From: a bacterium
GTDB taxonomy: Bacteria; Planctomycetota; Planctomycetia; Planctomycetales; Planctomycetaceae
Assembly (NCBI GenBank): GCA_016125225.1
Contig: WGME01000003.1
Coordinates: 558,001-622,000, forward strand
Reading direction: 5' to 3'
Length of the DNA stretch: 64,000 nt
A program made the translations under genes and the position numbers. Every line of letters starts with the position of its first letter. Within the stretch, counting starts at the first letter, position 1. Below are positions 1 through 64,000 of this stretch, piece by piece. A model generated the notes under the pieces. The model was not told the origin of the DNA, made no database searches, and saw nothing but the letters and a program-made list of their open reading frames with translations.

Positions 1-303
1 GTCGCCCCGGCCTGCGGTGGCTGCGCACAGGAAGTTTCCTGCTGCAAGCCGAAGCGAGTGAAGTGCAAGCGCGTTAAGGTCCGCAAGACCTGCTGCGAAG
101 CACCAGCCCCGACCTGCTGCGCTCCCGCCCCGGCTCCGACTTGCTGTGCTCCGGCCCCGGCCCCCAGCTGCTGCGCTCCCGCGCCGACCTGCTGTGCTCC
201 GGCTCCGAGCTGCAGCGCCCCGGCTGCTGCCGCTCCGGCAGAATCACCGGCTCCGTCGACCGCTCCGGCTCCCCCGACCGAAGACGCTCCTCCCAAGGCC
301 TAA
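1..303 (+). CDS. Cys/Pro/Ala-rich repeat protein, C-terminal part (5' end outside window)
   Basis: Frame open from base 1; tail of tandem CCAPAP units ending at TAA 301-303; perfect terminator hairpin follows. Confidence 0.7.
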   Translation, partial: VAPACGGCAQEVSCCKPKRVKCKRVKVRKTCCEAPAPTCCAPAPAPTCCAPAPAPSCCAPAPTCCAPAPSCSAPAAAAPAESPAPSTAPAPPTEDAPPKA

Positions 304-346
304 TGGCTTGGGCGCAGAAGCCCTCGGCATCTGCAGCGATTTCACG

Positions 347-386
347 AACAGCCTCGGTATCTGACAGAGATACCGAGGCTGTTTTT
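347..386 (+). terminator. Rho-independent terminator
   Basis: Perfect 16-bp stem AACAGCCTCGGTATCT-gacag-AGATACCGAGGCTGTT followed by a T-rich tract. Confidence 0.9.
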
Positions 387-666
387 ATTTTCCGTTCGCA
401 TCGTCCAGCAGCTACCGTTTCACACATCTCCTCAGCGTTTCACAAACGATCGCGGGTCAGAAACTTCGAAATTTTCGGGCTGAGCCTCAAAAATCACTCA
501 AGTTGCTCTTTCAGGACACGAGCCGCGTGATCTATATCTCCCGCGCACCCAGCGGGAACCACGTTGCGAATCGGCCGGTCATCTCCCTCCGGTCGTGGGC
601 CCTTCGGCAGTTCCCTTCGTTAACTCCTCTCTCTCTCGGACCCAATTCGACTCAAAGGGTATGATA

Positions 667-975
667 ATGGCTAAGCGTTGTGCGTTTCTGTTGGCCAGTC
701 TGGCGCTCATGTCGTCAGCCATGGGCTGCTGCTGCAGCGGACTTTATGGGCGTTCCGGCGGCTGCTCACCTTGTGGTGGCGGCTGTTCACCCTCCTACTA
801 TCCCCCCGGTGGCACAGGCTACTACCAGGGCTACGGCTCGACGGCCTATAACGGCACCTTCGGGACCACCGCCTACATGGGCGATCCCGGTGTGATGACC
901 GCCAGCCCTGTTATGCCTGGCACCACCTATTCGACCACGGCTCTGGCTCCGATCAATTCGCTGCCGACCTACTAA
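667..975 (+). CDS. Small secreted Cys/Gly/Tyr-rich protein
   Basis: Signal-peptide-like N-terminus (MAKRCAFLLASLALMSSAMGCCC), then GGCSPCGGGCSPSYYPPGGTGYYQGYG. Confidence 0.65.
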   Translation: MAKRCAFLLASLALMSSAMGCCCSGLYGRSGGCSPCGGGCSPSYYPPGGTGYYQGYGSTAYNGTFGTTAYMGDPGVMTASPVMPGTTYSTTALAPINSLPTY

Positions 976-1073
976 GGTTGTCGTCGAATTTTATGCACGA
1001 CCGCTGGGCTGTCGCCCGACGAAAATGCGGTATCGTCGGGCTGACGATGGTTTCGTGCTTTGAAGACAGATGC

Positions 1074-1104
1074 ACGCCGGATACGCAACGAACGTGTCCG
1101 GCGT
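1074..1104. terminator. Hairpin between the small secreted protein and def
   Basis: 12-bp stem ACGCCGGATACG / CGTGTCCGGCGT with one wobble and a 7-nt loop; no strong T tract. Confidence 0.4.
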
Positions 1105-1215
1105 TGTCGTTGGTACTCCGGGAAGGGCACCGCTGAACTCGCGGTCCTCGCTGATGCAGCGTAGAATGGCGGACGGAATTGGATCTGTCCTGCTCTTCTG
1201 CCAAGTGTCTGCGCT

Positions 1216-1797
1216 ATGCAAATTGTTCCCTATCCGCACCCCGCCCTGCGTTGGAAATCGCGGCCGGTGCAAGAAATCAACGCCGACCTCCGCAAAGCCG
1301 TCGCGGAAATGTTCGAGTTGATGTACGCCCATAACGGGATCGGACTGGCTGCGAACCAGGTCGACCTCCCCTATCGTCTCTTCGTCCTCAACCTGACGGG
1401 CGATCAAGATGCCAAAGAGGAAGAACTGGTTTTCCTGAATCCGGAAATCCTGAAACGCAAGGGGACAACCGAGGGGGAAGAGGGCTGCCTCAGCTTTCCC
1501 GGCATGTATGGCGATGTGAAGCGGGCGGCGGAAATCGTCGTGGAAGCCTTCGACCTCGACGGGAATGTCTTTGAGTACACGCTCGATGATTTGGGGTCAC
1601 GAGCCGTTCAGCATGAAAACGATCATCTCGATGGGGTCTTGTTCATCGATCGCATGGTCGATACGGTTCGCAAAACCTGCGACCCGATGATCGCCGATTT
1701 CGAAGCACAATATCGGCGCAAGCAAACCGAAGGGTTGTTTCCGTCGGATGACGTGGTGAAGGCCCGGCTTAAAGAGCTGGAACCCAAACCCTCCTGA
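1216..1797 (+). CDS. def: Peptide deformylase
   Basis: Motifs GIGLAANQ, EGCLSFPG, QHENDHLDG; followed by fmt. Confidence 0.95.
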   Translation: MQIVPYPHPALRWKSRPVQEINADLRKAVAEMFELMYAHNGIGLAANQVDLPYRLFVLNLTGDQDAKEEELVFLNPEILKRKGTTEGEEGCLSFPGMYGDVKRAAEIVVEAFDLDGNVFEYTLDDLGSRAVQHENDHLDGVLFIDRMVDTVRKTCDPMIADFEAQYRRKQTEGLFPSDDVVKARLKELEPKPS

Positions 1798-1849
1798 AAC
1801 GGCGTTCGAGCATCAGCCGGCCCTTTCCACACACGACCCGAGTGAGTGC

Positions 1850-2800
1850 GTGATGCCTTTACGGATTGGATTTCTGGGAACCGGTCGCCTGGCCATGCCG
1901 GTCTTTCAGGCCATTTGCGATTCGCCGCACCAAGTCTGCGGCCTGATGACCCAGCCCGACCGAACCGGCCCGGGTCACCATCGGCATCGCAATCCGTTGA
2001 AAGAACTGGCCATCGAACGGGGAATTCCGGTCCTGCAACCCGTGCGTATCAAACGTCCGGAAGCGGTTGCAGAGTTGCGGGCTCTTGATCCGGAACTGTT
2101 CGTGGTCGCGGCCTATGGGCAGATTCTGTCGCAAGAGATACTGGATCTGCCACGACTCGGGACGATCAATGTGCATGCCTCGCTGTTGCCACGCTATCGT
2201 GGAGCCACCCCCATCCATGCTTCCGTGTTGAACGGCGATGCGGAAAGCGGCATCACCATCATTCGTCTGGTGCAGGAACTCGACGCTGGTCCAATGCTGG
2301 GGTGCGTTACCACTCCCATTGGCTGCAAAGAAACCACGGGGGAACTCGAAGATCGTCTGGCGAGCCTGGCTCCAGAGTTGACTCTGCGGGTAATTGCAGA
2401 GTTGGAAGCTGAGACCGCCGTAGAGACGGCACAAGATGCCTCACTGGCCACGCATGTCGGTAAGCTCTCCAAGGCCGATGGACGTATCGAATGGTCGCAA
2501 TCGGCCAAGCAGATCGAGCGGCATGTGCGAGGTATGCAACCCTGGCCCGGACCATTCACCCAACTGCATCAAGCGGACAAACCTCCGTTGCGCATGCAGG
2601 TGCTCGAAGTCGACCCCGTTTTCAGCGAGTCCCCCTCACCGCCAGGCGATGTGATCGATGTCGCCGGCGATAGTATCACTCTGCGGTGTGGCGATGCGGC
2701 AGTCCGTGTCCTGCGCGTCCATCCCGATGGCAAACGCCCCATGCCCGTGGCGGAATTCCTGCGCGGGCGACGAGTCCAGATTGGTGATCGTTGCGAATAA
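1850..2800 (+). CDS. fmt: Methionyl-tRNA formyltransferase
   Basis: N-terminal FLGTGRLAMPVFQAI, INVHASLLPRYRGATPIHASVLNGD; adjacent to def. Confidence 0.95.
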   Translation: MMPLRIGFLGTGRLAMPVFQAICDSPHQVCGLMTQPDRTGPGHHRHRNPLKELAIERGIPVLQPVRIKRPEAVAELRALDPELFVVAAYGQILSQEILDLPRLGTINVHASLLPRYRGATPIHASVLNGDAESGITIIRLVQELDAGPMLGCVTTPIGCKETTGELEDRLASLAPELTLRVIAELEAETAVETAQDASLATHVGKLSKADGRIEWSQSAKQIERHVRGMQPWPGPFTQLHQADKPPLRMQVLEVDPVFSESPSPPGDVIDVAGDSITLRCGDAAVRVLRVHPDGKRPMPVAEFLRGRRVQIGDRCE

Positions 2801-2806
2801 GCTGTC

Positions 2807-3721
2807 ATGACGATCCCTTTGTATTACACCGACCAGTTCGTGCTGCCCTTGCCCAAACAGCATCGATTTCCGATGCAGAAGTACGCCCGCTTGCGTGCCC
2901 ATCTGGCACAATCGTCCTGGCGAGAGCACATCGAATTTCTGATCCCGCCCGCCGCGACAGACGAAGAGATCCTGCGAGCCCATACCCCCGCCTATCTAGC
3001 GCAGATCTGCGAAGGACGGCTGTCGCGCGAGGAGATTTTAGGGCTCGGTTTTCCCTGGTCACCCGAGTTGGTTGAACGTTCGCGACGATCTTCGGGCGGG
3101 ACGATCTCAGCCTGCCGATCGGCATTGAGCCAAGGTTTCTCTGCAAACCTCGCTGGCGGTACTCATCATGCGTTTACCGACCACGGCGAAGGTTTCTGCC
3201 TGTTCAATGACAGCATGATTGCCGCACGAGCGATGCAGGCCGAAGGTCTGGTGACGCATGTGGCGATCATCGATTGCGATGTCCATCAAGGCAATGGCAC
3301 GGCATCGATTGCAGCAGACGACCCCAGCATCTTCACGTTTTCCATTCACAGCGCCCGCAATTATCCGTTCCAGAAGATGACGAGCGACTGGGACATTGAA
3401 CTTCCCGATGGCACCAGCGACGAAACGTACCTCTGGCATTTGTATGAGGCATTACCAGCGGTCATTGCACAAGCGAATCCCGATCTGGTGATTTATGTTT
3501 CCGGGGCCGATCCGTATGTGGGTGACCGTTTGGGACGACTGGCCCTGACACCGGATGGGTTGGCTGCCCGTGATCGGCTGGTGTATGAATCGTGTCGGCA
3601 CCATCAACTGCCGGTAGCCGTCAGCATGGCAGGGGGATATGCCCCGAACATTGACGAGATCGTGGCAATTCATGCACAAACCGTGGAAATTGGCATCGAA
3701 ATGTGGTCCACGAAACGGTAA
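2807..3721 (+). CDS. Histone deacetylase family protein (class II HDAC/AcuC-like)
   Basis: GGTHHAFTDHGEGFCLFND, VAIIDCDVHQGNGTA, VSMAGGYAPN. Confidence 0.92.
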   Translation: MTIPLYYTDQFVLPLPKQHRFPMQKYARLRAHLAQSSWREHIEFLIPPAATDEEILRAHTPAYLAQICEGRLSREEILGLGFPWSPELVERSRRSSGGTISACRSALSQGFSANLAGGTHHAFTDHGEGFCLFNDSMIAARAMQAEGLVTHVAIIDCDVHQGNGTASIAADDPSIFTFSIHSARNYPFQKMTSDWDIELPDGTSDETYLWHLYEALPAVIAQANPDLVIYVSGADPYVGDRLGRLALTPDGLAARDRLVYESCRHHQLPVAVSMAGGYAPNIDEIVAIHAQTVEIGIEMWSTKR

Positions 3722-3781
3722 GCCAATCGCCAGTGAGAACCTGTGGCGGTATCATAATGGGGCGTAGTTTCAACTGCTGGG

Positions 3782-4369
3782 ATGGACAGCCGGGAGCCGG
3801 TGATGCGTGGTCCGGGATATCGACGAGATTTGGATGTGCGCCGCATGTGGAAGTGCCCCGCTTGTGGTGCTGAATTGCGTGTATCAGGCGAAGTGACAAC
3901 GGTGCTGTGCGACTGCCAGTCGGCCGGTGTCTGGATGCATATTGCGTCGGAGCGGAACGCCGTGCCGCGTCCTCAACAGCCCATGTGTTCGCGAGACATC
4001 CCCGTCGCGGAGTTCCAACTGACGGAAGAAGAACTGGCAAAGCCGTTGGAAGGGCGCATCCGTCGCCGTCAGGCTCCTCCTGCTCCGCCCCCCGCTCAGG
4101 AACGTCGTGGACCGGGTCAACGAACACCCCCAGAGGCTTCGCAAGGAGCATCGCCGGAGCCAGTAGCCGGCGGAGATGCCGTTCCTGCCACACCTGCTCG
4201 TCAGGGACGGAAAGAACGCCCTCCGCGTGAACGACAACGGCCAACTCCGCGTTCTGCCCCCCCGGCTGAGTATACAAGCGGCAATTCCGCTGTTCCGGAA
4301 CCCACCAAACCGGAACCACCGCCGACGGTCGCTGAAGACGATGGCTTTGGTGCCGGACTTGAGACGTAA
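3782..4369 (+). CDS. Hypothetical zinc-ribbon-like protein with Pro/Arg-rich C-terminus
   Basis: CPACGAEL...CDC Cys pattern near the N-terminus; intact ORF convergent with the ABC ATPase. Confidence 0.6.
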   Translation: MDSREPVMRGPGYRRDLDVRRMWKCPACGAELRVSGEVTTVLCDCQSAGVWMHIASERNAVPRPQQPMCSRDIPVAEFQLTEEELAKPLEGRIRRRQAPPAPPPAQERRGPGQRTPPEASQGASPEPVAGGDAVPATPARQGRKERPPRERQRPTPRSAPPAEYTSGNSAVPEPTKPEPPPTVAEDDGFGAGLET

Positions 4370-4371
4370 AG

Positions 4372-5307
4372 CTATTCCCAGAAGTGATGGCCGGTCTTCG
4401 AGATGAAGACGTCCTCCAAGGTGGGCTTGGCCAAGGAGATCGCCAGAATCTCCTGCGGGAACGCACTCACCAGATCGCGCAGCAACTCCAAAGCCTGCGG
4501 GCGCTCGATGCGCAAATCATTCCCCACGGTTTGCGGTTCAACTCCGAAGCGGTTGGCAATCGCGGTGGCGAGTTGTGCGGCATCCGCGGTTTTGAGTATC
4601 AAGGTCTCACCCCCCAACTCCGCACGTAACTCAGTGGGTGAACCCGATGCAACCAGATGACCGCGATCGAGAATGGCAACCCGATCACAGCGTTCGGCTT
4701 CATCCATCAGATGTGTGGTGACGAGAATCGTCATCTGCTCTTGTTCGCGTAACCGGGCCAGGACCGTCCACAGATCGAGTCGTGCCCCGGGATCGAGACC
4801 GGTGCTCGGTTCATCGAGGATCAGACACCGAGGCTTATGCAGCAGGCTTTTCGCGATTTCCACACGCCGCTTCAGACCTCCCGAAAGCGTGTCGACCAAC
4901 TGCGTTAATCGATCTTGGACGCCCAGCCAGCTTGTGACTTCGTCGATACGGCGGCTGAGGTTGCCCCCCAATAAGCCATAGAGGTGCCCCTGATGCCAGA
5001 GGTTTTCCTGCACGGTCAATTTGCCGTCCAGGCTGGGGGACTGGAATGTGACACCCAGTAAGGCTCTGATGGCGGCTGCGTTGTCAGAGAGAGAATGCGG
5101 TCCCAATTCGATCTGTCCGGACTGCAGTGGCAACAACGTGGTCAGCAGCCGAAACAGCGTAGTCTTTCCGCCACCATTGGGCCCCAGAAGTCCGAAGATT
5201 TCCGCAGGTTCAACCGTGAATGACACGTCCTGCAGCGCGACTCGTTCGCCATAGCGAAAAGTCAGGTTCCGGATGACCAGTCGCAAGCGCGAATCATCCG
5301 GCATCAC
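4372..5307 (-). CDS. ABC transporter ATP-binding protein
   Basis: Walker A GPNGGGKTT, signature LSGGLKRRVEIAKSL, Walker B CLILDEPSTGLDP. Confidence 0.95.
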   Translation of the reverse strand: MMPDDSRLRLVIRNLTFRYGERVALQDVSFTVEPAEIFGLLGPNGGGKTTLFRLLTTLLPLQSGQIELGPHSLSDNAAAIRALLGVTFQSPSLDGKLTVQENLWHQGHLYGLLGGNLSRRIDEVTSWLGVQDRLTQLVDTLSGGLKRRVEIAKSLLHKPRCLILDEPSTGLDPGARLDLWTVLARLREQEQMTILVTTHLMDEAERCDRVAILDRGHLVASGSPTELRAELGGETLILKTADAAQLATAIANRFGVEPQTVGNDLRIERPQALELLRDLVSAFPQEILAISLAKPTLEDVFISKTGHHFWE

Positions 5308-5390
5308 TGGTCCTCCCGAAAAGCCACATACCTCGGCAGCAGATCTGGCCGAGGTATGAAATGGAACATGGCAGCAGGCGGCTTCGGCGG

Positions 5391-5801
5391 TTAGTGTTCC
5401 GCGGCGGCAGGAGCATGCTCCCCTTCCGCGTGATGCTCGGCCCCCTCGGAATGATGCTCGGCCGATGCCTGCATCCGCTCGTATTCGAGATGTTGAGGTG
5501 CGGTGGGTGTGTAGTACGACATGCCCACATCGGGCATGAGTGCGAACGGAATCGCTGAGGCAAGAATCAATGTTGGGGCGAGCAGCAGATACTTCCAGGC
5601 CCGCTCAAACTTGAGGTGCATGAAGAACAGCAGCACGCACATCGCCTTGGCGACGGCAATGGCCATCACAATGACCCGCAACACATTCTTGTTGCCCAGA
5701 TGCATCGTATCGGCCAGCACCGACAAACCGGTGAAAACGCACAACGCCAGGAAGACGGCGAAATACGTGCCGGCATGAGATTCAGCATGATCGTGAGACA
5801 T
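5391..5801 (-). CDS. Cytochrome c oxidase subunit IV-type protein, His-rich C-terminus
   Basis: MSHDHAESHAGTYFAVFLALCVFTGLSVLAD; three TM segments; next to coxIII; tail EHHSEGAEHHAEGEHAPAAAEH. Confidence 0.85.
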   Translation of the reverse strand: MSHDHAESHAGTYFAVFLALCVFTGLSVLADTMHLGNKNVLRVIVMAIAVAKAMCVLLFFMHLKFERAWKYLLLAPTLILASAIPFALMPDVGMSYYTPTAPQHLEYERMQASAEHHSEGAEHHAEGEHAPAAAEH

Positions 5802-5860
5802 ATTCGACTTTCCGGTTCGATCCGATCGTACGACGACATCGCCGTCAATCGATGCACCAA

Positions 5861-6937
5861 TCAGATAATGTAAATCAGCGGAAACAGGAAGATCCACACC
5901 AGGTCCACAAAGTGCCAGTACAATCCGATGTTTTCCACGAAGACCGCATCGGCAATCGTCAGCGGATTTCGCATCAAAGCCATGATGAACAGGATCAGGC
6001 CCACGATGACGTGAATGGCATGAAAGCCGGTCATCAGGAAGTAATTGGAAGCAAACAGGTTGCCGTACAGAATCGGACGGATGCGTGCCACTTCGTAGTT
6101 GGAAACGAAATGACTGATTTCCGGATCGGCCTGCATGGCCTGCAGATAACCGACCACGGTGGACTTATCAACTTCCGCATGATGTTCCCCCTCACCACCA
6201 TGATGTTCGGGGAATGTTCCTAATGCGATCGGGGGAATCTTGCTGGCGTCCGACTCGGAACGCAACTTGTCCATATCGGGGCGAGATACGGCAAGCGAGA
6301 CCTCATCGCGAACATGATCTCGCAGGAAGAAGAATTCATCGGCAAACTTTTTGAGGCCCGCAGCCGACTTGAACTCGGCGGATTCCGGTGACTTGGCCTG
6401 CAAGTCGGTCAGCTTGGAGTCGAGTTCAGACAGTCGATCTTCCCGGGTTTTGACATCAGGAAACATGGAAGCTAACTGACCATCGAGGCGGTACTGCAGG
6501 TCGTTGACCAGTTTGTTCATGGCCTGCCGGTCATTCTCAGGAATGTGACCGGGCAGAATGTCGTGCTGGAACTTGCCATAGTATTCGACCGACTTGATGC
6601 CCAGGAACAGCACGCCACAGATCAAGGTAATCAGCATCGCCAATTTTGCGGTCTGGGCCTTGCCCTGCAGCAAGGCGTCGTGCGAGTAGACCACCAGGTA
6701 GCTGGAGAAGATCAGCACGAAGGTGTTGATGCCCCCCAAGGCGATATTGATGTGCGTGATGTGCACGTCGGTGGGCCAACCCGGCGAACCGATGCGCATC
6801 ACGATGTAGGTGCCGATGAAGGCTGTGAAGAACATGATTTCCGTACCCAGGAATAACCACATCCCGAGTTTGGCGGTCGTAATCGGAATGCCCATCCGCA
6901 AAGCAGGGGCGGCATGTGCATGTGTCATATCAGTCAC
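5861..6937 (-). CDS. Cytochrome c oxidase subunit III with large hydrophilic insertion
   Basis: [26 protein letters not shown] and [20 protein letters not shown]...[18 protein letters not shown] are typical of subunit III. Confidence 0.93.
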
Positions 6938-6992
6938 TCTTTTCGCAGAACGTCAGGTCGATTTCCGTGATCACCAGCTACAAACACCGTGC

Positions 6993-7937
6993 TTAACCAG
7001 CCGTTAGCCCGAGAATATGATCCAGTGCTAAGGTGGCCAAGACCGTGGGTAAATATACCAGCGAAACCCATACCACTCGACGAGCCGAACGCCGGGTTTC
7101 TTGCAGTGCAAACAGGACAGAAGCGGCGAGGTACGCCGAGCCTAGCAGGAACGCAACCACTAAGTAGGCATTGCCCCCGAGACCCAGCCAACCCGGCAGC
7201 AGGCTGAGTGGCAACAGGCAAACGGCATACACCGTTGCCAGTAGCCCGGTCACATGCGGTTGGGGATGCACGCCCGGCAACATCCGTAAGCCAGCTGAGG
7301 CATAATCATCACGATATAGCCACGCGATCGCCAGGAAATGAGGAAACTGCCAGAAGAACATCAGTCCGAACAGGGCCGCAGCATGGACATCGAGCGGTTG
7401 TCCTGCGGCCGTCCAACCTAGAACCGGGGGCATGGCCCCAGGAATAGCCCCCACCGCAGTACACAGCGAGGTCCAGCGTTTGAGGGGCGTGTAGACCAGG
7501 GCATATAGCAGGAACGTCCCCCCGGCAAGCATTGCCGTCAACGGGTTCACGGTCCAGGCGAGATAACTGCAACCAACGATGGCCCAAGTGAGACCCAGCC
7601 CACATACCTCGGCCGAGGCCATCCGCCCCGATGGCAACGGCCGATCTTCCGTCCGTCGCATCCGTCGGTCTGTTGTTTGCTCGAACCACTGATTGAACGC
7701 CGAGGACCCGGCGGCGACCAGCACAACCCCTACGATGGCGTGCCAAAGCTGAGCCGTGGTGGGCTCACCTTGTCGTCCCAGCAGGAAACCCACGCTGACG
7801 GTGATCATCACCATCAGGGCAATGCGGGGCCGCATGAGAGAAAGGTAGTCCATGAGACGTTGTGAGCCGGTCAGGCTGACGGATTCCGTTGCCAGGGGCC
7901 GGACGGCATTCGGTGCGGCTTCTACCGTGGTGCTCAT
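6993..7937 (-). CDS. ctaB: Protoheme IX farnesyltransferase (heme O synthase)
   Basis: UbiA-type motifs NQWFEQTTDRRMRRTEDRPLPSGR and YRDDYASAGLRMLPG; ATGA overlap with ctaA. Confidence 0.93.
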   Translation of the reverse strand: MSTTVEAAPNAVRPLATESVSLTGSQRLMDYLSLMRPRIALMVMITVSVGFLLGRQGEPTTAQLWHAIVGVVLVAAGSSAFNQWFEQTTDRRMRRTEDRPLPSGRMASAEVCGLGLTWAIVGCSYLAWTVNPLTAMLAGGTFLLYALVYTPLKRWTSLCTAVGAIPGAMPPVLGWTAAGQPLDVHAAALFGLMFFWQFPHFLAIAWLYRDDYASAGLRMLPGVHPQPHVTGLLATVYAVCLLPLSLLPGWLGLGGNAYLVVAFLLGSAYLAASVLFALQETRRSARRVVWVSLVYLPTVLATLALDHILGLTAG

Positions 7938-8890
7938 GCCAATCCCCCCGCCTTGGTCAGGGCCGGATAGGCTGGTGACGGAGTCACCGCTTGAGCTGCA
8001 GGCAGCAGATGCCATGTTCGCACGACAGCCAGAACTGTCGTCATGAAGGTCATCAGTCCGAACACTTTGTGGAGGCTACGAACAGAGACTTGCCAGGGGG
8101 ATTGCTGAATGGCCACCACACTCCACTGCGGAAAGCCATACTTCAGGCCCCAGGTCATCAGCCCAATCGCCGCCTGCATCAAGACACATCCACAGACAAT
8201 CGCCGCGGCGTTCGTCAGCGTGCGTGAGCCTGTTCGATAGCTTGTTAGCAGGAATCCCACGGCGGCGATAGCAACGGCTAACGCAAACCAAGGATGAATC
8301 AACCAGGCTTGGGCCCAGCCCAGATGCCGTAACAGACTTCCCAGCACATATTGCACAGACAGGACGATAAGAGTCACGGCCCCCATCACCAGCGATGTGC
8401 GAGTGGCTGCGGAATTCGTAATGGGAAGCTGCTGGGTCCAACGGGATGATGTCATTGCGACCAGCACGCCCATCAAGCTGAAGACCACGGCGGCAAACAG
8501 GCCATGCCCCAAGGCGATCAATCGCTGATCGGCCAGGACGCGGGCACCACCGAGCAGGCCCTGCAGAATGACACCCAGCAGAATGGCTCCCACCAGCATT
8601 TTGACCGATTCACGACAATCCGTACAGAAGGCCAACCCGGCGAGAATGAGGGTCATGACTCCCACCAGCATTCCCGCAAGCCGATGACCATGCTCGAGGA
8701 ACTGGTCACCGGTGGACTTCAGCCATGGATACGCCAGCATGCCTTGACCGTCTGATGTTGGCCAATCGGCGAATGCCATACCCGCATCGACCGTGGTTAC
8801 GACAGCACCGACACTAATGGGCAACAGGGCGACGATGGCGGTGAGCCATGCCAACCGGTGCAGCCAAAGTGTCGCCGTCGCTTCCCGCAT
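7934..8890 (-). CDS. ctaA: Heme A synthase (COX15/CtaA family)
   Basis: Multi-TM, VTTVDAGMAFADWPTSDGQGMLAYPW, EHGHRLAGMLVG, LHKVFG. Confidence 0.9.
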   Translation of the reverse strand: MREATATLWLHRLAWLTAIVALLPISVGAVVTTVDAGMAFADWPTSDGQGMLAYPWLKSTGDQFLEHGHRLAGMLVGVMTLILAGLAFCTDCRESVKMLVGAILLGVILQGLLGGARVLADQRLIALGHGLFAAVVFSLMGVLVAMTSSRWTQQLPITNSAATRTSLVMGAVTLIVLSVQYVLGSLLRHLGWAQAWLIHPWFALAVAIAAVGFLLTSYRTGSRTLTNAAAIVCGCVLMQAAIGLMTWGLKYGFPQWSVVAIQQSPWQVSVRSLHKVFGLMTFMTTVLAVVRTWHLLPAAQAVTPSPAYPALTKAGGLA

Positions 8891-9028
8891 GAAATCCTAC
8901 TGTCTTTTGCGAGAGCTCACCCCGAGTCACAAGATTCGAGGTCGCCCTTGCAGCTTCAACTTTAATGTTTCGGTGAGTTGCCGAGATCGCCTGTCCCATC
9001 CATCAAACGGAACAAATCCCATTAGCCA

Positions 9029-10891
<1,863 letters not shown>

Positions 10892-10929
10892 GACGGGTCA
10901 TATTGCGGATGACTGTCGCGTTATGGGCG

Positions 10930-11775
10930 TTATTCCTGCTCAGACTGACTGACGAGTTCGCCATCTTTGGTCGAGACACCGTCATAGAACTGCTCCTGGG
11001 CCGCTTGCGACTTCCAGGCTTCAAAGTCTTCGTCAGACATCGCGACCACGCGGGCCTTCATCTTGTAGTGTCCCCAGCCGCACAACTCGGCACACACCAA
11101 CTCGAAAGAACCAATATCAGTCATTTCCCACCACACGGGAATGACCAGACCGGGGACGGCATCCTGCTTCACTCGCAACTCCGGCACGAAGAACGAGTGC
11201 TGCACGTCATCGCTGCGCAAGCTGATCGAGACCGGATGCCCCGTCGGCACGCGCAGATCGTTCACGGTGTAAACATCATCGGGCTGAGGTGTGGGCATCA
11301 GCTTCTTGCCCCGAGCTGGATAACGGATACGCCATTCAAATTGCCGGGCGGTCACTTCCGCGACAGGTTCCATCGTCTTCGGATAGAAATTCTTGATGCG
11401 GTACTGAGCCCAGACATCCATCTGATACAAGGCGATGAACAGCAAAATCCCCGCGGGAACGATCGTCCAGATGACTTCCAGAGCGTGGCTGCCGTGGCTG
11501 AATAAGGCTTTCTTATCCGATGGCAGACTGGCCCCGTGCCAGAGGATGTATCCCAAGGCTGCGTTCACACCAATAAAGGTGACCGCCACGATGACCAGAA
11601 TGAGGTAGAACAGGTCGTCAATCTTCTGGCCCAGAGTGGAATGGGCTCGCCCGTCGCCCGGGAACCACCACCCATAATCCGGCGCGACAACGCACACCGC
11701 GACGGCCAGCACGGCTACTGCGGTAAAGAAAATCGCCCAGAACTTACCCACGGCAGCATTCCTCATATCGGTCAC
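10930..11775 (-). CDS. Cytochrome c oxidase subunit II (CuA)
   Basis: CuA motif CAELCGWGHYKM with upstream DDVQHSFFVPELRVKQDAVPG; two N-terminal TM helices. Confidence 0.95.
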   Translation of the reverse strand: MTDMRNAAVGKFWAIFFTAVAVLAVAVCVVAPDYGWWFPGDGRAHSTLGQKIDDLFYLILVIVAVTFIGVNAALGYILWHGASLPSDKKALFSHGSHALEVIWTIVPAGILLFIALYQMDVWAQYRIKNFYPKTMEPVAEVTARQFEWRIRYPARGKKLMPTPQPDDVYTVNDLRVPTGHPVSISLRSDDVQHSFFVPELRVKQDAVPGLVIPVWWEMTDIGSFELVCAELCGWGHYKMKARVVAMSDEDFEAWKSQAAQEQFYDGVSTKDGELVSQSEQE

Positions 11776-11848
11776 GCTTCCGGAAAGCGAAGCGTATCAG
11801 GTCATTCACAGACAACTCGGACGAATCACGAACTTCCAGATCTCGCAA

Positions 11849-13306
11849 TTATTGCACGGGGTGTGCGGCCATTTTCGTCGAGGGAGCGGGGGAGGGGCTC
11901 GCATCCGACTCAAAAGGCAGGCTCATCACATAATTCACCACGTCCCAGACTTCTTCATCTTTGAGCACGGTTCCACCGAAGGCAGGCATCGGAGTTCCCT
12001 TGATCCCGGCGTAAATCCGGCGGAAGACATCGACAGGTCGTCGACCGCCACGGTATTGCCCCAGGCGGAGGTTTCGCGGTTGCAACGGATTCCCCCACAC
12101 ATCGTGCAGGCCACGGGCATCGTATTTTTCCGTCGAGCCCGGCTTCGGCCAGAAATCTTCCGTGGCTCCACCATTGCCGCGACCGGTATTGCCATGGCAG
12201 GTGTAGCACTTGGTTCGATCTGAGAGATACAGCAGCCGACCGCGTGCCCGTGATTCCGGAGTATCGGCGACCCGAGCCACCGCAGGATGAATCACACTGG
12301 CGGGGTCATCTGCTCGCGTCCAATTCTCGGCGATAAAATCAGCCGTGCTGTCGACCGTATCGGCATAATCTGATTCGGCATACTCCTTGAAGTCGTCCTT
12401 AGCGGTGTTACGGAGAGAAGACATGCTGGGCACGGCTTCCGGTTTATCGCCCGCAGCCTCCGCAGCTTTCTTCGATTCCACGGCCTTGTTGTACTGATCA
12501 GTCAGTGAAGTTTGCGAGTAATCGGTCAGTTCGTCACCCAGACGCTTTTCCAGTTCACCACGCATGGCCAGCCAACGCACATACTCGACAACTGCAGTGG
12601 TTTCGTGATCGTCCAGCAGCAGGAACGACGGCATGTACGTGCCGGGAATGCCGTACTTGATCACCCGCCACAAATCATCGCGGGTCACGCGTTCTGTCGC
12701 CAAAGTTTCCGTGAACTTGAAGACCCCCAGGCGATAATCTCGCGGGCGGGGATTGAGGTATTGAGCGGTCGGCCCAGCCCCATCACCGGCGACGCCGTGA
12801 CAGTGCAGACAGTTCTTCATGTAGACCATGCGACCGAGTTGAAGTTGGTCACCAAAGTTGACCGCGAAGGTTGTGCCTTCTGCCGGAGCGGTCCCTGCCT
12901 TCAATGAAATCAGGTGGGTGGCTGCATCGGCCGATTGAATTGTCGCCTCTTTCCCAGCCATTTCACCGGACAACCAGAGCACCGTGTCCCCCGGCTTGAC
13001 TTCCCCCTCTCCCTCGTGGCTGAAAGCGAATTCGCCCGGTGTCAGTTCCGTTCCTTCCGGGGCTGCAGCGACCGTTCCCTTGATGCCGCCATAATTTACC
13101 GGCAGCCGTTCCCAAGCCACGAGATCGTCCGGCGTGCCGAAGTTCTCGTTGACCGTGTTCTGCAGTGACGAACGGGCGTCCTTGATGAGATCCGTCGTTG
13201 AATCGCGCCAGGCAAACTCCGCCGACGGATTGGGAACGCATCCGGTTGACACTGCCGCCAGGCAGGCGACCGCGATCCAGGCAGACTTGATCAGGAACCG
13301 AGACAT
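11849..13306 (-). CDS. Diheme cytochrome c lipoprotein
   Basis: CLHCH and CYTCH motifs; lipobox-like AAVSTGC; between cox and bc-type genes. Confidence 0.88.
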   Translation of the reverse strand: MSRFLIKSAWIAVACLAAVSTGCVPNPSAEFAWRDSTTDLIKDARSSLQNTVNENFGTPDDLVAWERLPVNYGGIKGTVAAAPEGTELTPGEFAFSHEGEGEVKPGDTVLWLSGEMAGKEATIQSADAATHLISLKAGTAPAEGTTFAVNFGDQLQLGRMVYMKNCLHCHGVAGDGAGPTAQYLNPRPRDYRLGVFKFTETLATERVTRDDLWRVIKYGIPGTYMPSFLLLDDHETTAVVEYVRWLAMRGELEKRLGDELTDYSQTSLTDQYNKAVESKKAAEAAGDKPEAVPSMSSLRNTAKDDFKEYAESDYADTVDSTADFIAENWTRADDPASVIHPAVARVADTPESRARGRLLYLSDRTKCYTCHGNTGRGNGGATEDFWPKPGSTEKYDARGLHDVWGNPLQPRNLRLGQYRGGRRPVDVFRRIYAGIKGTPMPAFGGTVLKDEEVWDVVNYVMSLPFESDASPSPAPSTKMAAHPVQ

Positions 13307-13375
13307 TATCATGCGAATCATCCGAAGCCCCAGCTCCACCATGGGATCAAAGGGACAAGGCCAAGCAAACTACCA

Positions 13376-14311
13376 TCAGTCTGCGGAGGACAATTGAATC
13401 AACTTGGAAGCCGGCCCTTCGAACCGAGCCAGCTTCGAGGCAGCAACCGGAATTTCAATGACAGTTTCCGCATCGGGCTTCACTTCGACTGTCAGAGATT
13501 TTTCCAGTTCGCCACCTTTTTCGTGCCAAACCTTGAACACCATTTTCCCCGACGGCACATTCTTGATTTCAAACGTGCCATCGGCTTGGCTGACCGTGGC
13601 CCAGGGATGGTCGACCGGCAGATGATAGGCGACCATCCACGGGTGAATATCGCATCCTACTTGGAACGGCTGCGTTTCGGCGCGGCCATACTTCAGTTCC
13701 ACTCCGCTGCGATCGTTCGGGGCCACCGTCTGGTTGAACGGGGAATTTCGCTTTGGGTAGGTGTGAGTGTTGTGGGCCACCGCGTCGTCGTTCAGAACTT
13801 TCATGATCTGATTGGTTTGCACGACGATAACATGGGGGCGAAACACGCATACACGTTGATCGAACTCCAATGGTTCACCTGGAGGCGGAACTTCAACACC
13901 CGACGGAACCTTGGCGAGGTAGATGAAGACATTGGCCAAGCCGCCATCGTTCACCACGACGGTTTCATTCGGGATCGCTTCCACACCACAGATCGAGGGA
14001 TCTTTCGGAGCAGCCCCCTTCTCATAAGCCGGTGGCAGCGGTGAAAAGTTGCCTTGAATGACAACGCGGCCTTTCAGAGTCCCGAAACCACCGGCGACCG
14101 CTGCTTCCGTTGGTGCCGCAGTGGTGGGTGACGTTGAGGTTTCTGGAGCTGCTTCAGTCCCGGCAACTTCGATATGGCTGGGACGGAACGTCACGGTCGG
14201 TTTGACCGACGCGCCACCGCCACATCCGACCGCTGTCCAGACACAACCACTCCACAGGGCGGCAGTCCCCAGTTGCTTCCACAGCCTGCTCACAGACGAT
14301 GCTCCGTTCAT
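13376..14311 (-). CDS. Cupredoxin-like lipoprotein with carboxypeptidase-regulatory-like C-terminal domain
   Basis: AVGCGGG lipobox-like; AVAHNTHTYP ... FQVGCDIHPWMVAYH resembles type-1 copper H...C..H..M; DGTFEIKNVPSGKMVFKVWHEKGG. Confidence 0.7.
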   Translation of the reverse strand: MNGASSVSRLWKQLGTAALWSGCVWTAVGCGGGASVKPTVTFRPSHIEVAGTEAAPETSTSPTTAAPTEAAVAGGFGTLKGRVVIQGNFSPLPPAYEKGAAPKDPSICGVEAIPNETVVVNDGGLANVFIYLAKVPSGVEVPPPGEPLEFDQRVCVFRPHVIVVQTNQIMKVLNDDAVAHNTHTYPKRNSPFNQTVAPNDRSGVELKYGRAETQPFQVGCDIHPWMVAYHLPVDHPWATVSQADGTFEIKNVPSGKMVFKVWHEKGGELEKSLTVEVKPDAETVIEIPVAASKLARFEGPASKLIQLSSAD

Positions 14312-17300
14312 TGGTTGCCTCCCGCAGCAGCACCAGCGGTCATGGGAGACTGCATAGGATCGTAAATGATCCGGCCATCCCGTTCCATCAGACGATGGTA
14401 GTTCAGCAAGGCGTCGCGGACGGCCTGGGTCTGCACGTCACCCTCTCCGCCAAACAGTTCTTCCAGGTTTTTCTTACCCGGCGGGAAGTTCTGCGGCATC
14501 GAGGTGTAGGGTGTAATCCAGGTCGGACGGTACAGCCACAACAGCATCCAGTCTGGCCGCAGACGGTCACCAGCCATGTCCAGGTTGGGAGCCCGGATGT
14601 CATTGGCCGGGTCGGTACTCACCGGCATCCGACCACCAACGGCGTGACATTTAATGCACAGCGGGCTATTCAAGACCTTCCACGACTCTGTCAGGTAGTC
14701 GTGATCTTTGCCGGGGAACTTCTTCGTAAACTCGGCATTCTCAGCCGTTAGATACTTCGGCTCACGCTCTGGAACGGTCTGGTACGGATAGGTCGTTCCA
14801 TCTACCGCGGCGAAGTAGTTCGCCAGGGCCAAGGCTTCAGCATCGCTCATGTTGAAGCGCGGCATGCGCAGAACCGTCGTGTGGCGGATCTGCATCGGGT
14901 TCTTCAGGAAGTTGTACAACCAAGGTGTCTGCACCTTGATACCTTCCAGATACAGCGGAGGGGGGGCCGCCTGATAACCCAGCGAGATCTGCTTCACCTG
15001 AGCGGTGTCGGCCAGTTGCTTCGCGAGCCATTCCGCAAAGGTGCCACCTCGGCCCGGTTGAATCTGCTTCAATGCTCCCGCTGGGAAGATCAACTTACTG
15101 GTCGGGAACAATTCCTTATCATCGACTTTCAGGGTCTCCCAAAGCTCGGCGACGTATTCCTGATCAGCCGGATCGTCTTCCGGATTGGGGGCCGATACCA
15201 CCATGCCGTGGAAGCTGAGCACGGGCAGGGTTTCAGTTTCATCCTCGCTCTTCACCACCATCGACTGACCGGTGAGACCATTGCGCGGCGGCTTCAACTG
15301 ATGCAGCAGGCTGACAGCCTCCGGGAACTCTGCCGATGGGTCGGAGGCCAGGAGATCGTCCAGGTTGGCACCATATTCAATTTTCGGCAGTTCAAGCTGA
15401 TGGCAGCCGGTGCAGTTGAATTTCTCCAGCAACTGATCGCCTTGGATGATGGCTCCCTTGGCACCCGTCGGCCGGTAGAGATAGTCATCCGATGGCGGTT
15501 CTGCCCGCAGACCGAGAACGAAGGTCGCAATCGCGTCGATCTGGGCTTCGTTGAACGGGAACTTCGGCATCCGCAGACGGTCGTCATACGGCTTGGTTTC
15601 CGTCATCTTGAAGTCGTAGCTACGTGGCTGACGCAGCTTCTGCCAGAGGAAACCGGGGCGACCATGATGGCCCAGGCTTTCATAGTAGAAGGCCGCTGAG
15701 AGTTCGCGATCTTCCGTTTCACCTGAGAGTTCGCCACGATCCACGGCCATCAGGCCATCGTTGACGCGTTTCTCCAGTGAATCATCGGGCCAAGCCTGCA
15801 AACTGATTTCAGCACCATCCCGCCAGATCGAAACTTCCACCTGCGTACCCGGAACACTCTCCCGCAACAAAGCCCCCAACTGTTCGGCATCGGCAATCGC
15901 GATCCCATCATACGACAGGATGACATCATCCAGTTGGAGCGATTCAGGCTCGGCCTTGCCTTCCACCATCTTCGCCACCGGCATGGCAGCGATGCCCATT
16001 TCCGGCGCGGTGATGCGGACGCCAGCCGCTGCTTCCAGATGCAGACGCTGGGCATCTTCCGCAGTGACGGTTTCATACTCCATCCCGACGGCAGGGTTGC
16101 CGTGGTGATGCAGGAACTCGTGAATGTGCTCGAATGCCAGTCGGGCGGTGTCCTTCTTGCCCCAGTCTTGCAAGGCTGTCCCTATGGGGCGAGCTTCTTC
16201 GAATTCGGGGATGTCGTGGCAGCCGTAGCAACCATACTTTGTGATGGTCTTGCGGCCGACATAGAGCAACTTCCGTTGCTTCCATTCCTCGGGATTCAGA
16301 TCTCCCTCGGGTGACTTGGTCAACTCGATTTCATCCCCCTTCACCTTCTCAGCGGCGATGGGGTAGTGTCCCGTTTTGAGGAGGTCGGCGATCTGTTCCT
16401 TCGTCAGCAGTTTGACCAGGAAGTTTGAGACGATCTCATCCAGGTCGGCTTCGTTGACGCCAAGCTCTGTGTACGTTTCCGTCGGCTTGTAATCGGACGG
16501 CTTGCCATCGAGCTTCAACAGATAGGCCGCGATGTCAGCCGCAGGGTCAACGAGCTTGTCCCCTTCGCCTTCCGGTTCGATAAACAGATGCGGCATCTTG
16601 GTGCGGGGGTGATGACGCTCCGGTTCACGAATCCAAGTGTAGAGCCAGTTGAAACCTTCAGCACCCGGTTTGATTTTGGCATGGACGCGGGACAGGTCGG
16701 GCCCGAAGTCCGCAGTGATGCCTGCGATATCCTGGTGCGAGTGACAGGCAAGGCAACCTTTGTTCTCAAAGAAGCGGCGACCACGCTCGGCATTGGGCTC
16801 ATAGCCTTCCGCCGGAGACATCAAATCCAACGGCTGCGATTTTGTGAGCAGGTAGGTGCTCATGCCCGCCAGTTCCAGCGGGTTAAATTTGGCAGCCAGT
16901 TCGTCGCGTTGATTGGTTAACTTGAAGAACTGGGGCATGCGGGTGCTGCGACGGAACCGCTTGGGTTCCTCGGTCCAGTTCTCCACCCAACCGGCTTCGG
17001 CCTTGGATGCCAGGTGACGCAACGCCGGGCCAACCTTACGCATCTGCCCCGCGACCTGCGTGGGATCTTCCGCAATCTTGGCGGCTTCCTCCGCGGTGGT
17101 CGGCTCGAGACGCAAGTCAGGACCGATCGGCTTGCCCGCGTCGAACCCATGAATTTCATGGCAACCGAAGCAGCCATAGGTTTTGACGAGTTCGAAACCT
17201 TCCACAACCTTCGGAGCCGTCGAACCAAACTTGGTATTGGTGCCCAGTTCGGTCACGTTGACATGGCAGCGAATACAGGTCGATTCCCGATAACGCTCAG

Positions 17301-18399
17301 GCAACATCGGCCGTTCCCAGTAGTGGTTATCAAACCAACGATAGTCGGGATTCTCAGCCCATGCGTGCATCTCATGCGGATCATTCGGTGTATGAGACGC
17401 GTTCTGGAATGACGTTCCCGAGCCCTGGCCTTCATGGCAGACGGTGCAACCAAATTTGGCAATCGGGTGCGGACTGGTCGAGGTCAGGAACAAATCCAGC
17501 CGAGGGTGCGAGGCGTAAGGATGGGCATAGGTCCCATCCTCGCCGTCGCCATGGGGGTTGAAAGGGAATGCAGGGTCGGTGCCGGTTTCAATCCGGTCGA
17601 TGTTAAAGTGACAGGTACGGCAACGGTCGAAGCGATCAACCTTCGACATGCCCCCCAGGTCGATCTTCAATCCGGGCAACCAGTCCTGCACAACGCGCTC
17701 GGGCGAGTTGAAGCCGTTGATGATCGGCAGCAGCATCAAGTCGCGTTTGAATGCCGAGAAGGGATTCGATGGCTCGATTTTATTGATGGCAGCCTGCAAA
17801 CGATTAACATCGGCCTGCAGGGCTTTGCGAGACTTTTCGGCTTCGTCGCGGGCGGCTGTCAAACCGGCCAGCTCCGTTTTGGCGGTACTCAATTGGTAGG
17901 AGACATCGGCGTACTTGGCTTCAAAGACATCAGTATCGGCCTGCGCTTGGTTGAAGACAGCCAGATATTCTTCTTGCTCAGCAGCCGGGGCACTGTTTGC
18001 GATTTTGAGACCATATTCCGCCCGCTTGACGTCGCGAAAAGCCCGCTTGCCGCGGAGAATCCGCATAGTAGCGGCCGATTCCTGCGAAAGCCGCGAGACT
18101 TCTCCGTTCAGTTTCTCGATTTCGGCTTCATGGGTGGCGAGCGTCTGATCGGCCAGCTTGATCTTTTCGTCGGCGGCTGCGATCTCTTCCTTGTGAGCAG
18201 GACTGGCTTCAATCGACTCAGCGCGAGCCCGGTCCTTGGCGGCGATGAACTTCATGGCCTGATGTTGATAACCCCGCCATTCATCATCGTAGTCGGCCCA
18301 CATCATCCACGCGACAACGGCGAGCAAGGTCACCGCGCTCGCACAGAATACCTTGTGCATGAGCTTCGGGTCACGCAGATAATCTTCAGTTGCGGGCAT
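14308..18399 (-). CDS. Large multiheme (8 x CxxCH) cytochrome c with N-terminal TM/coiled coil and PDZ-like insert
   Basis: CxxCH motifs CRTCH, CTVCH, CIRCH, CFGCH, CLACH, CYGCH, CTGCH, CIKCH; PDZ-like PESLQLDDVILSYDGIAIADAEQLGALLRE. Confidence 0.9.
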   Translation of the reverse strand: MPATEDYLRDPKLMHKVFCASAVTLLAVVAWMMWADYDDEWRGYQHQAMKFIAAKDRARAESIEASPAHKEEIAAADEKIKLADQTLATHEAEIEKLNGEVSRLSQESAATMRILRGKRAFRDVKRAEYGLKIANSAPAAEQEEYLAVFNQAQADTDVFEAKYADVSYQLSTAKTELAGLTAARDEAEKSRKALQADVNRLQAAINKIEPSNPFSAFKRDLMLLPIINGFNSPERVVQDWLPGLKIDLGGMSKVDRFDRCRTCHFNIDRIETGTDPAFPFNPHGDGEDGTYAHPYASHPRLDLFLTSTSPHPIAKFGCTVCHEGQGSGTSFQNASHTPNDPHEMHAWAENPDYRWFDNHYWERPMLPERYRESTCIRCHVNVTELGTNTKFGSTAPKVVEGFELVKTYGCFGCHEIHGFDAGKPIGPDLRLEPTTAEEAAKIAEDPTQVAGQMRKVGPALRHLASKAEAGWVENWTEEPKRFRRSTRMPQFFKLTNQRDELAAKFNPLELAGMSTYLLTKSQPLDLMSPAEGYEPNAERGRRFFENKGCLACHSHQDIAGITADFGPDLSRVHAKIKPGAEGFNWLYTWIREPERHHPRTKMPHLFIEPEGEGDKLVDPAADIAAYLLKLDGKPSDYKPTETYTELGVNEADLDEIVSNFLVKLLTKEQIADLLKTGHYPIAAEKVKGDEIELTKSPEGDLNPEEWKQRKLLYVGRKTITKYGCYGCHDIPEFEEARPIGTALQDWGKKDTARLAFEHIHEFLHHHGNPAVGMEYETVTAEDAQRLHLEAAAGVRITAPEMGIAAMPVAKMVEGKAEPESLQLDDVILSYDGIAIADAEQLGALLRESVPGTQVEVSIWRDGAEISLQAWPDDSLEKRVNDGLMAVDRGELSGETEDRELSAAFYYESLGHHGRPGFLWQKLRQPRSYDFKMTETKPYDDRLRMPKFPFNEAQIDAIATFVLGLRAEPPSDDYLYRPTGAKGAIIQGDQLLEKFNCTGCHQLELPKIEYGANLDDLLASDPSAEFPEAVSLLHQLKPPRNGLTGQSMVVKSEDETETLPVLSFHGMVVSAPNPEDDPADQEYVAELWETLKVDDKELFPTSKLIFPAGALKQIQPGRGGTFAEWLAKQLADTAQVKQISLGYQAAPPPLYLEGIKVQTPWLYNFLKNPMQIRHTTVLRMPRFNMSDAEALALANYFAAVDGTTYPYQTVPEREPKYLTAENAEFTKKFPGKDHDYLTESWKVLNSPLCIKCHAVGGRMPVSTDPANDIRAPNLDMAGDRLRPDWMLLWLYRPTWITPYTSMPQNFPPGKKNLEELFGGEGDVQTQAVRDALLNYHRLMERDGRIIYDPMQSPMTAGAAAGGNQ

Positions 18400-18480
18400 T
18401 GTCAGAACTCAACAGGTTTGAGACGAGAGACCGTGATCAGTCAACGAATTTCAGGCTCGTGGCAGCACTCGGCTCGATGT

Positions 18481-19851
18481 CTACAAGTTCAGGAAATACT
18501 CAGGAATCGAAACGATGTATTTCAGGTTGATGGCCCACCGCAGCACCATCTTCAAAGGCAACGACGCCATGAACAACATCAGATTCGCCAGCACCATGAA
18601 GCGGATGAAACCCATCTTCTGGAAGAAGCTGCGGAAAATGGTGGCCGCCATCACCGGAGGCAAGAGGAACAAATAAGCCAAAGTCACAAGAATGCCCACA
18701 GACTCACGCAGCAGAATGTAGCCAAACTGCACATACCATTCAGAGTTGGCAGGAGCGACCGGCAACGGCCGCTGCATGACATCGAGCCAGAACCATTCTG
18801 AAAGATTGACGTTGTTGAGCAGTTCCAGCTTGTGAACATCCCAGTATTCGTACGGACCGAAGAAGTTCCAGTTCGGGCCCCGCAGGAAGGTTCCCAACAC
18901 GATCATCGCCACCCACAAGGGCAGGAAGCCGAACATGAAGGTGATGATGGCAAAGGGCCGCTCTTTGAAGGTGTAGTAGCCGTTGCCGAGCTTGTTGAAA
19001 TCGATGTAGGGGATGGCCATCAAGCCCACGAGAATCATGCTGGGGAGCACCACACCCGCCATCCAGGGATCGAAATAAACCAGCATTTCCTGCAAGCCGA
19101 GGAAGTACCAAGGGGCTTTCGACGGGTTCGGAGTTTTCGCCCCGGAGGCCGGCTCTTCTAATGGGGCCTGCAGCACGATCCCCCAGGCGATCAGAAACGC
19201 GGTCAACGCGACCATGCAGATCAATTCGGAGTAGACCAAGTCGGGCCAGACCAGCACTTTTTCGTTCTTTTCCCGCTCACGGATCGGTTGGCCAGCGGCT
19301 ACGCGACGGTCATTCTCGACGGCGCGGTTGAACGACAGCCACGTGAAAAAGCCCACAATGAAGAGCATGCCCACAATCGGCACGTTATCGGGCTTGGTCA
19401 CGATCTGGCGGAAGTCGTAATCGGTCATGCTCAACGTGAGATACAGGCAGGACAGGTTCAGCAGAATCCATCCCATCGTCGGCGTGACGAGGAATTCGCG
19501 GGCCCAGATCACGACGATGAAACCAATCGTGGACAGGGCAAAGAATGTACGGGGGTCTGAGGCCGCATTGAAAGCATCCTTAATTGCATCGGGCATACGG
19601 ATCAGGAAGGATTGCGGATTGTCTGAACCGGTCAGATGAGCAATCGAAACCATGCCTAACACGGCGGCGTACAACGCCCAGAACGATGCCATGGGGATGG
19701 CTTGGCCAAACATGTGGCAATTGCCATCCACGTCATAGCTGCGCTTCACCCAGAACGCATTCATCACGAACATCAGCAGGTAGGCCCATCCAAGGCCATA
19801 AATGACTGCGGCTGTCAAATCGGGATGATGTTCAAGCATGGTCAGCTTCAA
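18481..19851 (-). CDS. Cytochrome b C-terminal/subunit IV-like protein with extra N-terminal TM region
   Basis: NPSKAPWYFLGLQEMLVYFDPW resembles b6f subunit IV; follows cytochrome b N-terminal gene; about 10 hydrophobic segments. Confidence 0.8.
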   Translation of the reverse strand: MKLTMLEHHPDLTAAVIYGLGWAYLLMFVMNAFWVKRSYDVDGNCHMFGQAIPMASFWALYAAVLGMVSIAHLTGSDNPQSFLIRMPDAIKDAFNAASDPRTFFALSTIGFIVVIWAREFLVTPTMGWILLNLSCLYLTLSMTDYDFRQIVTKPDNVPIVGMLFIVGFFTWLSFNRAVENDRRVAAGQPIREREKNEKVLVWPDLVYSELICMVALTAFLIAWGIVLQAPLEEPASGAKTPNPSKAPWYFLGLQEMLVYFDPWMAGVVLPSMILVGLMAIPYIDFNKLGNGYYTFKERPFAIITFMFGFLPLWVAMIVLGTFLRGPNWNFFGPYEYWDVHKLELLNNVNLSEWFWLDVMQRPLPVAPANSEWYVQFGYILLRESVGILVTLAYLFLLPPVMAATIFRSFFQKMGFIRFMVLANLMLFMASLPLKMVLRWAINLKYIVSIPEYFLNL

Positions 19852-19911
19852 GATTCAAATGACAGACACGAGAGAGACCAACCGAGACCTCTCCACCCAG
19901 CGTTCAAGACT

Positions 19912-20685
19912 TTACAGCGGCTGGCTGATTCCACCGTCTTTCCGGACACGCCAGAAGTGAATCGCAATCAGCAAGGCCACCACCAGGGGAATGGCCACAC
20001 AGTGCAGAATGTAGAAACGGTTGAGAGTCCCTTCACCGACGAACCGGCCACCCAGCAACAGGAAGCGAGCATCGCTGCCACTGGTGATCAGATCGAAACC
20101 ACCGACGTTCAACAGCAGGGCCCCGGGACCTTCATAACCCAGGAAGGGAGTCGCACGGGCCATGTTCGAACCGACGGTGATGGCCCAGATGGCCAGTTGG
20201 TCCCACGGCAACAGATAGCCGGTAAACGATAGCAGCAGGGTGAGCACAAGGAGCAAGACCCCGATCACCCAGTTGAACTCGCGCGGCGGCTTGTAACTCC
20301 CCGTGAGAAACACGCGATACATGTGCAACCACACGGTAATCACCATGGAGTGGGCTCCCCACCGATGAATTTCGCGCATGATGCCCAAGGTCGTCACGTC
20401 GCGCAGAGCGAGAATGTCATTGAATGCAAACTGCAGAGTCGGCCGGTAATAGAACATCAGCAGCACGCCGGTGATCGTTTCGACCAGAAACAGGAAGAAC
20501 GTGATCCCTCCCATACACCATGTGTACGAGAGCGCGATCCCCTGCTGCTTCACTGACACCGGATGCAGGTGCAGGAAGAAGTTGGTGAGCATCACCACCA
20601 CGCGGTTTCGGCGATCCACCGGAGCCGGATGACGGAAGATGCTTTTCCAAACCTGCGATTCCCGAATGTAATCACCAATCGACAT
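19912..20685 (-). CDS. Cytochrome b N-terminal (b6-like) protein
   Basis: GVLLMFYYRPT, HRWGAHSMVITVWLHMYRVFLTGSYKPPRE, FTGYLLPWDQ, HCVAIPLVVALLIAIHFWRVRKDGG. Confidence 0.95.
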   Translation of the reverse strand: MSIGDYIRESQVWKSIFRHPAPVDRRNRVVVMLTNFFLHLHPVSVKQQGIALSYTWCMGGITFFLFLVETITGVLLMFYYRPTLQFAFNDILALRDVTTLGIMREIHRWGAHSMVITVWLHMYRVFLTGSYKPPREFNWVIGVLLLVLTLLLSFTGYLLPWDQLAIWAITVGSNMARATPFLGYEGPGALLLNVGGFDLITSGSDARFLLLGGRFVGEGTLNRFYILHCVAIPLVVALLIAIHFWRVRKDGGISQPL

Positions 20686-20742
20686 CTGCTATCGCCACTT
20701 TGGATCAACGGAAAACGAAACAGCAACCGCCGGAATCACGGC

Positions 20743-21819
20743 CTACACGACATCCACACACGATGCCGGATCGGTCCACTGACCCATTTCTTCCTGGAAC
20801 TTCAAGCTCTTATCCACTTCCAGCAGGCCGTCTTCCGCGATACGCAAGCCCACGCGTTCCAGCGGTCGCGGTGCCGGACCTTCGAAGTTCACGCCCGTGA
20901 TATAGAACCCGGAGCCGTGACAGGGGCATTTGAATTTCTGTTCCCCATCCAGCCAGTTGGGGGTACAACCGAGGTGGGTGCAAACGGCCGACAGGGCATA
21001 GATCAGGTTCTTACCTTCGTACTGATCGGTGTGCACAATCCAGATGCCGAACAAGTCTTTCCACTTATTGGAGACCGTGTTCAATGGATAATCACTGGCT
21101 GGGCCCACCTTAAACTTGGAGGGAGGCTCGACCAGAACGTTCGGGAACATGAATCGGGCGGTGCCGAGAGTCGCAATGCCGGTGACGGCGCCAATCGAGG
21201 CCCAGGCCGCCATAAACGGCGACATCAGCGTGAACCAGATCAGCACGCCGAGACCCATCAGCAACGGGCTGCTCAACAATCCGCCGAAGACAAAGCAGGC
21301 GAGACTGGTGACCGCAACCGTGATTATGGTCCCCAAACTGCGGCGAACAGGCTCGGGAGCCTTTTTCTTTGCAGATGACGGCACCGGCTTCGCCGGCATC
21401 GGGGGAGCCACAACCGGCTCGGCGGCTTCAGCTTTGGCTGGAACCTCACCCGAAGTGACTTTACGCGCCGCACGCACCATATCTGCCACGGAGGGTAATG
21501 GGGCGTCACTGGCTGCAGCTTTCGCGGCCGCTGGCTTCGCTGCGGCCGATGCCGTTGCCGGAGCTGTCGCTTCGGCGGGGGCAGCACCGCCCTTTTTGGC
21601 GCGAATGGCCGCCAGAATATCCTTGGTCGATCCGGGCTTCGCAGCTGGTGGCGCAGGAGCTGCAGCGGCAGGCGCTGGACTGGCGGCTTCAGCGGCCGCA
21701 GGTGGTTCAGGAGCGGCAGGCGTGGCTGGTGTTTCTGCCTGAGTTGCAGCGGCCGCGGCAGCTTTCTGCGCCCGAATTTTGGCCAAAATGTCTGCGGTGG
21801 ATGGCTTCTTTTCGTCCAT
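20743..21819 (-). CDS. Rieske [2Fe-2S] protein with long Ala/Pro-rich repeat N-terminus
   Basis: CTHLGCTPNW...CPCHGSGFYITG; hydrophobic segments; upstream of cytochrome b. Confidence 0.95.
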   Translation of the reverse strand: MDEKKPSTADILAKIRAQKAAAAAATQAETPATPAAPEPPAAAEAASPAPAAAAPAPPAAKPGSTKDILAAIRAKKGGAAPAEATAPATASAAAKPAAAKAAASDAPLPSVADMVRAARKVTSGEVPAKAEAAEPVVAPPMPAKPVPSSAKKKAPEPVRRSLGTIITVAVTSLACFVFGGLLSSPLLMGLGVLIWFTLMSPFMAAWASIGAVTGIATLGTARFMFPNVLVEPPSKFKVGPASDYPLNTVSNKWKDLFGIWIVHTDQYEGKNLIYALSAVCTHLGCTPNWLDGEQKFKCPCHGSGFYITGVNFEGPAPRPLERVGLRIAEDGLLEVDKSLKFQEEMGQWTDPASCVDVV

Positions 21820-22183
21820 GGCACTGCCAGTCAGCGGTGTTCAAATCTGTTCGGTGCGACGCCCAAAACACGGTCGGCATAAAGAATTCCCGTGGCAAAC
21901 AGGAACTTAAAACCGATCAGTCAGCGGGCAAGCAGAATCCTCGCGCACACTGCCTGCCGTTTTCAGGCTGCCGAATTCTGGCAAGTCTCTGGCAGAGTGA
22001 CAACTCGAACGCGCAGATCGGGGTTGCTTTTCTCAGAACCAAGAATGCCGCATCAGGTTACGCACACGCTTCAAGCGATCGCGCACGCCACGTTACGATT
22101 CTGAGAGCCCTTGCAGCCTGACAATTGCCACGCGCGGAAGCGGCCTCCGAATTACCCCCAAATCTCCACGCCAACCTGACCCT

Positions 22184-22885
22184 CTAGGATCGGGGGCGTT
22201 TCGTTGAGGGGTTTTTCTTCCGCACCGTCCCCGGAGACCGACGAGGTCGATCGCCAATGGCTTTCCCCTCCGTCCCCAGGGGTTCAAACGTCTCCGTCTC
22301 ACTCGAAAATGCGAGCAAGCTACCGGTCTCTAGCTGATAGACCCAGGCGTGCAGACGGAGTTCGCCACGCTGCATTTTCGCCGCCACAGACGGATGCGTT
22401 TGCAGGTTTTCAATCTGCACTAATACGTGCTCTTGAATGGTTGCCTCCAGCAACGCCACACCATCAAGGTGCTGATAGTTTTCCGAAATGATCCGTCGAG
22501 TGGTCTCTGCGTGCTGCAACCAGTTTTGCACGGTCGGCAATTTGGCCGCACTGGCAGGATCTAGCAACGCCTTCATTGCCCCGCATTGAGAATGTCCGCA
22601 GACCACGATGTCTTTCACATCGAGGGCAACCACTGCATATTCAATGCTGGCGGTTTCCCCTCCATTGGAAGCACCAAACGGGGGAACCAGGTTGCCCGCA
22701 TTCCGCAATGAGAACAAATCTCCGGGCGCCGCCTGCAGAATCAGGTTGAGATCGACACGGGAATCGGAGCAGCTGACGACGAGGGCACTCGGGTTCTGTC
22801 CGTGAACCAACTCCTGGAAAAAGTCCTTTTCCTGGTCAAACACCTGTGTACGGAACTGATGCACACCACCCAGGAAGTGTTCCAT
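22184..22885 (-). CDS. Beta-class carbonic anhydrase
   Basis: SCSDSRVD, RNAGNLVPP, VVCGHSQCGAMKALL. Confidence 0.95.
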   Translation of the reverse strand: MEHFLGGVHQFRTQVFDQEKDFFQELVHGQNPSALVVSCSDSRVDLNLILQAAPGDLFSLRNAGNLVPPFGASNGGETASIEYAVVALDVKDIVVCGHSQCGAMKALLDPASAAKLPTVQNWLQHAETTRRIISENYQHLDGVALLEATIQEHVLVQIENLQTHPSVAAKMQRGELRLHAWVYQLETGSLLAFSSETETFEPLGTEGKAIGDRPRRSPGTVRKKNPSTKRPRS

Positions 22886-23071
22886 ATCGATCGCCTCAGC
22901 TGTGTGAAGTGAAACCCTCGCGACAATCCTCCGCCGTCACATACATACTGGCTTGTAACGATTTATAGCCAATTCGGCGACACCGGAATGACCGACACAT
23001 TCGGCACAGGCGGAAAAATCCGCAAAAGTCCCCGTCTCCAACAGACCGATAGAGACCGATGATGCGGGCTC

Positions 23072-25210
23072 GTGTCATCCGACACGCTTGGTTCATCGTC
23101 CGATCAGGGGGATTTTGGCGTGCTCTGGACGACTGCCTTGCTGGCTGCGGCACTCATGCAATCACCGGAAGGTGGAGCGACCACACCTGCCGTGAGCCCA
23201 GCCCCCCCCATCTACGGCGATTCTGCAAGCAGTTACTCGCCACAATGGATGACGATCCCAGGTACCGGCGGCAAACAGTGGGGATTCGAAAATTTCTGGC
23301 CACGCCTAGGTATCAACCATAAGTCGCAAGGCTATGGCTACGACAGTGGTTACACCAGCTTCGACACCTTCGTCCCGCTCTTCCAGGAAGATTTCAGCAA
23401 GCTCACCGCGTTTCAGGGCAATATGCTCATCGACAACTACGGTGACTTGGGTTTCAACGCGGGATTAGTCCATCGCCATCATGTCGACACGATGGAACGG
23501 ATTTTCGGCGGCAACATCTTCTACACCAACCGTCAGCAGGGCGGTAACAGTTTCAATCAAATCGGGTTCGGCGTCGAAACACTCGGCAACTATCTCGACT
23601 GGCGTGCCAACGGGTACATTCCGCTGGGTGATGATTTCCAGATCCCGAACTCGGGCGGTGGCGTGACCGAAGCGTTCTTTTCGGGACGCAACATTCTGGT
23701 CAATTTCATCGCCGACAAACCCCTCGCGGGCTTCGATACCGAAGTCGGGGGCGTATTGCCCGGTTCGTTCGACATGTTCCGCGGCTATATGGGCTTTTAT
23801 CACTTTCAGGGCAACTACAGCGACGACGTCTGGGGTTATCAGGGCCGCATGGAAGCCCGCCTGCGAGATTCCGGTGTTGCCAGCGTGGCTGTCACCAATG
23901 ACGGAACGTTTGGCACCAATGTCGTCTTTGGAATTGGATTGTGGTTACCTGGTTCGAATCCGCGGAATCCTCCCTGGCATGGTCGGGCGGCCAGCCGGCT
24001 GGCTGAAGATGTTGTCCGCAACCAGAACATCGTCATCGATCGGTCGGCCACCAAAGACCCGGTCGTTGCCAAATGGCTGAATGGTCGCGATATCGAAGTC
24101 GTCCATGTCGACAGCAATTCGGCTCTCCCCGGCTTGGGGACGCCACTTCTGCCTGTCCAGACACTCGCAGTCGGGCAAACGCTCGCCGGTCCGGAATCCA
24201 TCCTTTTTGTGCATGCCAACAGCCAATACAACGGCGAAGGCGTCGTCCTGCAGCCTGGACAACAACTGCTGGGTGAAGGGGTCGAACATACCATCCATTC
24301 ACTTTATGGGTCCTTCATCCTGCCGACCGTCACACCCGCAGAAGATATCGCTTCGGTCCCCACAATCTTTAATGCCCCGGGTGATGCCATTACCCTGGCC
24401 AGCGGCAATGTGGTTTCCGGCTTTCAGATCTTTACCAGCGGCGGCAACGGCATCGCCGGCAGCAATCTCGCCGATGCTGAGTTGACTCGGTTGAACATCA
24501 GCGGATCGAGTGCCAACGGCATCCTGCTCAACAATGCCATCGGCACCATCACCATCGCTGATAACTTTGTGAACAGCAATGCCTTGGCGGGGATCGATGT
24601 CACGATCGCCGGGCTCGAACGCACCAATACGATTACGATTTCTGATAACACCGTTCTGCAAAATCTCGGGGAAGGCATCAGCCTGACCACGAATGGTCAG
24701 TCGACGAACAGTCTCGTGATGGAACAGAACCTCGTGCGTGTCGTACTCGGCCCCACGGATGACCGAAACCTCGCCCTGATTGATATCACGACGAATGATT
24801 CATCACGGCTCAGCGCCCGCATTGAAAACAACGACATCGAAGACAGTTTCAATCGCGATGACACCAGCCCCGATGAAGACCCGTACTATCAACAACTGAC
24901 GCTCACCTCACAAGACAGCAGCCATGTCGATCTGGGATTGATCGAAAACCGTCTGGTTTCCGATCGTCAACCGTTGGCTGGCAACCCGCGCAATGGCTCG
25001 TTCGGCGTCGATCTGAACAGCACCGATCTGTCGACTCTACGAGTACGCCTTGATACGAACAGCAGTTCGCTTAACTACGCGTTCAGCGAAAACTACATCT
25101 CAAGATTCCAACTGGAAGACACGCTCGATACCAATACGGGAACAATGTTCTACTTCCCGACCGCGAATTTCATCGAGACGATCCCAGCGGGCACGATTGA
25201 TCTGCCGTGA
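23072..25210 (+). CDS. Secreted/outer-membrane protein: inverse-autotransporter-like N-terminal region plus parallel beta-helix repeats
   Basis: WPRLGINHKSQGYGYDSGYTSFDTFVPLFQ...NIFYTNRQQGGNSFNQIGFGVETLGNYLDWRANGYIPLG, then N-rich beta-helix-like rungs (NISGSSANGILLNNAIGTITIADNFV). Confidence 0.65.
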   Translation: MSSDTLGSSSDQGDFGVLWTTALLAAALMQSPEGGATTPAVSPAPPIYGDSASSYSPQWMTIPGTGGKQWGFENFWPRLGINHKSQGYGYDSGYTSFDTFVPLFQEDFSKLTAFQGNMLIDNYGDLGFNAGLVHRHHVDTMERIFGGNIFYTNRQQGGNSFNQIGFGVETLGNYLDWRANGYIPLGDDFQIPNSGGGVTEAFFSGRNILVNFIADKPLAGFDTEVGGVLPGSFDMFRGYMGFYHFQGNYSDDVWGYQGRMEARLRDSGVASVAVTNDGTFGTNVVFGIGLWLPGSNPRNPPWHGRAASRLAEDVVRNQNIVIDRSATKDPVVAKWLNGRDIEVVHVDSNSALPGLGTPLLPVQTLAVGQTLAGPESILFVHANSQYNGEGVVLQPGQQLLGEGVEHTIHSLYGSFILPTVTPAEDIASVPTIFNAPGDAITLASGNVVSGFQIFTSGGNGIAGSNLADAELTRLNISGSSANGILLNNAIGTITIADNFVNSNALAGIDVTIAGLERTNTITISDNTVLQNLGEGISLTTNGQSTNSLVMEQNLVRVVLGPTDDRNLALIDITTNDSSRLSARIENNDIEDSFNRDDTSPDEDPYYQQLTLTSQDSSHVDLGLIENRLVSDRQPLAGNPRNGSFGVDLNSTDLSTLRVRLDTNSSSLNYAFSENYISRFQLEDTLDTNTGTMFYFPTANFIETIPAGTIDLP

Positions 25211-25322
25211 TGGTCAGTCGAGAGACGAGAGACGAGAGCCAGACGTCGCGCCTGGTGCTGAGTACTGAAGACAAGGGTTGTCCCTTGTTTTCTTCGGTCA
25301 CTCAGCCCTCAGCACTTAGCCC

Positions 25323-26165
25323 TCAACCTGCCATGCGTCGCTTCATGAATGCCAGAGCGTGCGATGCCAGGTACTCTTCTGACGGGTACATTCGCCGCCA
25401 GATTTTCGTCGCGGCGGCCAGAGCCGGGAGCGACAAGCCGAAGGCTTCCACCACCATCCAGCCGTCGTAACCCAACTGCTTGAGCATCTGGAAAGTGGTG
25501 TCCCAGTCGACATGGCCTTCACCCGGCGTGCTACGGTCATTTTCACTGATATGCACATGCACCACCTGATCGAACGCCGACTGCATCGCGGCCGCAAGAT
25601 TCTTCTCTTCAATGTTCGCGTGGAACGTGTCGTACATGGTCTTCAAGTGCGTGTGATTGACTTCACGGCAGAACCGGGCGGCATCGGCGGCACTGGTGAG
25701 GAAGTAGCACTCGAAACGGTTCAGATACTCGGCCACCAGCGTAACATTCTGCGACTTGGCATAGTCGGCGGCTTGAGCCAGGGTCTCTTTGCCCCAGTTC
25801 CATTCGTCAGTGGTGGGACCTTGGCCAGTGAAACTGCCAATCGCCGAGTGAATCGGACCACAGAGATGCGTGGCCCCGGCGGCAGCGACCATGTCGACAG
25901 CCTTCTTCAGGCGAGCCAACCCGGCTTCGCGAATGGCTTTGTCGGGCGAAATCGGGTTTTCGGTATCGGTGCAAACCGTGACGGCCGTCCGCTCCAGCCC
26001 CAACTCCGTCAGCTTCTTGCCGACTTTTTGAAACTTCGCCAGATCCATATCGAACACTGGCAATTCCACGCCGTCGTACCCCATGGCCTTGAGCGACTCC
26101 AACACCGGGAAGTGCTCTTCGGTGACGTCCGAGGTCCACAACAACAGGTTCATGCCGTATTTCAT
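25323..26165 (-). CDS. Sugar phosphate isomerase/epimerase (xylose isomerase-like TIM barrel)
   Basis: MKYGMNLLLWTSDVTEEHFPVLESLKAMGYDGVELPVF, HVHISENDRSTPGEGHVDW. Confidence 0.9.
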   Translation of the reverse strand: MKYGMNLLLWTSDVTEEHFPVLESLKAMGYDGVELPVFDMDLAKFQKVGKKLTELGLERTAVTVCTDTENPISPDKAIREAGLARLKKAVDMVAAAGATHLCGPIHSAIGSFTGQGPTTDEWNWGKETLAQAADYAKSQNVTLVAEYLNRFECYFLTSAADAARFCREVNHTHLKTMYDTFHANIEEKNLAAAMQSAFDQVVHVHISENDRSTPGEGHVDWDTTFQMLKQLGYDGWMVVEAFGLSLPALAAATKIWRRMYPSEEYLASHALAFMKRRMAG

Positions 26166-26497
26166 CGGGGCTGGCCTTCACTCTTCAGAGGATTCGTTTG
26201 GAGAGCTGTTCACGGATGCCGCGCCAGTGTGCCGGACACACCGCAACGATGCAAGTTTCCCACCACCATGAACCACTTCCTAACAACAGGTTGTGTACAT
26301 GTGGTCACTTCACGGTGATGTATAGCGCTCAATGCAAGTTTTGGTGCTTCTTTTTGCATGACTTTTTTGTCGATGACCGTATTATCGTCGTTCATCGTTT
26401 GATATTGCTGGGTTCCCATCTCGTCTTTGCCCAGTGATGTTGCATTCTGTCAAATCGAACTCTCGTCTCATTTCATCTCTGCTCTGAAAGGTTCGCC

Positions 26498-27586
26498 ATG
26501 TCTTCCCGACATCGTCGTCAGGGGTTTACGTTGATTGAATTGCTGGTGGTGATCGCCATCATTGCCATTCTGATTGCCCTGCTGCTCCCAGCGGTTCAGC
26601 AAGCCCGCGAAGCCGCCCGACGGACTCAATGCCGCAATAATCTGAAGCAACTTGGCCTGGCTCTGCACAACTATCACGACAATTTCAATGCGTTCGTCTA
26701 CCGCAAAGGGGGTTCGAATTCGAGCCAGAACGGCACGCCGCTGCACCCGAACAATAAAGGCCGCTTGAGTGGCTTCATGGGATTGATGCCCTACCTCGAT
26801 CAAGCCCCCCTGTTCAATCGCGTCTCTGCTGGCGACCCGGCGAATGGTGTGGCCCCCGGTGGTCCCGCAGGTTGGCAGGGCTGGGCGACATGGAACGTGC
26901 GCCTGCCTGCGGTGCTCTGCCCGTCCGATGGCTCAACCATCATCAACAACAACTATCACAACTACTTGTTCTGCGTGGGTGACTCGGCACGCAATTGCAA
27001 CGGCAGCACGCAAGTCCGCGGCATTTTCGGTGTGAATGTTTGTGTGGGTCTTCGAGATATCGTCGACGGCAGCAGCAACACCATCATGATGAGTGAAGGA
27101 GTGCGTGGCCAAGGCTTCAGCACCAATCCCAACCCCTCGGCAGCCGGGGGAGACTACCGGTCCATTAACGTCTACGTTTCGAACATGGACCCCATCAACA
27201 ATCCTGTTGCCTGCCGAACTCTTGCCACGAATGGCTTTATCAATGCCGGACAGACCGTCAAAAGTCACCGTGGCCGCATGATGTGGGATGGACAGTTGGA
27301 GCGTGTCGGTTTCAACACCATTCTGCCCCCCAACAGTACGGGGTGCGTGGCCAGCAATAATGTGAATGCCGATTCCAGCGATGGTGCCCTGCCACCTTCT
27401 AGCCACCACGTTGGCGGGGTTCACTGCCTGTTTGCTGATGGAGCCGTACGGTTCATCAGCGAGAACATCAGCACGGGGAATCTGGGCATTGCCAGCCCCA
27501 ATCAGAATGGTTCTGGTTTAAGCCCGTACGGAGTCTGGGGTGCTCTCGGAAGTAAGAGCGGTAACGAAACCGCATCGAATTTCTAG
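26498..27586 (+). CDS. DUF1559 domain protein with prepilin-type N-terminal methylation motif
   Basis: [57 protein letters not shown]-terminal [21 protein letters not shown]. Confidence 0.97.
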
Positions 27587-27622
27587 GGCCCTCGCTTCAA
27601 TAGCCAACACTGGAGCGCGAAC

Positions 27623-27669
27623 AGAGGCGGCCAAGTTGTGGAACCGCCGTCCAGACTTGGCACGCCTCT
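27623..27669. terminator. Hairpin downstream of first DUF1559 gene
   Basis: AGAGGCGGCCAAG / CTTGGCACGCCTCT, one-base bulge; no strong T tract. Confidence 0.4.
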
Positions 27670-27802
27670 TGCTTACGAATTTGTTGGGTCATCTGCGGTT
27701 TTCAACAAGATGACACAAATTACTGGACAAAAGGAGACTCGAAAGCCTGAAAATACAGGACGCATGAGCACGCGTTGGCGGAAAGTCGTCGTCGGAGAAC
27801 CG

Positions 27803-27831
27803 AAAATCACGTAAAAACTGCGTGATTTTTT
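27803..27831 (+). terminator. Terminator-like hairpin upstream of second DUF1559 gene
   Basis: AAAATCACG-taaaaactg-CGTGATTTT followed by further Ts. Confidence 0.5.
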
Positions 27832-27952
27832 CGGGGAGGGTGCGTAGAATCTCAGCAGTACTGCCTCAGGGGCTGCTGTTCGATTCTGTGCTGCGCTCCG
27901 CATTTTCGAATCATCTCTGTTTTCCGCTGTTCATCTCTGTGAAAGGCTTTCT

Positions 27953-29032
27953 ATGCATGTTCCTCGGTCTCGATCTGGTTTCACGCTGATCGAATTGCTG
28001 GTGGTGATCGCCATCATCGCAATTCTGATTGCCTTGCTGCTCCCCGCCGTGCAGCAGGCTCGCGAGGCAGCTCGCCGTACTCAATGCCGCAACAATCTGA
28101 AGCAACTCGGCTTGGCGCTGCACAACTACCACGACAACTTTAACGCCTTCGTTTACCGCAAGGGCGGCAACAACACCTGCACGGTAACCGCTCCGTATAC
28201 TACCCGCGATAACTGCGGCCGACTGAGCGGTTTCTATGGCATCCTGCCCTACATGGATCAGGCCCCACTGTTCAATCAGATTTCGGCTGGCAGCAGCACT
28301 GTTCCCCCCGGCGGCCCAGAAGGTTGGTCCGGCTGGACCACTTGGGCAGCCACAATTCCCGGATTGCTCTGCCCTTCAGACGGCTCGTCGCTTGTTCAGA
28401 ACTATCGTCACAACTATCTGTTCAGCATTGGTGACTCGGCCCGTAACACGGTCAGCAGCGGCCAGGTCCGTGGTATGTTCGGCACCAATGTCTGTGTGGG
28501 TATTCGCGACGTCATCGACGGTACCAGCAATACCATCATGATGAGCGAAGGGATTCGTGGCACCAGCAACTCAAACATCGCTGCGACCGCTGGTGGCGAT
28601 TACCGTGCGACGACCGTTGTGATTATGAATCAGGACCCCGTCAACAATCCGGGGGCCTGCCGTGCCCTCGTGACCAACGGTTATGTGAACGCTGGTCTGC
28701 AAGTGAAAACATTCCGCGGAAACATGATGTGGGATGGTCAATCGGAACGCGTGGGCTTCACCACTATCGTGGCTCCGAACAGCCCGGCCTGTGCCGCAGG
28801 TAACAACACCAATGCTGACTCAACCGACAACGCGATGCCTCCCACCAGCCAGCACACCGGTGGTGTTCACTGCCTGATGGCCGATGGTGCAGTTCGCTTT
28901 GTCAGCGAAAACATCAACACGGGCAATCAGGGAACGGCCAGCCCTGCCCAGAACAGCGCCGGGTTGAGCCCTTACGGTGTCTGGGGTGCTTTGGGCAGCA
29001 AAAGCGGTGGCGAAACCGTCAGCGACTTCTAA
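27953..29032 (+). CDS. DUF1559 domain protein, tandem paralog
   Basis: Near-identical prepilin N-terminus and high similarity to 26498..27586. Confidence 0.97.
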
Positions 29033-29080
29033 TCGGTATCTAGTACGTCTACCTTCTTGATGTGCACCTGTGACTTTCCA

Positions 29081-29120
29081 AGTGCCCCAAGGTTTGATTA
29101 GCCTTGGGGCACTCACTTTT
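29081..29120 (+). terminator. Rho-independent terminator-like hairpin
   Basis: Perfect 12-bp stem AGTGCCCCAAGG / CCTTGGGGCACT, then cactttt. Confidence 0.75.
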
Positions 29121-29163
29121 CCCAGTCCGCGATCCCTCCTACTGATTTACAGGAGATTACGCC

Positions 29164-29637
29164 GTGATTCGTTCCGCCCTGAATACACTATTGGTTTTAT
29201 TCACGATCTCTGCCATCGGATGTGGTGGTGGAGGCGGCAACGATAAATTCAAAGCCGCCCGACCGAAGACGACGCCTGTCTCGGGGACAGTGACGATGGC
29301 AGGTGCTCCGGTCGAAGGAGCCACCATCACCTTCCACCCCACTCAAGGGGGCTCAGCGGCTACCGCCATCACTGATTCGTCTGGCCATTACTCGTTGATG
29401 ACGTTCGAAAAAGATGACGGTGCCGTGCCCGCTGATTACAAAGTCTCTATCAGCAAGCTAGCACCATCGACCGCTGGACCTGCTCCGGGACCAGACGACC
29501 CCAACTACGACCCGAACCCCAAGGAAGAAGCCCCGAAGCATCTTCTTCCCGAGAAATACGCTGACTTCTTGAAGTCAGGCCTTTCAGCCAATATCACGAC
29601 CGAACCCAAAAGCGACCTGAATTTCGATCTGAAGTAA
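29164..29637 (+). CDS. Small lipoprotein with carboxypeptidase-regulatory-like domain
   Basis: Lipobox-like ISAIGCGGGG; TPVSGTVTMAGAPVEGATITFHPTQGG...AITDSSGHYSL. Confidence 0.85.
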   Translation: MIRSALNTLLVLFTISAIGCGGGGGNDKFKAARPKTTPVSGTVTMAGAPVEGATITFHPTQGGSAATAITDSSGHYSLMTFEKDDGAVPADYKVSISKLAPSTAGPAPGPDDPNYDPNPKEEAPKHLLPEKYADFLKSGLSANITTEPKSDLNFDLK

Positions 29638-29670
29638 CGATCGTCTCAGCTACGATTTGGCAGAGAGCAA

Positions 29671-29696
29671 GAACCCTCCGATCTTTCGGGGGGTTC
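29671..29696. terminator. Hairpin after lipoprotein gene
   Basis: GAACCCTCCGA-tctt-TCGGGGGGTTC, 11 bp with one wobble. Confidence 0.6.
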
Positions 29697-29807
29697 TGTC
29701 ATTTCCCGCCTCTCGATCCTGCAGCACTGGCAGGAGACTAGGACTGGACGTTCGCGGACGGCATAATCTTCGGTGAGTCGCTGCCTTCCTCAATAACGGA
29801 GACCCCG

Positions 29808-31163
29808 GTGTTCACCGGTGCCACCTGGGAACTGATCGTTATCCTGTGTCTGATTCTGCTGAATGGCTTTTTTGCCGCAGCGGAAATTGCCATCCTTACT
29901 GCTCGACGCGGCCGACTCGAGCAACTTGCCGACGATGGGGATGGAGCCGCACGCGTCGCCTTAGATCTTGCCGCCGATACCGACCGCTTCCTGCCCACCG
30001 TTCAGGTGGGCATTACGGTGGTTGCCACATTAGCCGCCGTGTTTGGCGGAGCCCGCCTGGAAGAGCAACTGGCAGCGGGCATCGAGTCCTTTCAAATTCC
30101 CTGGGCAACAGCTCAGGCCCATACCCTGGCACTGTCGACGGTCGTTATTGGGATTTCTTTCTGCTCACTGATTCTTGGCGAACTGGTCCCCAAGCGATTC
30201 GCCCTCCAAAACGCCGAACCGCTGGCCCGAATCGTAGCCTATCCCATGCTGGTGCTGCAGCGCACGACGCGCCCCATCATCTGGCTGCTGCAAACCACGA
30301 CCCGACTCGTGTTGAGATCCATCGGCGTAAAGGCCACCCCCAATGCCACCGTGTCAATTGAAGATATTCAGCACCTTATTGAAGCAGGAGAAGAAGCGGG
30401 GTTACTGGAAGAGCAGGAACACCGTATGGCGATCGAAGCGTTGCGATTGGGCGACCGCACGGTGACCGAAATCCTGCGACCGCGAATCGACATCGATGCC
30501 TTAGACATCGACACCCCGTCGGATGAAGTCATCGGGGCCATCGCCATGTCGGGCTTTTCCCGCGTCCCGGTGTGTGAAGGCAATGTCGACCATGTCGTCG
30601 GCTTCGTCTACATCAAAGATGTCTTCTTGCAGCAGTATCTGGGACGGCCGATCGATCTGCGTCGCATCATGCGTCCCGCCTTGTTCGTCCCCAAAACGCT
30701 AACCATCAGCCGCTTGCTCGAACAATTTCGCGAACAGCGTACCCAGTTGGCCATCGTGCTGGACGAATACGGCGGCACCCAAGGCATGGTGACTCTTGAG
30801 GATGCCCTGGAAGTTCTGGTGGGTGATATTCACGACGAGCATCGACAGGATCATGCCCAGAAGATCGTGCAACGCGACGATGGTTCATGGCTGATCGACG
30901 CCACGGTCAACCTGCACGAGTTGCAGGAAATCTTTGATATCACTCGCTGGAGCGAGCCCCCGCCACGCGGAGTGGGAACCGTCGCCGGTTTGATGCTGGC
31001 CCTGCTCAAACGACCGCCTCAGATTGGCGATACCATGACTTGGGCTGAATTCCGCATTGAAGTCATGGACATGGATGGCCCCCGGATCGACCGCCTGCTC
31101 ATTTCGCCAGAATCTCCAGAATCATCAGGCGAATCCACAGCAGACGATGATGCAGGAAAGTGA
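29808..31163 (+). CDS. Hemolysin-family (CNNM transmembrane + CBS + CorC/HlyC) protein
   Basis: GTG start; [88 protein letters not shown]. Confidence 0.93.
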
Positions 31164-31659
31164 CAATCTTCAGAAGTAACAAACGGAGTTGAAATTCTAC
31201 ACGGTACTCAAGGGCCTGCCTTGTCGGTATGTACGTCAGAACTTGACCAAAAATGCTCTTGGTCAGGCATCCCAGGAGCAGAGCCAGACCTGATGACGAG
31301 CGGCTTACAACTGGCCGGCAATCCATTCCCCCCATGCCAAGTCAGCCGATACGACACTGATGAAGATGTCGAAACGATTCTTGGTGCTCATGGGGTGTCA
31401 TCTTCGTCATCTCCGGATCGATTATTCGCAGCAAATGCCGACTCTTTGATGTTGCTCGCCTTTCGTAACAACTTGCGCGTGGCATCCCGGTGTCCCAAGT
31501 CTTGTTCAACAAGGGCTAGACTGCATCCTGCTTAACTGTAGCGTAGTCTGCGTGTTGGACTGCATTCGGGGTCCGGAAAACCCTGGCTCACATGATAACG
31601 GGCTTTTATTTGCGGTAAGTGCTGACAATCAGCTAGCAGCCCATTGAGGATTTCGGCAG

Positions 31660-34600
31660 TTACAGCGTGAAACTCAAGAGACTGGGCATACTGCTGAACA
31701 GCCCGGCGTTGAGTTCACTGACGTCGGTGAGATTGATCGTGATCACCGCTTTGCGGAACAGCCCTTGCTGATTCATCACCTGCACCGTGACGTTGAACGT
31801 AGGCCGTGTTTCAAAGTCGAGGGCCGCCGCACGGTTGACGGAGATGAGGCCGTTATTTGCATTGATACGGAAGGCGCTACCGACATTCCCACCGGTAATG
31901 CTGTAAGTCAGCGTGTCGCCGATATCGGGCGAGCTCGCAACCACATCTCCCACGACCGTTCCGCTGGGACTGTTCTCGGCAACGGTGAATGTTTGCGGCG
32001 AGACGTACGGCTTACCCCCGATATCCGTCAGGTTGATCGTCATCACGGCTTTGCGGAAATCGCTATTCTGATTCATCACTTGCACGGTGACGTTGAACGT
32101 GGGGTTCGTTTCGAAGTCGAGGGCATTAATGTTGTTGACCGTTATTTGCCCGGTTGATGAATTGATGGCGAAGGCCTGATTCGTATTGCCCCCCGTAAGG
32201 CTGTAGGTCAGCGTGTCACTGCGATCCAGAGGAGTCGCAACAACGGTGCCGACCACAGACCCATTGGGTCGATTCTCCGGAATGGTAAACATCTGCGGTG
32301 AGATGTTCGGCTTGCCAGAGATGTCGAGGACATTGATTGTCATGACCGCTTTGCGGTACAGCCCCCCCATGTCAGTCACCTGGACCGTCAGGCTGTAAGT
32401 CGAGAGCGTTTCGTAATCGAGTGCAGCCGCATTTGCGACGGTGATGGCACCGGTCGTGCTGTTGATTGCGAACACTCTGCCGATATTGCCCCCAGTGATG
32501 CTGTAGGTGACCGAATCGCCCGCATCCTCATCCGAAGCCACAACCGTCCCGACCGTGGTGCCGTTTGTCGCATTCTCGGGAACCGAGAAGGTTTGGGGCA
32601 CGACCGCCGGTTTCTCCGGCTTATCGGTGAGATTGATGGTGAGCGTGGTTTTCCGCGTGTAGTTTGCCGAGTCCGTGGCAGCAATACGCAGATTGAAGGT
32701 TCCCAAGGTTTCAAAGTCGATAGGCACGCTGTTGTTGACCGTGATTTCGCCGGTCGCACTGTTGATCGCGAAGGCGTTGCCGACGTTGCCCCCTGTGATC
32801 GAGTAGGTCAAGGTATCATTCGGGTCGGCATCGATGGCGGCGACTGTTGCCACCGAACTGCCGTTGCCCAGGTGTTCGACAATCGATACAGGCATTAGCG
32901 TTTCAAAGTACGGCGTGACATTGCCGCGGTAGAGGCGGTTGAAGATGCCGTAGTTGCTGCCATCCTGGCCAAAGCTGGTCCAGGTCACCGCGAAGTCTCC
33001 CTCGTCGTTCATGGCGACCGATGAGAACCATTGATAGTTCGTGGTGAAGGTGTTCACGAGGAACTCGCCGCCGACCGCTGTGCCAGTGTTGTCGAAGCGT
33101 TGGGCATAAACTCCGTAACCACTGCCATCGTGGTAATAGTCAGACCAGGTGACAATAAAGTCCCCGTCGGCGTCCATCGCAATTGCAGGGATAAATTGAT
33201 TGCCCACCGTGGTCGTATTCACCAGGAACTCACTGCCCACCGCGGCTCCTGTGGCATCGTACCGTTGAGCATAACTTCCGTACGCACTGCCATCTTGATT
33301 TACGCTCTGCCAGGAGATCACAAAATCCCCCGCGTCATCCATGGCGATACGTGAATGCCGCTGAGTGTCCGTCGTGAACGAATTCACTCGGAATTCGCTG
33401 CCCTGCGCGGCTCCCGTCGCATCGTAGCGTTGGGCATAAACTCCCGATCCACTGCCATCTTGCGCGGCGTAATTGGTCCAGGTGACGACAAAATCTCCGT
33501 CAGCGTTCATGGCTACCGATGATTCGGCCTGACTTCCCGTTGTGAAGGTGTTCACCCGGAACTCCGATCCCTGAGCGACACCGCTGGAATCGTAGCGCTG
33601 GGCATAGACCCCATAACTGAAGCTGTCCTGGTCCGAGATCCAGGTAATGACATAGTCACCATCGGCATCCATGGCCACAGCGGGAAAGCGCTGCGTGCCG
33701 GTGGTGGTTGTGTTGACCAGAAATTCTGTTCCCTGGGCGACCCCCAGCGCGTTGTACCGCTGGGCATACACGCCATAACCGCTACCATCCTGGCCAAAGC
33801 TCGACCATGCGATCACAAAGTCACCATCAGCGTCCATCGCCACCGATGCATGATTCTGCGTATTTGTGGTAGTGGTGTTCACCCGAAATTCGGCACCTTG
33901 TGCGAGACCCTGGGCATTAAATCGTTGCGCATAAATCCCGTACGCACTGCCATCCTGCTCATAGCTAGCCCAGGCGATGACGTAGTTGCCATCGGCATCC
34001 ATCGCGATATTAGGTTGTGTCGATACGTCAAAAGTCTGGCGGTCCGTCGTGTAGGTATTGACCTGGAAATCATTCCCGGTGGGCACCATGTCAACGACGC
34101 GGAACTGCAGCGAGAAGTCGCCTCCCGCGGTGCTGTTGTCATCGCCATCAAGCATGTTGCCGGCAAGATCGGTGATGGTTTCTTTCGCGATGAGTTGATA
34201 CGTCCCCACGGCCAAGGGTTCCGTGGCAAAGGTCAGCAAGGCCTCGTAATTCCCGGTCGCCATGTTCAGACCGAAGGAAATGTTGTCGATGCGGCCCGGC
34301 TGTTCGACTCCGTTGCGGAAGATCGACCAGTTGGACGTATCGGTGACACTTCCTGCCCCCATTGTCTCTAGATCTTCCGAGAAGACCACGGTCATGGTGG
34401 CCGGACTGGTGAGGAGTTGACCATTTGCATCCAAGGACTGGCCATTCACGAGGACATCGGTGACCGTGGGGGCCGTGTTATCCGCCGAGCCATAGCGCTG
34501 GGCGAAGATGCCGTAGCTGCTACCATCCTGTTGATAGCTCATCCAGGCGATCACGAAATCCCCGTCGGCATCCATCGCCACACTGGGGTACGATTGAGTG

Positions 34601-35814
34601 CTGGTGGTGTAGGTGTTGACCTGGAATTCACCGCCGTCGGCTACCCCTGCCGCGGTGTACTGCTGGGCGAAGATGCCATAAGCGCTGCCGTCCTGGTCGT
34701 ATCCCATCCAGGTGATCACGAAGTCTCCATCCGCATCCATCGCGACCCGGGGGTAAACTTCGTAGCTGGTGGTCAATGTGTTAACCAGAAATTCACTCCC
34801 TTGCGCGACCCCGGCCGCGTTGTACCGCTGGGCATAAATGCCATAGCGGCTGTTGATGCCTTCCTGGCTGTAGCTCATCCAGGTGACAACGAAGTCCCCA
34901 TCGGCGTCCATCGCTACACTGGAGAAAAATTGGTTGCTAGTGGTATAGGAATTGACCAGGAATTCGCCTCCCTGGGCCACACCCGCCGCGTTATACCGCT
35001 GCGCCACGATGCCACTTCCATTGCCGTCCACACCATTGCTGTGCCATGAAATGACAAAGTCCCCATCGGCATCCATCGCCACCGCGGCAAACGTCTGACT
35101 TCCTGTGGTATAGGTATTGACTTGAAATTCGCTCCCTTGGGCCACCCCTGCCGCGTCATACCGCTGCGCAAAGATTCCATAGGCACTGCCGTCCTGGCCG
35201 GAGCTGCGCCAGGTGATCACGAAATCTCCACCGGCATCCATCGCCACTGACGGACTTATCTGAGTGCCCGTAGTGAAGGTATTGACCTGAAATTCGGTCC
35301 CCTGGGCCACACCCGCGGCGTTATACCGCTGCGCAAAAATGCCGTCGCCACTGCCGTCCTGGCCGTTGCTGCTCCAGGTGATCACGAAGTCCCCATCGGC
35401 ATCCATCGCCACGGCCGAATAGATCTGGGTGCCGGTGGTGTAGGTGTTGACCTGGAACTCGCTTCCCTGGGCGACACCCGCAGCGTCGTAGCGTTGGGCA
35501 AAGATTCCGTAACCGTTCCCATCTTGTGCGAAGCTCGCCCAGGTGACCACAAAATTGCCGTCCGCATCAGTAGCGATCGACTGCGAGGATTCGATGTAGA
35601 GGGACTGCGCGCTGGTGGTGAACGTGTTGACCTGGAATTCGCTGCCGACGGGCGAGGCGGACAGCAGCAATCGCGGCTCGTAAGCCTGCGTGAGTGCCGG
35701 GACTTGCAACGGCCGTGGCTGGCGGCGTTCGCGACGAGCTCTGAACTGAGACAGACCGCGAGAACGTAATGCCCGCAACCAATGACGAACCATGACAGCA
35801 GCCCTCCGTGGCAA
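31660..35814 (-). CDS. Giant secreted repeat protein A: LEPR-XLL-like N-terminus, 7 + 7 propeller-like repeats around an Ig-like domain, 4 cadherin-like repeats
   Basis: ALTQAYEPRLLLSASP; 14 copies of [GSEFQVNTYTT..VAMDADGDFVITW..DGSGYGIFAQRYNAAGVAQ]; cadherin-like ENxxNGTVVGTVxAxDxDxGDTLTYSITGGN; tail LFSSMPSLLSFTL. Confidence 0.85.
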   Translation of the reverse strand: MPRRAAVMVRHWLRALRSRGLSQFRARRERRQPRPLQVPALTQAYEPRLLLSASPVGSEFQVNTFTTSAQSLYIESSQSIATDADGNFVVTWASFAQDGNGYGIFAQRYDAAGVAQGSEFQVNTYTTGTQIYSAVAMDADGDFVITWSSNGQDGSGDGIFAQRYNAAGVAQGTEFQVNTFTTGTQISPSVAMDAGGDFVITWRSSGQDGSAYGIFAQRYDAAGVAQGSEFQVNTYTTGSQTFAAVAMDADGDFVISWHSNGVDGNGSGIVAQRYNAAGVAQGGEFLVNSYTTSNQFFSSVAMDADGDFVVTWMSYSQEGINSRYGIYAQRYNAAGVAQGSEFLVNTLTTSYEVYPRVAMDADGDFVITWMGYDQDGSAYGIFAQQYTAAGVADGGEFQVNTYTTSTQSYPSVAMDADGDFVIAWMSYQQDGSSYGIFAQRYGSADNTAPTVTDVLVNGQSLDANGQLLTSPATMTVVFSEDLETMGAGSVTDTSNWSIFRNGVEQPGRIDNISFGLNMATGNYEALLTFATEPLAVGTYQLIAKETITDLAGNMLDGDDNSTAGGDFSLQFRVVDMVPTGNDFQVNTYTTDRQTFDVSTQPNIAMDADGNYVIAWASYEQDGSAYGIYAQRFNAQGLAQGAEFRVNTTTTNTQNHASVAMDADGDFVIAWSSFGQDGSGYGVYAQRYNALGVAQGTEFLVNTTTTGTQRFPAVAMDADGDYVITWISDQDSFSYGVYAQRYDSSGVAQGSEFRVNTFTTGSQAESSVAMNADGDFVVTWTNYAAQDGSGSGVYAQRYDATGAAQGSEFRVNSFTTDTQRHSRIAMDDAGDFVISWQSVNQDGSAYGSYAQRYDATGAAVGSEFLVNTTTVGNQFIPAIAMDADGDFIVTWSDYYHDGSGYGVYAQRFDNTGTAVGGEFLVNTFTTNYQWFSSVAMNDEGDFAVTWTSFGQDGSNYGIFNRLYRGNVTPYFETLMPVSIVEHLGNGSSVATVAAIDADPNDTLTYSITGGNVGNAFAINSATGEITVNNSVPIDFETLGTFNLRIAATDSANYTRKTTLTINLTDKPEKPAVVPQTFSVPENATNGTTVGTVVASDEDAGDSVTYSITGGNIGRVFAINSTTGAITVANAAALDYETLSTYSLTVQVTDMGGLYRKAVMTINVLDISGKPNISPQMFTIPENRPNGSVVGTVVATPLDRSDTLTYSLTGGNTNQAFAINSSTGQITVNNINALDFETNPTFNVTVQVMNQNSDFRKAVMTINLTDIGGKPYVSPQTFTVAENSPSGTVVGDVVASSPDIGDTLTYSITGGNVGSAFRINANNGLISVNRAAALDFETRPTFNVTVQVMNQQGLFRKAVITINLTDVSELNAGLFSSMPSLLSFTL
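32925..35655 (-). repeat. About 165-bp coding repeats, two blocks of 7 (boundaries approximate)
   Basis: Counted 7 copies on each side of the Big_5-like spacer (about 34080-34490). Confidence 0.85.
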
Positions 35815-36122
35815 CGTAGCCGGCGCGAAATTTGATAAGTATAAGGCAAATGCCCTACACCATTCCGAAGCAGTTTACAGCGTTTCACCGCATTCGCAAC
35901 TGAGTCGATGCCCGCATTTTGTATCACCTCGAAACCGGAGCCGGCTGGATTCGCCGCGCCTAATTCACGTCCTTGCGTCTGTGATAAGGGTCACGCTTGC
36001 TTACGGGCTGAACCGCAATCGTCACAATCTCCTCTTCGATGGTGACAACCAAGCGGGCTTCAAAGTCTTCCTTGATGCGACCGATTTTGACCTGGGCATC
36101 GGCTTCGATCGAATTCTGTAGA

Positions 36123-36272
36123 TTGGTCAGATATGCCATCTCATGCAGGCTCTCACGCACAGAACGGTGCGAGATTAAGACAACCGCGGCACTCCAGGGA
36201 ATTCCCGTCAGCGAATTCATCCGCCGGAAGATCCTCAGTACCAAGAATCAGATGGCGACTTTGCAAAGGTGA
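36123..36272 (+). CDS. Possible small ribbon-helix-helix (CopG/DUF1778-like) antitoxin or remnant
   Basis: TTG start gives MVRYAISCRLSRTERCEIKTTAALQGIPVSEFIRRKILSTKNQMATLQR, resembling RLSxEERxxIxxAAxLxGxSVSEFIRxxIL. Confidence 0.35.
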   Translation: MVRYAISCRLSRTERCEIKTTAALQGIPVSEFIRRKILSTKNQMATLQR

Positions 36273-36321
36273 CTTCGGCCAAAGTGACTACGTGTTACCC
36301 GTCGATGCGGTTCGTCGGCTC

Positions 36322-39300
36322 TTACAATGTAAAGCTCATCAGGCTGGGCATAGTGCTGAAGAGGTCGTCGTCTTCGTCGGCGAGGAGGCTGGCGTTGAGT
36401 TCGGCGACGTTGTTGAGGTTGATCGTCATGACTGCCTTGCGGGATGAACCCTGGTTGTCGGTCACCTGGACGGTGAGACTGAATGTGGGGCGGGTTTCGA
36501 AATCGAGAGCCGTAGAATTGGTGACGGTGATCTCGCCCGTGAGGCTGTTGATCGCGAAGGCACTGCTGACGTTGCCGCCGGTGATGGCATAGGTCAGCGT
36601 GTTGCCGGCATCTGGATCGCTGGCGATGACTGTGCCGACTACGGTGCCATTCGTGCTGTTCTCATCGACGTTGAAGACTTGCGGGGAGACATCGGGCTGC
36701 TCGTTCACATCGGTGACGTTGATGGTCATCACGGCTTTACGGAAGGCCCCACTCAAGTCGGTCGCCTGGACCGTGACATTGAACGTCGGGAGCGTCTCAA
36801 AGTCGATGGCATACGCTCGGCGAACGGTAATCTGCCCCGTGGTCGCGTTGATGTCGAAGGCTTTGTTGACGTTGCCGCCGGTGATGGCGTAGGTCAGGGA
36901 GTCTCCCGCATCGACATCACTCGCCACGATGTTGGCGACCACGCTGTTGTTGGCCGCGTTCTCGACGATAGAGAATGTCTGCGGGGAGATGGACGGCTTC
37001 TGATTCGAAACGTTGATGCTCATCACCGCCTTGCGAAACGCACCGTGACTATCCGTAGCCTGAATGGTGAGGCTGTAGACCGGCAAGGTCATCGGGTCGA
37101 GAGCGGATGCCTTAGCAAGCGTAATGTCGCCGGTCATGGCATCGACGGCGAAGGCTTTGCCGACGTTGCCGCCGGTGATGGCGTAAGTGATCGTGTCGCC
37201 GCTGTCCTGATCGGTGGCCATCGCGTTGCCGACAACGGTGCCGTTGGCAGCAGCCGGTGTCACATAGAAACTCAGTGGTGAGATAGAAGGCGTATCGTTG
37301 ACGTCGTTCAGGTTGACGGTGATGTTGGCCTTCTTGAAGGCACCGAGATTGTCGGTAGCCTGCACGCGGAGAGTGAAGCTTGCCAGCGTTTCAAAGTCGA
37401 GGGCGAACGCCCGGCGGACGGTGATCTCGCCGGTGTTGGGGTTGATATCGAAGGCCTTGTTGACATTACCGCCTGTGAAATTGTAGGTGAGGGTGTTGAA
37501 GCTGTCGGGGTCGGTGGCGAGCGGAGTGCCGACGACAGTCCCGACGGCAGCGGCTTCATCGATCGCGAGAGTCTGATCAGCAAAAACGGGGGCAGTGTTC
37601 GTGAAATACCGCTGAGCGTAAATGCCGTAGCTGCTGCCGTCCTGAAGATTGCTTTCCCAGGCGACAACGAAATCGCCGTCCGCGTCCATCGCCACTGAAG
37701 ACTGGAATTGGCGGTTGGTCGTGTAGGAGTTGATCCGGAACTCAGTGTCTTGTGCGATACCCGCCGCGTTGTAACGTTGCGCGTAAATCCCGAAGTCACT
37801 CCCATCCTGAAGGTAGCTCTCCCAGACGATGACGAAATCGCCATCCGCGTCCATCGCCACCGAGGGACCGTTTTGCTGGCTCGTGGTGTGAGTATTGACT
37901 TGGAACTCGGTCCCCTGTGTCACACCCAATGCATTGTAACGCTGGGCGTAAATGCCATATTCGCTGCCATCCTGACCACCACTCTGCCAGGCAATGACGA
38001 AGTCACCGTCCGCATCCATCGCTACCGAAGGATCGTATTGGTAGATCGTCGTGTAAGTATTGACCTGAAATTCGCTCCCCTGTGCCACACCCCAAGCGTT
38101 GTAACGCTGGGCGCTAATGCCGAGGCCGCTGCCGTCCGGGCCGAAGCTCTGCCAGGCGATGACGAAATCGCCGTCGGCATCCATAGCCACCGAGGGAGCA
38201 TTTTGGGGATTGTTCGTAAAGGTATTGACCTGAAACTCACTCCCCTGTGCCACACCGGCCGCGTTATAGCGCTGAGCAAAAATCCCATATCCACTGCCAT
38301 CCTGGGCGTAGCTCTGCCAGGTGATGACGAAATCACCATTCGCGTCCATCGCGACCGAGGGAGTACTTTGGGAGCTGGTCGTGTAGGTATTGACCTGGAA
38401 TTCGCTCCCCTGCGCCACACCAGCCGCGTTGTAGCGCTGAGCATAAATTCCGTAGTCGCTACCATCCTGTGTGTAGCTCTGCCAGGCGATGACGAAGTCA
38501 CCATCTGCATCCATCGCGACGGAAGGTTTGTTTTGGCGGTTGGCGGTGACCGTATTGACCAGGAATTCGCTCCCCTGTGCCACACCGGCCGCGTTGTAAC
38601 GCTGAGCATAAATCCCGTAGAGGCTGCCGTCCTGACCATTGCTCTGCCAGGCGATGACATAGTTGCCATCTGTGTCCATCGCGACAGATGCGAGACCTTG
38701 ATAGTTGTTTGTGTATGTATTGACCTGGAATTCCGGGCCGCTGAAGACTGGAGTCTGTACAGTGAAAGTGCGGGTGAAGTCGCCGCCGGGAGTGCCGTTG
38801 ACGTCGCCATCGAGAGCGTTGCCGGCGAGGTCGGTGATGGAACTCGTCCCATTCGCGGTCAGAACGTAAGCTCCGTCGGCTAATGCTCCGGAGAATGTGA
38901 GCACGGCCTCGAACTTGCCAGTGGTAATGTTCTCACCGAAGCTGATCGACTGAATCAAACTGCTGACGTCGTTGCCATCCTGCGTGAGTGACCAGTTGGC
39001 GGGATTGGTGACGCTGTTGGCCCCTGTCACGCCGCCGGTGACCGAGAGATCTTCCGAGAAGATCACCGTGAGCGTATCCGGGGCACTGGCCAACCGGTCG
39101 TTTTCGTAAATCGGAGTGCCGTTGGCAATCACATCCGTGACGATCGGCCCGGCATCATCCGCGGCATCGGGTCCTGCCTCTGCATAGCGCTGGGCGAAGA
39201 CGCCGAAGTCTGAGCCGTCCTGAAGATCGCTGGCCCATGCGACGACAAAATCGCCATCGGCATCCATCGCAATTGCCGGGTACAACTGTGAGTTTGTGGT

Positions 39301-40443
39301 GAAGGTGTTGACTTGAAACTCACTGCCGACCATCGCGCCAGCGTCATTGAACTGCTGCCCGAAGATGCCTCCGAGACTACCATCCTGGCTGAAGCTCGAC
39401 CAGACAATGGTGAAGTCGCCATCGGCATCCAGGGCGATATTCGGTGAGTTTTGTGTATTCGTGGTCGTCGTGTTGACCTGGAACTCACTTCCCAAGGCGG
39501 TCCCCGAAGCGTCAAAACGTTGAGCTGATACGCCGCTTGAATCATCATCTGGACCGTCCCACGCGATGACAAAGTTGCCGGCGGCATCCATGGCAATGAC
39601 AGGAGCACCCTGTTCGCCAGTTGTGACCGTGTTGACCTGAAACTCGCTGCCCTGGGCGACACCGGCCGCATCGTACCGCTGAGCGTAGATGCCGTAATCG
39701 TTATCGTTATTGCCGTAGCCTGACCAAACAATCACAAAATCACCCACGGCGTCCATGGCAACTTTGGCATAGATCTGAATGTCTGTGGTGACCGTGTTGA
39801 CCTGAAACTCACTCCCCTGAGCGACACCAGCGGCATTGAAACGCTGGGCGACGATCCCTTCCTGATCGCCATCGATCGAGATCTGATGCCAGGCGACGAC
39901 AAAGTCGCCATCCGCATCCATGGCGACATCGGGGAAGCCGCCCGTGCTGACCGAAGAACTACCGATCTCGAATTCCGTTCCCTGCTTCACACCCTGGGCG
40001 TTGTACCTCTGTCCGAAGATGCCGTTACCGGAATAATCCCACACTACGACAAAATCGCCATCCGCATCCATCGCCACAACAGGGCGGAATTGATTGCTCG
40101 TGGTAACCGTATTGACGAGAAATTCATCTCCCACAGCCGTGCCAGCACTGTCATAGCGCTGACCGACGATCGCGAAGCCGCTGCCATCCTGGCCATCACT
40201 GGTCCAGACAGCGACAAAGTCGCCATCTGCATCCATCGCAATATCGGGCAGATATTGGGTACCCGACGTGAACGTATTGACCTGGAACTCACTCCCCGCA
40301 GGAGACGCCGACAGCAGCAGGCGTGGTTCATAGGGCTGCACGAGCGCAGGTGCGTGCGAAGCAACCCGCAGACGACGCCCGCGACTCCGCGTGAGGTGAG
40401 ACAGACATCGCGTACGCAATCCAGCCAACCAGTGAAACTTCAT
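36322..40443 (-). CDS. Giant secreted repeat protein B, paralog of 31660..35814 with the same architecture
   Basis: PALVQPYEPRLLLSASP; 7 repeats, Ig-like, 7 repeats, 4 cadherin-like; tail LFSTMPSLMSFTL. Confidence 0.85.
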   Translation of the reverse strand: MKFHWLAGLRTRCLSHLTRSRGRRLRVASHAPALVQPYEPRLLLSASPAGSEFQVNTFTSGTQYLPDIAMDADGDFVAVWTSDGQDGSGFAIVGQRYDSAGTAVGDEFLVNTVTTSNQFRPVVAMDADGDFVVVWDYSGNGIFGQRYNAQGVKQGTEFEIGSSSVSTGGFPDVAMDADGDFVVAWHQISIDGDQEGIVAQRFNAAGVAQGSEFQVNTVTTDIQIYAKVAMDAVGDFVIVWSGYGNNDNDYGIYAQRYDAAGVAQGSEFQVNTVTTGEQGAPVIAMDAAGNFVIAWDGPDDDSSGVSAQRFDASGTALGSEFQVNTTTTNTQNSPNIALDADGDFTIVWSSFSQDGSLGGIFGQQFNDAGAMVGSEFQVNTFTTNSQLYPAIAMDADGDFVVAWASDLQDGSDFGVFAQRYAEAGPDAADDAGPIVTDVIANGTPIYENDRLASAPDTLTVIFSEDLSVTGGVTGANSVTNPANWSLTQDGNDVSSLIQSISFGENITTGKFEAVLTFSGALADGAYVLTANGTSSITDLAGNALDGDVNGTPGGDFTRTFTVQTPVFSGPEFQVNTYTNNYQGLASVAMDTDGNYVIAWQSNGQDGSLYGIYAQRYNAAGVAQGSEFLVNTVTANRQNKPSVAMDADGDFVIAWQSYTQDGSDYGIYAQRYNAAGVAQGSEFQVNTYTTSSQSTPSVAMDANGDFVITWQSYAQDGSGYGIFAQRYNAAGVAQGSEFQVNTFTNNPQNAPSVAMDADGDFVIAWQSFGPDGSGLGISAQRYNAWGVAQGSEFQVNTYTTIYQYDPSVAMDADGDFVIAWQSGGQDGSEYGIYAQRYNALGVTQGTEFQVNTHTTSQQNGPSVAMDADGDFVIVWESYLQDGSDFGIYAQRYNAAGIAQDTEFRINSYTTNRQFQSSVAMDADGDFVVAWESNLQDGSSYGIYAQRYFTNTAPVFADQTLAIDEAAAVGTVVGTPLATDPDSFNTLTYNFTGGNVNKAFDINPNTGEITVRRAFALDFETLASFTLRVQATDNLGAFKKANITVNLNDVNDTPSISPLSFYVTPAAANGTVVGNAMATDQDSGDTITYAITGGNVGKAFAVDAMTGDITLAKASALDPMTLPVYSLTIQATDSHGAFRKAVMSINVSNQKPSISPQTFSIVENAANNSVVANIVASDVDAGDSLTYAITGGNVNKAFDINATTGQITVRRAYAIDFETLPTFNVTVQATDLSGAFRKAVMTINVTDVNEQPDVSPQVFNVDENSTNGTVVGTVIASDPDAGNTLTYAITGGNVSSAFAINSLTGEITVTNSTALDFETRPTFSLTVQVTDNQGSSRKAVMTINLNNVAELNASLLADEDDDLFSTMPSLMSFTL
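37595..40295 (-). repeat. About 165-bp coding repeats, two blocks of 7 (boundaries approximate)
   Basis: Counted 7 copies on each side of the Big_5-like spacer (about 38735-39175). Confidence 0.85.
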
Positions 40444-40892
40444 TTCGGACATCTTCCCTGGCAAGAAACTCCGAGACGGAGTCCCTGCGTGACACAGCAG
40501 ACACAAACTAACGAATTGAAAGGTCTGCCGAGAGAATGCCATAACCGTGCAATGCATACAATGCATTTGCTGTGAATCGCTTGGATGCCAGATCAGTCGT
40601 GCTACTGTACTGACTGGCCTTGGAGCATCTGTAACGCGCTAACGCCTTGTTATTTCTCAGCTGATCGCAGATTAGTTAGGCTGTAAGCTATAGGCTCTTG
40701 ATCTCAGCAGTTGTCGATCCATGACAGACATATCCCCACCTTGATCGGCCCCGATAATGAGATGCGTCGACGCTCAGATTCTCACAGGGTGAGTGTCTAC
40801 TCGATCCAAGAGTTGCAGTACGGATCAAACCGGATCTCCGTCGTTCGCGGCCATCCAGGCCAACCGGGCACGGTCGAGCTTTCCATGGTAAG

Positions 40893-41087
40893 TCAAAGGC
40901 CAATTCTCCATAACGCTGTACCCGACCGGGATGGCTGCCAATCCCCCGCCGCATCAATGATCTGCAGCAAGGCATGCACGTCCTCCGGGGAACTCTCCAG
41001 AGGCATCCGCCAGCAGTTATCGCGGTAGTAGGTAAATCCGAGTTCGTACAGATGCTCGGGGGTGATAAAGATCGAACCGCGGCTCAT
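40893..41087 (-). CDS. Small hypothetical protein downstream of integrase
   Basis: MSRGSIFITPEHLYELGFTYYRDNCWRMPLESSPEDVHALLQIIDAAGDWQ; protein-like composition only. Confidence 0.35.
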   Translation of the reverse strand: MSRGSIFITPEHLYELGFTYYRDNCWRMPLESSPEDVHALLQIIDAAGDWQPSRSGTALWRIGL

Positions 41088-41343
41088 ACGACACCTCGAT
41101 TTCGCTCGAAGAACAAACACGATGCGCACCCTCCGCCCGGATGGGTGAGTGGGAGAAACCGCACCAGGGAGACAGCAGCAGTGCGCATCGCAAAGAGAAA
41201 GCCAGTGAGACGAGGGACCGGGATTGTCCTCGCCCCACTGGCACGGCGGCGCGGGCCAGGAACCGCCGTTGTGCCAAAACCTCGGCTGTGCCAAAGGTGA
41301 ACACAACTAGGGTGACATCGACCACGGATCGATGCCAATTGGC

Positions 41344-42420
41344 TTACATCGCTTGATCGCTCATGAATTCGGCTGTCGCCATGCGATAAGCCTTTGGCTG
41401 TTTCAGCGAATAAATGGCCTTCAGAATTCGGCGAGTGAAGTTCTGGTAGTATGAGTCGTTGGTGCCACGCACTGGATGACCACAGAGCCAGGCACCGGTA
41501 TCGCGTTCCACCTCGTCGTGCAGCGTAGAACACGTCTTGCGGAAGTCTTCGAAATCGGCCGTGACGCCGGCTTTCGCACAGATGCGATGCCAGGCAGCAT
41601 AGAAAGCCTTGCCCTTGTTGAAATCGGGAAACACTCGATCGCTGTCGATGCGCAAAGCTCGTACTCGATCGAGGTGTGCTCTGGCACACCGATTCAACGG
41701 CGTTGCTTGAAACTTGCAGGTCTTGCGAGATTGGTAGTAAACCGCACCATAACGGAACTCGTTCCAACGAAAGTCTGACCATTTCAACCCACAAAGGTCC
41801 CAGGTTCGCGGGCCCGTGTTGAGCGCCAGGACCATTGCCGTCCGCCACAACAGAGGATTGTAAAGCGATCGAATTCGACACTGACCCGAAAGGACGCAGG
41901 CATCGGCGGCCTCGTACAAAGCCGTCATCTGCTTGCGTGAGTAAATGAATGCCAGGGTTCGTTGTCGGGGTAGAGGTTTGGGGATTTGGCAGAATGGCAC
42001 CAAACCTAAACCACCTGGGTTGTGGCGGTCGGCAGGCCAGAGCGGCGTGATCATTGCGGCCAGTGTTCTCAGGATCTTGTTGACTGTGGCGGGAGAACGT
42101 TTGGTTTTCTTCGTACCGATCTTGATCGACTCGGTCATCAATCGCTTGCGGAATCCCCGTAAGATCTCTGGCGTGATCTGTCCAACGGCTGGGTTTGTTG
42201 TGAGACGCTCCCAGTGCCGTAGAACGGTTGCGTTTTCGACGAGTGTCGAAGCCGGGCCTTCGCAAATATCGGGAAATTTGTGGTGCTCGTAGCATGCTCG
42301 AAGAGTTGAGTGAGCCGAGACCCGCGAAGCTACGAAGAGCTTGATCACGGACGGGTCGGCCGCCGTGAATTTGACCGGGGACGTCATGATATATAGGCTC
42401 CAGCCGTCGTGCGGTCTCAC
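41344..42420 (-). CDS. Tyrosine recombinase/phage integrase-like protein
   Basis: ALNTGPRTWDLCGLKWSDF (box I Arg), SRKTCKFQATPL, FEDFRKTCST, GHPVRGTNDSYYQN (H and Tyr of box II). Confidence 0.8.
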   Translation of the reverse strand: MRPHDGWSLYIMTSPVKFTAADPSVIKLFVASRVSAHSTLRACYEHHKFPDICEGPASTLVENATVLRHWERLTTNPAVGQITPEILRGFRKRLMTESIKIGTKKTKRSPATVNKILRTLAAMITPLWPADRHNPGGLGLVPFCQIPKPLPRQRTLAFIYSRKQMTALYEAADACVLSGQCRIRSLYNPLLWRTAMVLALNTGPRTWDLCGLKWSDFRWNEFRYGAVYYQSRKTCKFQATPLNRCARAHLDRVRALRIDSDRVFPDFNKGKAFYAAWHRICAKAGVTADFEDFRKTCSTLHDEVERDTGAWLCGHPVRGTNDSYYQNFTRRILKAIYSLKQPKAYRMATAEFMSDQAM

Positions 42421-42600
42421 CTGCGCAGCTCAGCTGCGCCTCTATCCTGGCCTCCATGAGGGCGACTCTTTGCTGAGCGAGTGACAATAGCGAAGGTTGT
42501 CAATGAAAAAGACTAAGGCCACTTTTCAAAGCAGTTAGAGCCAAAACAACTCCTCACTGATTTAGTATCCGGGTGGAGTTTCTTCAGTTTGGAGAGGGTG

Positions 42601-42641
42601 AAAAAAAAGAGGCCTACTCACAACAGTTGTGAGTAGGCCTC
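42601..42641 (-). terminator. Rho-independent terminator downstream of tRNA-Asp
   Basis: Perfect 16-bp inverted repeat GAGGCCTACTCACAAC-a-GTTGTGAGTAGGCCTC; on the minus strand followed by 8 Ts. Confidence 0.9.
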
Positions 42642-42774
42642 GTGTTCGGGTGGAGAGAGGGTCAGAAACTTGGAAATGGCTGGAAAAGCCGAGACCGAAG
42701 TCTCTGTTTACAAGCTATCCTGAATTCTCCTGTCCCTACGGCAGGAGCCTCATCCTCGTTTTCTCGCTGCTAAG

Positions 42775-42848
42775 CGAGGCCGACGGGGCTCGAACCCGCA
42801 ACCTCCGGATCGACAGTCCGGTGCTCTAACCAATTGAGCTACAGCCCC
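42775..42848 (-). tRNA. tRNA-Asp (GTC)
   Basis: Reverse complement GGGGCTGTAGCTCAATTGGTTAGAGCACCGGACTGTCGATCCGGAGGTTGCGGGTTCGAGCCCCGTCGGCCTCG folds as a cloverleaf; anticodon loop CTGTCGA. Confidence 0.95.
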
Positions 42849-43390
42849 AAGAATTTTGGGAGACTCGTGTTGCCACGCGTCATAAAAGGCGATTGTAACA
42901 ATCGGCGAATCGACGTCCAGTCACCCAAGAATTTCGTTCCATTTTCTTGCAATTCGCCATACGTCTCTGGCTCGCCTCAACGACTTAAATCCCTTCCAGC
43001 ATATCGCTTACATCTAGCGCAACCAGATCGTCACGCCCTGCAGCGGAGAGACAACCTGCAGCGGACGCCGGTTCGCCGCGGGAAGTTGGCATGCCAAGCT
43101 GCTCTTCGCAGCATTTTAAACTCCATATTTTCTGCAGTCACCGCAGTGAAGCGCGGTTGCCAAATCGTCAGATTCACTTGTGAGACAAGAGCTTCTGGCG
43201 GGACGCTGAATTATCGGGCAGCCCTGCAATAGAAATAGACGCGAATTGTTTGATACGATGCCGCCGCTTTGCAATTGTTCCATTTTCAACGGAAGAAACG
43301 TTTGTTCGCTTATGGTATAGCGATTGCTTGCCACTTCGGCGATAGCGGTCTCTTCGCGCTAGACACCTACATCTGAGGAAAGTTGGATCC

Positions 43391-45586
43391 ATGAGCGGTA
43401 GTGCTTCTCGGCTGAATGCCATTTCGGCAGTGACGAATTATAAGGCCCAATCTCCCCCTCTGAACTTCTCAGAGACACCGGCTGGCAGTGTTTACGGCAG
43501 TAATGTGTTCAGCGTGAAGGTGATGAAGGAACGGCTGCCGAAGAGTGTGTTCAAGTCCGTCATGAAGACGATCGAGGCTGGCGAGCCGCTGGATGGCAGC
43601 GTGGCTGACACCGTCGCCGCCGCCATGAAAGACTGGGCCATCGAAAAAGGGGCCACCCACTACGCTCACGTGTTTTACCCACTGACCGGTTTGTCTGCCG
43701 AAAAACATGACAGCTTCCTGTCACCGGACGGTCTGGGCGGCGCGGTCTCGGAATTCAGCGGTTCCGCTCTGATCCAGGGCGAACCGGACGCATCCAGCTT
43801 CCCGTCGGGCGGAATTCGTGCCACTTTCGAAGCCCGTGGCTATACCGCGTGGGATGTGACCAGCCCGGCTTACATTCTGGAAAACCCGAATGGTACCACG
43901 CTGTGCATTCCTACGGCTTTCTTCTCCTGGACGGGTGAAGCCCTCGACAAGAAGACGCCGCTGCTGCGTTCGATGAAGGCCCTGAACACTCAGGCTCAGC
44001 GACTTCTGAAGCTGTTCGGTCACAAGAACATTTCACTGGTGACGGCAAGTGCTGGTCCTGAGCAGGAATACTTCCTGATCGACCGCAACTTCTACTTCGC
44101 CCGTCCCGACCTGATTAACGCGGGCCGTACCCTCTTCGGTGCTCCTCCCCCGAAGGGCCAGGAATTCGCCGACCAGTACTTCGGTGCGATTCCGGAACGA
44201 GTGCTGGCCTGCATGATGGACACCGAATACGAGCTGTTCAAGCTCGGGATTCCGGTCAAAACCCGCCATAACGAAGTGGCCCCCAGCCAGTACGAAATCG
44301 CGCCGATTTACGAAAATGCCAACGTCGCAGCTGACCATCAGCAGCTGGTCATGTTGACGCTCAAGAAAGTCGCGGAGAAGTACGGACTCGCCTGTCTGCT
44401 CCACGAAAAGCCGTTTGCCGGTGTGAACGGTTCGGGCAAGCACCTGAACTGGTCGCTGGGCAACAGCACCCAGGGCAACCTGCTGGAACCGGGCAAGACA
44501 CCGCATGAAAACATGCAGTTTCTGGTGTTCTGTGCCGCCGTCATCAAGGCGGTGCACAAACACTCCAAGCTGCTGCGTGCTGTCATTGCTCATGCAGGCA
44601 ACGATCATCGCCTCGGTGCCAACGAAGCACCTCCCGCGATCATCTCGATCTTCCTGGGCGAACAATTGGCTGACGTCTTCGAGCAGATCAAGAAATCGGG
44701 TTCGGCCACCAGCAGCAAGCAACCTGGTGTCATGACCGTCGGTGTTGACACCCTGCCTCCCCTGCCGAAGGATGCTGGCGATCGTAACCGTACCAGCCCG
44801 TTTGCCTTCACCGGCAACAAGTTCGAGTTCCGGGCTGTCGGTTCCAGCCAATCACTCTCGGGCCCGCTGGTCGCACTCAATACGATCATGACCGAAGCGA
44901 TGGACGAAATCGCGACGGAACTGGAAAAGGCAACGGGTGGCGATTGTGCCAAGCTCGCTCCTGCCGTGCAGACTCTGCTGAAGAAAATCATCGATACCCA
45001 TGGTTCGGTGGTCTTCAATGGCGATGGATATTCAGCAGAGTGGCATGCGGAAGCTGAAAAGCGTGGCTTGCCCAACATGCGTCAAACGGTTGATGCGCTG
45101 CCCTCGATTACCGATCCAGCTGTGATCGCCATGTTCGAGAAGTATCAGGTTCTGACTGCTCGCGAAGTGGCCAGCCGGGAATCGATCTACTTCGAGCAAT
45201 TCGTGTTGACCCTCAACGTCGAAGCGAATCTCACCTATGAGATCGCGAAGACGGTGATCTATCCGGCAGCTGTGCGTTACCAGAGCGAACTCGCGGCCGC
45301 GGCAGCTAACTGCAAGGCGGCGGGTGTCAGCTTTGATACCACCGTCTTGAGCAAAGTCAGCGAACTGATCGGTTCTCTGGTTGAGAAGCTGGCTAAGCTC
45401 GAAGGCTTGCTCCCTGGAAGCGGTGGTCATGGCGTAGAAAACCCGAAAGAAGCCGCCATGCACTGCTCGCACGAAATGCGTCCAGCCATCAACGAAGTCC
45501 GTAGCGTTTGCGACACGCTGGAAGGTGTTGTGGCCGACGACTTCTGGCCGTTGCCGACCTATCAGGAAATGCTGTTCATCAAGTAA
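43391..45586 (+). CDS. glnN: Glutamine synthetase type III
   Basis: 731 aa; [52 protein letters not shown]-type [11 protein letters not shown]. Confidence 0.95.
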
Positions 45587-45624
45587 GCCCTGATAGGTGC
45601 TTAAGATTTCAGCAATCGAAATAG

Positions 45625-45660
45625 CCCCTCGGTGAATCCCGAATTCATCGAGGGGTTTTG
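45625..45660 (+). terminator. Rho-independent terminator after glutamine synthetase
   Basis: CCCCTCGGTGAAT / ATTCATCGAGGGG (one wobble) followed by TTTT. Confidence 0.8.
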
Positions 45661-45701
45661 CTTTGCTCGACCTTGCTGAAGCACGGAACCAACGAATCCG
45701 G

Positions 45702-46805
45702 TCAATGCACATCCAGCACAGGCGAACCCAGTTCATCCCAGCGTGGAGTTACGCCCAGTCCTGGTGATGCAGTTGCAGTCATTCGGCCGTTGTGGCGCTG
45801 CGGTGCTCCTATCGCGATACTGCGCGTCACATAGCTGTTAAAATCGGTAGATGAGAATCGCAAATCGCTGGCGGTACTATGAGCCAGATGAGCAATAGCC
45901 GCCGTGGTGATGTCGCCTCCCCAGGTGTCTTCAATGGTCATGGCAATGCCCAGCGATGTGCAGAAATCCCGGACCTGCCGTGCTTTTGTCAGCCCGCCTA
46001 ACTTGCTGATTTTCAGGTTCACCACTTCCATGGCGCGGTCACTGGCCGCCTGCATCAATGGGGAAAGTCCGTCGATGACTTCATCGAGGACCATCGGCAG
46101 GTCGGTCCGTTCGCGCACGGCTCGGCATTCCTCATAGGTCAGGCAAGGCTGTTCGATGTAGACATCGACATCGCGAACGGCACGAACGACACGCAGGGCT
46201 TCATGCAGCACCCAGCCGGTATTGGCATCAGCGACTAGTTTATCTCCCGGTTGCAACTGCAAAGCCACCTCATGAATGCGTGCGATATCGGTATCCGGGT
46301 CGCCACCCACTTTGAGCTGAAACCGTCGATACCCGTCTTTGCGGTAGCTGCGAACACTGGCGGCCATCTCACCCGGTGAAGTCTGTGAGATGGCCCGGTA
46401 TAAGACCACATCGTCGCCATCACGGCCTCCCAGCAACTCGCACACGGGCAAGCCCGCTGTTTGTCCCAGGATGTCCCAGCAGGCGATGTCGACCGGCGAC
46501 TTCACGTAAGGATGCCCTTTCATGACGGCATCCATCACACGATTGAGCACATCAATCCGAGTCGGGTCGAGCCCGAGCAGTGAAGGGGCCAGTTCTTTGA
46601 GCCCCGCTCGAACTCCCGCGGCATAGGCAGGAAGGTAGGCGGGTCCCAAAGGGCAACATTCGCCGCAGCCCATAATTCCGGTGTCGGTTTCGACAACGAC
46701 CACAGTCGAGTCAAAGACATCGACCGACTTCCCTCCCGACCAACTGTAACGGCCCTCATGCAGAGGTAGGTCCACCTGATAGGCAGCAATGCGTGTGATC
46801 TTCAT
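45702..46805 (-). CDS. Mandelate racemase/muconate lactonizing enzyme family protein (enolase superfamily)
   Basis: GMGEC-like [57 protein letters not shown]. Confidence 0.9.
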
Positions 46806-46868
46806 GGAAACCTGCTCTTGTGCGACTCACGAATATTCTGCGGACAACACATCAACACAGGACCCAGT

Positions 46869-47732
46869 TTATTCCTTTTCCGGGGATGCATCATCGACGC
46901 GTGGTCGCTGGCGGTCGGCGGCGTCCGCTTGCCACAGGTCCCCCAGCAAATCGAATAACAGGGGGTCGTGTACCGCGAGTTCACTGCGAACAAACGGGTA
47001 AAAATCGTTGGTACCAAAGTAGGCTTCGGTCGCTTCGGCGAAGTACTCCATGGGATTCGTGGCCGCATAGTGCCGTTCCTTCCGACCGCGAATATGCAGC
47101 ACCGAGAGATAAGCCTCGCCGGCCATCTGTTCGCGATGAAGTTCCTTCAACGGTGCGTTCTCGAACCCTTTTGGCAAGAACTGGTGATGGTAGGCATGAG
47201 CCAGTTCATGCAGCACCATCCAGGGTTGCGAGCGTGTCCAATCGAGAAAGTTCCGGGCGTTGGCCAACTCAACACAACGGGCTTTTTCCGGATTCATGTC
47301 GTGTTCTCGCAACCAACCCGCATCGGGATGGTAGGCCATGCACGGATGATGCGGTTCAGCCTTCTCGATCCAGATTTTGACCGTTCGCAACTGCTTGACG
47401 GCGGTGGGAGGCAAGCGACGTTCAATCTGATAGAGTTGGTGATCTAGCAAGGTGAGGGTTTCACCCCCGAGTTCGGCGTGTTCATCTCGGAGGCTCGGGT
47501 GAACGAGCAACGTCCATCCACGGAGGCTCTGCTCATGGTAAATATTCGTGGCATCGTAGCGGGAACTCGGGGGCGTAACCGTCTCATCCGCGGCACGCAG
47601 CGGACCGCACGCCAGACCACAGATACATACCAGGATCAGGCGAAACATGGGTGGCCCTCGATGCCAGATTACGACAGGGAAATGTGCGGAAACACGCCCT
47701 TGGATCTTCGCGTAGCCGGAGGTCTTCGTCAA
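46869..47732 (-). CDS. Secreted putative zinc metallopeptidase (HExxH)
   Basis: Signal peptide MFRLILVCICGLACGPLRA; MVLHELAHAYHHQFL; downstream EYFAEATEAYFG could give a third ligand Glu. Confidence 0.65.
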   Translation of the reverse strand: MTKTSGYAKIQGRVSAHFPVVIWHRGPPMFRLILVCICGLACGPLRAADETVTPPSSRYDATNIYHEQSLRGWTLLVHPSLRDEHAELGGETLTLLDHQLYQIERRLPPTAVKQLRTVKIWIEKAEPHHPCMAYHPDAGWLREHDMNPEKARCVELANARNFLDWTRSQPWMVLHELAHAYHHQFLPKGFENAPLKELHREQMAGEAYLSVLHIRGRKERHYAATNPMEYFAEATEAYFGTNDFYPFVRSELAVHDPLLFDLLGDLWQADAADRQRPRVDDASPEKE

Positions 47733-47817
47733 TTATGTAGAGCGCCCTTCCCGAAATCCGATGAATCTGCTATCTGCTGGCTTTAACAGTCGACCGCCCC
47801 TTCGGGAGACGAAAAGC

Positions 47818-48021
47818 ATGAAATGTCCGCGGTGTAAAACTCAAGATGTCTATGTCAGCGAGAGCGCTAATCAGAATGTGCTTTCGATTTTGATGGTGAC
47901 GGCCCGCTGCCATCGCTGTTGCCACCTCTTCCAAGTGCCCCGCTGGCGGAATGTCCCCAAAAAGCCGAAGGCGGTCGTGGGGGCATTCAAACCCGATAGC
48001 CAACAACGCCGGGCGGCATAG
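47818..48021 (+). CDS. Small zinc-ribbon protein
   Basis: MKCPRCKTQDVYVSES...ARCHRCCHLFQVPRW: paired CxxC motifs. Confidence 0.6.
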   Translation: MKCPRCKTQDVYVSESANQNVLSILMVTARCHRCCHLFQVPRWRNVPKKPKAVVGAFKPDSQQRRAA

Positions 48022-48342
48022 TCAGTGCAGATAACCCATATTTCGCACGCATCCCATCCATCAGGCCCGTTTCCTGCGGTCTGATCGTGACGGCCTGAGT
48101 GAGGCCGCAGCCGCAGTTCAGGCTGCGCCGACTCGGTGGCCCACGAGGAATTCTGATATCCTGGCAAACTCTGCCGGACCGTTTTCTCGATTGGTGCCGA
48201 ACCACGGGGGTAAACTCTGGAGGCCGGACCTCGGCTGCCGATACCGCATCGGTAGATGACCCTCTTTCCGTAAGAGGTGGTTCGCCGCGCGGCTTGCGGT
48301 GCCCGATCATCTGGCCGAATTCTGCTCGACATGGGCGTTCTA

Positions 48343-50943
48343 ATGACAGCGTCGGCTCTCTCACGGCCACTCACATTCGCCTTGGTTTCATGCCTGTGGT
48401 TGGCAAACACGGCGGCAGATGCCCAACTGTTGTCCGCGGAAACAACTCCCACCGTGGCCACGGGAAAATTTGTTGACCACGTCTACCGCGACGCCGACGG
48501 CGAACACAAGTATGTCGTCTTTGAACCCGTGGGATACACGCCCGATAAGAAATGGCCGTTGGTGTTCTATCTGCATGGTGCCAGCGGCCGTGGACGGGAT
48601 GGCCGTGCTCAACTGGTGGTGGGGTTAGGGTCTGCGGTGAAAGCCCGTGCAGCGAAATTGCCCTTCCTGGTCGTTTTCCCGCAGAACGAAAATCTGCGCA
48701 GCCGATTGCTCGGGGGCTGGAATGACGGCTCGCATGAGTTGGATCGGGCACTCGAAATTCTCGATGAAGTCGAACAGAACTATTCCGTCGATAAGAACCA
48801 TGAGTGCCTCGTCGGCGTCTCGATGGGGGCCTTTGGGGCGTGGAGTGTCGCGGCCGATTCCCCCACGCGCTGGAAAGCCGTGATTCCGATTTCGGGAGGC
48901 GGCGAACCGGAATTCGTACCCGCGCTCGCAAAAGTTCCTGTCTGGGCCTTTCATGCCGCTGACGATCAACTGGTTCCGCCGACACGCTCAACGGATCTGG
49001 TGGCTGCCATCAACGCCGCCGGTGGTCGAGCCTATGCGTCTATCGTTCCAAGTGGAGGGCACAATATTGGTGCGGCCGTCCTCGCTCGGGATGAGGTCTT
49101 TGAATGGCTGGAGCATCCCGACCAGACGCCGCACCTCGATATTGATTGGTCACAACGCCCGGCGATGGCCGACATGACCGACGAAATTCCCTTTGTTCCC
49201 GGTGCCGATGTCGCTTCTGCCGCTCGCATTCGAATCAATCGCGACCTGCTGGAATCGCTGTCGTATGCTCTGTCCGATCAGGTTCCGGCTGATGCACTGC
49301 AGGGGTGGAAGCCCGGCCGTTATGAACAACAACGGGCCGGAATTGCCAATATCGATGTCCATGTCGGCGCGATGCACTACAGCGGTCAACTCGAACATGC
49401 TTGGGTGACACCACAGGCTGGAGGCCTTCTGCGTGTGCAACTTGGCCTGCGAAATCTGGCGATGACCATTACCGGGACGCAGTTACAAGGACGGCTCCTA
49501 TCGGCTCAAGCCGGCCCTATGACCATTTACATTGGCTATGTGGAACCCGTGTGGCTGACGATTGATGTCCGCCCGGAAGTCGTGAACCGCCAGCTCAAGC
49601 TCATGACGAATGCTGTTTACTTCAATATCCCGAACCACAACTGGAGCATTTCCCGCCCCGGCGTGAATGTTCGCGGTTTGCCTTTCATGGAAGACCGCAT
49701 TGCCGACCGCTTGGTGGATGGCATTGCGGAGAAAAAGGCAACCATTGAAGCGGAATTGCGAAATAGCGTGCCACAAATGCTGGCTCAACTGGAAAGCCGC
49801 ATCGCTGGTATGTGGGACCGGACCATCACCTACCGCCAATGGCCTATGCCGTTGTGGCAACCACGCTTCAAGTTCTATCCCGAGGCGGTCACCGTCAGTG
49901 ACGACGGGATCGACCTCCAACTCGGTGCCATCGTGGCGGCATTAGCGCCACCGTCTCCTGCTCCTCCCATCCGGAATTTTGTCGCGGGGAACGAGACCTT
50001 ACCTACAGCATCAACAACGGGGCTCGACGTCGCAATCTCGACGCGTTTGATCGACGCCTACAGCACCCTGCTCTCTGCCAGCGATGTAGCCCGCTTCCAT
50101 GTTCTCGACCTGAATGGCGATGCCCTCCGCGATCTTGGCCGTCGAGATTTCTGGAACCAGGTTTTGCCCGCCGATCACCAGTTGCCCCCCGGAACCGAGT
50201 TGAACACCGAATTCATTCTGGTCAAACCCTTCAAGGTGCAAACACAGCTACCGGCTGGAGATGGTCTGACCAGCCCGCTGGGACATCGGCTATCTCTGGT
50301 ACTGCCCCAACTGCAGATGCAACTGGCGACTCGCCAGCCGGGTCAGACGGAATGGGTTGATACCGCTGTCGCTGATTTGAACTTCGATCAGACGTTGCAG
50401 GTGGGCATCGAAAAGTCGGGGTTCTCAGGTCGAAAACTGCAACTCGACATTCTGCCCATCGATCAACCCACGGTTTCGGCTCACCTCGTTCCGCCGCAAC
50501 CCGGTTCCGATTTGAACACCAATGTGATTGCCGAGCGGTTCCAGGCTGGCTGGTCGGCCAGTTTCGGTCAAACCGAGCGTGATGGACGGATGAAAGACCT
50601 GAAAATGGGCGAACTCGCCCTACGGTGGGATGAGATCGGTGCCACCCCCACCCATTTTGTGGTGCGTCTGCTGCGTCCCGGAATCCGGATCTACAATCGT
50701 TCCTCGGAATCGGTGGACTATCAGGTTCGTGGCACGGCATCGCCCTGGAGCGAAATGCTCCACCTCGACCCCGGTCAGATGCACGAGTACCAGCCCGCAA
50801 CCCCGATGACCTACCGCAGCCAGGGCCCGGCAGGAGAACAAACTTTCACATTGCCCCTGGGTTTTGAAGCCCAGATCCGCGACGGCAAGGTTACGGGCTC
50901 GGTGTCACTTTTCCAGGAAGCATCCCAAACCTCAACACGCTAA
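48343..50943 (+). CDS. Secreted esterase/alpha-beta hydrolase fused to a large C-terminal domain of unknown function
   Basis: Signal peptide; KWPLVFYLHGASGRGRDG, GVSMGAFGAW (GxSxG), AADDQLVPP, GGHNIG; then about 560 aa beta-rich region. Confidence 0.8.
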   Translation: MTASALSRPLTFALVSCLWLANTAADAQLLSAETTPTVATGKFVDHVYRDADGEHKYVVFEPVGYTPDKKWPLVFYLHGASGRGRDGRAQLVVGLGSAVKARAAKLPFLVVFPQNENLRSRLLGGWNDGSHELDRALEILDEVEQNYSVDKNHECLVGVSMGAFGAWSVAADSPTRWKAVIPISGGGEPEFVPALAKVPVWAFHAADDQLVPPTRSTDLVAAINAAGGRAYASIVPSGGHNIGAAVLARDEVFEWLEHPDQTPHLDIDWSQRPAMADMTDEIPFVPGADVASAARIRINRDLLESLSYALSDQVPADALQGWKPGRYEQQRAGIANIDVHVGAMHYSGQLEHAWVTPQAGGLLRVQLGLRNLAMTITGTQLQGRLLSAQAGPMTIYIGYVEPVWLTIDVRPEVVNRQLKLMTNAVYFNIPNHNWSISRPGVNVRGLPFMEDRIADRLVDGIAEKKATIEAELRNSVPQMLAQLESRIAGMWDRTITYRQWPMPLWQPRFKFYPEAVTVSDDGIDLQLGAIVAALAPPSPAPPIRNFVAGNETLPTASTTGLDVAISTRLIDAYSTLLSASDVARFHVLDLNGDALRDLGRRDFWNQVLPADHQLPPGTELNTEFILVKPFKVQTQLPAGDGLTSPLGHRLSLVLPQLQMQLATRQPGQTEWVDTAVADLNFDQTLQVGIEKSGFSGRKLQLDILPIDQPTVSAHLVPPQPGSDLNTNVIAERFQAGWSASFGQTERDGRMKDLKMGELALRWDEIGATPTHFVVRLLRPGIRIYNRSSESVDYQVRGTASPWSEMLHLDPGQMHEYQPATPMTYRSQGPAGEQTFTLPLGFEAQIRDGKVTGSVSLFQEASQTSTR

Positions 50944-50988
50944 AACTGCTTGGAATGAGTGGATCATCCGTCACAGATCCCGGGCATA

Positions 50989-51327
50989 AGAGCGGGCGAA
51001 GTTCCGAATCTCGGAGTTCCAACTCCTTGACAGTTGAACTTCAGGGCAGTATCGTGCCCTGTTTGAAAGCGTGTCCTGCCGTACGTAAGTCACTGCGGCA
51101 GCCAGAAGAGTTCTGAGCCGTGTGCAGCGATCTGTACAGGGTGAGGGTGCAGGCGAGGCATTCGGTGGAGTCAGGTATGTAAGCCACTCCGTGCGGGTAC
51201 CAACCTTCTTCGGGTTGCCATCTGAAAGGCCCTGATTTCAGGGAGTTTCATGGTGGGTTTGCGTGAGGTGAGGTGATCGTCACCGGACGATCATGGCCAA
51301 AAGTGGGACCAGTGCCCGCTTTTTTTG
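50989..51327 (+). ncRNA. Candidate structured leader RNA or ncRNA upstream of nusA
   Basis: No good ORF; hairpins CAGGGCA/TGCCCTG, CTGCCG/CGGCAG, TGATCGTC/GACGATCA, CCCTGA/TCAGGG; end helix AGCGGGC(50991-50997)/GCCCGCT(51315-51321); run of 7 Ts. Confidence 0.55.
51302..51327 (+). terminator. Putative intrinsic terminator/attenuator ahead of nusA
   Basis: AGTGGG-accagtg-CCCGCT then TTTTTTTGTTTT. Confidence 0.6.
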
Positions 51328-51494
51328 TTTTAGGGGCTTGGGATTTCGTCCTGACCGAGTGTCGAGACGGTTCTAAGTCCGATGGTTTACGATTCCACTT
51401 GTCCCTGTCGGATCTTTCCGACTCGGGTGAGAGTTTGTCGGGTCGAGACGGTGGCGAAATCAGGTTTCGGCCTCGTCAGACGGGAGCAACTGAG

Positions 51495-52814
51495 ATGAAC
51501 GGGGCGGAACTCCTGCGAATCGTCGATGCGATCCATCGCGATAAGGCGATTGACCAGCAGATCGTCTTTGAAGGGATCGAACAGGCGATCGTCTCGGCTG
51601 CACGCAAACATTATGGCGAAGAGCACGAAATTGTCGTGCATGTGGACCGCAATAATGGCCATCCCACCTGCAAGGTTGATGGCGTCGAAGTCGGCTCCGA
51701 AGAACTCGGTGACTTGCTAGGCCGCATCTCGGCCCAAACCGCCAAGCAGGTCATGATCCAGAAAATTCGAGAAGCCGAACGCGATACGGTCTTCGACGAA
51801 TTCATGGAAATGCGTGGTCAGATTGTTACGGGCGTGGTCAGCCGCCTGGAGCATGGCACGGCGATCGTCAACCTGGGCAAAGTTGAAGCACTCCTGCCTC
51901 GTGGCGAACAGATCTCGGGAGAGGGCTTCCGGGTGGGTGAACGCGTGCGGGCCGTGGTGCTGGAAGTTCGCAAGGCAGGCAGCCGCGTGAAGATCATTCT
52001 CTCCCGGACCCATGCCGACTTTGTGCGCCGGTTGTTCGAGCTGGAAATCCCGGAAGTCAATGAGCGGGTGATTGAGGTCCGTTCGCTGGCACGTGAAGCG
52101 GGCTATCGCACCAAGGTCGCGGTTTCATGCATCGACAGTAATATCGATGCAGTGGGGGCTTGCGTCGGCGTTCGTGGTGCACGCATCAAGAACATCACCA
52201 GCGAACTGGGTGGTGATGAGCGCATTGATATCGTCCGCTGGAACGACTCGTTACAGGTGCTGGTTCCGAATGCCTTGCAGCCCGCTGCTGTCGAAGACGT
52301 TATTCTGTGCCCCATGCTGGGTCGCGTGATTGTGCTGGTGCAGGAAGATCAGTTGTCCCTGGCGATTGGTAAGAAGGGGCAGAACGTTCGTCTCGGTTCA
52401 AAGCTGGTCGGCTGGGACATCGAAGTGATGACCCGGGAAGAACTGGACGAGCAACTCGAACGAACGGTGATGGCCTTCTCGGAGATTCCGGGTGTTTCAA
52501 GTGAATTGGCGGAAAGCCTTGTCTCGCAGGGTTTTTTGAGCTTTGACGATTTGTCGGTGATTGAGCCGGACGAACTTGCTGAAATGGGAGAACTGACCGC
52601 CGAGCAATGCGATGAGATCGTCGCCTATGCCGAGCGGGAAAGCGAGCGGTTGGAACAAGAGCAGCGGCATCGTCGTGCCCAAGAGCGGGATCAGCCGCCG
52701 ATGCCACCACAACCGCCCGCCATGGCACCCGAAACTGCGAGTGCTGCACCAGAACCTGTGGAGTCAGAGGGGGCTGCCGCAGAACCGACAGCACCTCCGA
52801 ATGCCGAAGCTTGA
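51495..52814 (+). CDS. nusA: Transcription termination/antitermination factor NusA
   Basis: ATG at 51495; [63 protein letters not shown]; followed by infB. Confidence 0.95.
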
Positions 52815-53066
52815 TGAAATGATATGGTCTTGTGTTCGTGTTTGCCCCTCAGGAGTTAATCTCGACAGCATTTGTTACTGATGGATTGCAGCTTGGTGTC
52901 ACCGCGAATCATGCTGCGATTGGAGAGTCGTTGAAGCGAGCGAATTCTGTTCTCTGTGGATTGTCGACAGGCAGCTTGTAGGTTCCGGAGTCAACATCGC
53001 TTCTGCACATCAACATACCTATTCCCGACCCCAACCGGTTGGTAGCGTCTCCCGAGGAAGCAGCGT

Positions 53067-55946
53067 TTGAAGATTCGAATTTTTGCCCTTGCCAAAGAGC
53101 TGGATCTCGACAGCAAATTGCTGATCGAATACTGCGCCAAGTGTGGTGTCCAAGCTAAAAATGTTCTCGCGAGTATCTCGGCTGAGGAACGCGATCAGGT
53201 TGTCGCCTTTATCCAGCAGAGTGGCGGCCAAGGCACGGCGACAGCAGCGCCGCCGGCCGAACGAGCTGCCACTATAGCCCGTGAAGATGTGCTTCCCGAT
53301 GCGAAGAAGCATCGGCCGATGCGAACCATCGGCAGCGGTGGTATGACAGCGCGCGCGACGGGTGGTGGCCTCCGCCCAGTCGAAGCTCCGGTGGCACCGA
53401 AGCCATCGGCACCTTCCACACCAGTTCCGGACGCTGCCGAGCCGTCAACCGTCGTAGCCGAGTCGCCAGCGTCAACTTTCGATGACAGCCCGGCAGACCC
53501 CGTTTCTGTCGAACCTGAAACCGTCGCCCCGGAAGGCTCGCCCGTCGACAGCCCGGCCGATGCACCGCCCCCCACGACGGTGGCAGAACTCGATGAGCCA
53601 GACGCTCCCTCGACCGGAGCAGGCCAGGAGTCAACGCCAACTCCCACCGAGCCCAACGCACCGGGACGATCCGACAAGCTCCAGAGGCATGATTTTATGC
53701 CTGTCGGCGGTGCCGGCCGTGCCATGCGAGTCATGTCGCAAATGACCGCCCGGGGTACATCGGAAACACAGGGTTCACGGCAACTTGAAAAGAAGCCCAC
53801 CCCGAGTCGCACTCGGCAGGGTCCGCAGATTGCCGCCGTCCCGGAATTCAAAGGTCCGGCTCCCAAGCCCGGCAAGCCCGAGGAAAAGGCGCAGAAGCCA
53901 GACATCCGCATCAATCCCAACGAACTGCGGACCGACAGTCCGATGGCCGCCTACCTCAAAAAGGGGGGCGAAAAGCAGAAACGTCGGAATGACGAAGTGG
54001 TTGGTGAAGGCCCAAAAGGGGCCAAAGGCAAGGCCGGTCCGGAACGTCTGGCAGGAATGGGCCTGGAAGGAAGCCGTGCCCAACGTCGCACCAAGCGGAA
54101 TGTCAACAGTGAGGATGAAGATGGTGATCATCGGATCGTCATCAAAAAGCGGAAGTTGCAACGGGGTGCCGCGCAGCTGAAAACCTCGGTCGAGGTCGAG
54201 CTGCCGATTACAATCCGCACGTTGTCCGAAGCCATGGGGCGTCCTGCCAAGCAGCTGCTCTCAATCTTGTTCGCCCAAGGCGACATGGCCACGATCAACA
54301 CGGCATTGAGCGAAGAGGAAGCTCTGGAACTGGCGCTCGAACTTGGCGTCGAGTTGACCATCAAGAAAGACAAGGATGTCGAAGACGAGCTGAAGGAAAT
54401 CTTCGAAGAAGCCGATCCGCCGGAAACACTGGTCGCGCGTCCTCCGATCATCACGATCCTCGGGCATGTCGACCACGGCAAAACCACGCTGGTCGACAAG
54501 ATCCGCTCTGCCAACGTCGCCGGGTCAGAATTCGGCGGGATTACGCAGCACATTGCTGCGTATCAGGTCGAGCATAACGGCCAGAAGATCACGTTCGTTG
54601 ATACGCCCGGTCACGCAGCCTTCGGTGAAATGCGGGCTCGCGGTGCCAACGTGACGGACATCGTGGTGTTGGTTGTGGCTGCCAACGATGGCGTCATGCC
54701 ACAGACTGTGGAATGTATCGCCCATGCCCGGGCGGCTGGCGTGCCTCTCGTGGTCGCCATGAACAAGATCGATCTCCCGGATGTGAATGAACAACGGGTG
54801 TTGCAAGATCTCGCGGCCCACAACGTGCTGGCTTCCGAGTGGGGCGGCGATGTGGAAGTGGTGCGGACCTCGGGTTTGACCGGGATCGGCGTGTCCGAAC
54901 TGCTGGATACCCTGCTCTTAACCGCAGAACTGCACGAACTCAAAGCCAATGCCGATCGCCCGGCTTGCGGACTCTGTCTGGAAGCCTTCCGTGATGAACA
55001 CCGCGGTCCAGTGGCTTGGTTCATTGTGCAAAAGGGAACATTGCGGGTCGGAGATGTCGTCCTGTGTGGCGAAGCCTACGGTCGCATCCGTGCTATGTAC
55101 AATGAGCGGGATGAAGAAGTCCTGGAGGCCCCCCCCTCGGCACCCATCAAGGTTGCGGGGCTGGATATCGTGCCTAAGGCAGGTGATCGCTTCCTGAATG
55201 TCGATGACATCGATTTCATCCGGCAGATCGCGGAAGACCGTCGTCAACGCGGCCGGACCGAGCAACTAGCTTCGCGCACGTCGAAGCGAACCCTGGAAGA
55301 CATCCTTAATCGTGCCAAAGATGGGGAAGTTCAGGATCTACTCCTCGTTGTGAAGTCCGATTCGCCGGGCTCAATGGAAGCACTGAAGCACGAGATCGCG
55401 AAGTTTGAACACCCGGAAGTCCGCGTGAAAGTCATTCACGATGGCATCGGTGGCGTCAACGAAAGCGATGTCTATCTGGCTGCGGCTTCCAACGCGGTCA
55501 TCGCGGCGTTCCATGTGATCCCGGAAGATCGGGCGGAACAGCTCGCGATGCAGGAAGGCGTCGACATTCGTCGGTACAACATCATCTATGAGGTGATTGA
55601 CGATATCCGCCGGACGCTCGAAGGGATGCTGAAGCCCGAGCAGAAGGAAGTGATTACCGGTCGAGCGATCGTACTGCGGACCTTCTCCATCAGCCGCTTC
55701 GGCACCATCGCCGGTTGTCGGGTGTTAAATGGTACGATCGAGCGTTCGCACCGTGTTCACCTGATCCGGGAACAGAAAATCATGAATGCCTACGGGATCG
55801 GCTCTTTGCGTCGTGAAAAAGACGACGTGAAGGAAGTCCGCGAAGGCATGGAGTGCGGAATCCGGCTGGAAGGGTTCAATGACATTAAGGAAGGCGACCT
55901 GCTGGAAGCCTACAAGATCGAGGAAGTCCGACGGACCTTGGAATAA
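53067..55946 (+). CDS. infB: Translation initiation factor IF-2
   Basis: ITILGHVDHGKTTLVDKIR, DTPGHAAFGEMRARGA, MNKIDLP; TTG start. Confidence 0.97.
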   Translation: MKIRIFALAKELDLDSKLLIEYCAKCGVQAKNVLASISAEERDQVVAFIQQSGGQGTATAAPPAERAATIAREDVLPDAKKHRPMRTIGSGGMTARATGGGLRPVEAPVAPKPSAPSTPVPDAAEPSTVVAESPASTFDDSPADPVSVEPETVAPEGSPVDSPADAPPPTTVAELDEPDAPSTGAGQESTPTPTEPNAPGRSDKLQRHDFMPVGGAGRAMRVMSQMTARGTSETQGSRQLEKKPTPSRTRQGPQIAAVPEFKGPAPKPGKPEEKAQKPDIRINPNELRTDSPMAAYLKKGGEKQKRRNDEVVGEGPKGAKGKAGPERLAGMGLEGSRAQRRTKRNVNSEDEDGDHRIVIKKRKLQRGAAQLKTSVEVELPITIRTLSEAMGRPAKQLLSILFAQGDMATINTALSEEEALELALELGVELTIKKDKDVEDELKEIFEEADPPETLVARPPIITILGHVDHGKTTLVDKIRSANVAGSEFGGITQHIAAYQVEHNGQKITFVDTPGHAAFGEMRARGANVTDIVVLVVAANDGVMPQTVECIAHARAAGVPLVVAMNKIDLPDVNEQRVLQDLAAHNVLASEWGGDVEVVRTSGLTGIGVSELLDTLLLTAELHELKANADRPACGLCLEAFRDEHRGPVAWFIVQKGTLRVGDVVLCGEAYGRIRAMYNERDEEVLEAPPSAPIKVAGLDIVPKAGDRFLNVDDIDFIRQIAEDRRQRGRTEQLASRTSKRTLEDILNRAKDGEVQDLLLVVKSDSPGSMEALKHEIAKFEHPEVRVKVIHDGIGGVNESDVYLAAASNAVIAAFHVIPEDRAEQLAMQEGVDIRRYNIIYEVIDDIRRTLEGMLKPEQKEVITGRAIVLRTFSISRFGTIAGCRVLNGTIERSHRVHLIREQKIMNAYGIGSLRREKDDVKEVREGMECGIRLEGFNDIKEGDLLEAYKIEEVRRTLE

Positions 55947-56045
55947 CGAGCGGCTGCTGGACACAGCCATGCGAGGTTTGCTGCCGTCCAGTTTTGGTAA
56001 ACTTCCCGGCTTCCTACGACAATTTCAGAACAGTGGAGTTTGGTC

Positions 56046-56462
56046 ATGACGACCCGACGGCTGGCAAAGGCCGCCGAAGCGATTCGCGAAACCGTCGCCA
56101 GTACGGTGCTGTTCGAGCTGCGCGATCCGCGGGTCAAAAATGTGACCATCCTCAATGCCGAGGCGGCTCCCGATATGCGGACCGCCAAGGTATATGTTTC
56201 GATCATGGGCACGCCCAAAGAGCAGTCGTTGTGCATGCACGGTCTGGAATCGGCCAAAGGGTTCATTCAGGCCAAGCTCGCTGATCGACTGCAAACTCGA
56301 TATACTCCGGTGTTGACGTTTGTACTCGACCCGGCCGTGAAAAAGAGCATCGAAGCTTCCCGCTTGCTGCGGGAAGTCTTGCCTCCACCAGTCGAAGAGG
56401 ACGAAGACTCGGATTCCGAAGAGTTGTCCGATGACACGGACGATTCAACAGAATCCGGGTGA
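56046..56462 (+). CDS. rbfA: Ribosome-binding factor A
   Basis: [52 protein letters not shown]; follows infB. Confidence 0.93.
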
Positions 56463-56522
56463 ACGGCACGCCTCTTTCTTTCCCATTTCCGAAATTCGAC
56501 GACACCACCGAACGAGAACCCG

Positions 56523-57467
56523 ATGGCTTCCAGCTCACGTCCCAAGACCGCCGATCGCCAGGCGATCCTGAAAAAGCTGCTGCCTTTGCTCAAAAAGCAT
56601 TACAAGGTGACCGTGCCGAAGCTCGACCGGCCGGTGATGGAGACGATGCTGTACGCCGTCTGCCTGGAAAATGCGACGGTGGAAGATGCGGAAACCGCAT
56701 TTCAGCGTTTCAGCCAACTCTTTCCCGATTTGAACGAGGCCCGAGTCAGTTCCATCGGGGAACTGGAGCCGGTCTTCGCGGGTCAGGGTGAAGTCGACTG
56801 GCGGGCGTTCCGCCTGCGGGCGATTCTGCAGTATGTGTTCGACAAGACCTACAACTTCGAATTTGAATCGCTACGCAAGAAAACTCTGGAACTGGCAACC
56901 AAGCAGCTCGCCAAAATTCGCCACATCTCCCCGTTTGTCCGTACCTTCACGTTGCAGCAGGTCATCGGTGCGCACGTGCTGCCGATCGATCAGGATACCA
57001 CCCGGTTTATGGTTTGGATGGGGCTTGCCACACCCGATCAGTCGCACGATGAAGTGGGCGAGTCGCTCAAGTCGATCGTTCGCAAGGCCGAGGCGTTGCA
57101 ATTCTGTTTTGCTATTCGCTGTCTTGCGTCAGACAGTTCGCTGAAGGCGGCCTTTGATCCGCAAGTCTATGCCCCGCCGGTGGAAGGTTACGATGCCTCA
57201 ACCAGCATCGATCGGCTGACCTCGCTGTTCAAGACGGGTCTGGCCGGGCTGAAATCGGCGCCGGTGAAGAAAGCCGCCGCTCCGGCTGCCGAAGACAAAC
57301 CGAAGAAGTCTGCTGCTAGTAAGACCGCAAAGTCGACGACATCGGCGAAAGCCGCTCCCGCAAAAGCCACGAAGGCCGCTCCGGTGAAAGCGGAAAAACC
57401 GAAGTCGACAGCAGCGACCAAATCCACGTCATCGAAAGCCAAAGCCAGCCCGAAGAAGTCGAAGTAA
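56523..57467 (+). CDS. Endonuclease III-like (HhH-GPD) helical protein, probably non-catalytic, with Lys/Ala-rich H1-like tail
   Basis: Helical layout like EndoIII (VMETMLYAVCLENATVEDAETAFQRFSQLFP...LPIDQDTTRFMVWMGL); tail PAKATKAAPVKAEKPKSTAATKSTSSKAKASPKKSK. Confidence 0.6.
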   Translation: MASSSRPKTADRQAILKKLLPLLKKHYKVTVPKLDRPVMETMLYAVCLENATVEDAETAFQRFSQLFPDLNEARVSSIGELEPVFAGQGEVDWRAFRLRAILQYVFDKTYNFEFESLRKKTLELATKQLAKIRHISPFVRTFTLQQVIGAHVLPIDQDTTRFMVWMGLATPDQSHDEVGESLKSIVRKAEALQFCFAIRCLASDSSLKAAFDPQVYAPPVEGYDASTSIDRLTSLFKTGLAGLKSAPVKKAAAPAAEDKPKKSAASKTAKSTTSAKAAPAKATKAAPVKAEKPKSTAATKSTSSKAKASPKKSK

Positions 57468-57723
57468 GCCGACCTCTCCCGCAAGTGCTTCTGCTAGTTA
57501 CCAGCCCGGCAACGAATGGGTTACGTGAGGCGGAATTTCTTTTTTCCGCAATCTCTTGCAAGTCCGCTTGGTGCCTGCGGGAAATTCCGCGTAAAATGCC
57601 ACGGTGCTTGTGATTTCGTCAGAACGCGGCTCGTTCGCAATATGGCGAGGCATGGCACACACTTACCGACCAGCGTTGATGGGCTGCGCGGCTCGTCGTT
57701 GCACTACCCAGGAGGGCGTTTGC

Positions 57724-59949
57724 ATGTTCCGACCCTGTGTGTCCGGCTCTGCATGGATCGTGGCCGTTTCGCTGACAGGGGGGCTCACTCTCGCGGCTCC
57801 TGAAGTTCCGGTGCAACTGGGCGAAGACCCGCCCACCGTTCTCAAGCCGCTGCATCCGCGAACCGCCGAAGAACAGAACCGCGTGGAAGCCCTGGCTCAC
57901 TATGCCACCGGTCGCATGCAGGAAAGCCGCGGTCAAAACAAAGAGGCCTTGGCCAGCTACATGAAGGCAGTGGAACTCGATCCACAGTCGATCGAAATCT
58001 ACCGCTCGCTAGTTCCCTTGGCGATGCAACTCGATCAGGTCGACCAAGCCATTGAGCTGGCCAAAAAGGCGGTGGAACTCGACCCATCTGATTATGAACT
58101 CCAACTCCAGATCGGGTTGCAGTTCGCCCGGCAGCAGGACTTCGCCGCTAGTATTCGCTATTTCGAACAAGCGTTGCAGTCGAGCCGCCTCGAGCCTTAT
58201 TCACCGACAGCGGTGGTGCTGAATGTCGAACTGGGTGTGCTCTACCAGATCACCGGGCAACCACAGAAGGCTGCGGACTGCTATGCGATTATCTTCGAGG
58301 CGATCAAAAACCCCTCGAAATTCGGCCTCGATTTTCGGCAACGGGCGGCACTGCTCGCCGATCCACGCACCACCTACGAACGCATCGGCCAGGTGCTGAT
58401 CGATGGCGACAAACTGGAAATGGCCAGTGAAGTCTTCGATCAAGCCTCGAAGTCCAACCGTGTTTCCGCCGGCAACCTCATTTATTACCGCGCCCAAATC
58501 CTGCTCCTGTCGAACAAGCCGGAAGAGGCACTGACGGAACTGCAGTCCTATCTCGACAAGCAGCGGCAATCCAAAGGCCGCGATGCCTATCAGTTGCTCG
58601 CCGAGATTCTGGATAAGTTGAATCGTCGAGATGAACTGGTCGGTCGGCTCGAAAAACTCGCCGCCGAAGATCCGCGAAATCGCCAACTGCAATACTTCTA
58701 TGCCGACGCGTTAACCCAGGCTGGTGAACTTGAACAGGCACGCAAAGTCTACGAACTGGTTCTGGAAAGCGGCGGCGATGCTGCGGGGTATCTGGGTTTG
58801 GCGGGTGTACTGCGACGCATGCAGCGGGCTGATGAACTGCTGGATGCCCTGGGGCGAGGACTATCGAAACTGGGGGATGAAGGCCTCAAAGAATTTGATA
58901 CAGAACTCAAAGCGGTCCTCGCAGATAAGCCGCTGGTTGATGCCTTGATTGCTGCCGGTCGAACTCAAGCCGCAGCCGAACCCACTCAACTCAATTTTGA
59001 AGAAGCCTATCTGCTGGGCAAATTGACGGCCGAGTTGGAACAGTACGACACTTCGATTGAATTCTTCCGAAAAGCCGCGGCCCTCGACAAAGATCGCGCC
59101 GTGGTTGCCTTTCGTGATCTCGCCGAAGTGCTGATGCAAGCTCATCGATATTCCGAAGCGGCTGTGGTCTGCCGCGACGCTCTCGATCTGCGACTCTTGC
59201 CAGCGATCAAAGGTCAATTTCTGTACGATCTGTCTCGTGCGGCGGAGATGTCGGGGGATACCGCCGGGGCCTTGGAAGCGGTCAAGCAGGGTCGCGAAGA
59301 GTTTCCGCAGGCCACACTATTCGAGTTTCAGGAAGCCTGGATCTATTACCACAGCCGTCAATTCGACAAGGCCGTCGATCACTTCCAGCAGATTCTCGAC
59401 ACTTATAAGGACGAGCCCTCAGCCAAGCAGATTGTACGGCAATGTCAGTTCAGTCTATCAGCGATCTATTCGATTACCGGCAAGGTGACCGAGGCCGAAA
59501 AGATCCTGGAAGACATTTACGCGCAGGAACCGAACGATCCCTCGGTGAATAACGATCTGGGTTACCTCTATGCCGATCAGGGAAAGAACCTGGAAAAAGC
59601 GGAATCGATGATTCGCAAGGCGGTGACCGCTGAACCGGAAAACGCGGCCTACCTCGACAGTCTGGGTTGGGTGCTCTTTAAGCTCGGAAAGTTCTCGGAA
59701 GCACTTGAACCCCTGGAAAAAGCGGTCAAGCTGCAATCGTCCAGCGATGGCACCATTCGCGATCATCTCGGCGACTTGTATTTACGGTTGGACCGTCGAG
59801 ATGATGCGGTTAAATCCTGGACGGAGGCTTTGAAAGAAGCCGAGTCGGATCAGCAACCAGATCCCAAATTGATTGACAAGATCAAGACGAAACTGAAAGA
59901 TCCGAGCAGCCTCAAGGCTGCACCCGCTGCGGACCCCAAAAATCCGTAG
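57724..59949 (+). CDS. Secreted TPR-repeat protein
   Basis: Signal peptide MFRPCVSGSAWIVAVSLTGGLTLA; many TPR-like units (LGDLYLRLDRRDDAVKSWTEALK). Confidence 0.9.
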   Translation: MFRPCVSGSAWIVAVSLTGGLTLAAPEVPVQLGEDPPTVLKPLHPRTAEEQNRVEALAHYATGRMQESRGQNKEALASYMKAVELDPQSIEIYRSLVPLAMQLDQVDQAIELAKKAVELDPSDYELQLQIGLQFARQQDFAASIRYFEQALQSSRLEPYSPTAVVLNVELGVLYQITGQPQKAADCYAIIFEAIKNPSKFGLDFRQRAALLADPRTTYERIGQVLIDGDKLEMASEVFDQASKSNRVSAGNLIYYRAQILLLSNKPEEALTELQSYLDKQRQSKGRDAYQLLAEILDKLNRRDELVGRLEKLAAEDPRNRQLQYFYADALTQAGELEQARKVYELVLESGGDAAGYLGLAGVLRRMQRADELLDALGRGLSKLGDEGLKEFDTELKAVLADKPLVDALIAAGRTQAAAEPTQLNFEEAYLLGKLTAELEQYDTSIEFFRKAAALDKDRAVVAFRDLAEVLMQAHRYSEAAVVCRDALDLRLLPAIKGQFLYDLSRAAEMSGDTAGALEAVKQGREEFPQATLFEFQEAWIYYHSRQFDKAVDHFQQILDTYKDEPSAKQIVRQCQFSLSAIYSITGKVTEAEKILEDIYAQEPNDPSVNNDLGYLYADQGKNLEKAESMIRKAVTAEPENAAYLDSLGWVLFKLGKFSEALEPLEKAVKLQSSSDGTIRDHLGDLYLRLDRRDDAVKSWTEALKEAESDQQPDPKLIDKIKTKLKDPSSLKAAPAADPKNP

Positions 59950-60013
59950 CACCGCGTGCCTACCACTGCGATTTGCATTCAACGCCAGACACCTCATCAT
60001 TGAACCTGGACTC

Positions 60014-60757
60014 ATGGCTGGACATTCTCACTGGGCGAATATCGCCTTCAAAAAGGGCCTTGTCGACAAGAAACGCGGCAAGGTGTTTGGCCGGTTGGCC
60101 CGGTTGATTATCGTGGCCGCCAAGCGCGGCGGAGACCCGGCCGCCAACCTGGCACTGCGGTATGCGATCGACCGTGCCAAAAAGGCCAGTATGCCGGCGG
60201 ACACCATCGAAAAGGCCATCAAAAAGGGAACAGGAGAGCTGGCCTCCGAATCGTACGATGAAGTCATGTACGAAGGGTATGGCCCCGGAGGCGTCGCCGT
60301 CATGTGCGAAATTCTGACCGATAACCGCAACCGCACGGCGGGCGAAATCCGCAGAATCTTCGAAGTCCACGGGGGCAACCTCGGCAGCAGCGGCTGCGTG
60401 GGCTGGATGTTCGAGCGCAAGGGCATTTTTCAGATTCCGTCAGCGCAAACCACGGAAGACCAGCTCTTCGAAGTTGCCATTGAAGCCGGGGCAGGAGACA
60501 TCCTGAATCAAGGCGAGTACTTCGAAGTCCATTGCACACCCGACACGTTCCAGGAAGTCTCGCAGGCTTTGGAATCGGCCGGTATCAATTGCACCTCCGC
60601 CGAAATCAGCCGGGTCCCGGGCAACATGGTTGATGTCGATATCGATGCCGCTCGCACGGTCCTGAAGCTGCTGGAAGCGTTGGAAGACAACGACGATGTT
60701 CAAAGCGTGACATCGAACGTCAACATTCCCGAAGAACTGATCGCCGAACTGGGTTGA
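60014..60757 (+). CDS. YebC/PmpR family protein
   Basis: MAGHSHWANIAFKKGLVDKKRGKVFGRLARLI, YEGYGPGGVAVMCEILTDNRNRT. Confidence 0.96.
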   Translation: MAGHSHWANIAFKKGLVDKKRGKVFGRLARLIIVAAKRGGDPAANLALRYAIDRAKKASMPADTIEKAIKKGTGELASESYDEVMYEGYGPGGVAVMCEILTDNRNRTAGEIRRIFEVHGGNLGSSGCVGWMFERKGIFQIPSAQTTEDQLFEVAIEAGAGDILNQGEYFEVHCTPDTFQEVSQALESAGINCTSAEISRVPGNMVDVDIDAARTVLKLLEALEDNDDVQSVTSNVNIPEELIAELG

Positions 60758-60962
60758 AAACTCAGGCCCCTTTGGCTCGTGCAGTTTTCCGTTGTGGGAA
60801 CATTTGCTACGCTGCCGAAAATCGTGATCCGGTGTTCTCGGCGTAGCGTTCCTGCGGTGGACTCTGTCTCACGATCTCCCGTCGTTGCCGCCCGCGGCCA
60901 ATTGACGGCCTGTCACCGCATCGAGTCGATCCATCTGACAACATGTGCTAAAGGGCCAGCCT

Positions 60963-61946
60963 GTGACCATTGAGTTTGTCTGCGAACACTGTGGCAAGGC
61001 GTTGAGTACATCAGACGACAAAGCGGGGCGCAAAGCCAAATGCCCCGGTTGTGGTGAACCCGTTCTGGTTCCAAATCCCTCAGGTCTGACCCCATCTGTA
61101 ACAGATGCGGACGAAGACGATTTCGAACTACCGGCAGCCCCCCAGCCCAAATCAGGCAAGAAGTCCGTTTTCTGTGCCATGTGTGGCGCGAAAGTCCCCC
61201 CCGGCGAAACGTCGTGCCTGGCCTGCGGCGAGCCGCTTGACGAAGATGCGACGGCGGACAGCTTTGAGCGCGAACCCACGAAGATGGAGGTCGGCGATGT
61301 TGTTTCCAGCAGTTGGAATGTCTTCAAGATGGAGATGGGGCTGGTCATCGGCACGGTGATTGTCGTATTCTTGCTAAACATAGCTGCCGGCCTGCCTTCA
61401 CAGATTCTGAGTATTGTGGGTGGCCTGATGCAGCAGCAGGGGGAACCGGAAGTCGGGGCGCTGCTGGCCATGGCTCCACTATTGTTGTTTCCATTGGTAT
61501 ATGCCGCTCAATGGTACCTGCAGTTGGGCCAGGCAATAGTGCTGCTGCGGATTGCCCGGGGTGAAGAAACCTCGATCGGCGATATATTCAGCGGTGGCAA
61601 ATACTTCTGGCGAATGATCGGTTCCAGCCTGGTCGTCATGATCTTCATTGTTCTGGGTATGCTTGCCTGTATCATTCCCGGGATCATCCTTGCGCTGATG
61701 TTCTGGCCTTACTACTTTGTGCTGATTGACGAGGATTCCGGCGGCATCGACTGCCTCTGGAAAGCACGCGAATACACCAATGGCAACAAACTTTCGACCT
61801 TTGTCTTAGGCATCGTAGCCATGGGAATTAACCTGCTGGGATTACTCGCCCTCGGCGTAGGCCTGATCTTCACGATGCCCTTAACGGCCCTTATCATGGC
61901 CGTGGCGTATTGCCGGATGACGGGCCAGCGTGTGGCATGTGACTGA
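60963..61946 (+). CDS. Membrane protein with two N-terminal zinc ribbons
   Basis: FVCEHCGKAL...AKCPGCGEPVLVP and FCAMCGAKVPPGETSCLACGEPL; then several TM segments; GTG start. Confidence 0.75.
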   Translation: MTIEFVCEHCGKALSTSDDKAGRKAKCPGCGEPVLVPNPSGLTPSVTDADEDDFELPAAPQPKSGKKSVFCAMCGAKVPPGETSCLACGEPLDEDATADSFEREPTKMEVGDVVSSSWNVFKMEMGLVIGTVIVVFLLNIAAGLPSQILSIVGGLMQQQGEPEVGALLAMAPLLLFPLVYAAQWYLQLGQAIVLLRIARGEETSIGDIFSGGKYFWRMIGSSLVVMIFIVLGMLACIIPGIILALMFWPYYFVLIDEDSGGIDCLWKAREYTNGNKLSTFVLGIVAMGINLLGLLALGVGLIFTMPLTALIMAVAYCRMTGQRVACD

Positions 61947-61991
61947 GCCGATACCGGCTGAACTGTCTTGTCAGAAAACGAGCGGCAGCGG

Positions 61992-63083
61992 ATGCCACGA
62001 GACAAAACATACCAGGGAGGCAGTGGCGGCGGCGATAAGGTGCGCCCCAGCGATGCGGCATTGCCGGCAGGAGCCTTTGCGGCCGATGACACCCGGCAGG
62101 ATGAAGAACTTCGTCCGCAGCGTCTGGCAGATGTGGTCGGGCAGCGGAAAGTCCTCGAACGTCTGCAGATCAATCTGCACGCCACCCTCAAGCGCAAAGA
62201 ACCGCTCGGCCATCTGCTGCTCGATGGTCCTCCCGGCTTAGGGAAAACGACGCTGGCCATGACACTGGCTCGTGAGATGGGGGTGGAATGCCAGATCACC
62301 TCCGGCCCGGCCATCGAGGCCCCGAAAGATCTGCTCTCGTATCTCACCAACGCCAGTTACGGCTCGGTGTTGTTCATCGACGAAATTCACCGACTGAAGC
62401 CCGCCGTCGAAGAATTCATTTACCCGGTGATGGAAGACTTCCGCGTCGACATTGTGCTCGGTGAGGGGCTGAATGCCCGCACCATCAACATGAAACTCAA
62501 GCCTTTCACGATCATCGGGGCGACCACCCGCAGCGGAATGCTGACGGCTCCGTTGCGCGACCGCTTTACTTTCCGGGAACATCTCGACTTTTATTCCGAG
62601 ATGGAACTCGCCGAAATCGTCTCCCGGAACGCCCGCAAGCTGAAGACCGAACTGGCAAGTAACGCAGCACAAGAGATCGCCGTTCGCAGCCGGGGGACAC
62701 CACGGAAAGCGAACAACCTGCTGCGTTGGGCTCGGGATTTCGCGACCGTGCATCATGTCTCCGGGAACATCACCAGCGACATCATCTGCCGGGCGCTGGC
62801 GATGCTGGAGGTCGATGTTCTTGGTCTGGATCGCCAGGATCGCCGCTACCTGGAAACGCTCGTCAAGGTTTTCAGTGGGGGGCCAGCTGGCATTCAGGCG
62901 GTCGGGCATACGATGAATGTCCCTCCGGATACTCTGGAAGACGAAGTCGAGCCCTTCCTGCTGCGGTTGGGGTTCATCCAACGGACACCTCGTGGACGGG
63001 TCATTACGGCGGCCGCTCTCAGCCATCTGGGCCTCACGCGGCCACCAGAATCGCCGGACTCTGGCCCCACGCTCTTCGACTGA
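61992..63083 (+). CDS. ruvB: Holliday junction branch migration helicase RuvB
   Basis: [74 protein letters not shown]. Confidence 0.97.
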
Positions 63084-63373
63084 AATCAAGCAAATTCCAC
63101 TTGCAGGGTCGGTCCTGGTTCCGGCCGCGCAGATGCAGAACCGGGCATGCAGCTTCGGTTAACCGCCGCTCCAGTGGAATGTGGTCCGCACTATTCCGTA
63201 GAGTCGGAATATCACTCGTGTTCCGGCCGATTCGGATGACGGCTGGAACCTCAATCTGAGAGAAAAGCGTGAATCCGCGGCGGTGGAATTCACAATCCCC
63301 GTCGGCATGGCGTAGGATAGCCGTCCATCTGTGAGTTCCCGTTCTCCCGTTGCCTTCAGAGAAGTCGCCGTCA

Positions 63374-64000
63374 GTGAACGTCCGTAACTGTTCATCCAGC
63401 CTGGCAGGCGGTGCATGTCGCTGGTTGACTGCAGCCGTTGGACTGTGCGGCTTCGTGCTCAGCTTCCTGGGCACGGGCAATCTCGCCGCTGCCGAAGTGA
63501 GCTTAAATCTCGGTTGGGATCAGACCGTTCGGCTGGGACGCTGGAATATCGCCTCCGTAACGACGACGGCTGAGTCTGCGGGGCAATATCAACTGCAGTG
63601 TCTGGCCCCCGATCCCGAGGGACATATCGCGGCGTTTGAGTCCCCGCCGGTGGAAGTCGCTGCCAACGCCGCCGTGCATCTGGAAGTCCCTTATCTGTTG
63701 GGCCGCCCGGACGGTCAGTTGCGTTTTGAACTGCGGCAGGACGGCACAGTTCTCTGGCAGCAAACGGTCCGTCCCGGGAGCGGGCATCTCAGCCCCAACC
63801 GCCCGTTGGTCTTCACCGATCAGCTCATTGTGACGGTGGGCAAGCCGAAGGGATTTCCGAGCCTGAATTCTGAGGCTGGTCTGCCAGGAAAAACCGGTCG
63901 CCATGTGGTCGATGTGCCGGCCGAAGCGACGTTGCCCCAAAGTCCCCTGGCCTATGATTCCATCGACTGGCTGGTGCTTTCCGGAACACCGGCGCTGGAA
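63374..64000 (+). CDS. Secreted/membrane hypothetical protein, 5' part (3' end outside window)
   Basis: GTG start, signal-peptide-like region (LTAAVGLCGFVLSFLGTGNLAAAE), frame open to the window end. Confidence 0.65.
   Translation, partial: MNVRNCSSSLAGGACRWLTAAVGLCGFVLSFLGTGNLAAAEVSLNLGWDQTVRLGRWNIASVTTTAESAGQYQLQCLAPDPEGHIAAFESPPVEVAANAAVHLEVPYLLGRPDGQLRFELRQDGTVLWQQTVRPGSGHLSPNRPLVFTDQLIVTVGKPKGFPSLNSEAGLPGKTGRHVVDVPAEATLPQSPLAYDSIDWLVLSGTPALE

What the first reader, a model, noticed from the sequence alone, without database searches (positions are those of the whole stretch)
31660..40443. Two giant paralogs with invariant 7+7 repeat layout: probable paired seven-bladed beta-propellers
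In each protein I count exactly seven copies of a ~55-aa unit (GSEFQVNTYTT..SVAMDADGDFVITWQSxxQDGSGYGIYAQRYNAAGVAQ), then a Big_5/Ig-like spacer (VFSEDL...ITDLAGNxLDGD), then exactly seven more, then four cadherin-like repeats. Simple tandem arrays usually drift in copy number; keeping 7 + 7 in two diverged paralogs points to closed seven-bladed propellers. The alternating hydrophobic FVITW and GIYAQRY segments fit blade strands.
Basis: partly seen in the sequence, partly recalled or inferred. Interest (0 to 1): 0.75.

Follow-up and report, generated by a model that had tools for sequence, protein, structure and literature searches.

The report
Secreted proteins with paired seven-bladed propellers
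Two neighbouring genes of a planctomycete encode large, probably secreted proteins that each carry two seven-part ring domains (beta-propellers) and a cadherin-like stalk; relatives in many bacterial phyla almost always carry their repeats in exact sevens, up to eight rings in one protein, yet the repeat has no entry of its own in Pfam.

Summary
Both proteins hold 7 + 7 units of ~55 aa separated by a ~135-aa Ig-like spacer, then four cadherin domains. The propeller reading is supported: AlphaFold2 folds one block with pLDDT 96 and pTM 0.94, and the best solved match is CylK, a seven-bladed propeller (TM 0.78). Homologs in many phyla give the strongest evidence. In 199 intact arrays, 179 have 7, 14 or 28 units; finished plasmids carry strings of up to 8 x 7 blades. 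The seventh blade normally lacks its outer strand, which the N-terminal strand can supply (velcro closure). In this genome's paralogs, blades at equal positions are no more alike than blades at shifted positions, so 7 is not simply inherited blade by blade; it looks enforced by ring closure. About eight arrays (4, 5, 6 or 8 units) seem real exceptions or assembly errors. No Pfam or NCBIfam model passes credibly and no PDB sequence matches, so this is an undescribed sequence family of a well-known fold. Export signals differ by phylum (LEPR-like motif, RTX, T9SS tail, a neighbouring T1SS), pointing to secreted surface proteins, most likely adhesive or matrix-binding. The ligand is unknown.

The parts
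31660..35793 (-). Protein A: LEPR-like motif, ring 1 (7 blades), Ig-like spacer, ring 2 (7 blades), 4 cadherin domains (start codon revised from 35814 by comparison with paralogs)
35647..35685 (-). EPRLLLSA motif (LEPR-XLL-like export motif) directly before ring 1 of protein A
   Evidence: (NCBIfam LEPR-8K, below cut-off), paralog comparison
34483..35646 (-). Protein A ring 1: seven 55-aa blades
34078..34482 (-). Protein A inter-ring spacer, probably Ig-like
   Evidence: Big_5, below cut-off
32926..34077 (-). Protein A ring 2: seven blades
31711..32886 (-). Protein A: four cadherin domains
36322..40443 (-). Protein B: same architecture (start codon 40443 by comparison with paralogs; longest ORF begins at 40566)
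40297..40335 (-). EPRLLLSA motif directly before ring 1 of protein B
39172..40296 (-). Protein B ring 1: seven blades
38740..39171 (-). Protein B inter-ring spacer, probably Ig-like
   Evidence: Big_13, below cut-off
37600..38739 (-). Protein B ring 2: seven blades; the block whose structure was predicted
36397..37566 (-). Protein B: four cadherin domains

Best explanation
Each protein is exported and carries two closed seven-bladed beta-propellers (seven a-b-c strand triplets plus outer strands, the last outer strand supplied by the N-terminus), joined by an Ig-like spacer and followed by a cadherin stalk, which is expected to be stiffened by calcium. The number seven is held by ring closure: recombination between similar blades may replace or amplify blades, but arrays that cannot close are rarely kept. 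The rings most likely act as ligand-binding heads, for glycan or matrix, of secreted surface adhesins. Shown or strongly predicted: repeat layout, fold, strict sevens, export-linked architectures of homologs. Inferred: cell-surface location in this species, adhesion, the kind of ligand, and selection by closure as the cause of the sevens. The confidence given is for the fold and the sevens; for the adhesin role I would put about 0.6.
For: Fold: AF2 pLDDT 96.3, pTM 0.94 with 85 homologous blocks; strand pattern E2-8 followed by seven triplets of ~8-residue strands; Foldseek top hits are CylK propellers (TMq 0.78, E 2.5e-14) and then other propellers. Copy number: intact arrays of >=4 units are 7 (170), 14 (7), 28 (2) against 20 others, many of the others explained by frameshift, interruption or a weak blade. 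All 16 arrays in the nine paralogs of this genome are 7. Whole-genome totals of unit matches in 9 of 12 genomes of mostly other phyla are exactly 7 or 14. Finished plasmids: 8 x 7 in a 6274-aa ORF of Rhodobacteraceae SC52, 14 + 14 in Pantoea, 14 in Azospirillum. Closure: 92% of seventh blades end at model position <=52 against 6% of blades 1-6. Independent amplification or exchange: equal-position identity equals shifted-position identity among this genome's rings, while close Nostoc orthologs show a clear register, 0.92 against ~0.71. Export: LEPR-like motif, RTX repeats in Nostoc and a planctomycete, Por secretion tail in Bacteroidota, an adjacent T1SS in Pantoea. Cadherins x4.
Against: The two-ring model is of low confidence (pTM 0.48). 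The LEPR model is below NCBIfam's cut-off. A handful of homologs have 4, 5, 6 or 8 units without a stop or frameshift (L193, L160, L141, L126, L114, L100; possibly also the 4-unit second array of L246), so closure at 7 is not absolute or some assemblies are wrong. Nothing here tests binding or localisation.
Confidence: 0.9

Rival explanations
1. The rings are enzymes or scaffold domains of a matrix enzyme (as in CylK or GH43-like propellers) rather than binding heads.
For: Best fold match is the enzyme CylK; other hits include glycoside hydrolases and sialidases; GH43 scores just above its Pfam cut-off in protein B (36.8 against 32.2).
Against: GH43 matches short stretches inside the repeats (about 53-99 of 288 profile positions) and looks like repeat-driven similarity. 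In CylK the essential residues sit at the interface with an N-terminal domain (PMC8916777), and no counterpart of that domain was recognised here. Very similar blades argue against a unique active site.
Confidence: 0.1
2. The 7 + 7 layout is merely inherited from a recent duplication, with no constraint on copy number.
For: The two genes are adjacent and share the whole architecture (59% identity over both rings).
Against: Sevens recur across phyla and in strings of up to eight rings, and blades of paralogous rings show no positional correspondence. C-terminal cadherin-like counts vary (mostly 3 or 4) in the same paralog set while blade counts do not.
Confidence: 0.04
3. The blocks are open beads or a solenoid rather than a closed ring.
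For: Consecutive arrays of 14 or 28 without a marked boundary exist (L207, L260, parts of L069).
Confidence: 0.03

Closest known systems
CylK C-terminal seven-bladed propeller (PDB 7fh6, 7ron; PMC8916777)
   Same: Seven four-stranded blades; best Foldseek match (TMq 0.78). CylK has Ca2+ sites bridging each blade junction, which may or may not be shared
   Different: 15% identity, not found by sequence profile; CylK has one ring fused to an N-terminal Ca-binding domain and is an enzyme
Highly repetitive beta-propellers (WD40/WRAP, VCBS; Pereira and Lupas 2022, PMC9218822)
   Same: Very similar blades; evidence of amplification from single blades rather than blade-by-blade inheritance
   Different: Those lineages show a continuum of blade numbers; here counts are almost always multiples of 7, in strings of rings. 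The Pfam scans gave no credible WD40, VCBS or FG-GAP match
VCBS/integrin propellers (PMC8023676)
   Same: Acidic loop between strands A and B: DxDxDG there, DADGD here, between the first two strands of each blade
   Different: The sixth position is F or Y rather than G; no FG-GAP/VCBS match in Pfam scans; Ca2+ binding not tested
NCBIfam NF053835 PDIAV motif-containing lipoprotein
   Same: Sub-threshold match over about 200 aa of the ring (E 7e-10 to 4e-11); perhaps a remote relative
   Different: 38.9-42.8 bits against a cut-off of 90
Bap1/RbmC biofilm adhesins of Vibrio cholerae (PMC10102183)
   Same: Secreted modular adhesins in which a beta-propeller binds matrix polysaccharide: what this may work like
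   Different: No sequence relation was tested; modular make-up differs

Membership tests
Seven-bladed beta-propeller fold | Seven four-stranded blades arranged in a ring | tested here: met
   AF2 pLDDT 96.3, pTM 0.94; Foldseek to CylK TMq 0.78. Prediction, not experiment
Seven-bladed beta-propeller fold | Velcro closure: last blade completed by the N-terminal strand | tested here: met
   N-terminal strand E2-8 in the model; seventh blade truncated (model position <=52) in 92% of rings. Pairing of the two strands was not inspected atom by atom
CylK enzyme family | Sequence homology detectable by profile | tested here: not met
   No PDB sequence match with the block or blade profile apart from chance hits
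CylK enzyme family | N-terminal Ca2+-binding domain with catalytic Arg and propeller Tyr at the interface | tested here: inconclusive
   Ring 1 follows the N-terminal export motif directly and no such domain was recognised; catalytic residues were not aligned
VCBS/FG-GAP propellers | Match to FG-GAP/VCBS profile | tested here: not met
   No such family at E <= 1 in Pfam scans
VCBS/FG-GAP propellers | DxDxDG Ca2+ loop AB | tested here: inconclusive
   Loop AB reads D-A-D-G-D-F/Y: three acidic positions kept, final G absent; ion binding not testable
WD40 superfamily propellers | Match to WD40 profile | tested here: not met
   No WD40-type family above cut-off
Glycoside hydrolase family 43 | Full-length GH43 profile match | tested here: not met
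   Only about 53-99 of 288 profile positions, inside the repeats
LEPR-XLL exported planctomycete proteins | NCBIfam LEPR-8K above cut-off | tested here: not met
   13.2 bits against 17, 12 of 24 positions, though the motif is present in all nine paralogs with variation
Cadherin-domain proteins | PF00028 repeats above cut-off | tested here: met
   Four in each protein

The most novel reading that the evidence does not exclude
A pan-bacterial, unnamed family of secreted propellers in which blade number is quantised: blades are amplified and exchanged freely, but the count is held at exact multiples of seven, even in strings of up to eight rings (56 blades) in one chain, so that ring closure itself proofreads repeat number. 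Other repetitive propeller lineages are reported to show a continuum.
Probability: 0.35. Interest if true: 0.65.

Novelty: new member of a known kind. Interest (0 to 1): 0.48.

Why it matters
The family is widespread, has no Pfam model of its own and no solved member found by sequence, and gives many natural replicates of one question: what fixes the number of blades in a propeller when the blades are very similar? The rare 4-, 5-, 6- and 8-unit members are natural mutants for that test. It also marks a class of secreted, probably adhesive, proteins in environmental bacteria that are annotated only as hypothetical, calcium-binding or Ig-like.

Tried and rejected
Pfam hits to GH43, CopC, Excalibur, DUF3923 and others inside the repeats were rejected as repeat-driven partial matches. 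The two-ring AF2 model was too weak to use. The LFSxMPSLLSFTL tail was tested as a general sorting signal: a degenerate pattern found it only in three of the propeller proteins themselves. A duplicated attachment site for the nearby tRNA-Asp/recombinase was looked for in the window and not found. Literature searches for blade motifs found nothing.

Full report
What is there. Two ORFs lie in tandem on the minus strand, 31660-35814 and 36322-40566. N-termini of paralogs elsewhere in the genome mostly begin M-x-x-x-W-L, which places the likely starts at about 35793 and 40443. Each protein reads: basic N-terminus, an EPRLLLSA motif, seven ~55-aa units, a ~135-aa spacer, seven more units, four cadherin domains. 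The motif resembles the planctomycete LEPR-XLL domain but scores 13.2 bits against a cut-off of 17. The spacer is weakly Ig-like. The whole genome (6.35 Mb) has nine such proteins, seven with 7 + 7 units and two with a single 7.

Fold. An alignment of 85 seven-unit blocks from the window and from genomes found by the search for related loci gave an AlphaFold2 model of ring 2 of protein B with mean pLDDT 96.3 and pTM 0.94. It shows one N-terminal strand followed by seven triplets of ~8-residue strands with short outer strands between them. Foldseek against the PDB puts the seven-bladed propeller enzyme CylK first (TM-score on the query 0.78, E 2.5e-14, 15% identity), followed by other propellers. 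A profile search of PDB sequences finds no relative. A model of both rings with the spacer was of low confidence (11 sequences, pTM 0.48), so the arrangement of the rings is open.

Copy number. A blade HMM, retrained on the homologs, was used to count units in ORFs of all fetched loci. Of 199 intact arrays with at least four units, 170 have 7, seven have 14 and two have 28. A few loci are duplicates of one another (for example L081/L192, L158/L253). The set is biased because its query was a 7-unit block, but the searches with one or two units give the same picture: 16 of 16 arrays in this genome, and 24 arrays of 7 and four of 14 in the class-wide sample. In a further 12 genomes, mostly of other phyla, searched whole with one unit, nine have exactly 7 or 14 unit matches in total. 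Finished plasmids, where assembly collapse is less likely, carry 8 x 7 (Rhodobacteraceae SC52, one 6274-aa ORF), 6 + 5 x 7 in one frame (Rhodovulum P5, where the ring with 6 lies at the start of the frame), 14 + 14 (Pantoea, with a profile retrained on these records) and 14 (Azospirillum). In G040 six rings alternate with ~185-aa PKD-like spacers.

Exceptions. Of the non-multiples, several are frameshifted (L138, L144, L123), interrupted (L199, 3 + 4), degenerate (L076, L197) or have one weak blade (L078, L079). L114 (6 and 5), L100 (8, with two identical adjacent units), L126 (6), L141 (5), L160 (4) and L193 (4) have no such explanation; they are draft or metagenome assemblies of very similar repeats, so collapse or fresh unequal recombination are both possible. 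The 4-unit second array of L246 was not inspected, and L068 has one array of 6.

Closure. The seventh blade ends at model position 50 (median) against 54 for blades 1-6; 92% of seventh blades but 6% of others end at or before 52. The missing part is the run into the outer strand, and the block's N-terminal strand (E2-8 in the model) is the matching extra piece. In L073, four adjacent rings are marked only by this truncation at every seventh unit.

Inheritance or enforcement. If the 7 + 7 were only inherited, blade i of one paralog should resemble blade i of another. It does not: between rings of this genome, same-position identity is 0.610 and different-position 0.602; for interior blades 0.612 and 0.610. 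The test has power: Nostoc rings L084 and L092 give 0.92 in register and about 0.71 out of it, and the six rings of L067 keep a weaker register. So blades have been exchanged or amplified within the family while the count stayed at seven. Pereira and Lupas (PMC9218822) described independent amplification in other lineages, but with a continuum of blade numbers. As an internal control, C-terminal cadherin-like counts in the paralogs vary (mostly 3 or 4) while blade counts do not.

Function. Architectures point to export by whatever route the phylum uses: LEPR-like motifs here, RTX repeats in Nostoc and in a planctomycete, a type IX secretion tail in Cytophaga and Reichenbachiella, Calx-beta in Nocardioides, and in Pantoea an ORF with many Ig domains directly beside TolC, ABC transporter and HlyD genes of a type I system. 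Together with cadherin, Ig and PKD stalks this fits secreted surface adhesins or matrix proteins. A known analogue, not a relative by any test made here, is the matrix-binding propeller of Bap1 and RbmC (PMC10102183). The acidic DADGD turn lies in the loop between the first two strands of each blade, where integrin and VCBS propellers bind calcium (PMC8023676), and CylK has calcium at its blade junctions (PMC8916777); whether these rings bind calcium is untested. The ligand is unknown.

Standing. The fold is well known; the sequence family appears undescribed in Pfam and NCBIfam (nearest NCBIfam model NF053835, far below cut-off), and its motifs were not found in the literature library. AlphaFold DB, ECOD and InterPro could not be searched.

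Noticed in passing
window 41344-42420 (-) and 42774-42848 (-): A tyrosine recombinase (Phage_integrase, E 3e-7) beside a tRNA-Asp gene, just upstream of protein B; possibly a mobile island. No duplicated tRNA end was found in the window and G+C is flat.
   Followed up: partly
C-termini at 31660-31700 and 36322-36370, and paralogs L032, L033, L034, L036: Related C-terminal tails (LFSxMPSLLSFTL and variants) in six of the nine paralogs; a degenerate pattern matched only three places in the genome, all in these proteins.
   Followed up: partly
window 23072-25210 (+): Protein with an inverse-autotransporter beta-domain (IAT_beta, E 9e-12) and a beta-helix region, an unexpected outer-membrane type for this group.
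   Followed up: no
window 26498-27586 and 27953-29032 (+): Tandem pair of DUF1559 proteins with type IV pilin-like N-terminal methylation motif.
   Followed up: no
L066 (G047:C1, around 3,077,000): Open frame of 17,855 codons containing two adjacent seven-bladed rings: a giant planctomycete protein.
   Followed up: no
L258 12618-31412 (CP049029.1): Eight rings of seven blades (56 blades) in one plasmid-encoded protein annotated as tandem-95 repeat protein.
   Followed up: partly
Blade 1 of both rings of protein A and of several paralogs (L031, L032, L035): The first blade often carries a 5-aa insertion before strand a (60 instead of 55 aa), a positional mark next to the closure site.
   Followed up: no
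L161 (IMG/VR contig, 8191 bases): One ring in a contig filed as viral; may be bacterial sequence.
   Followed up: no
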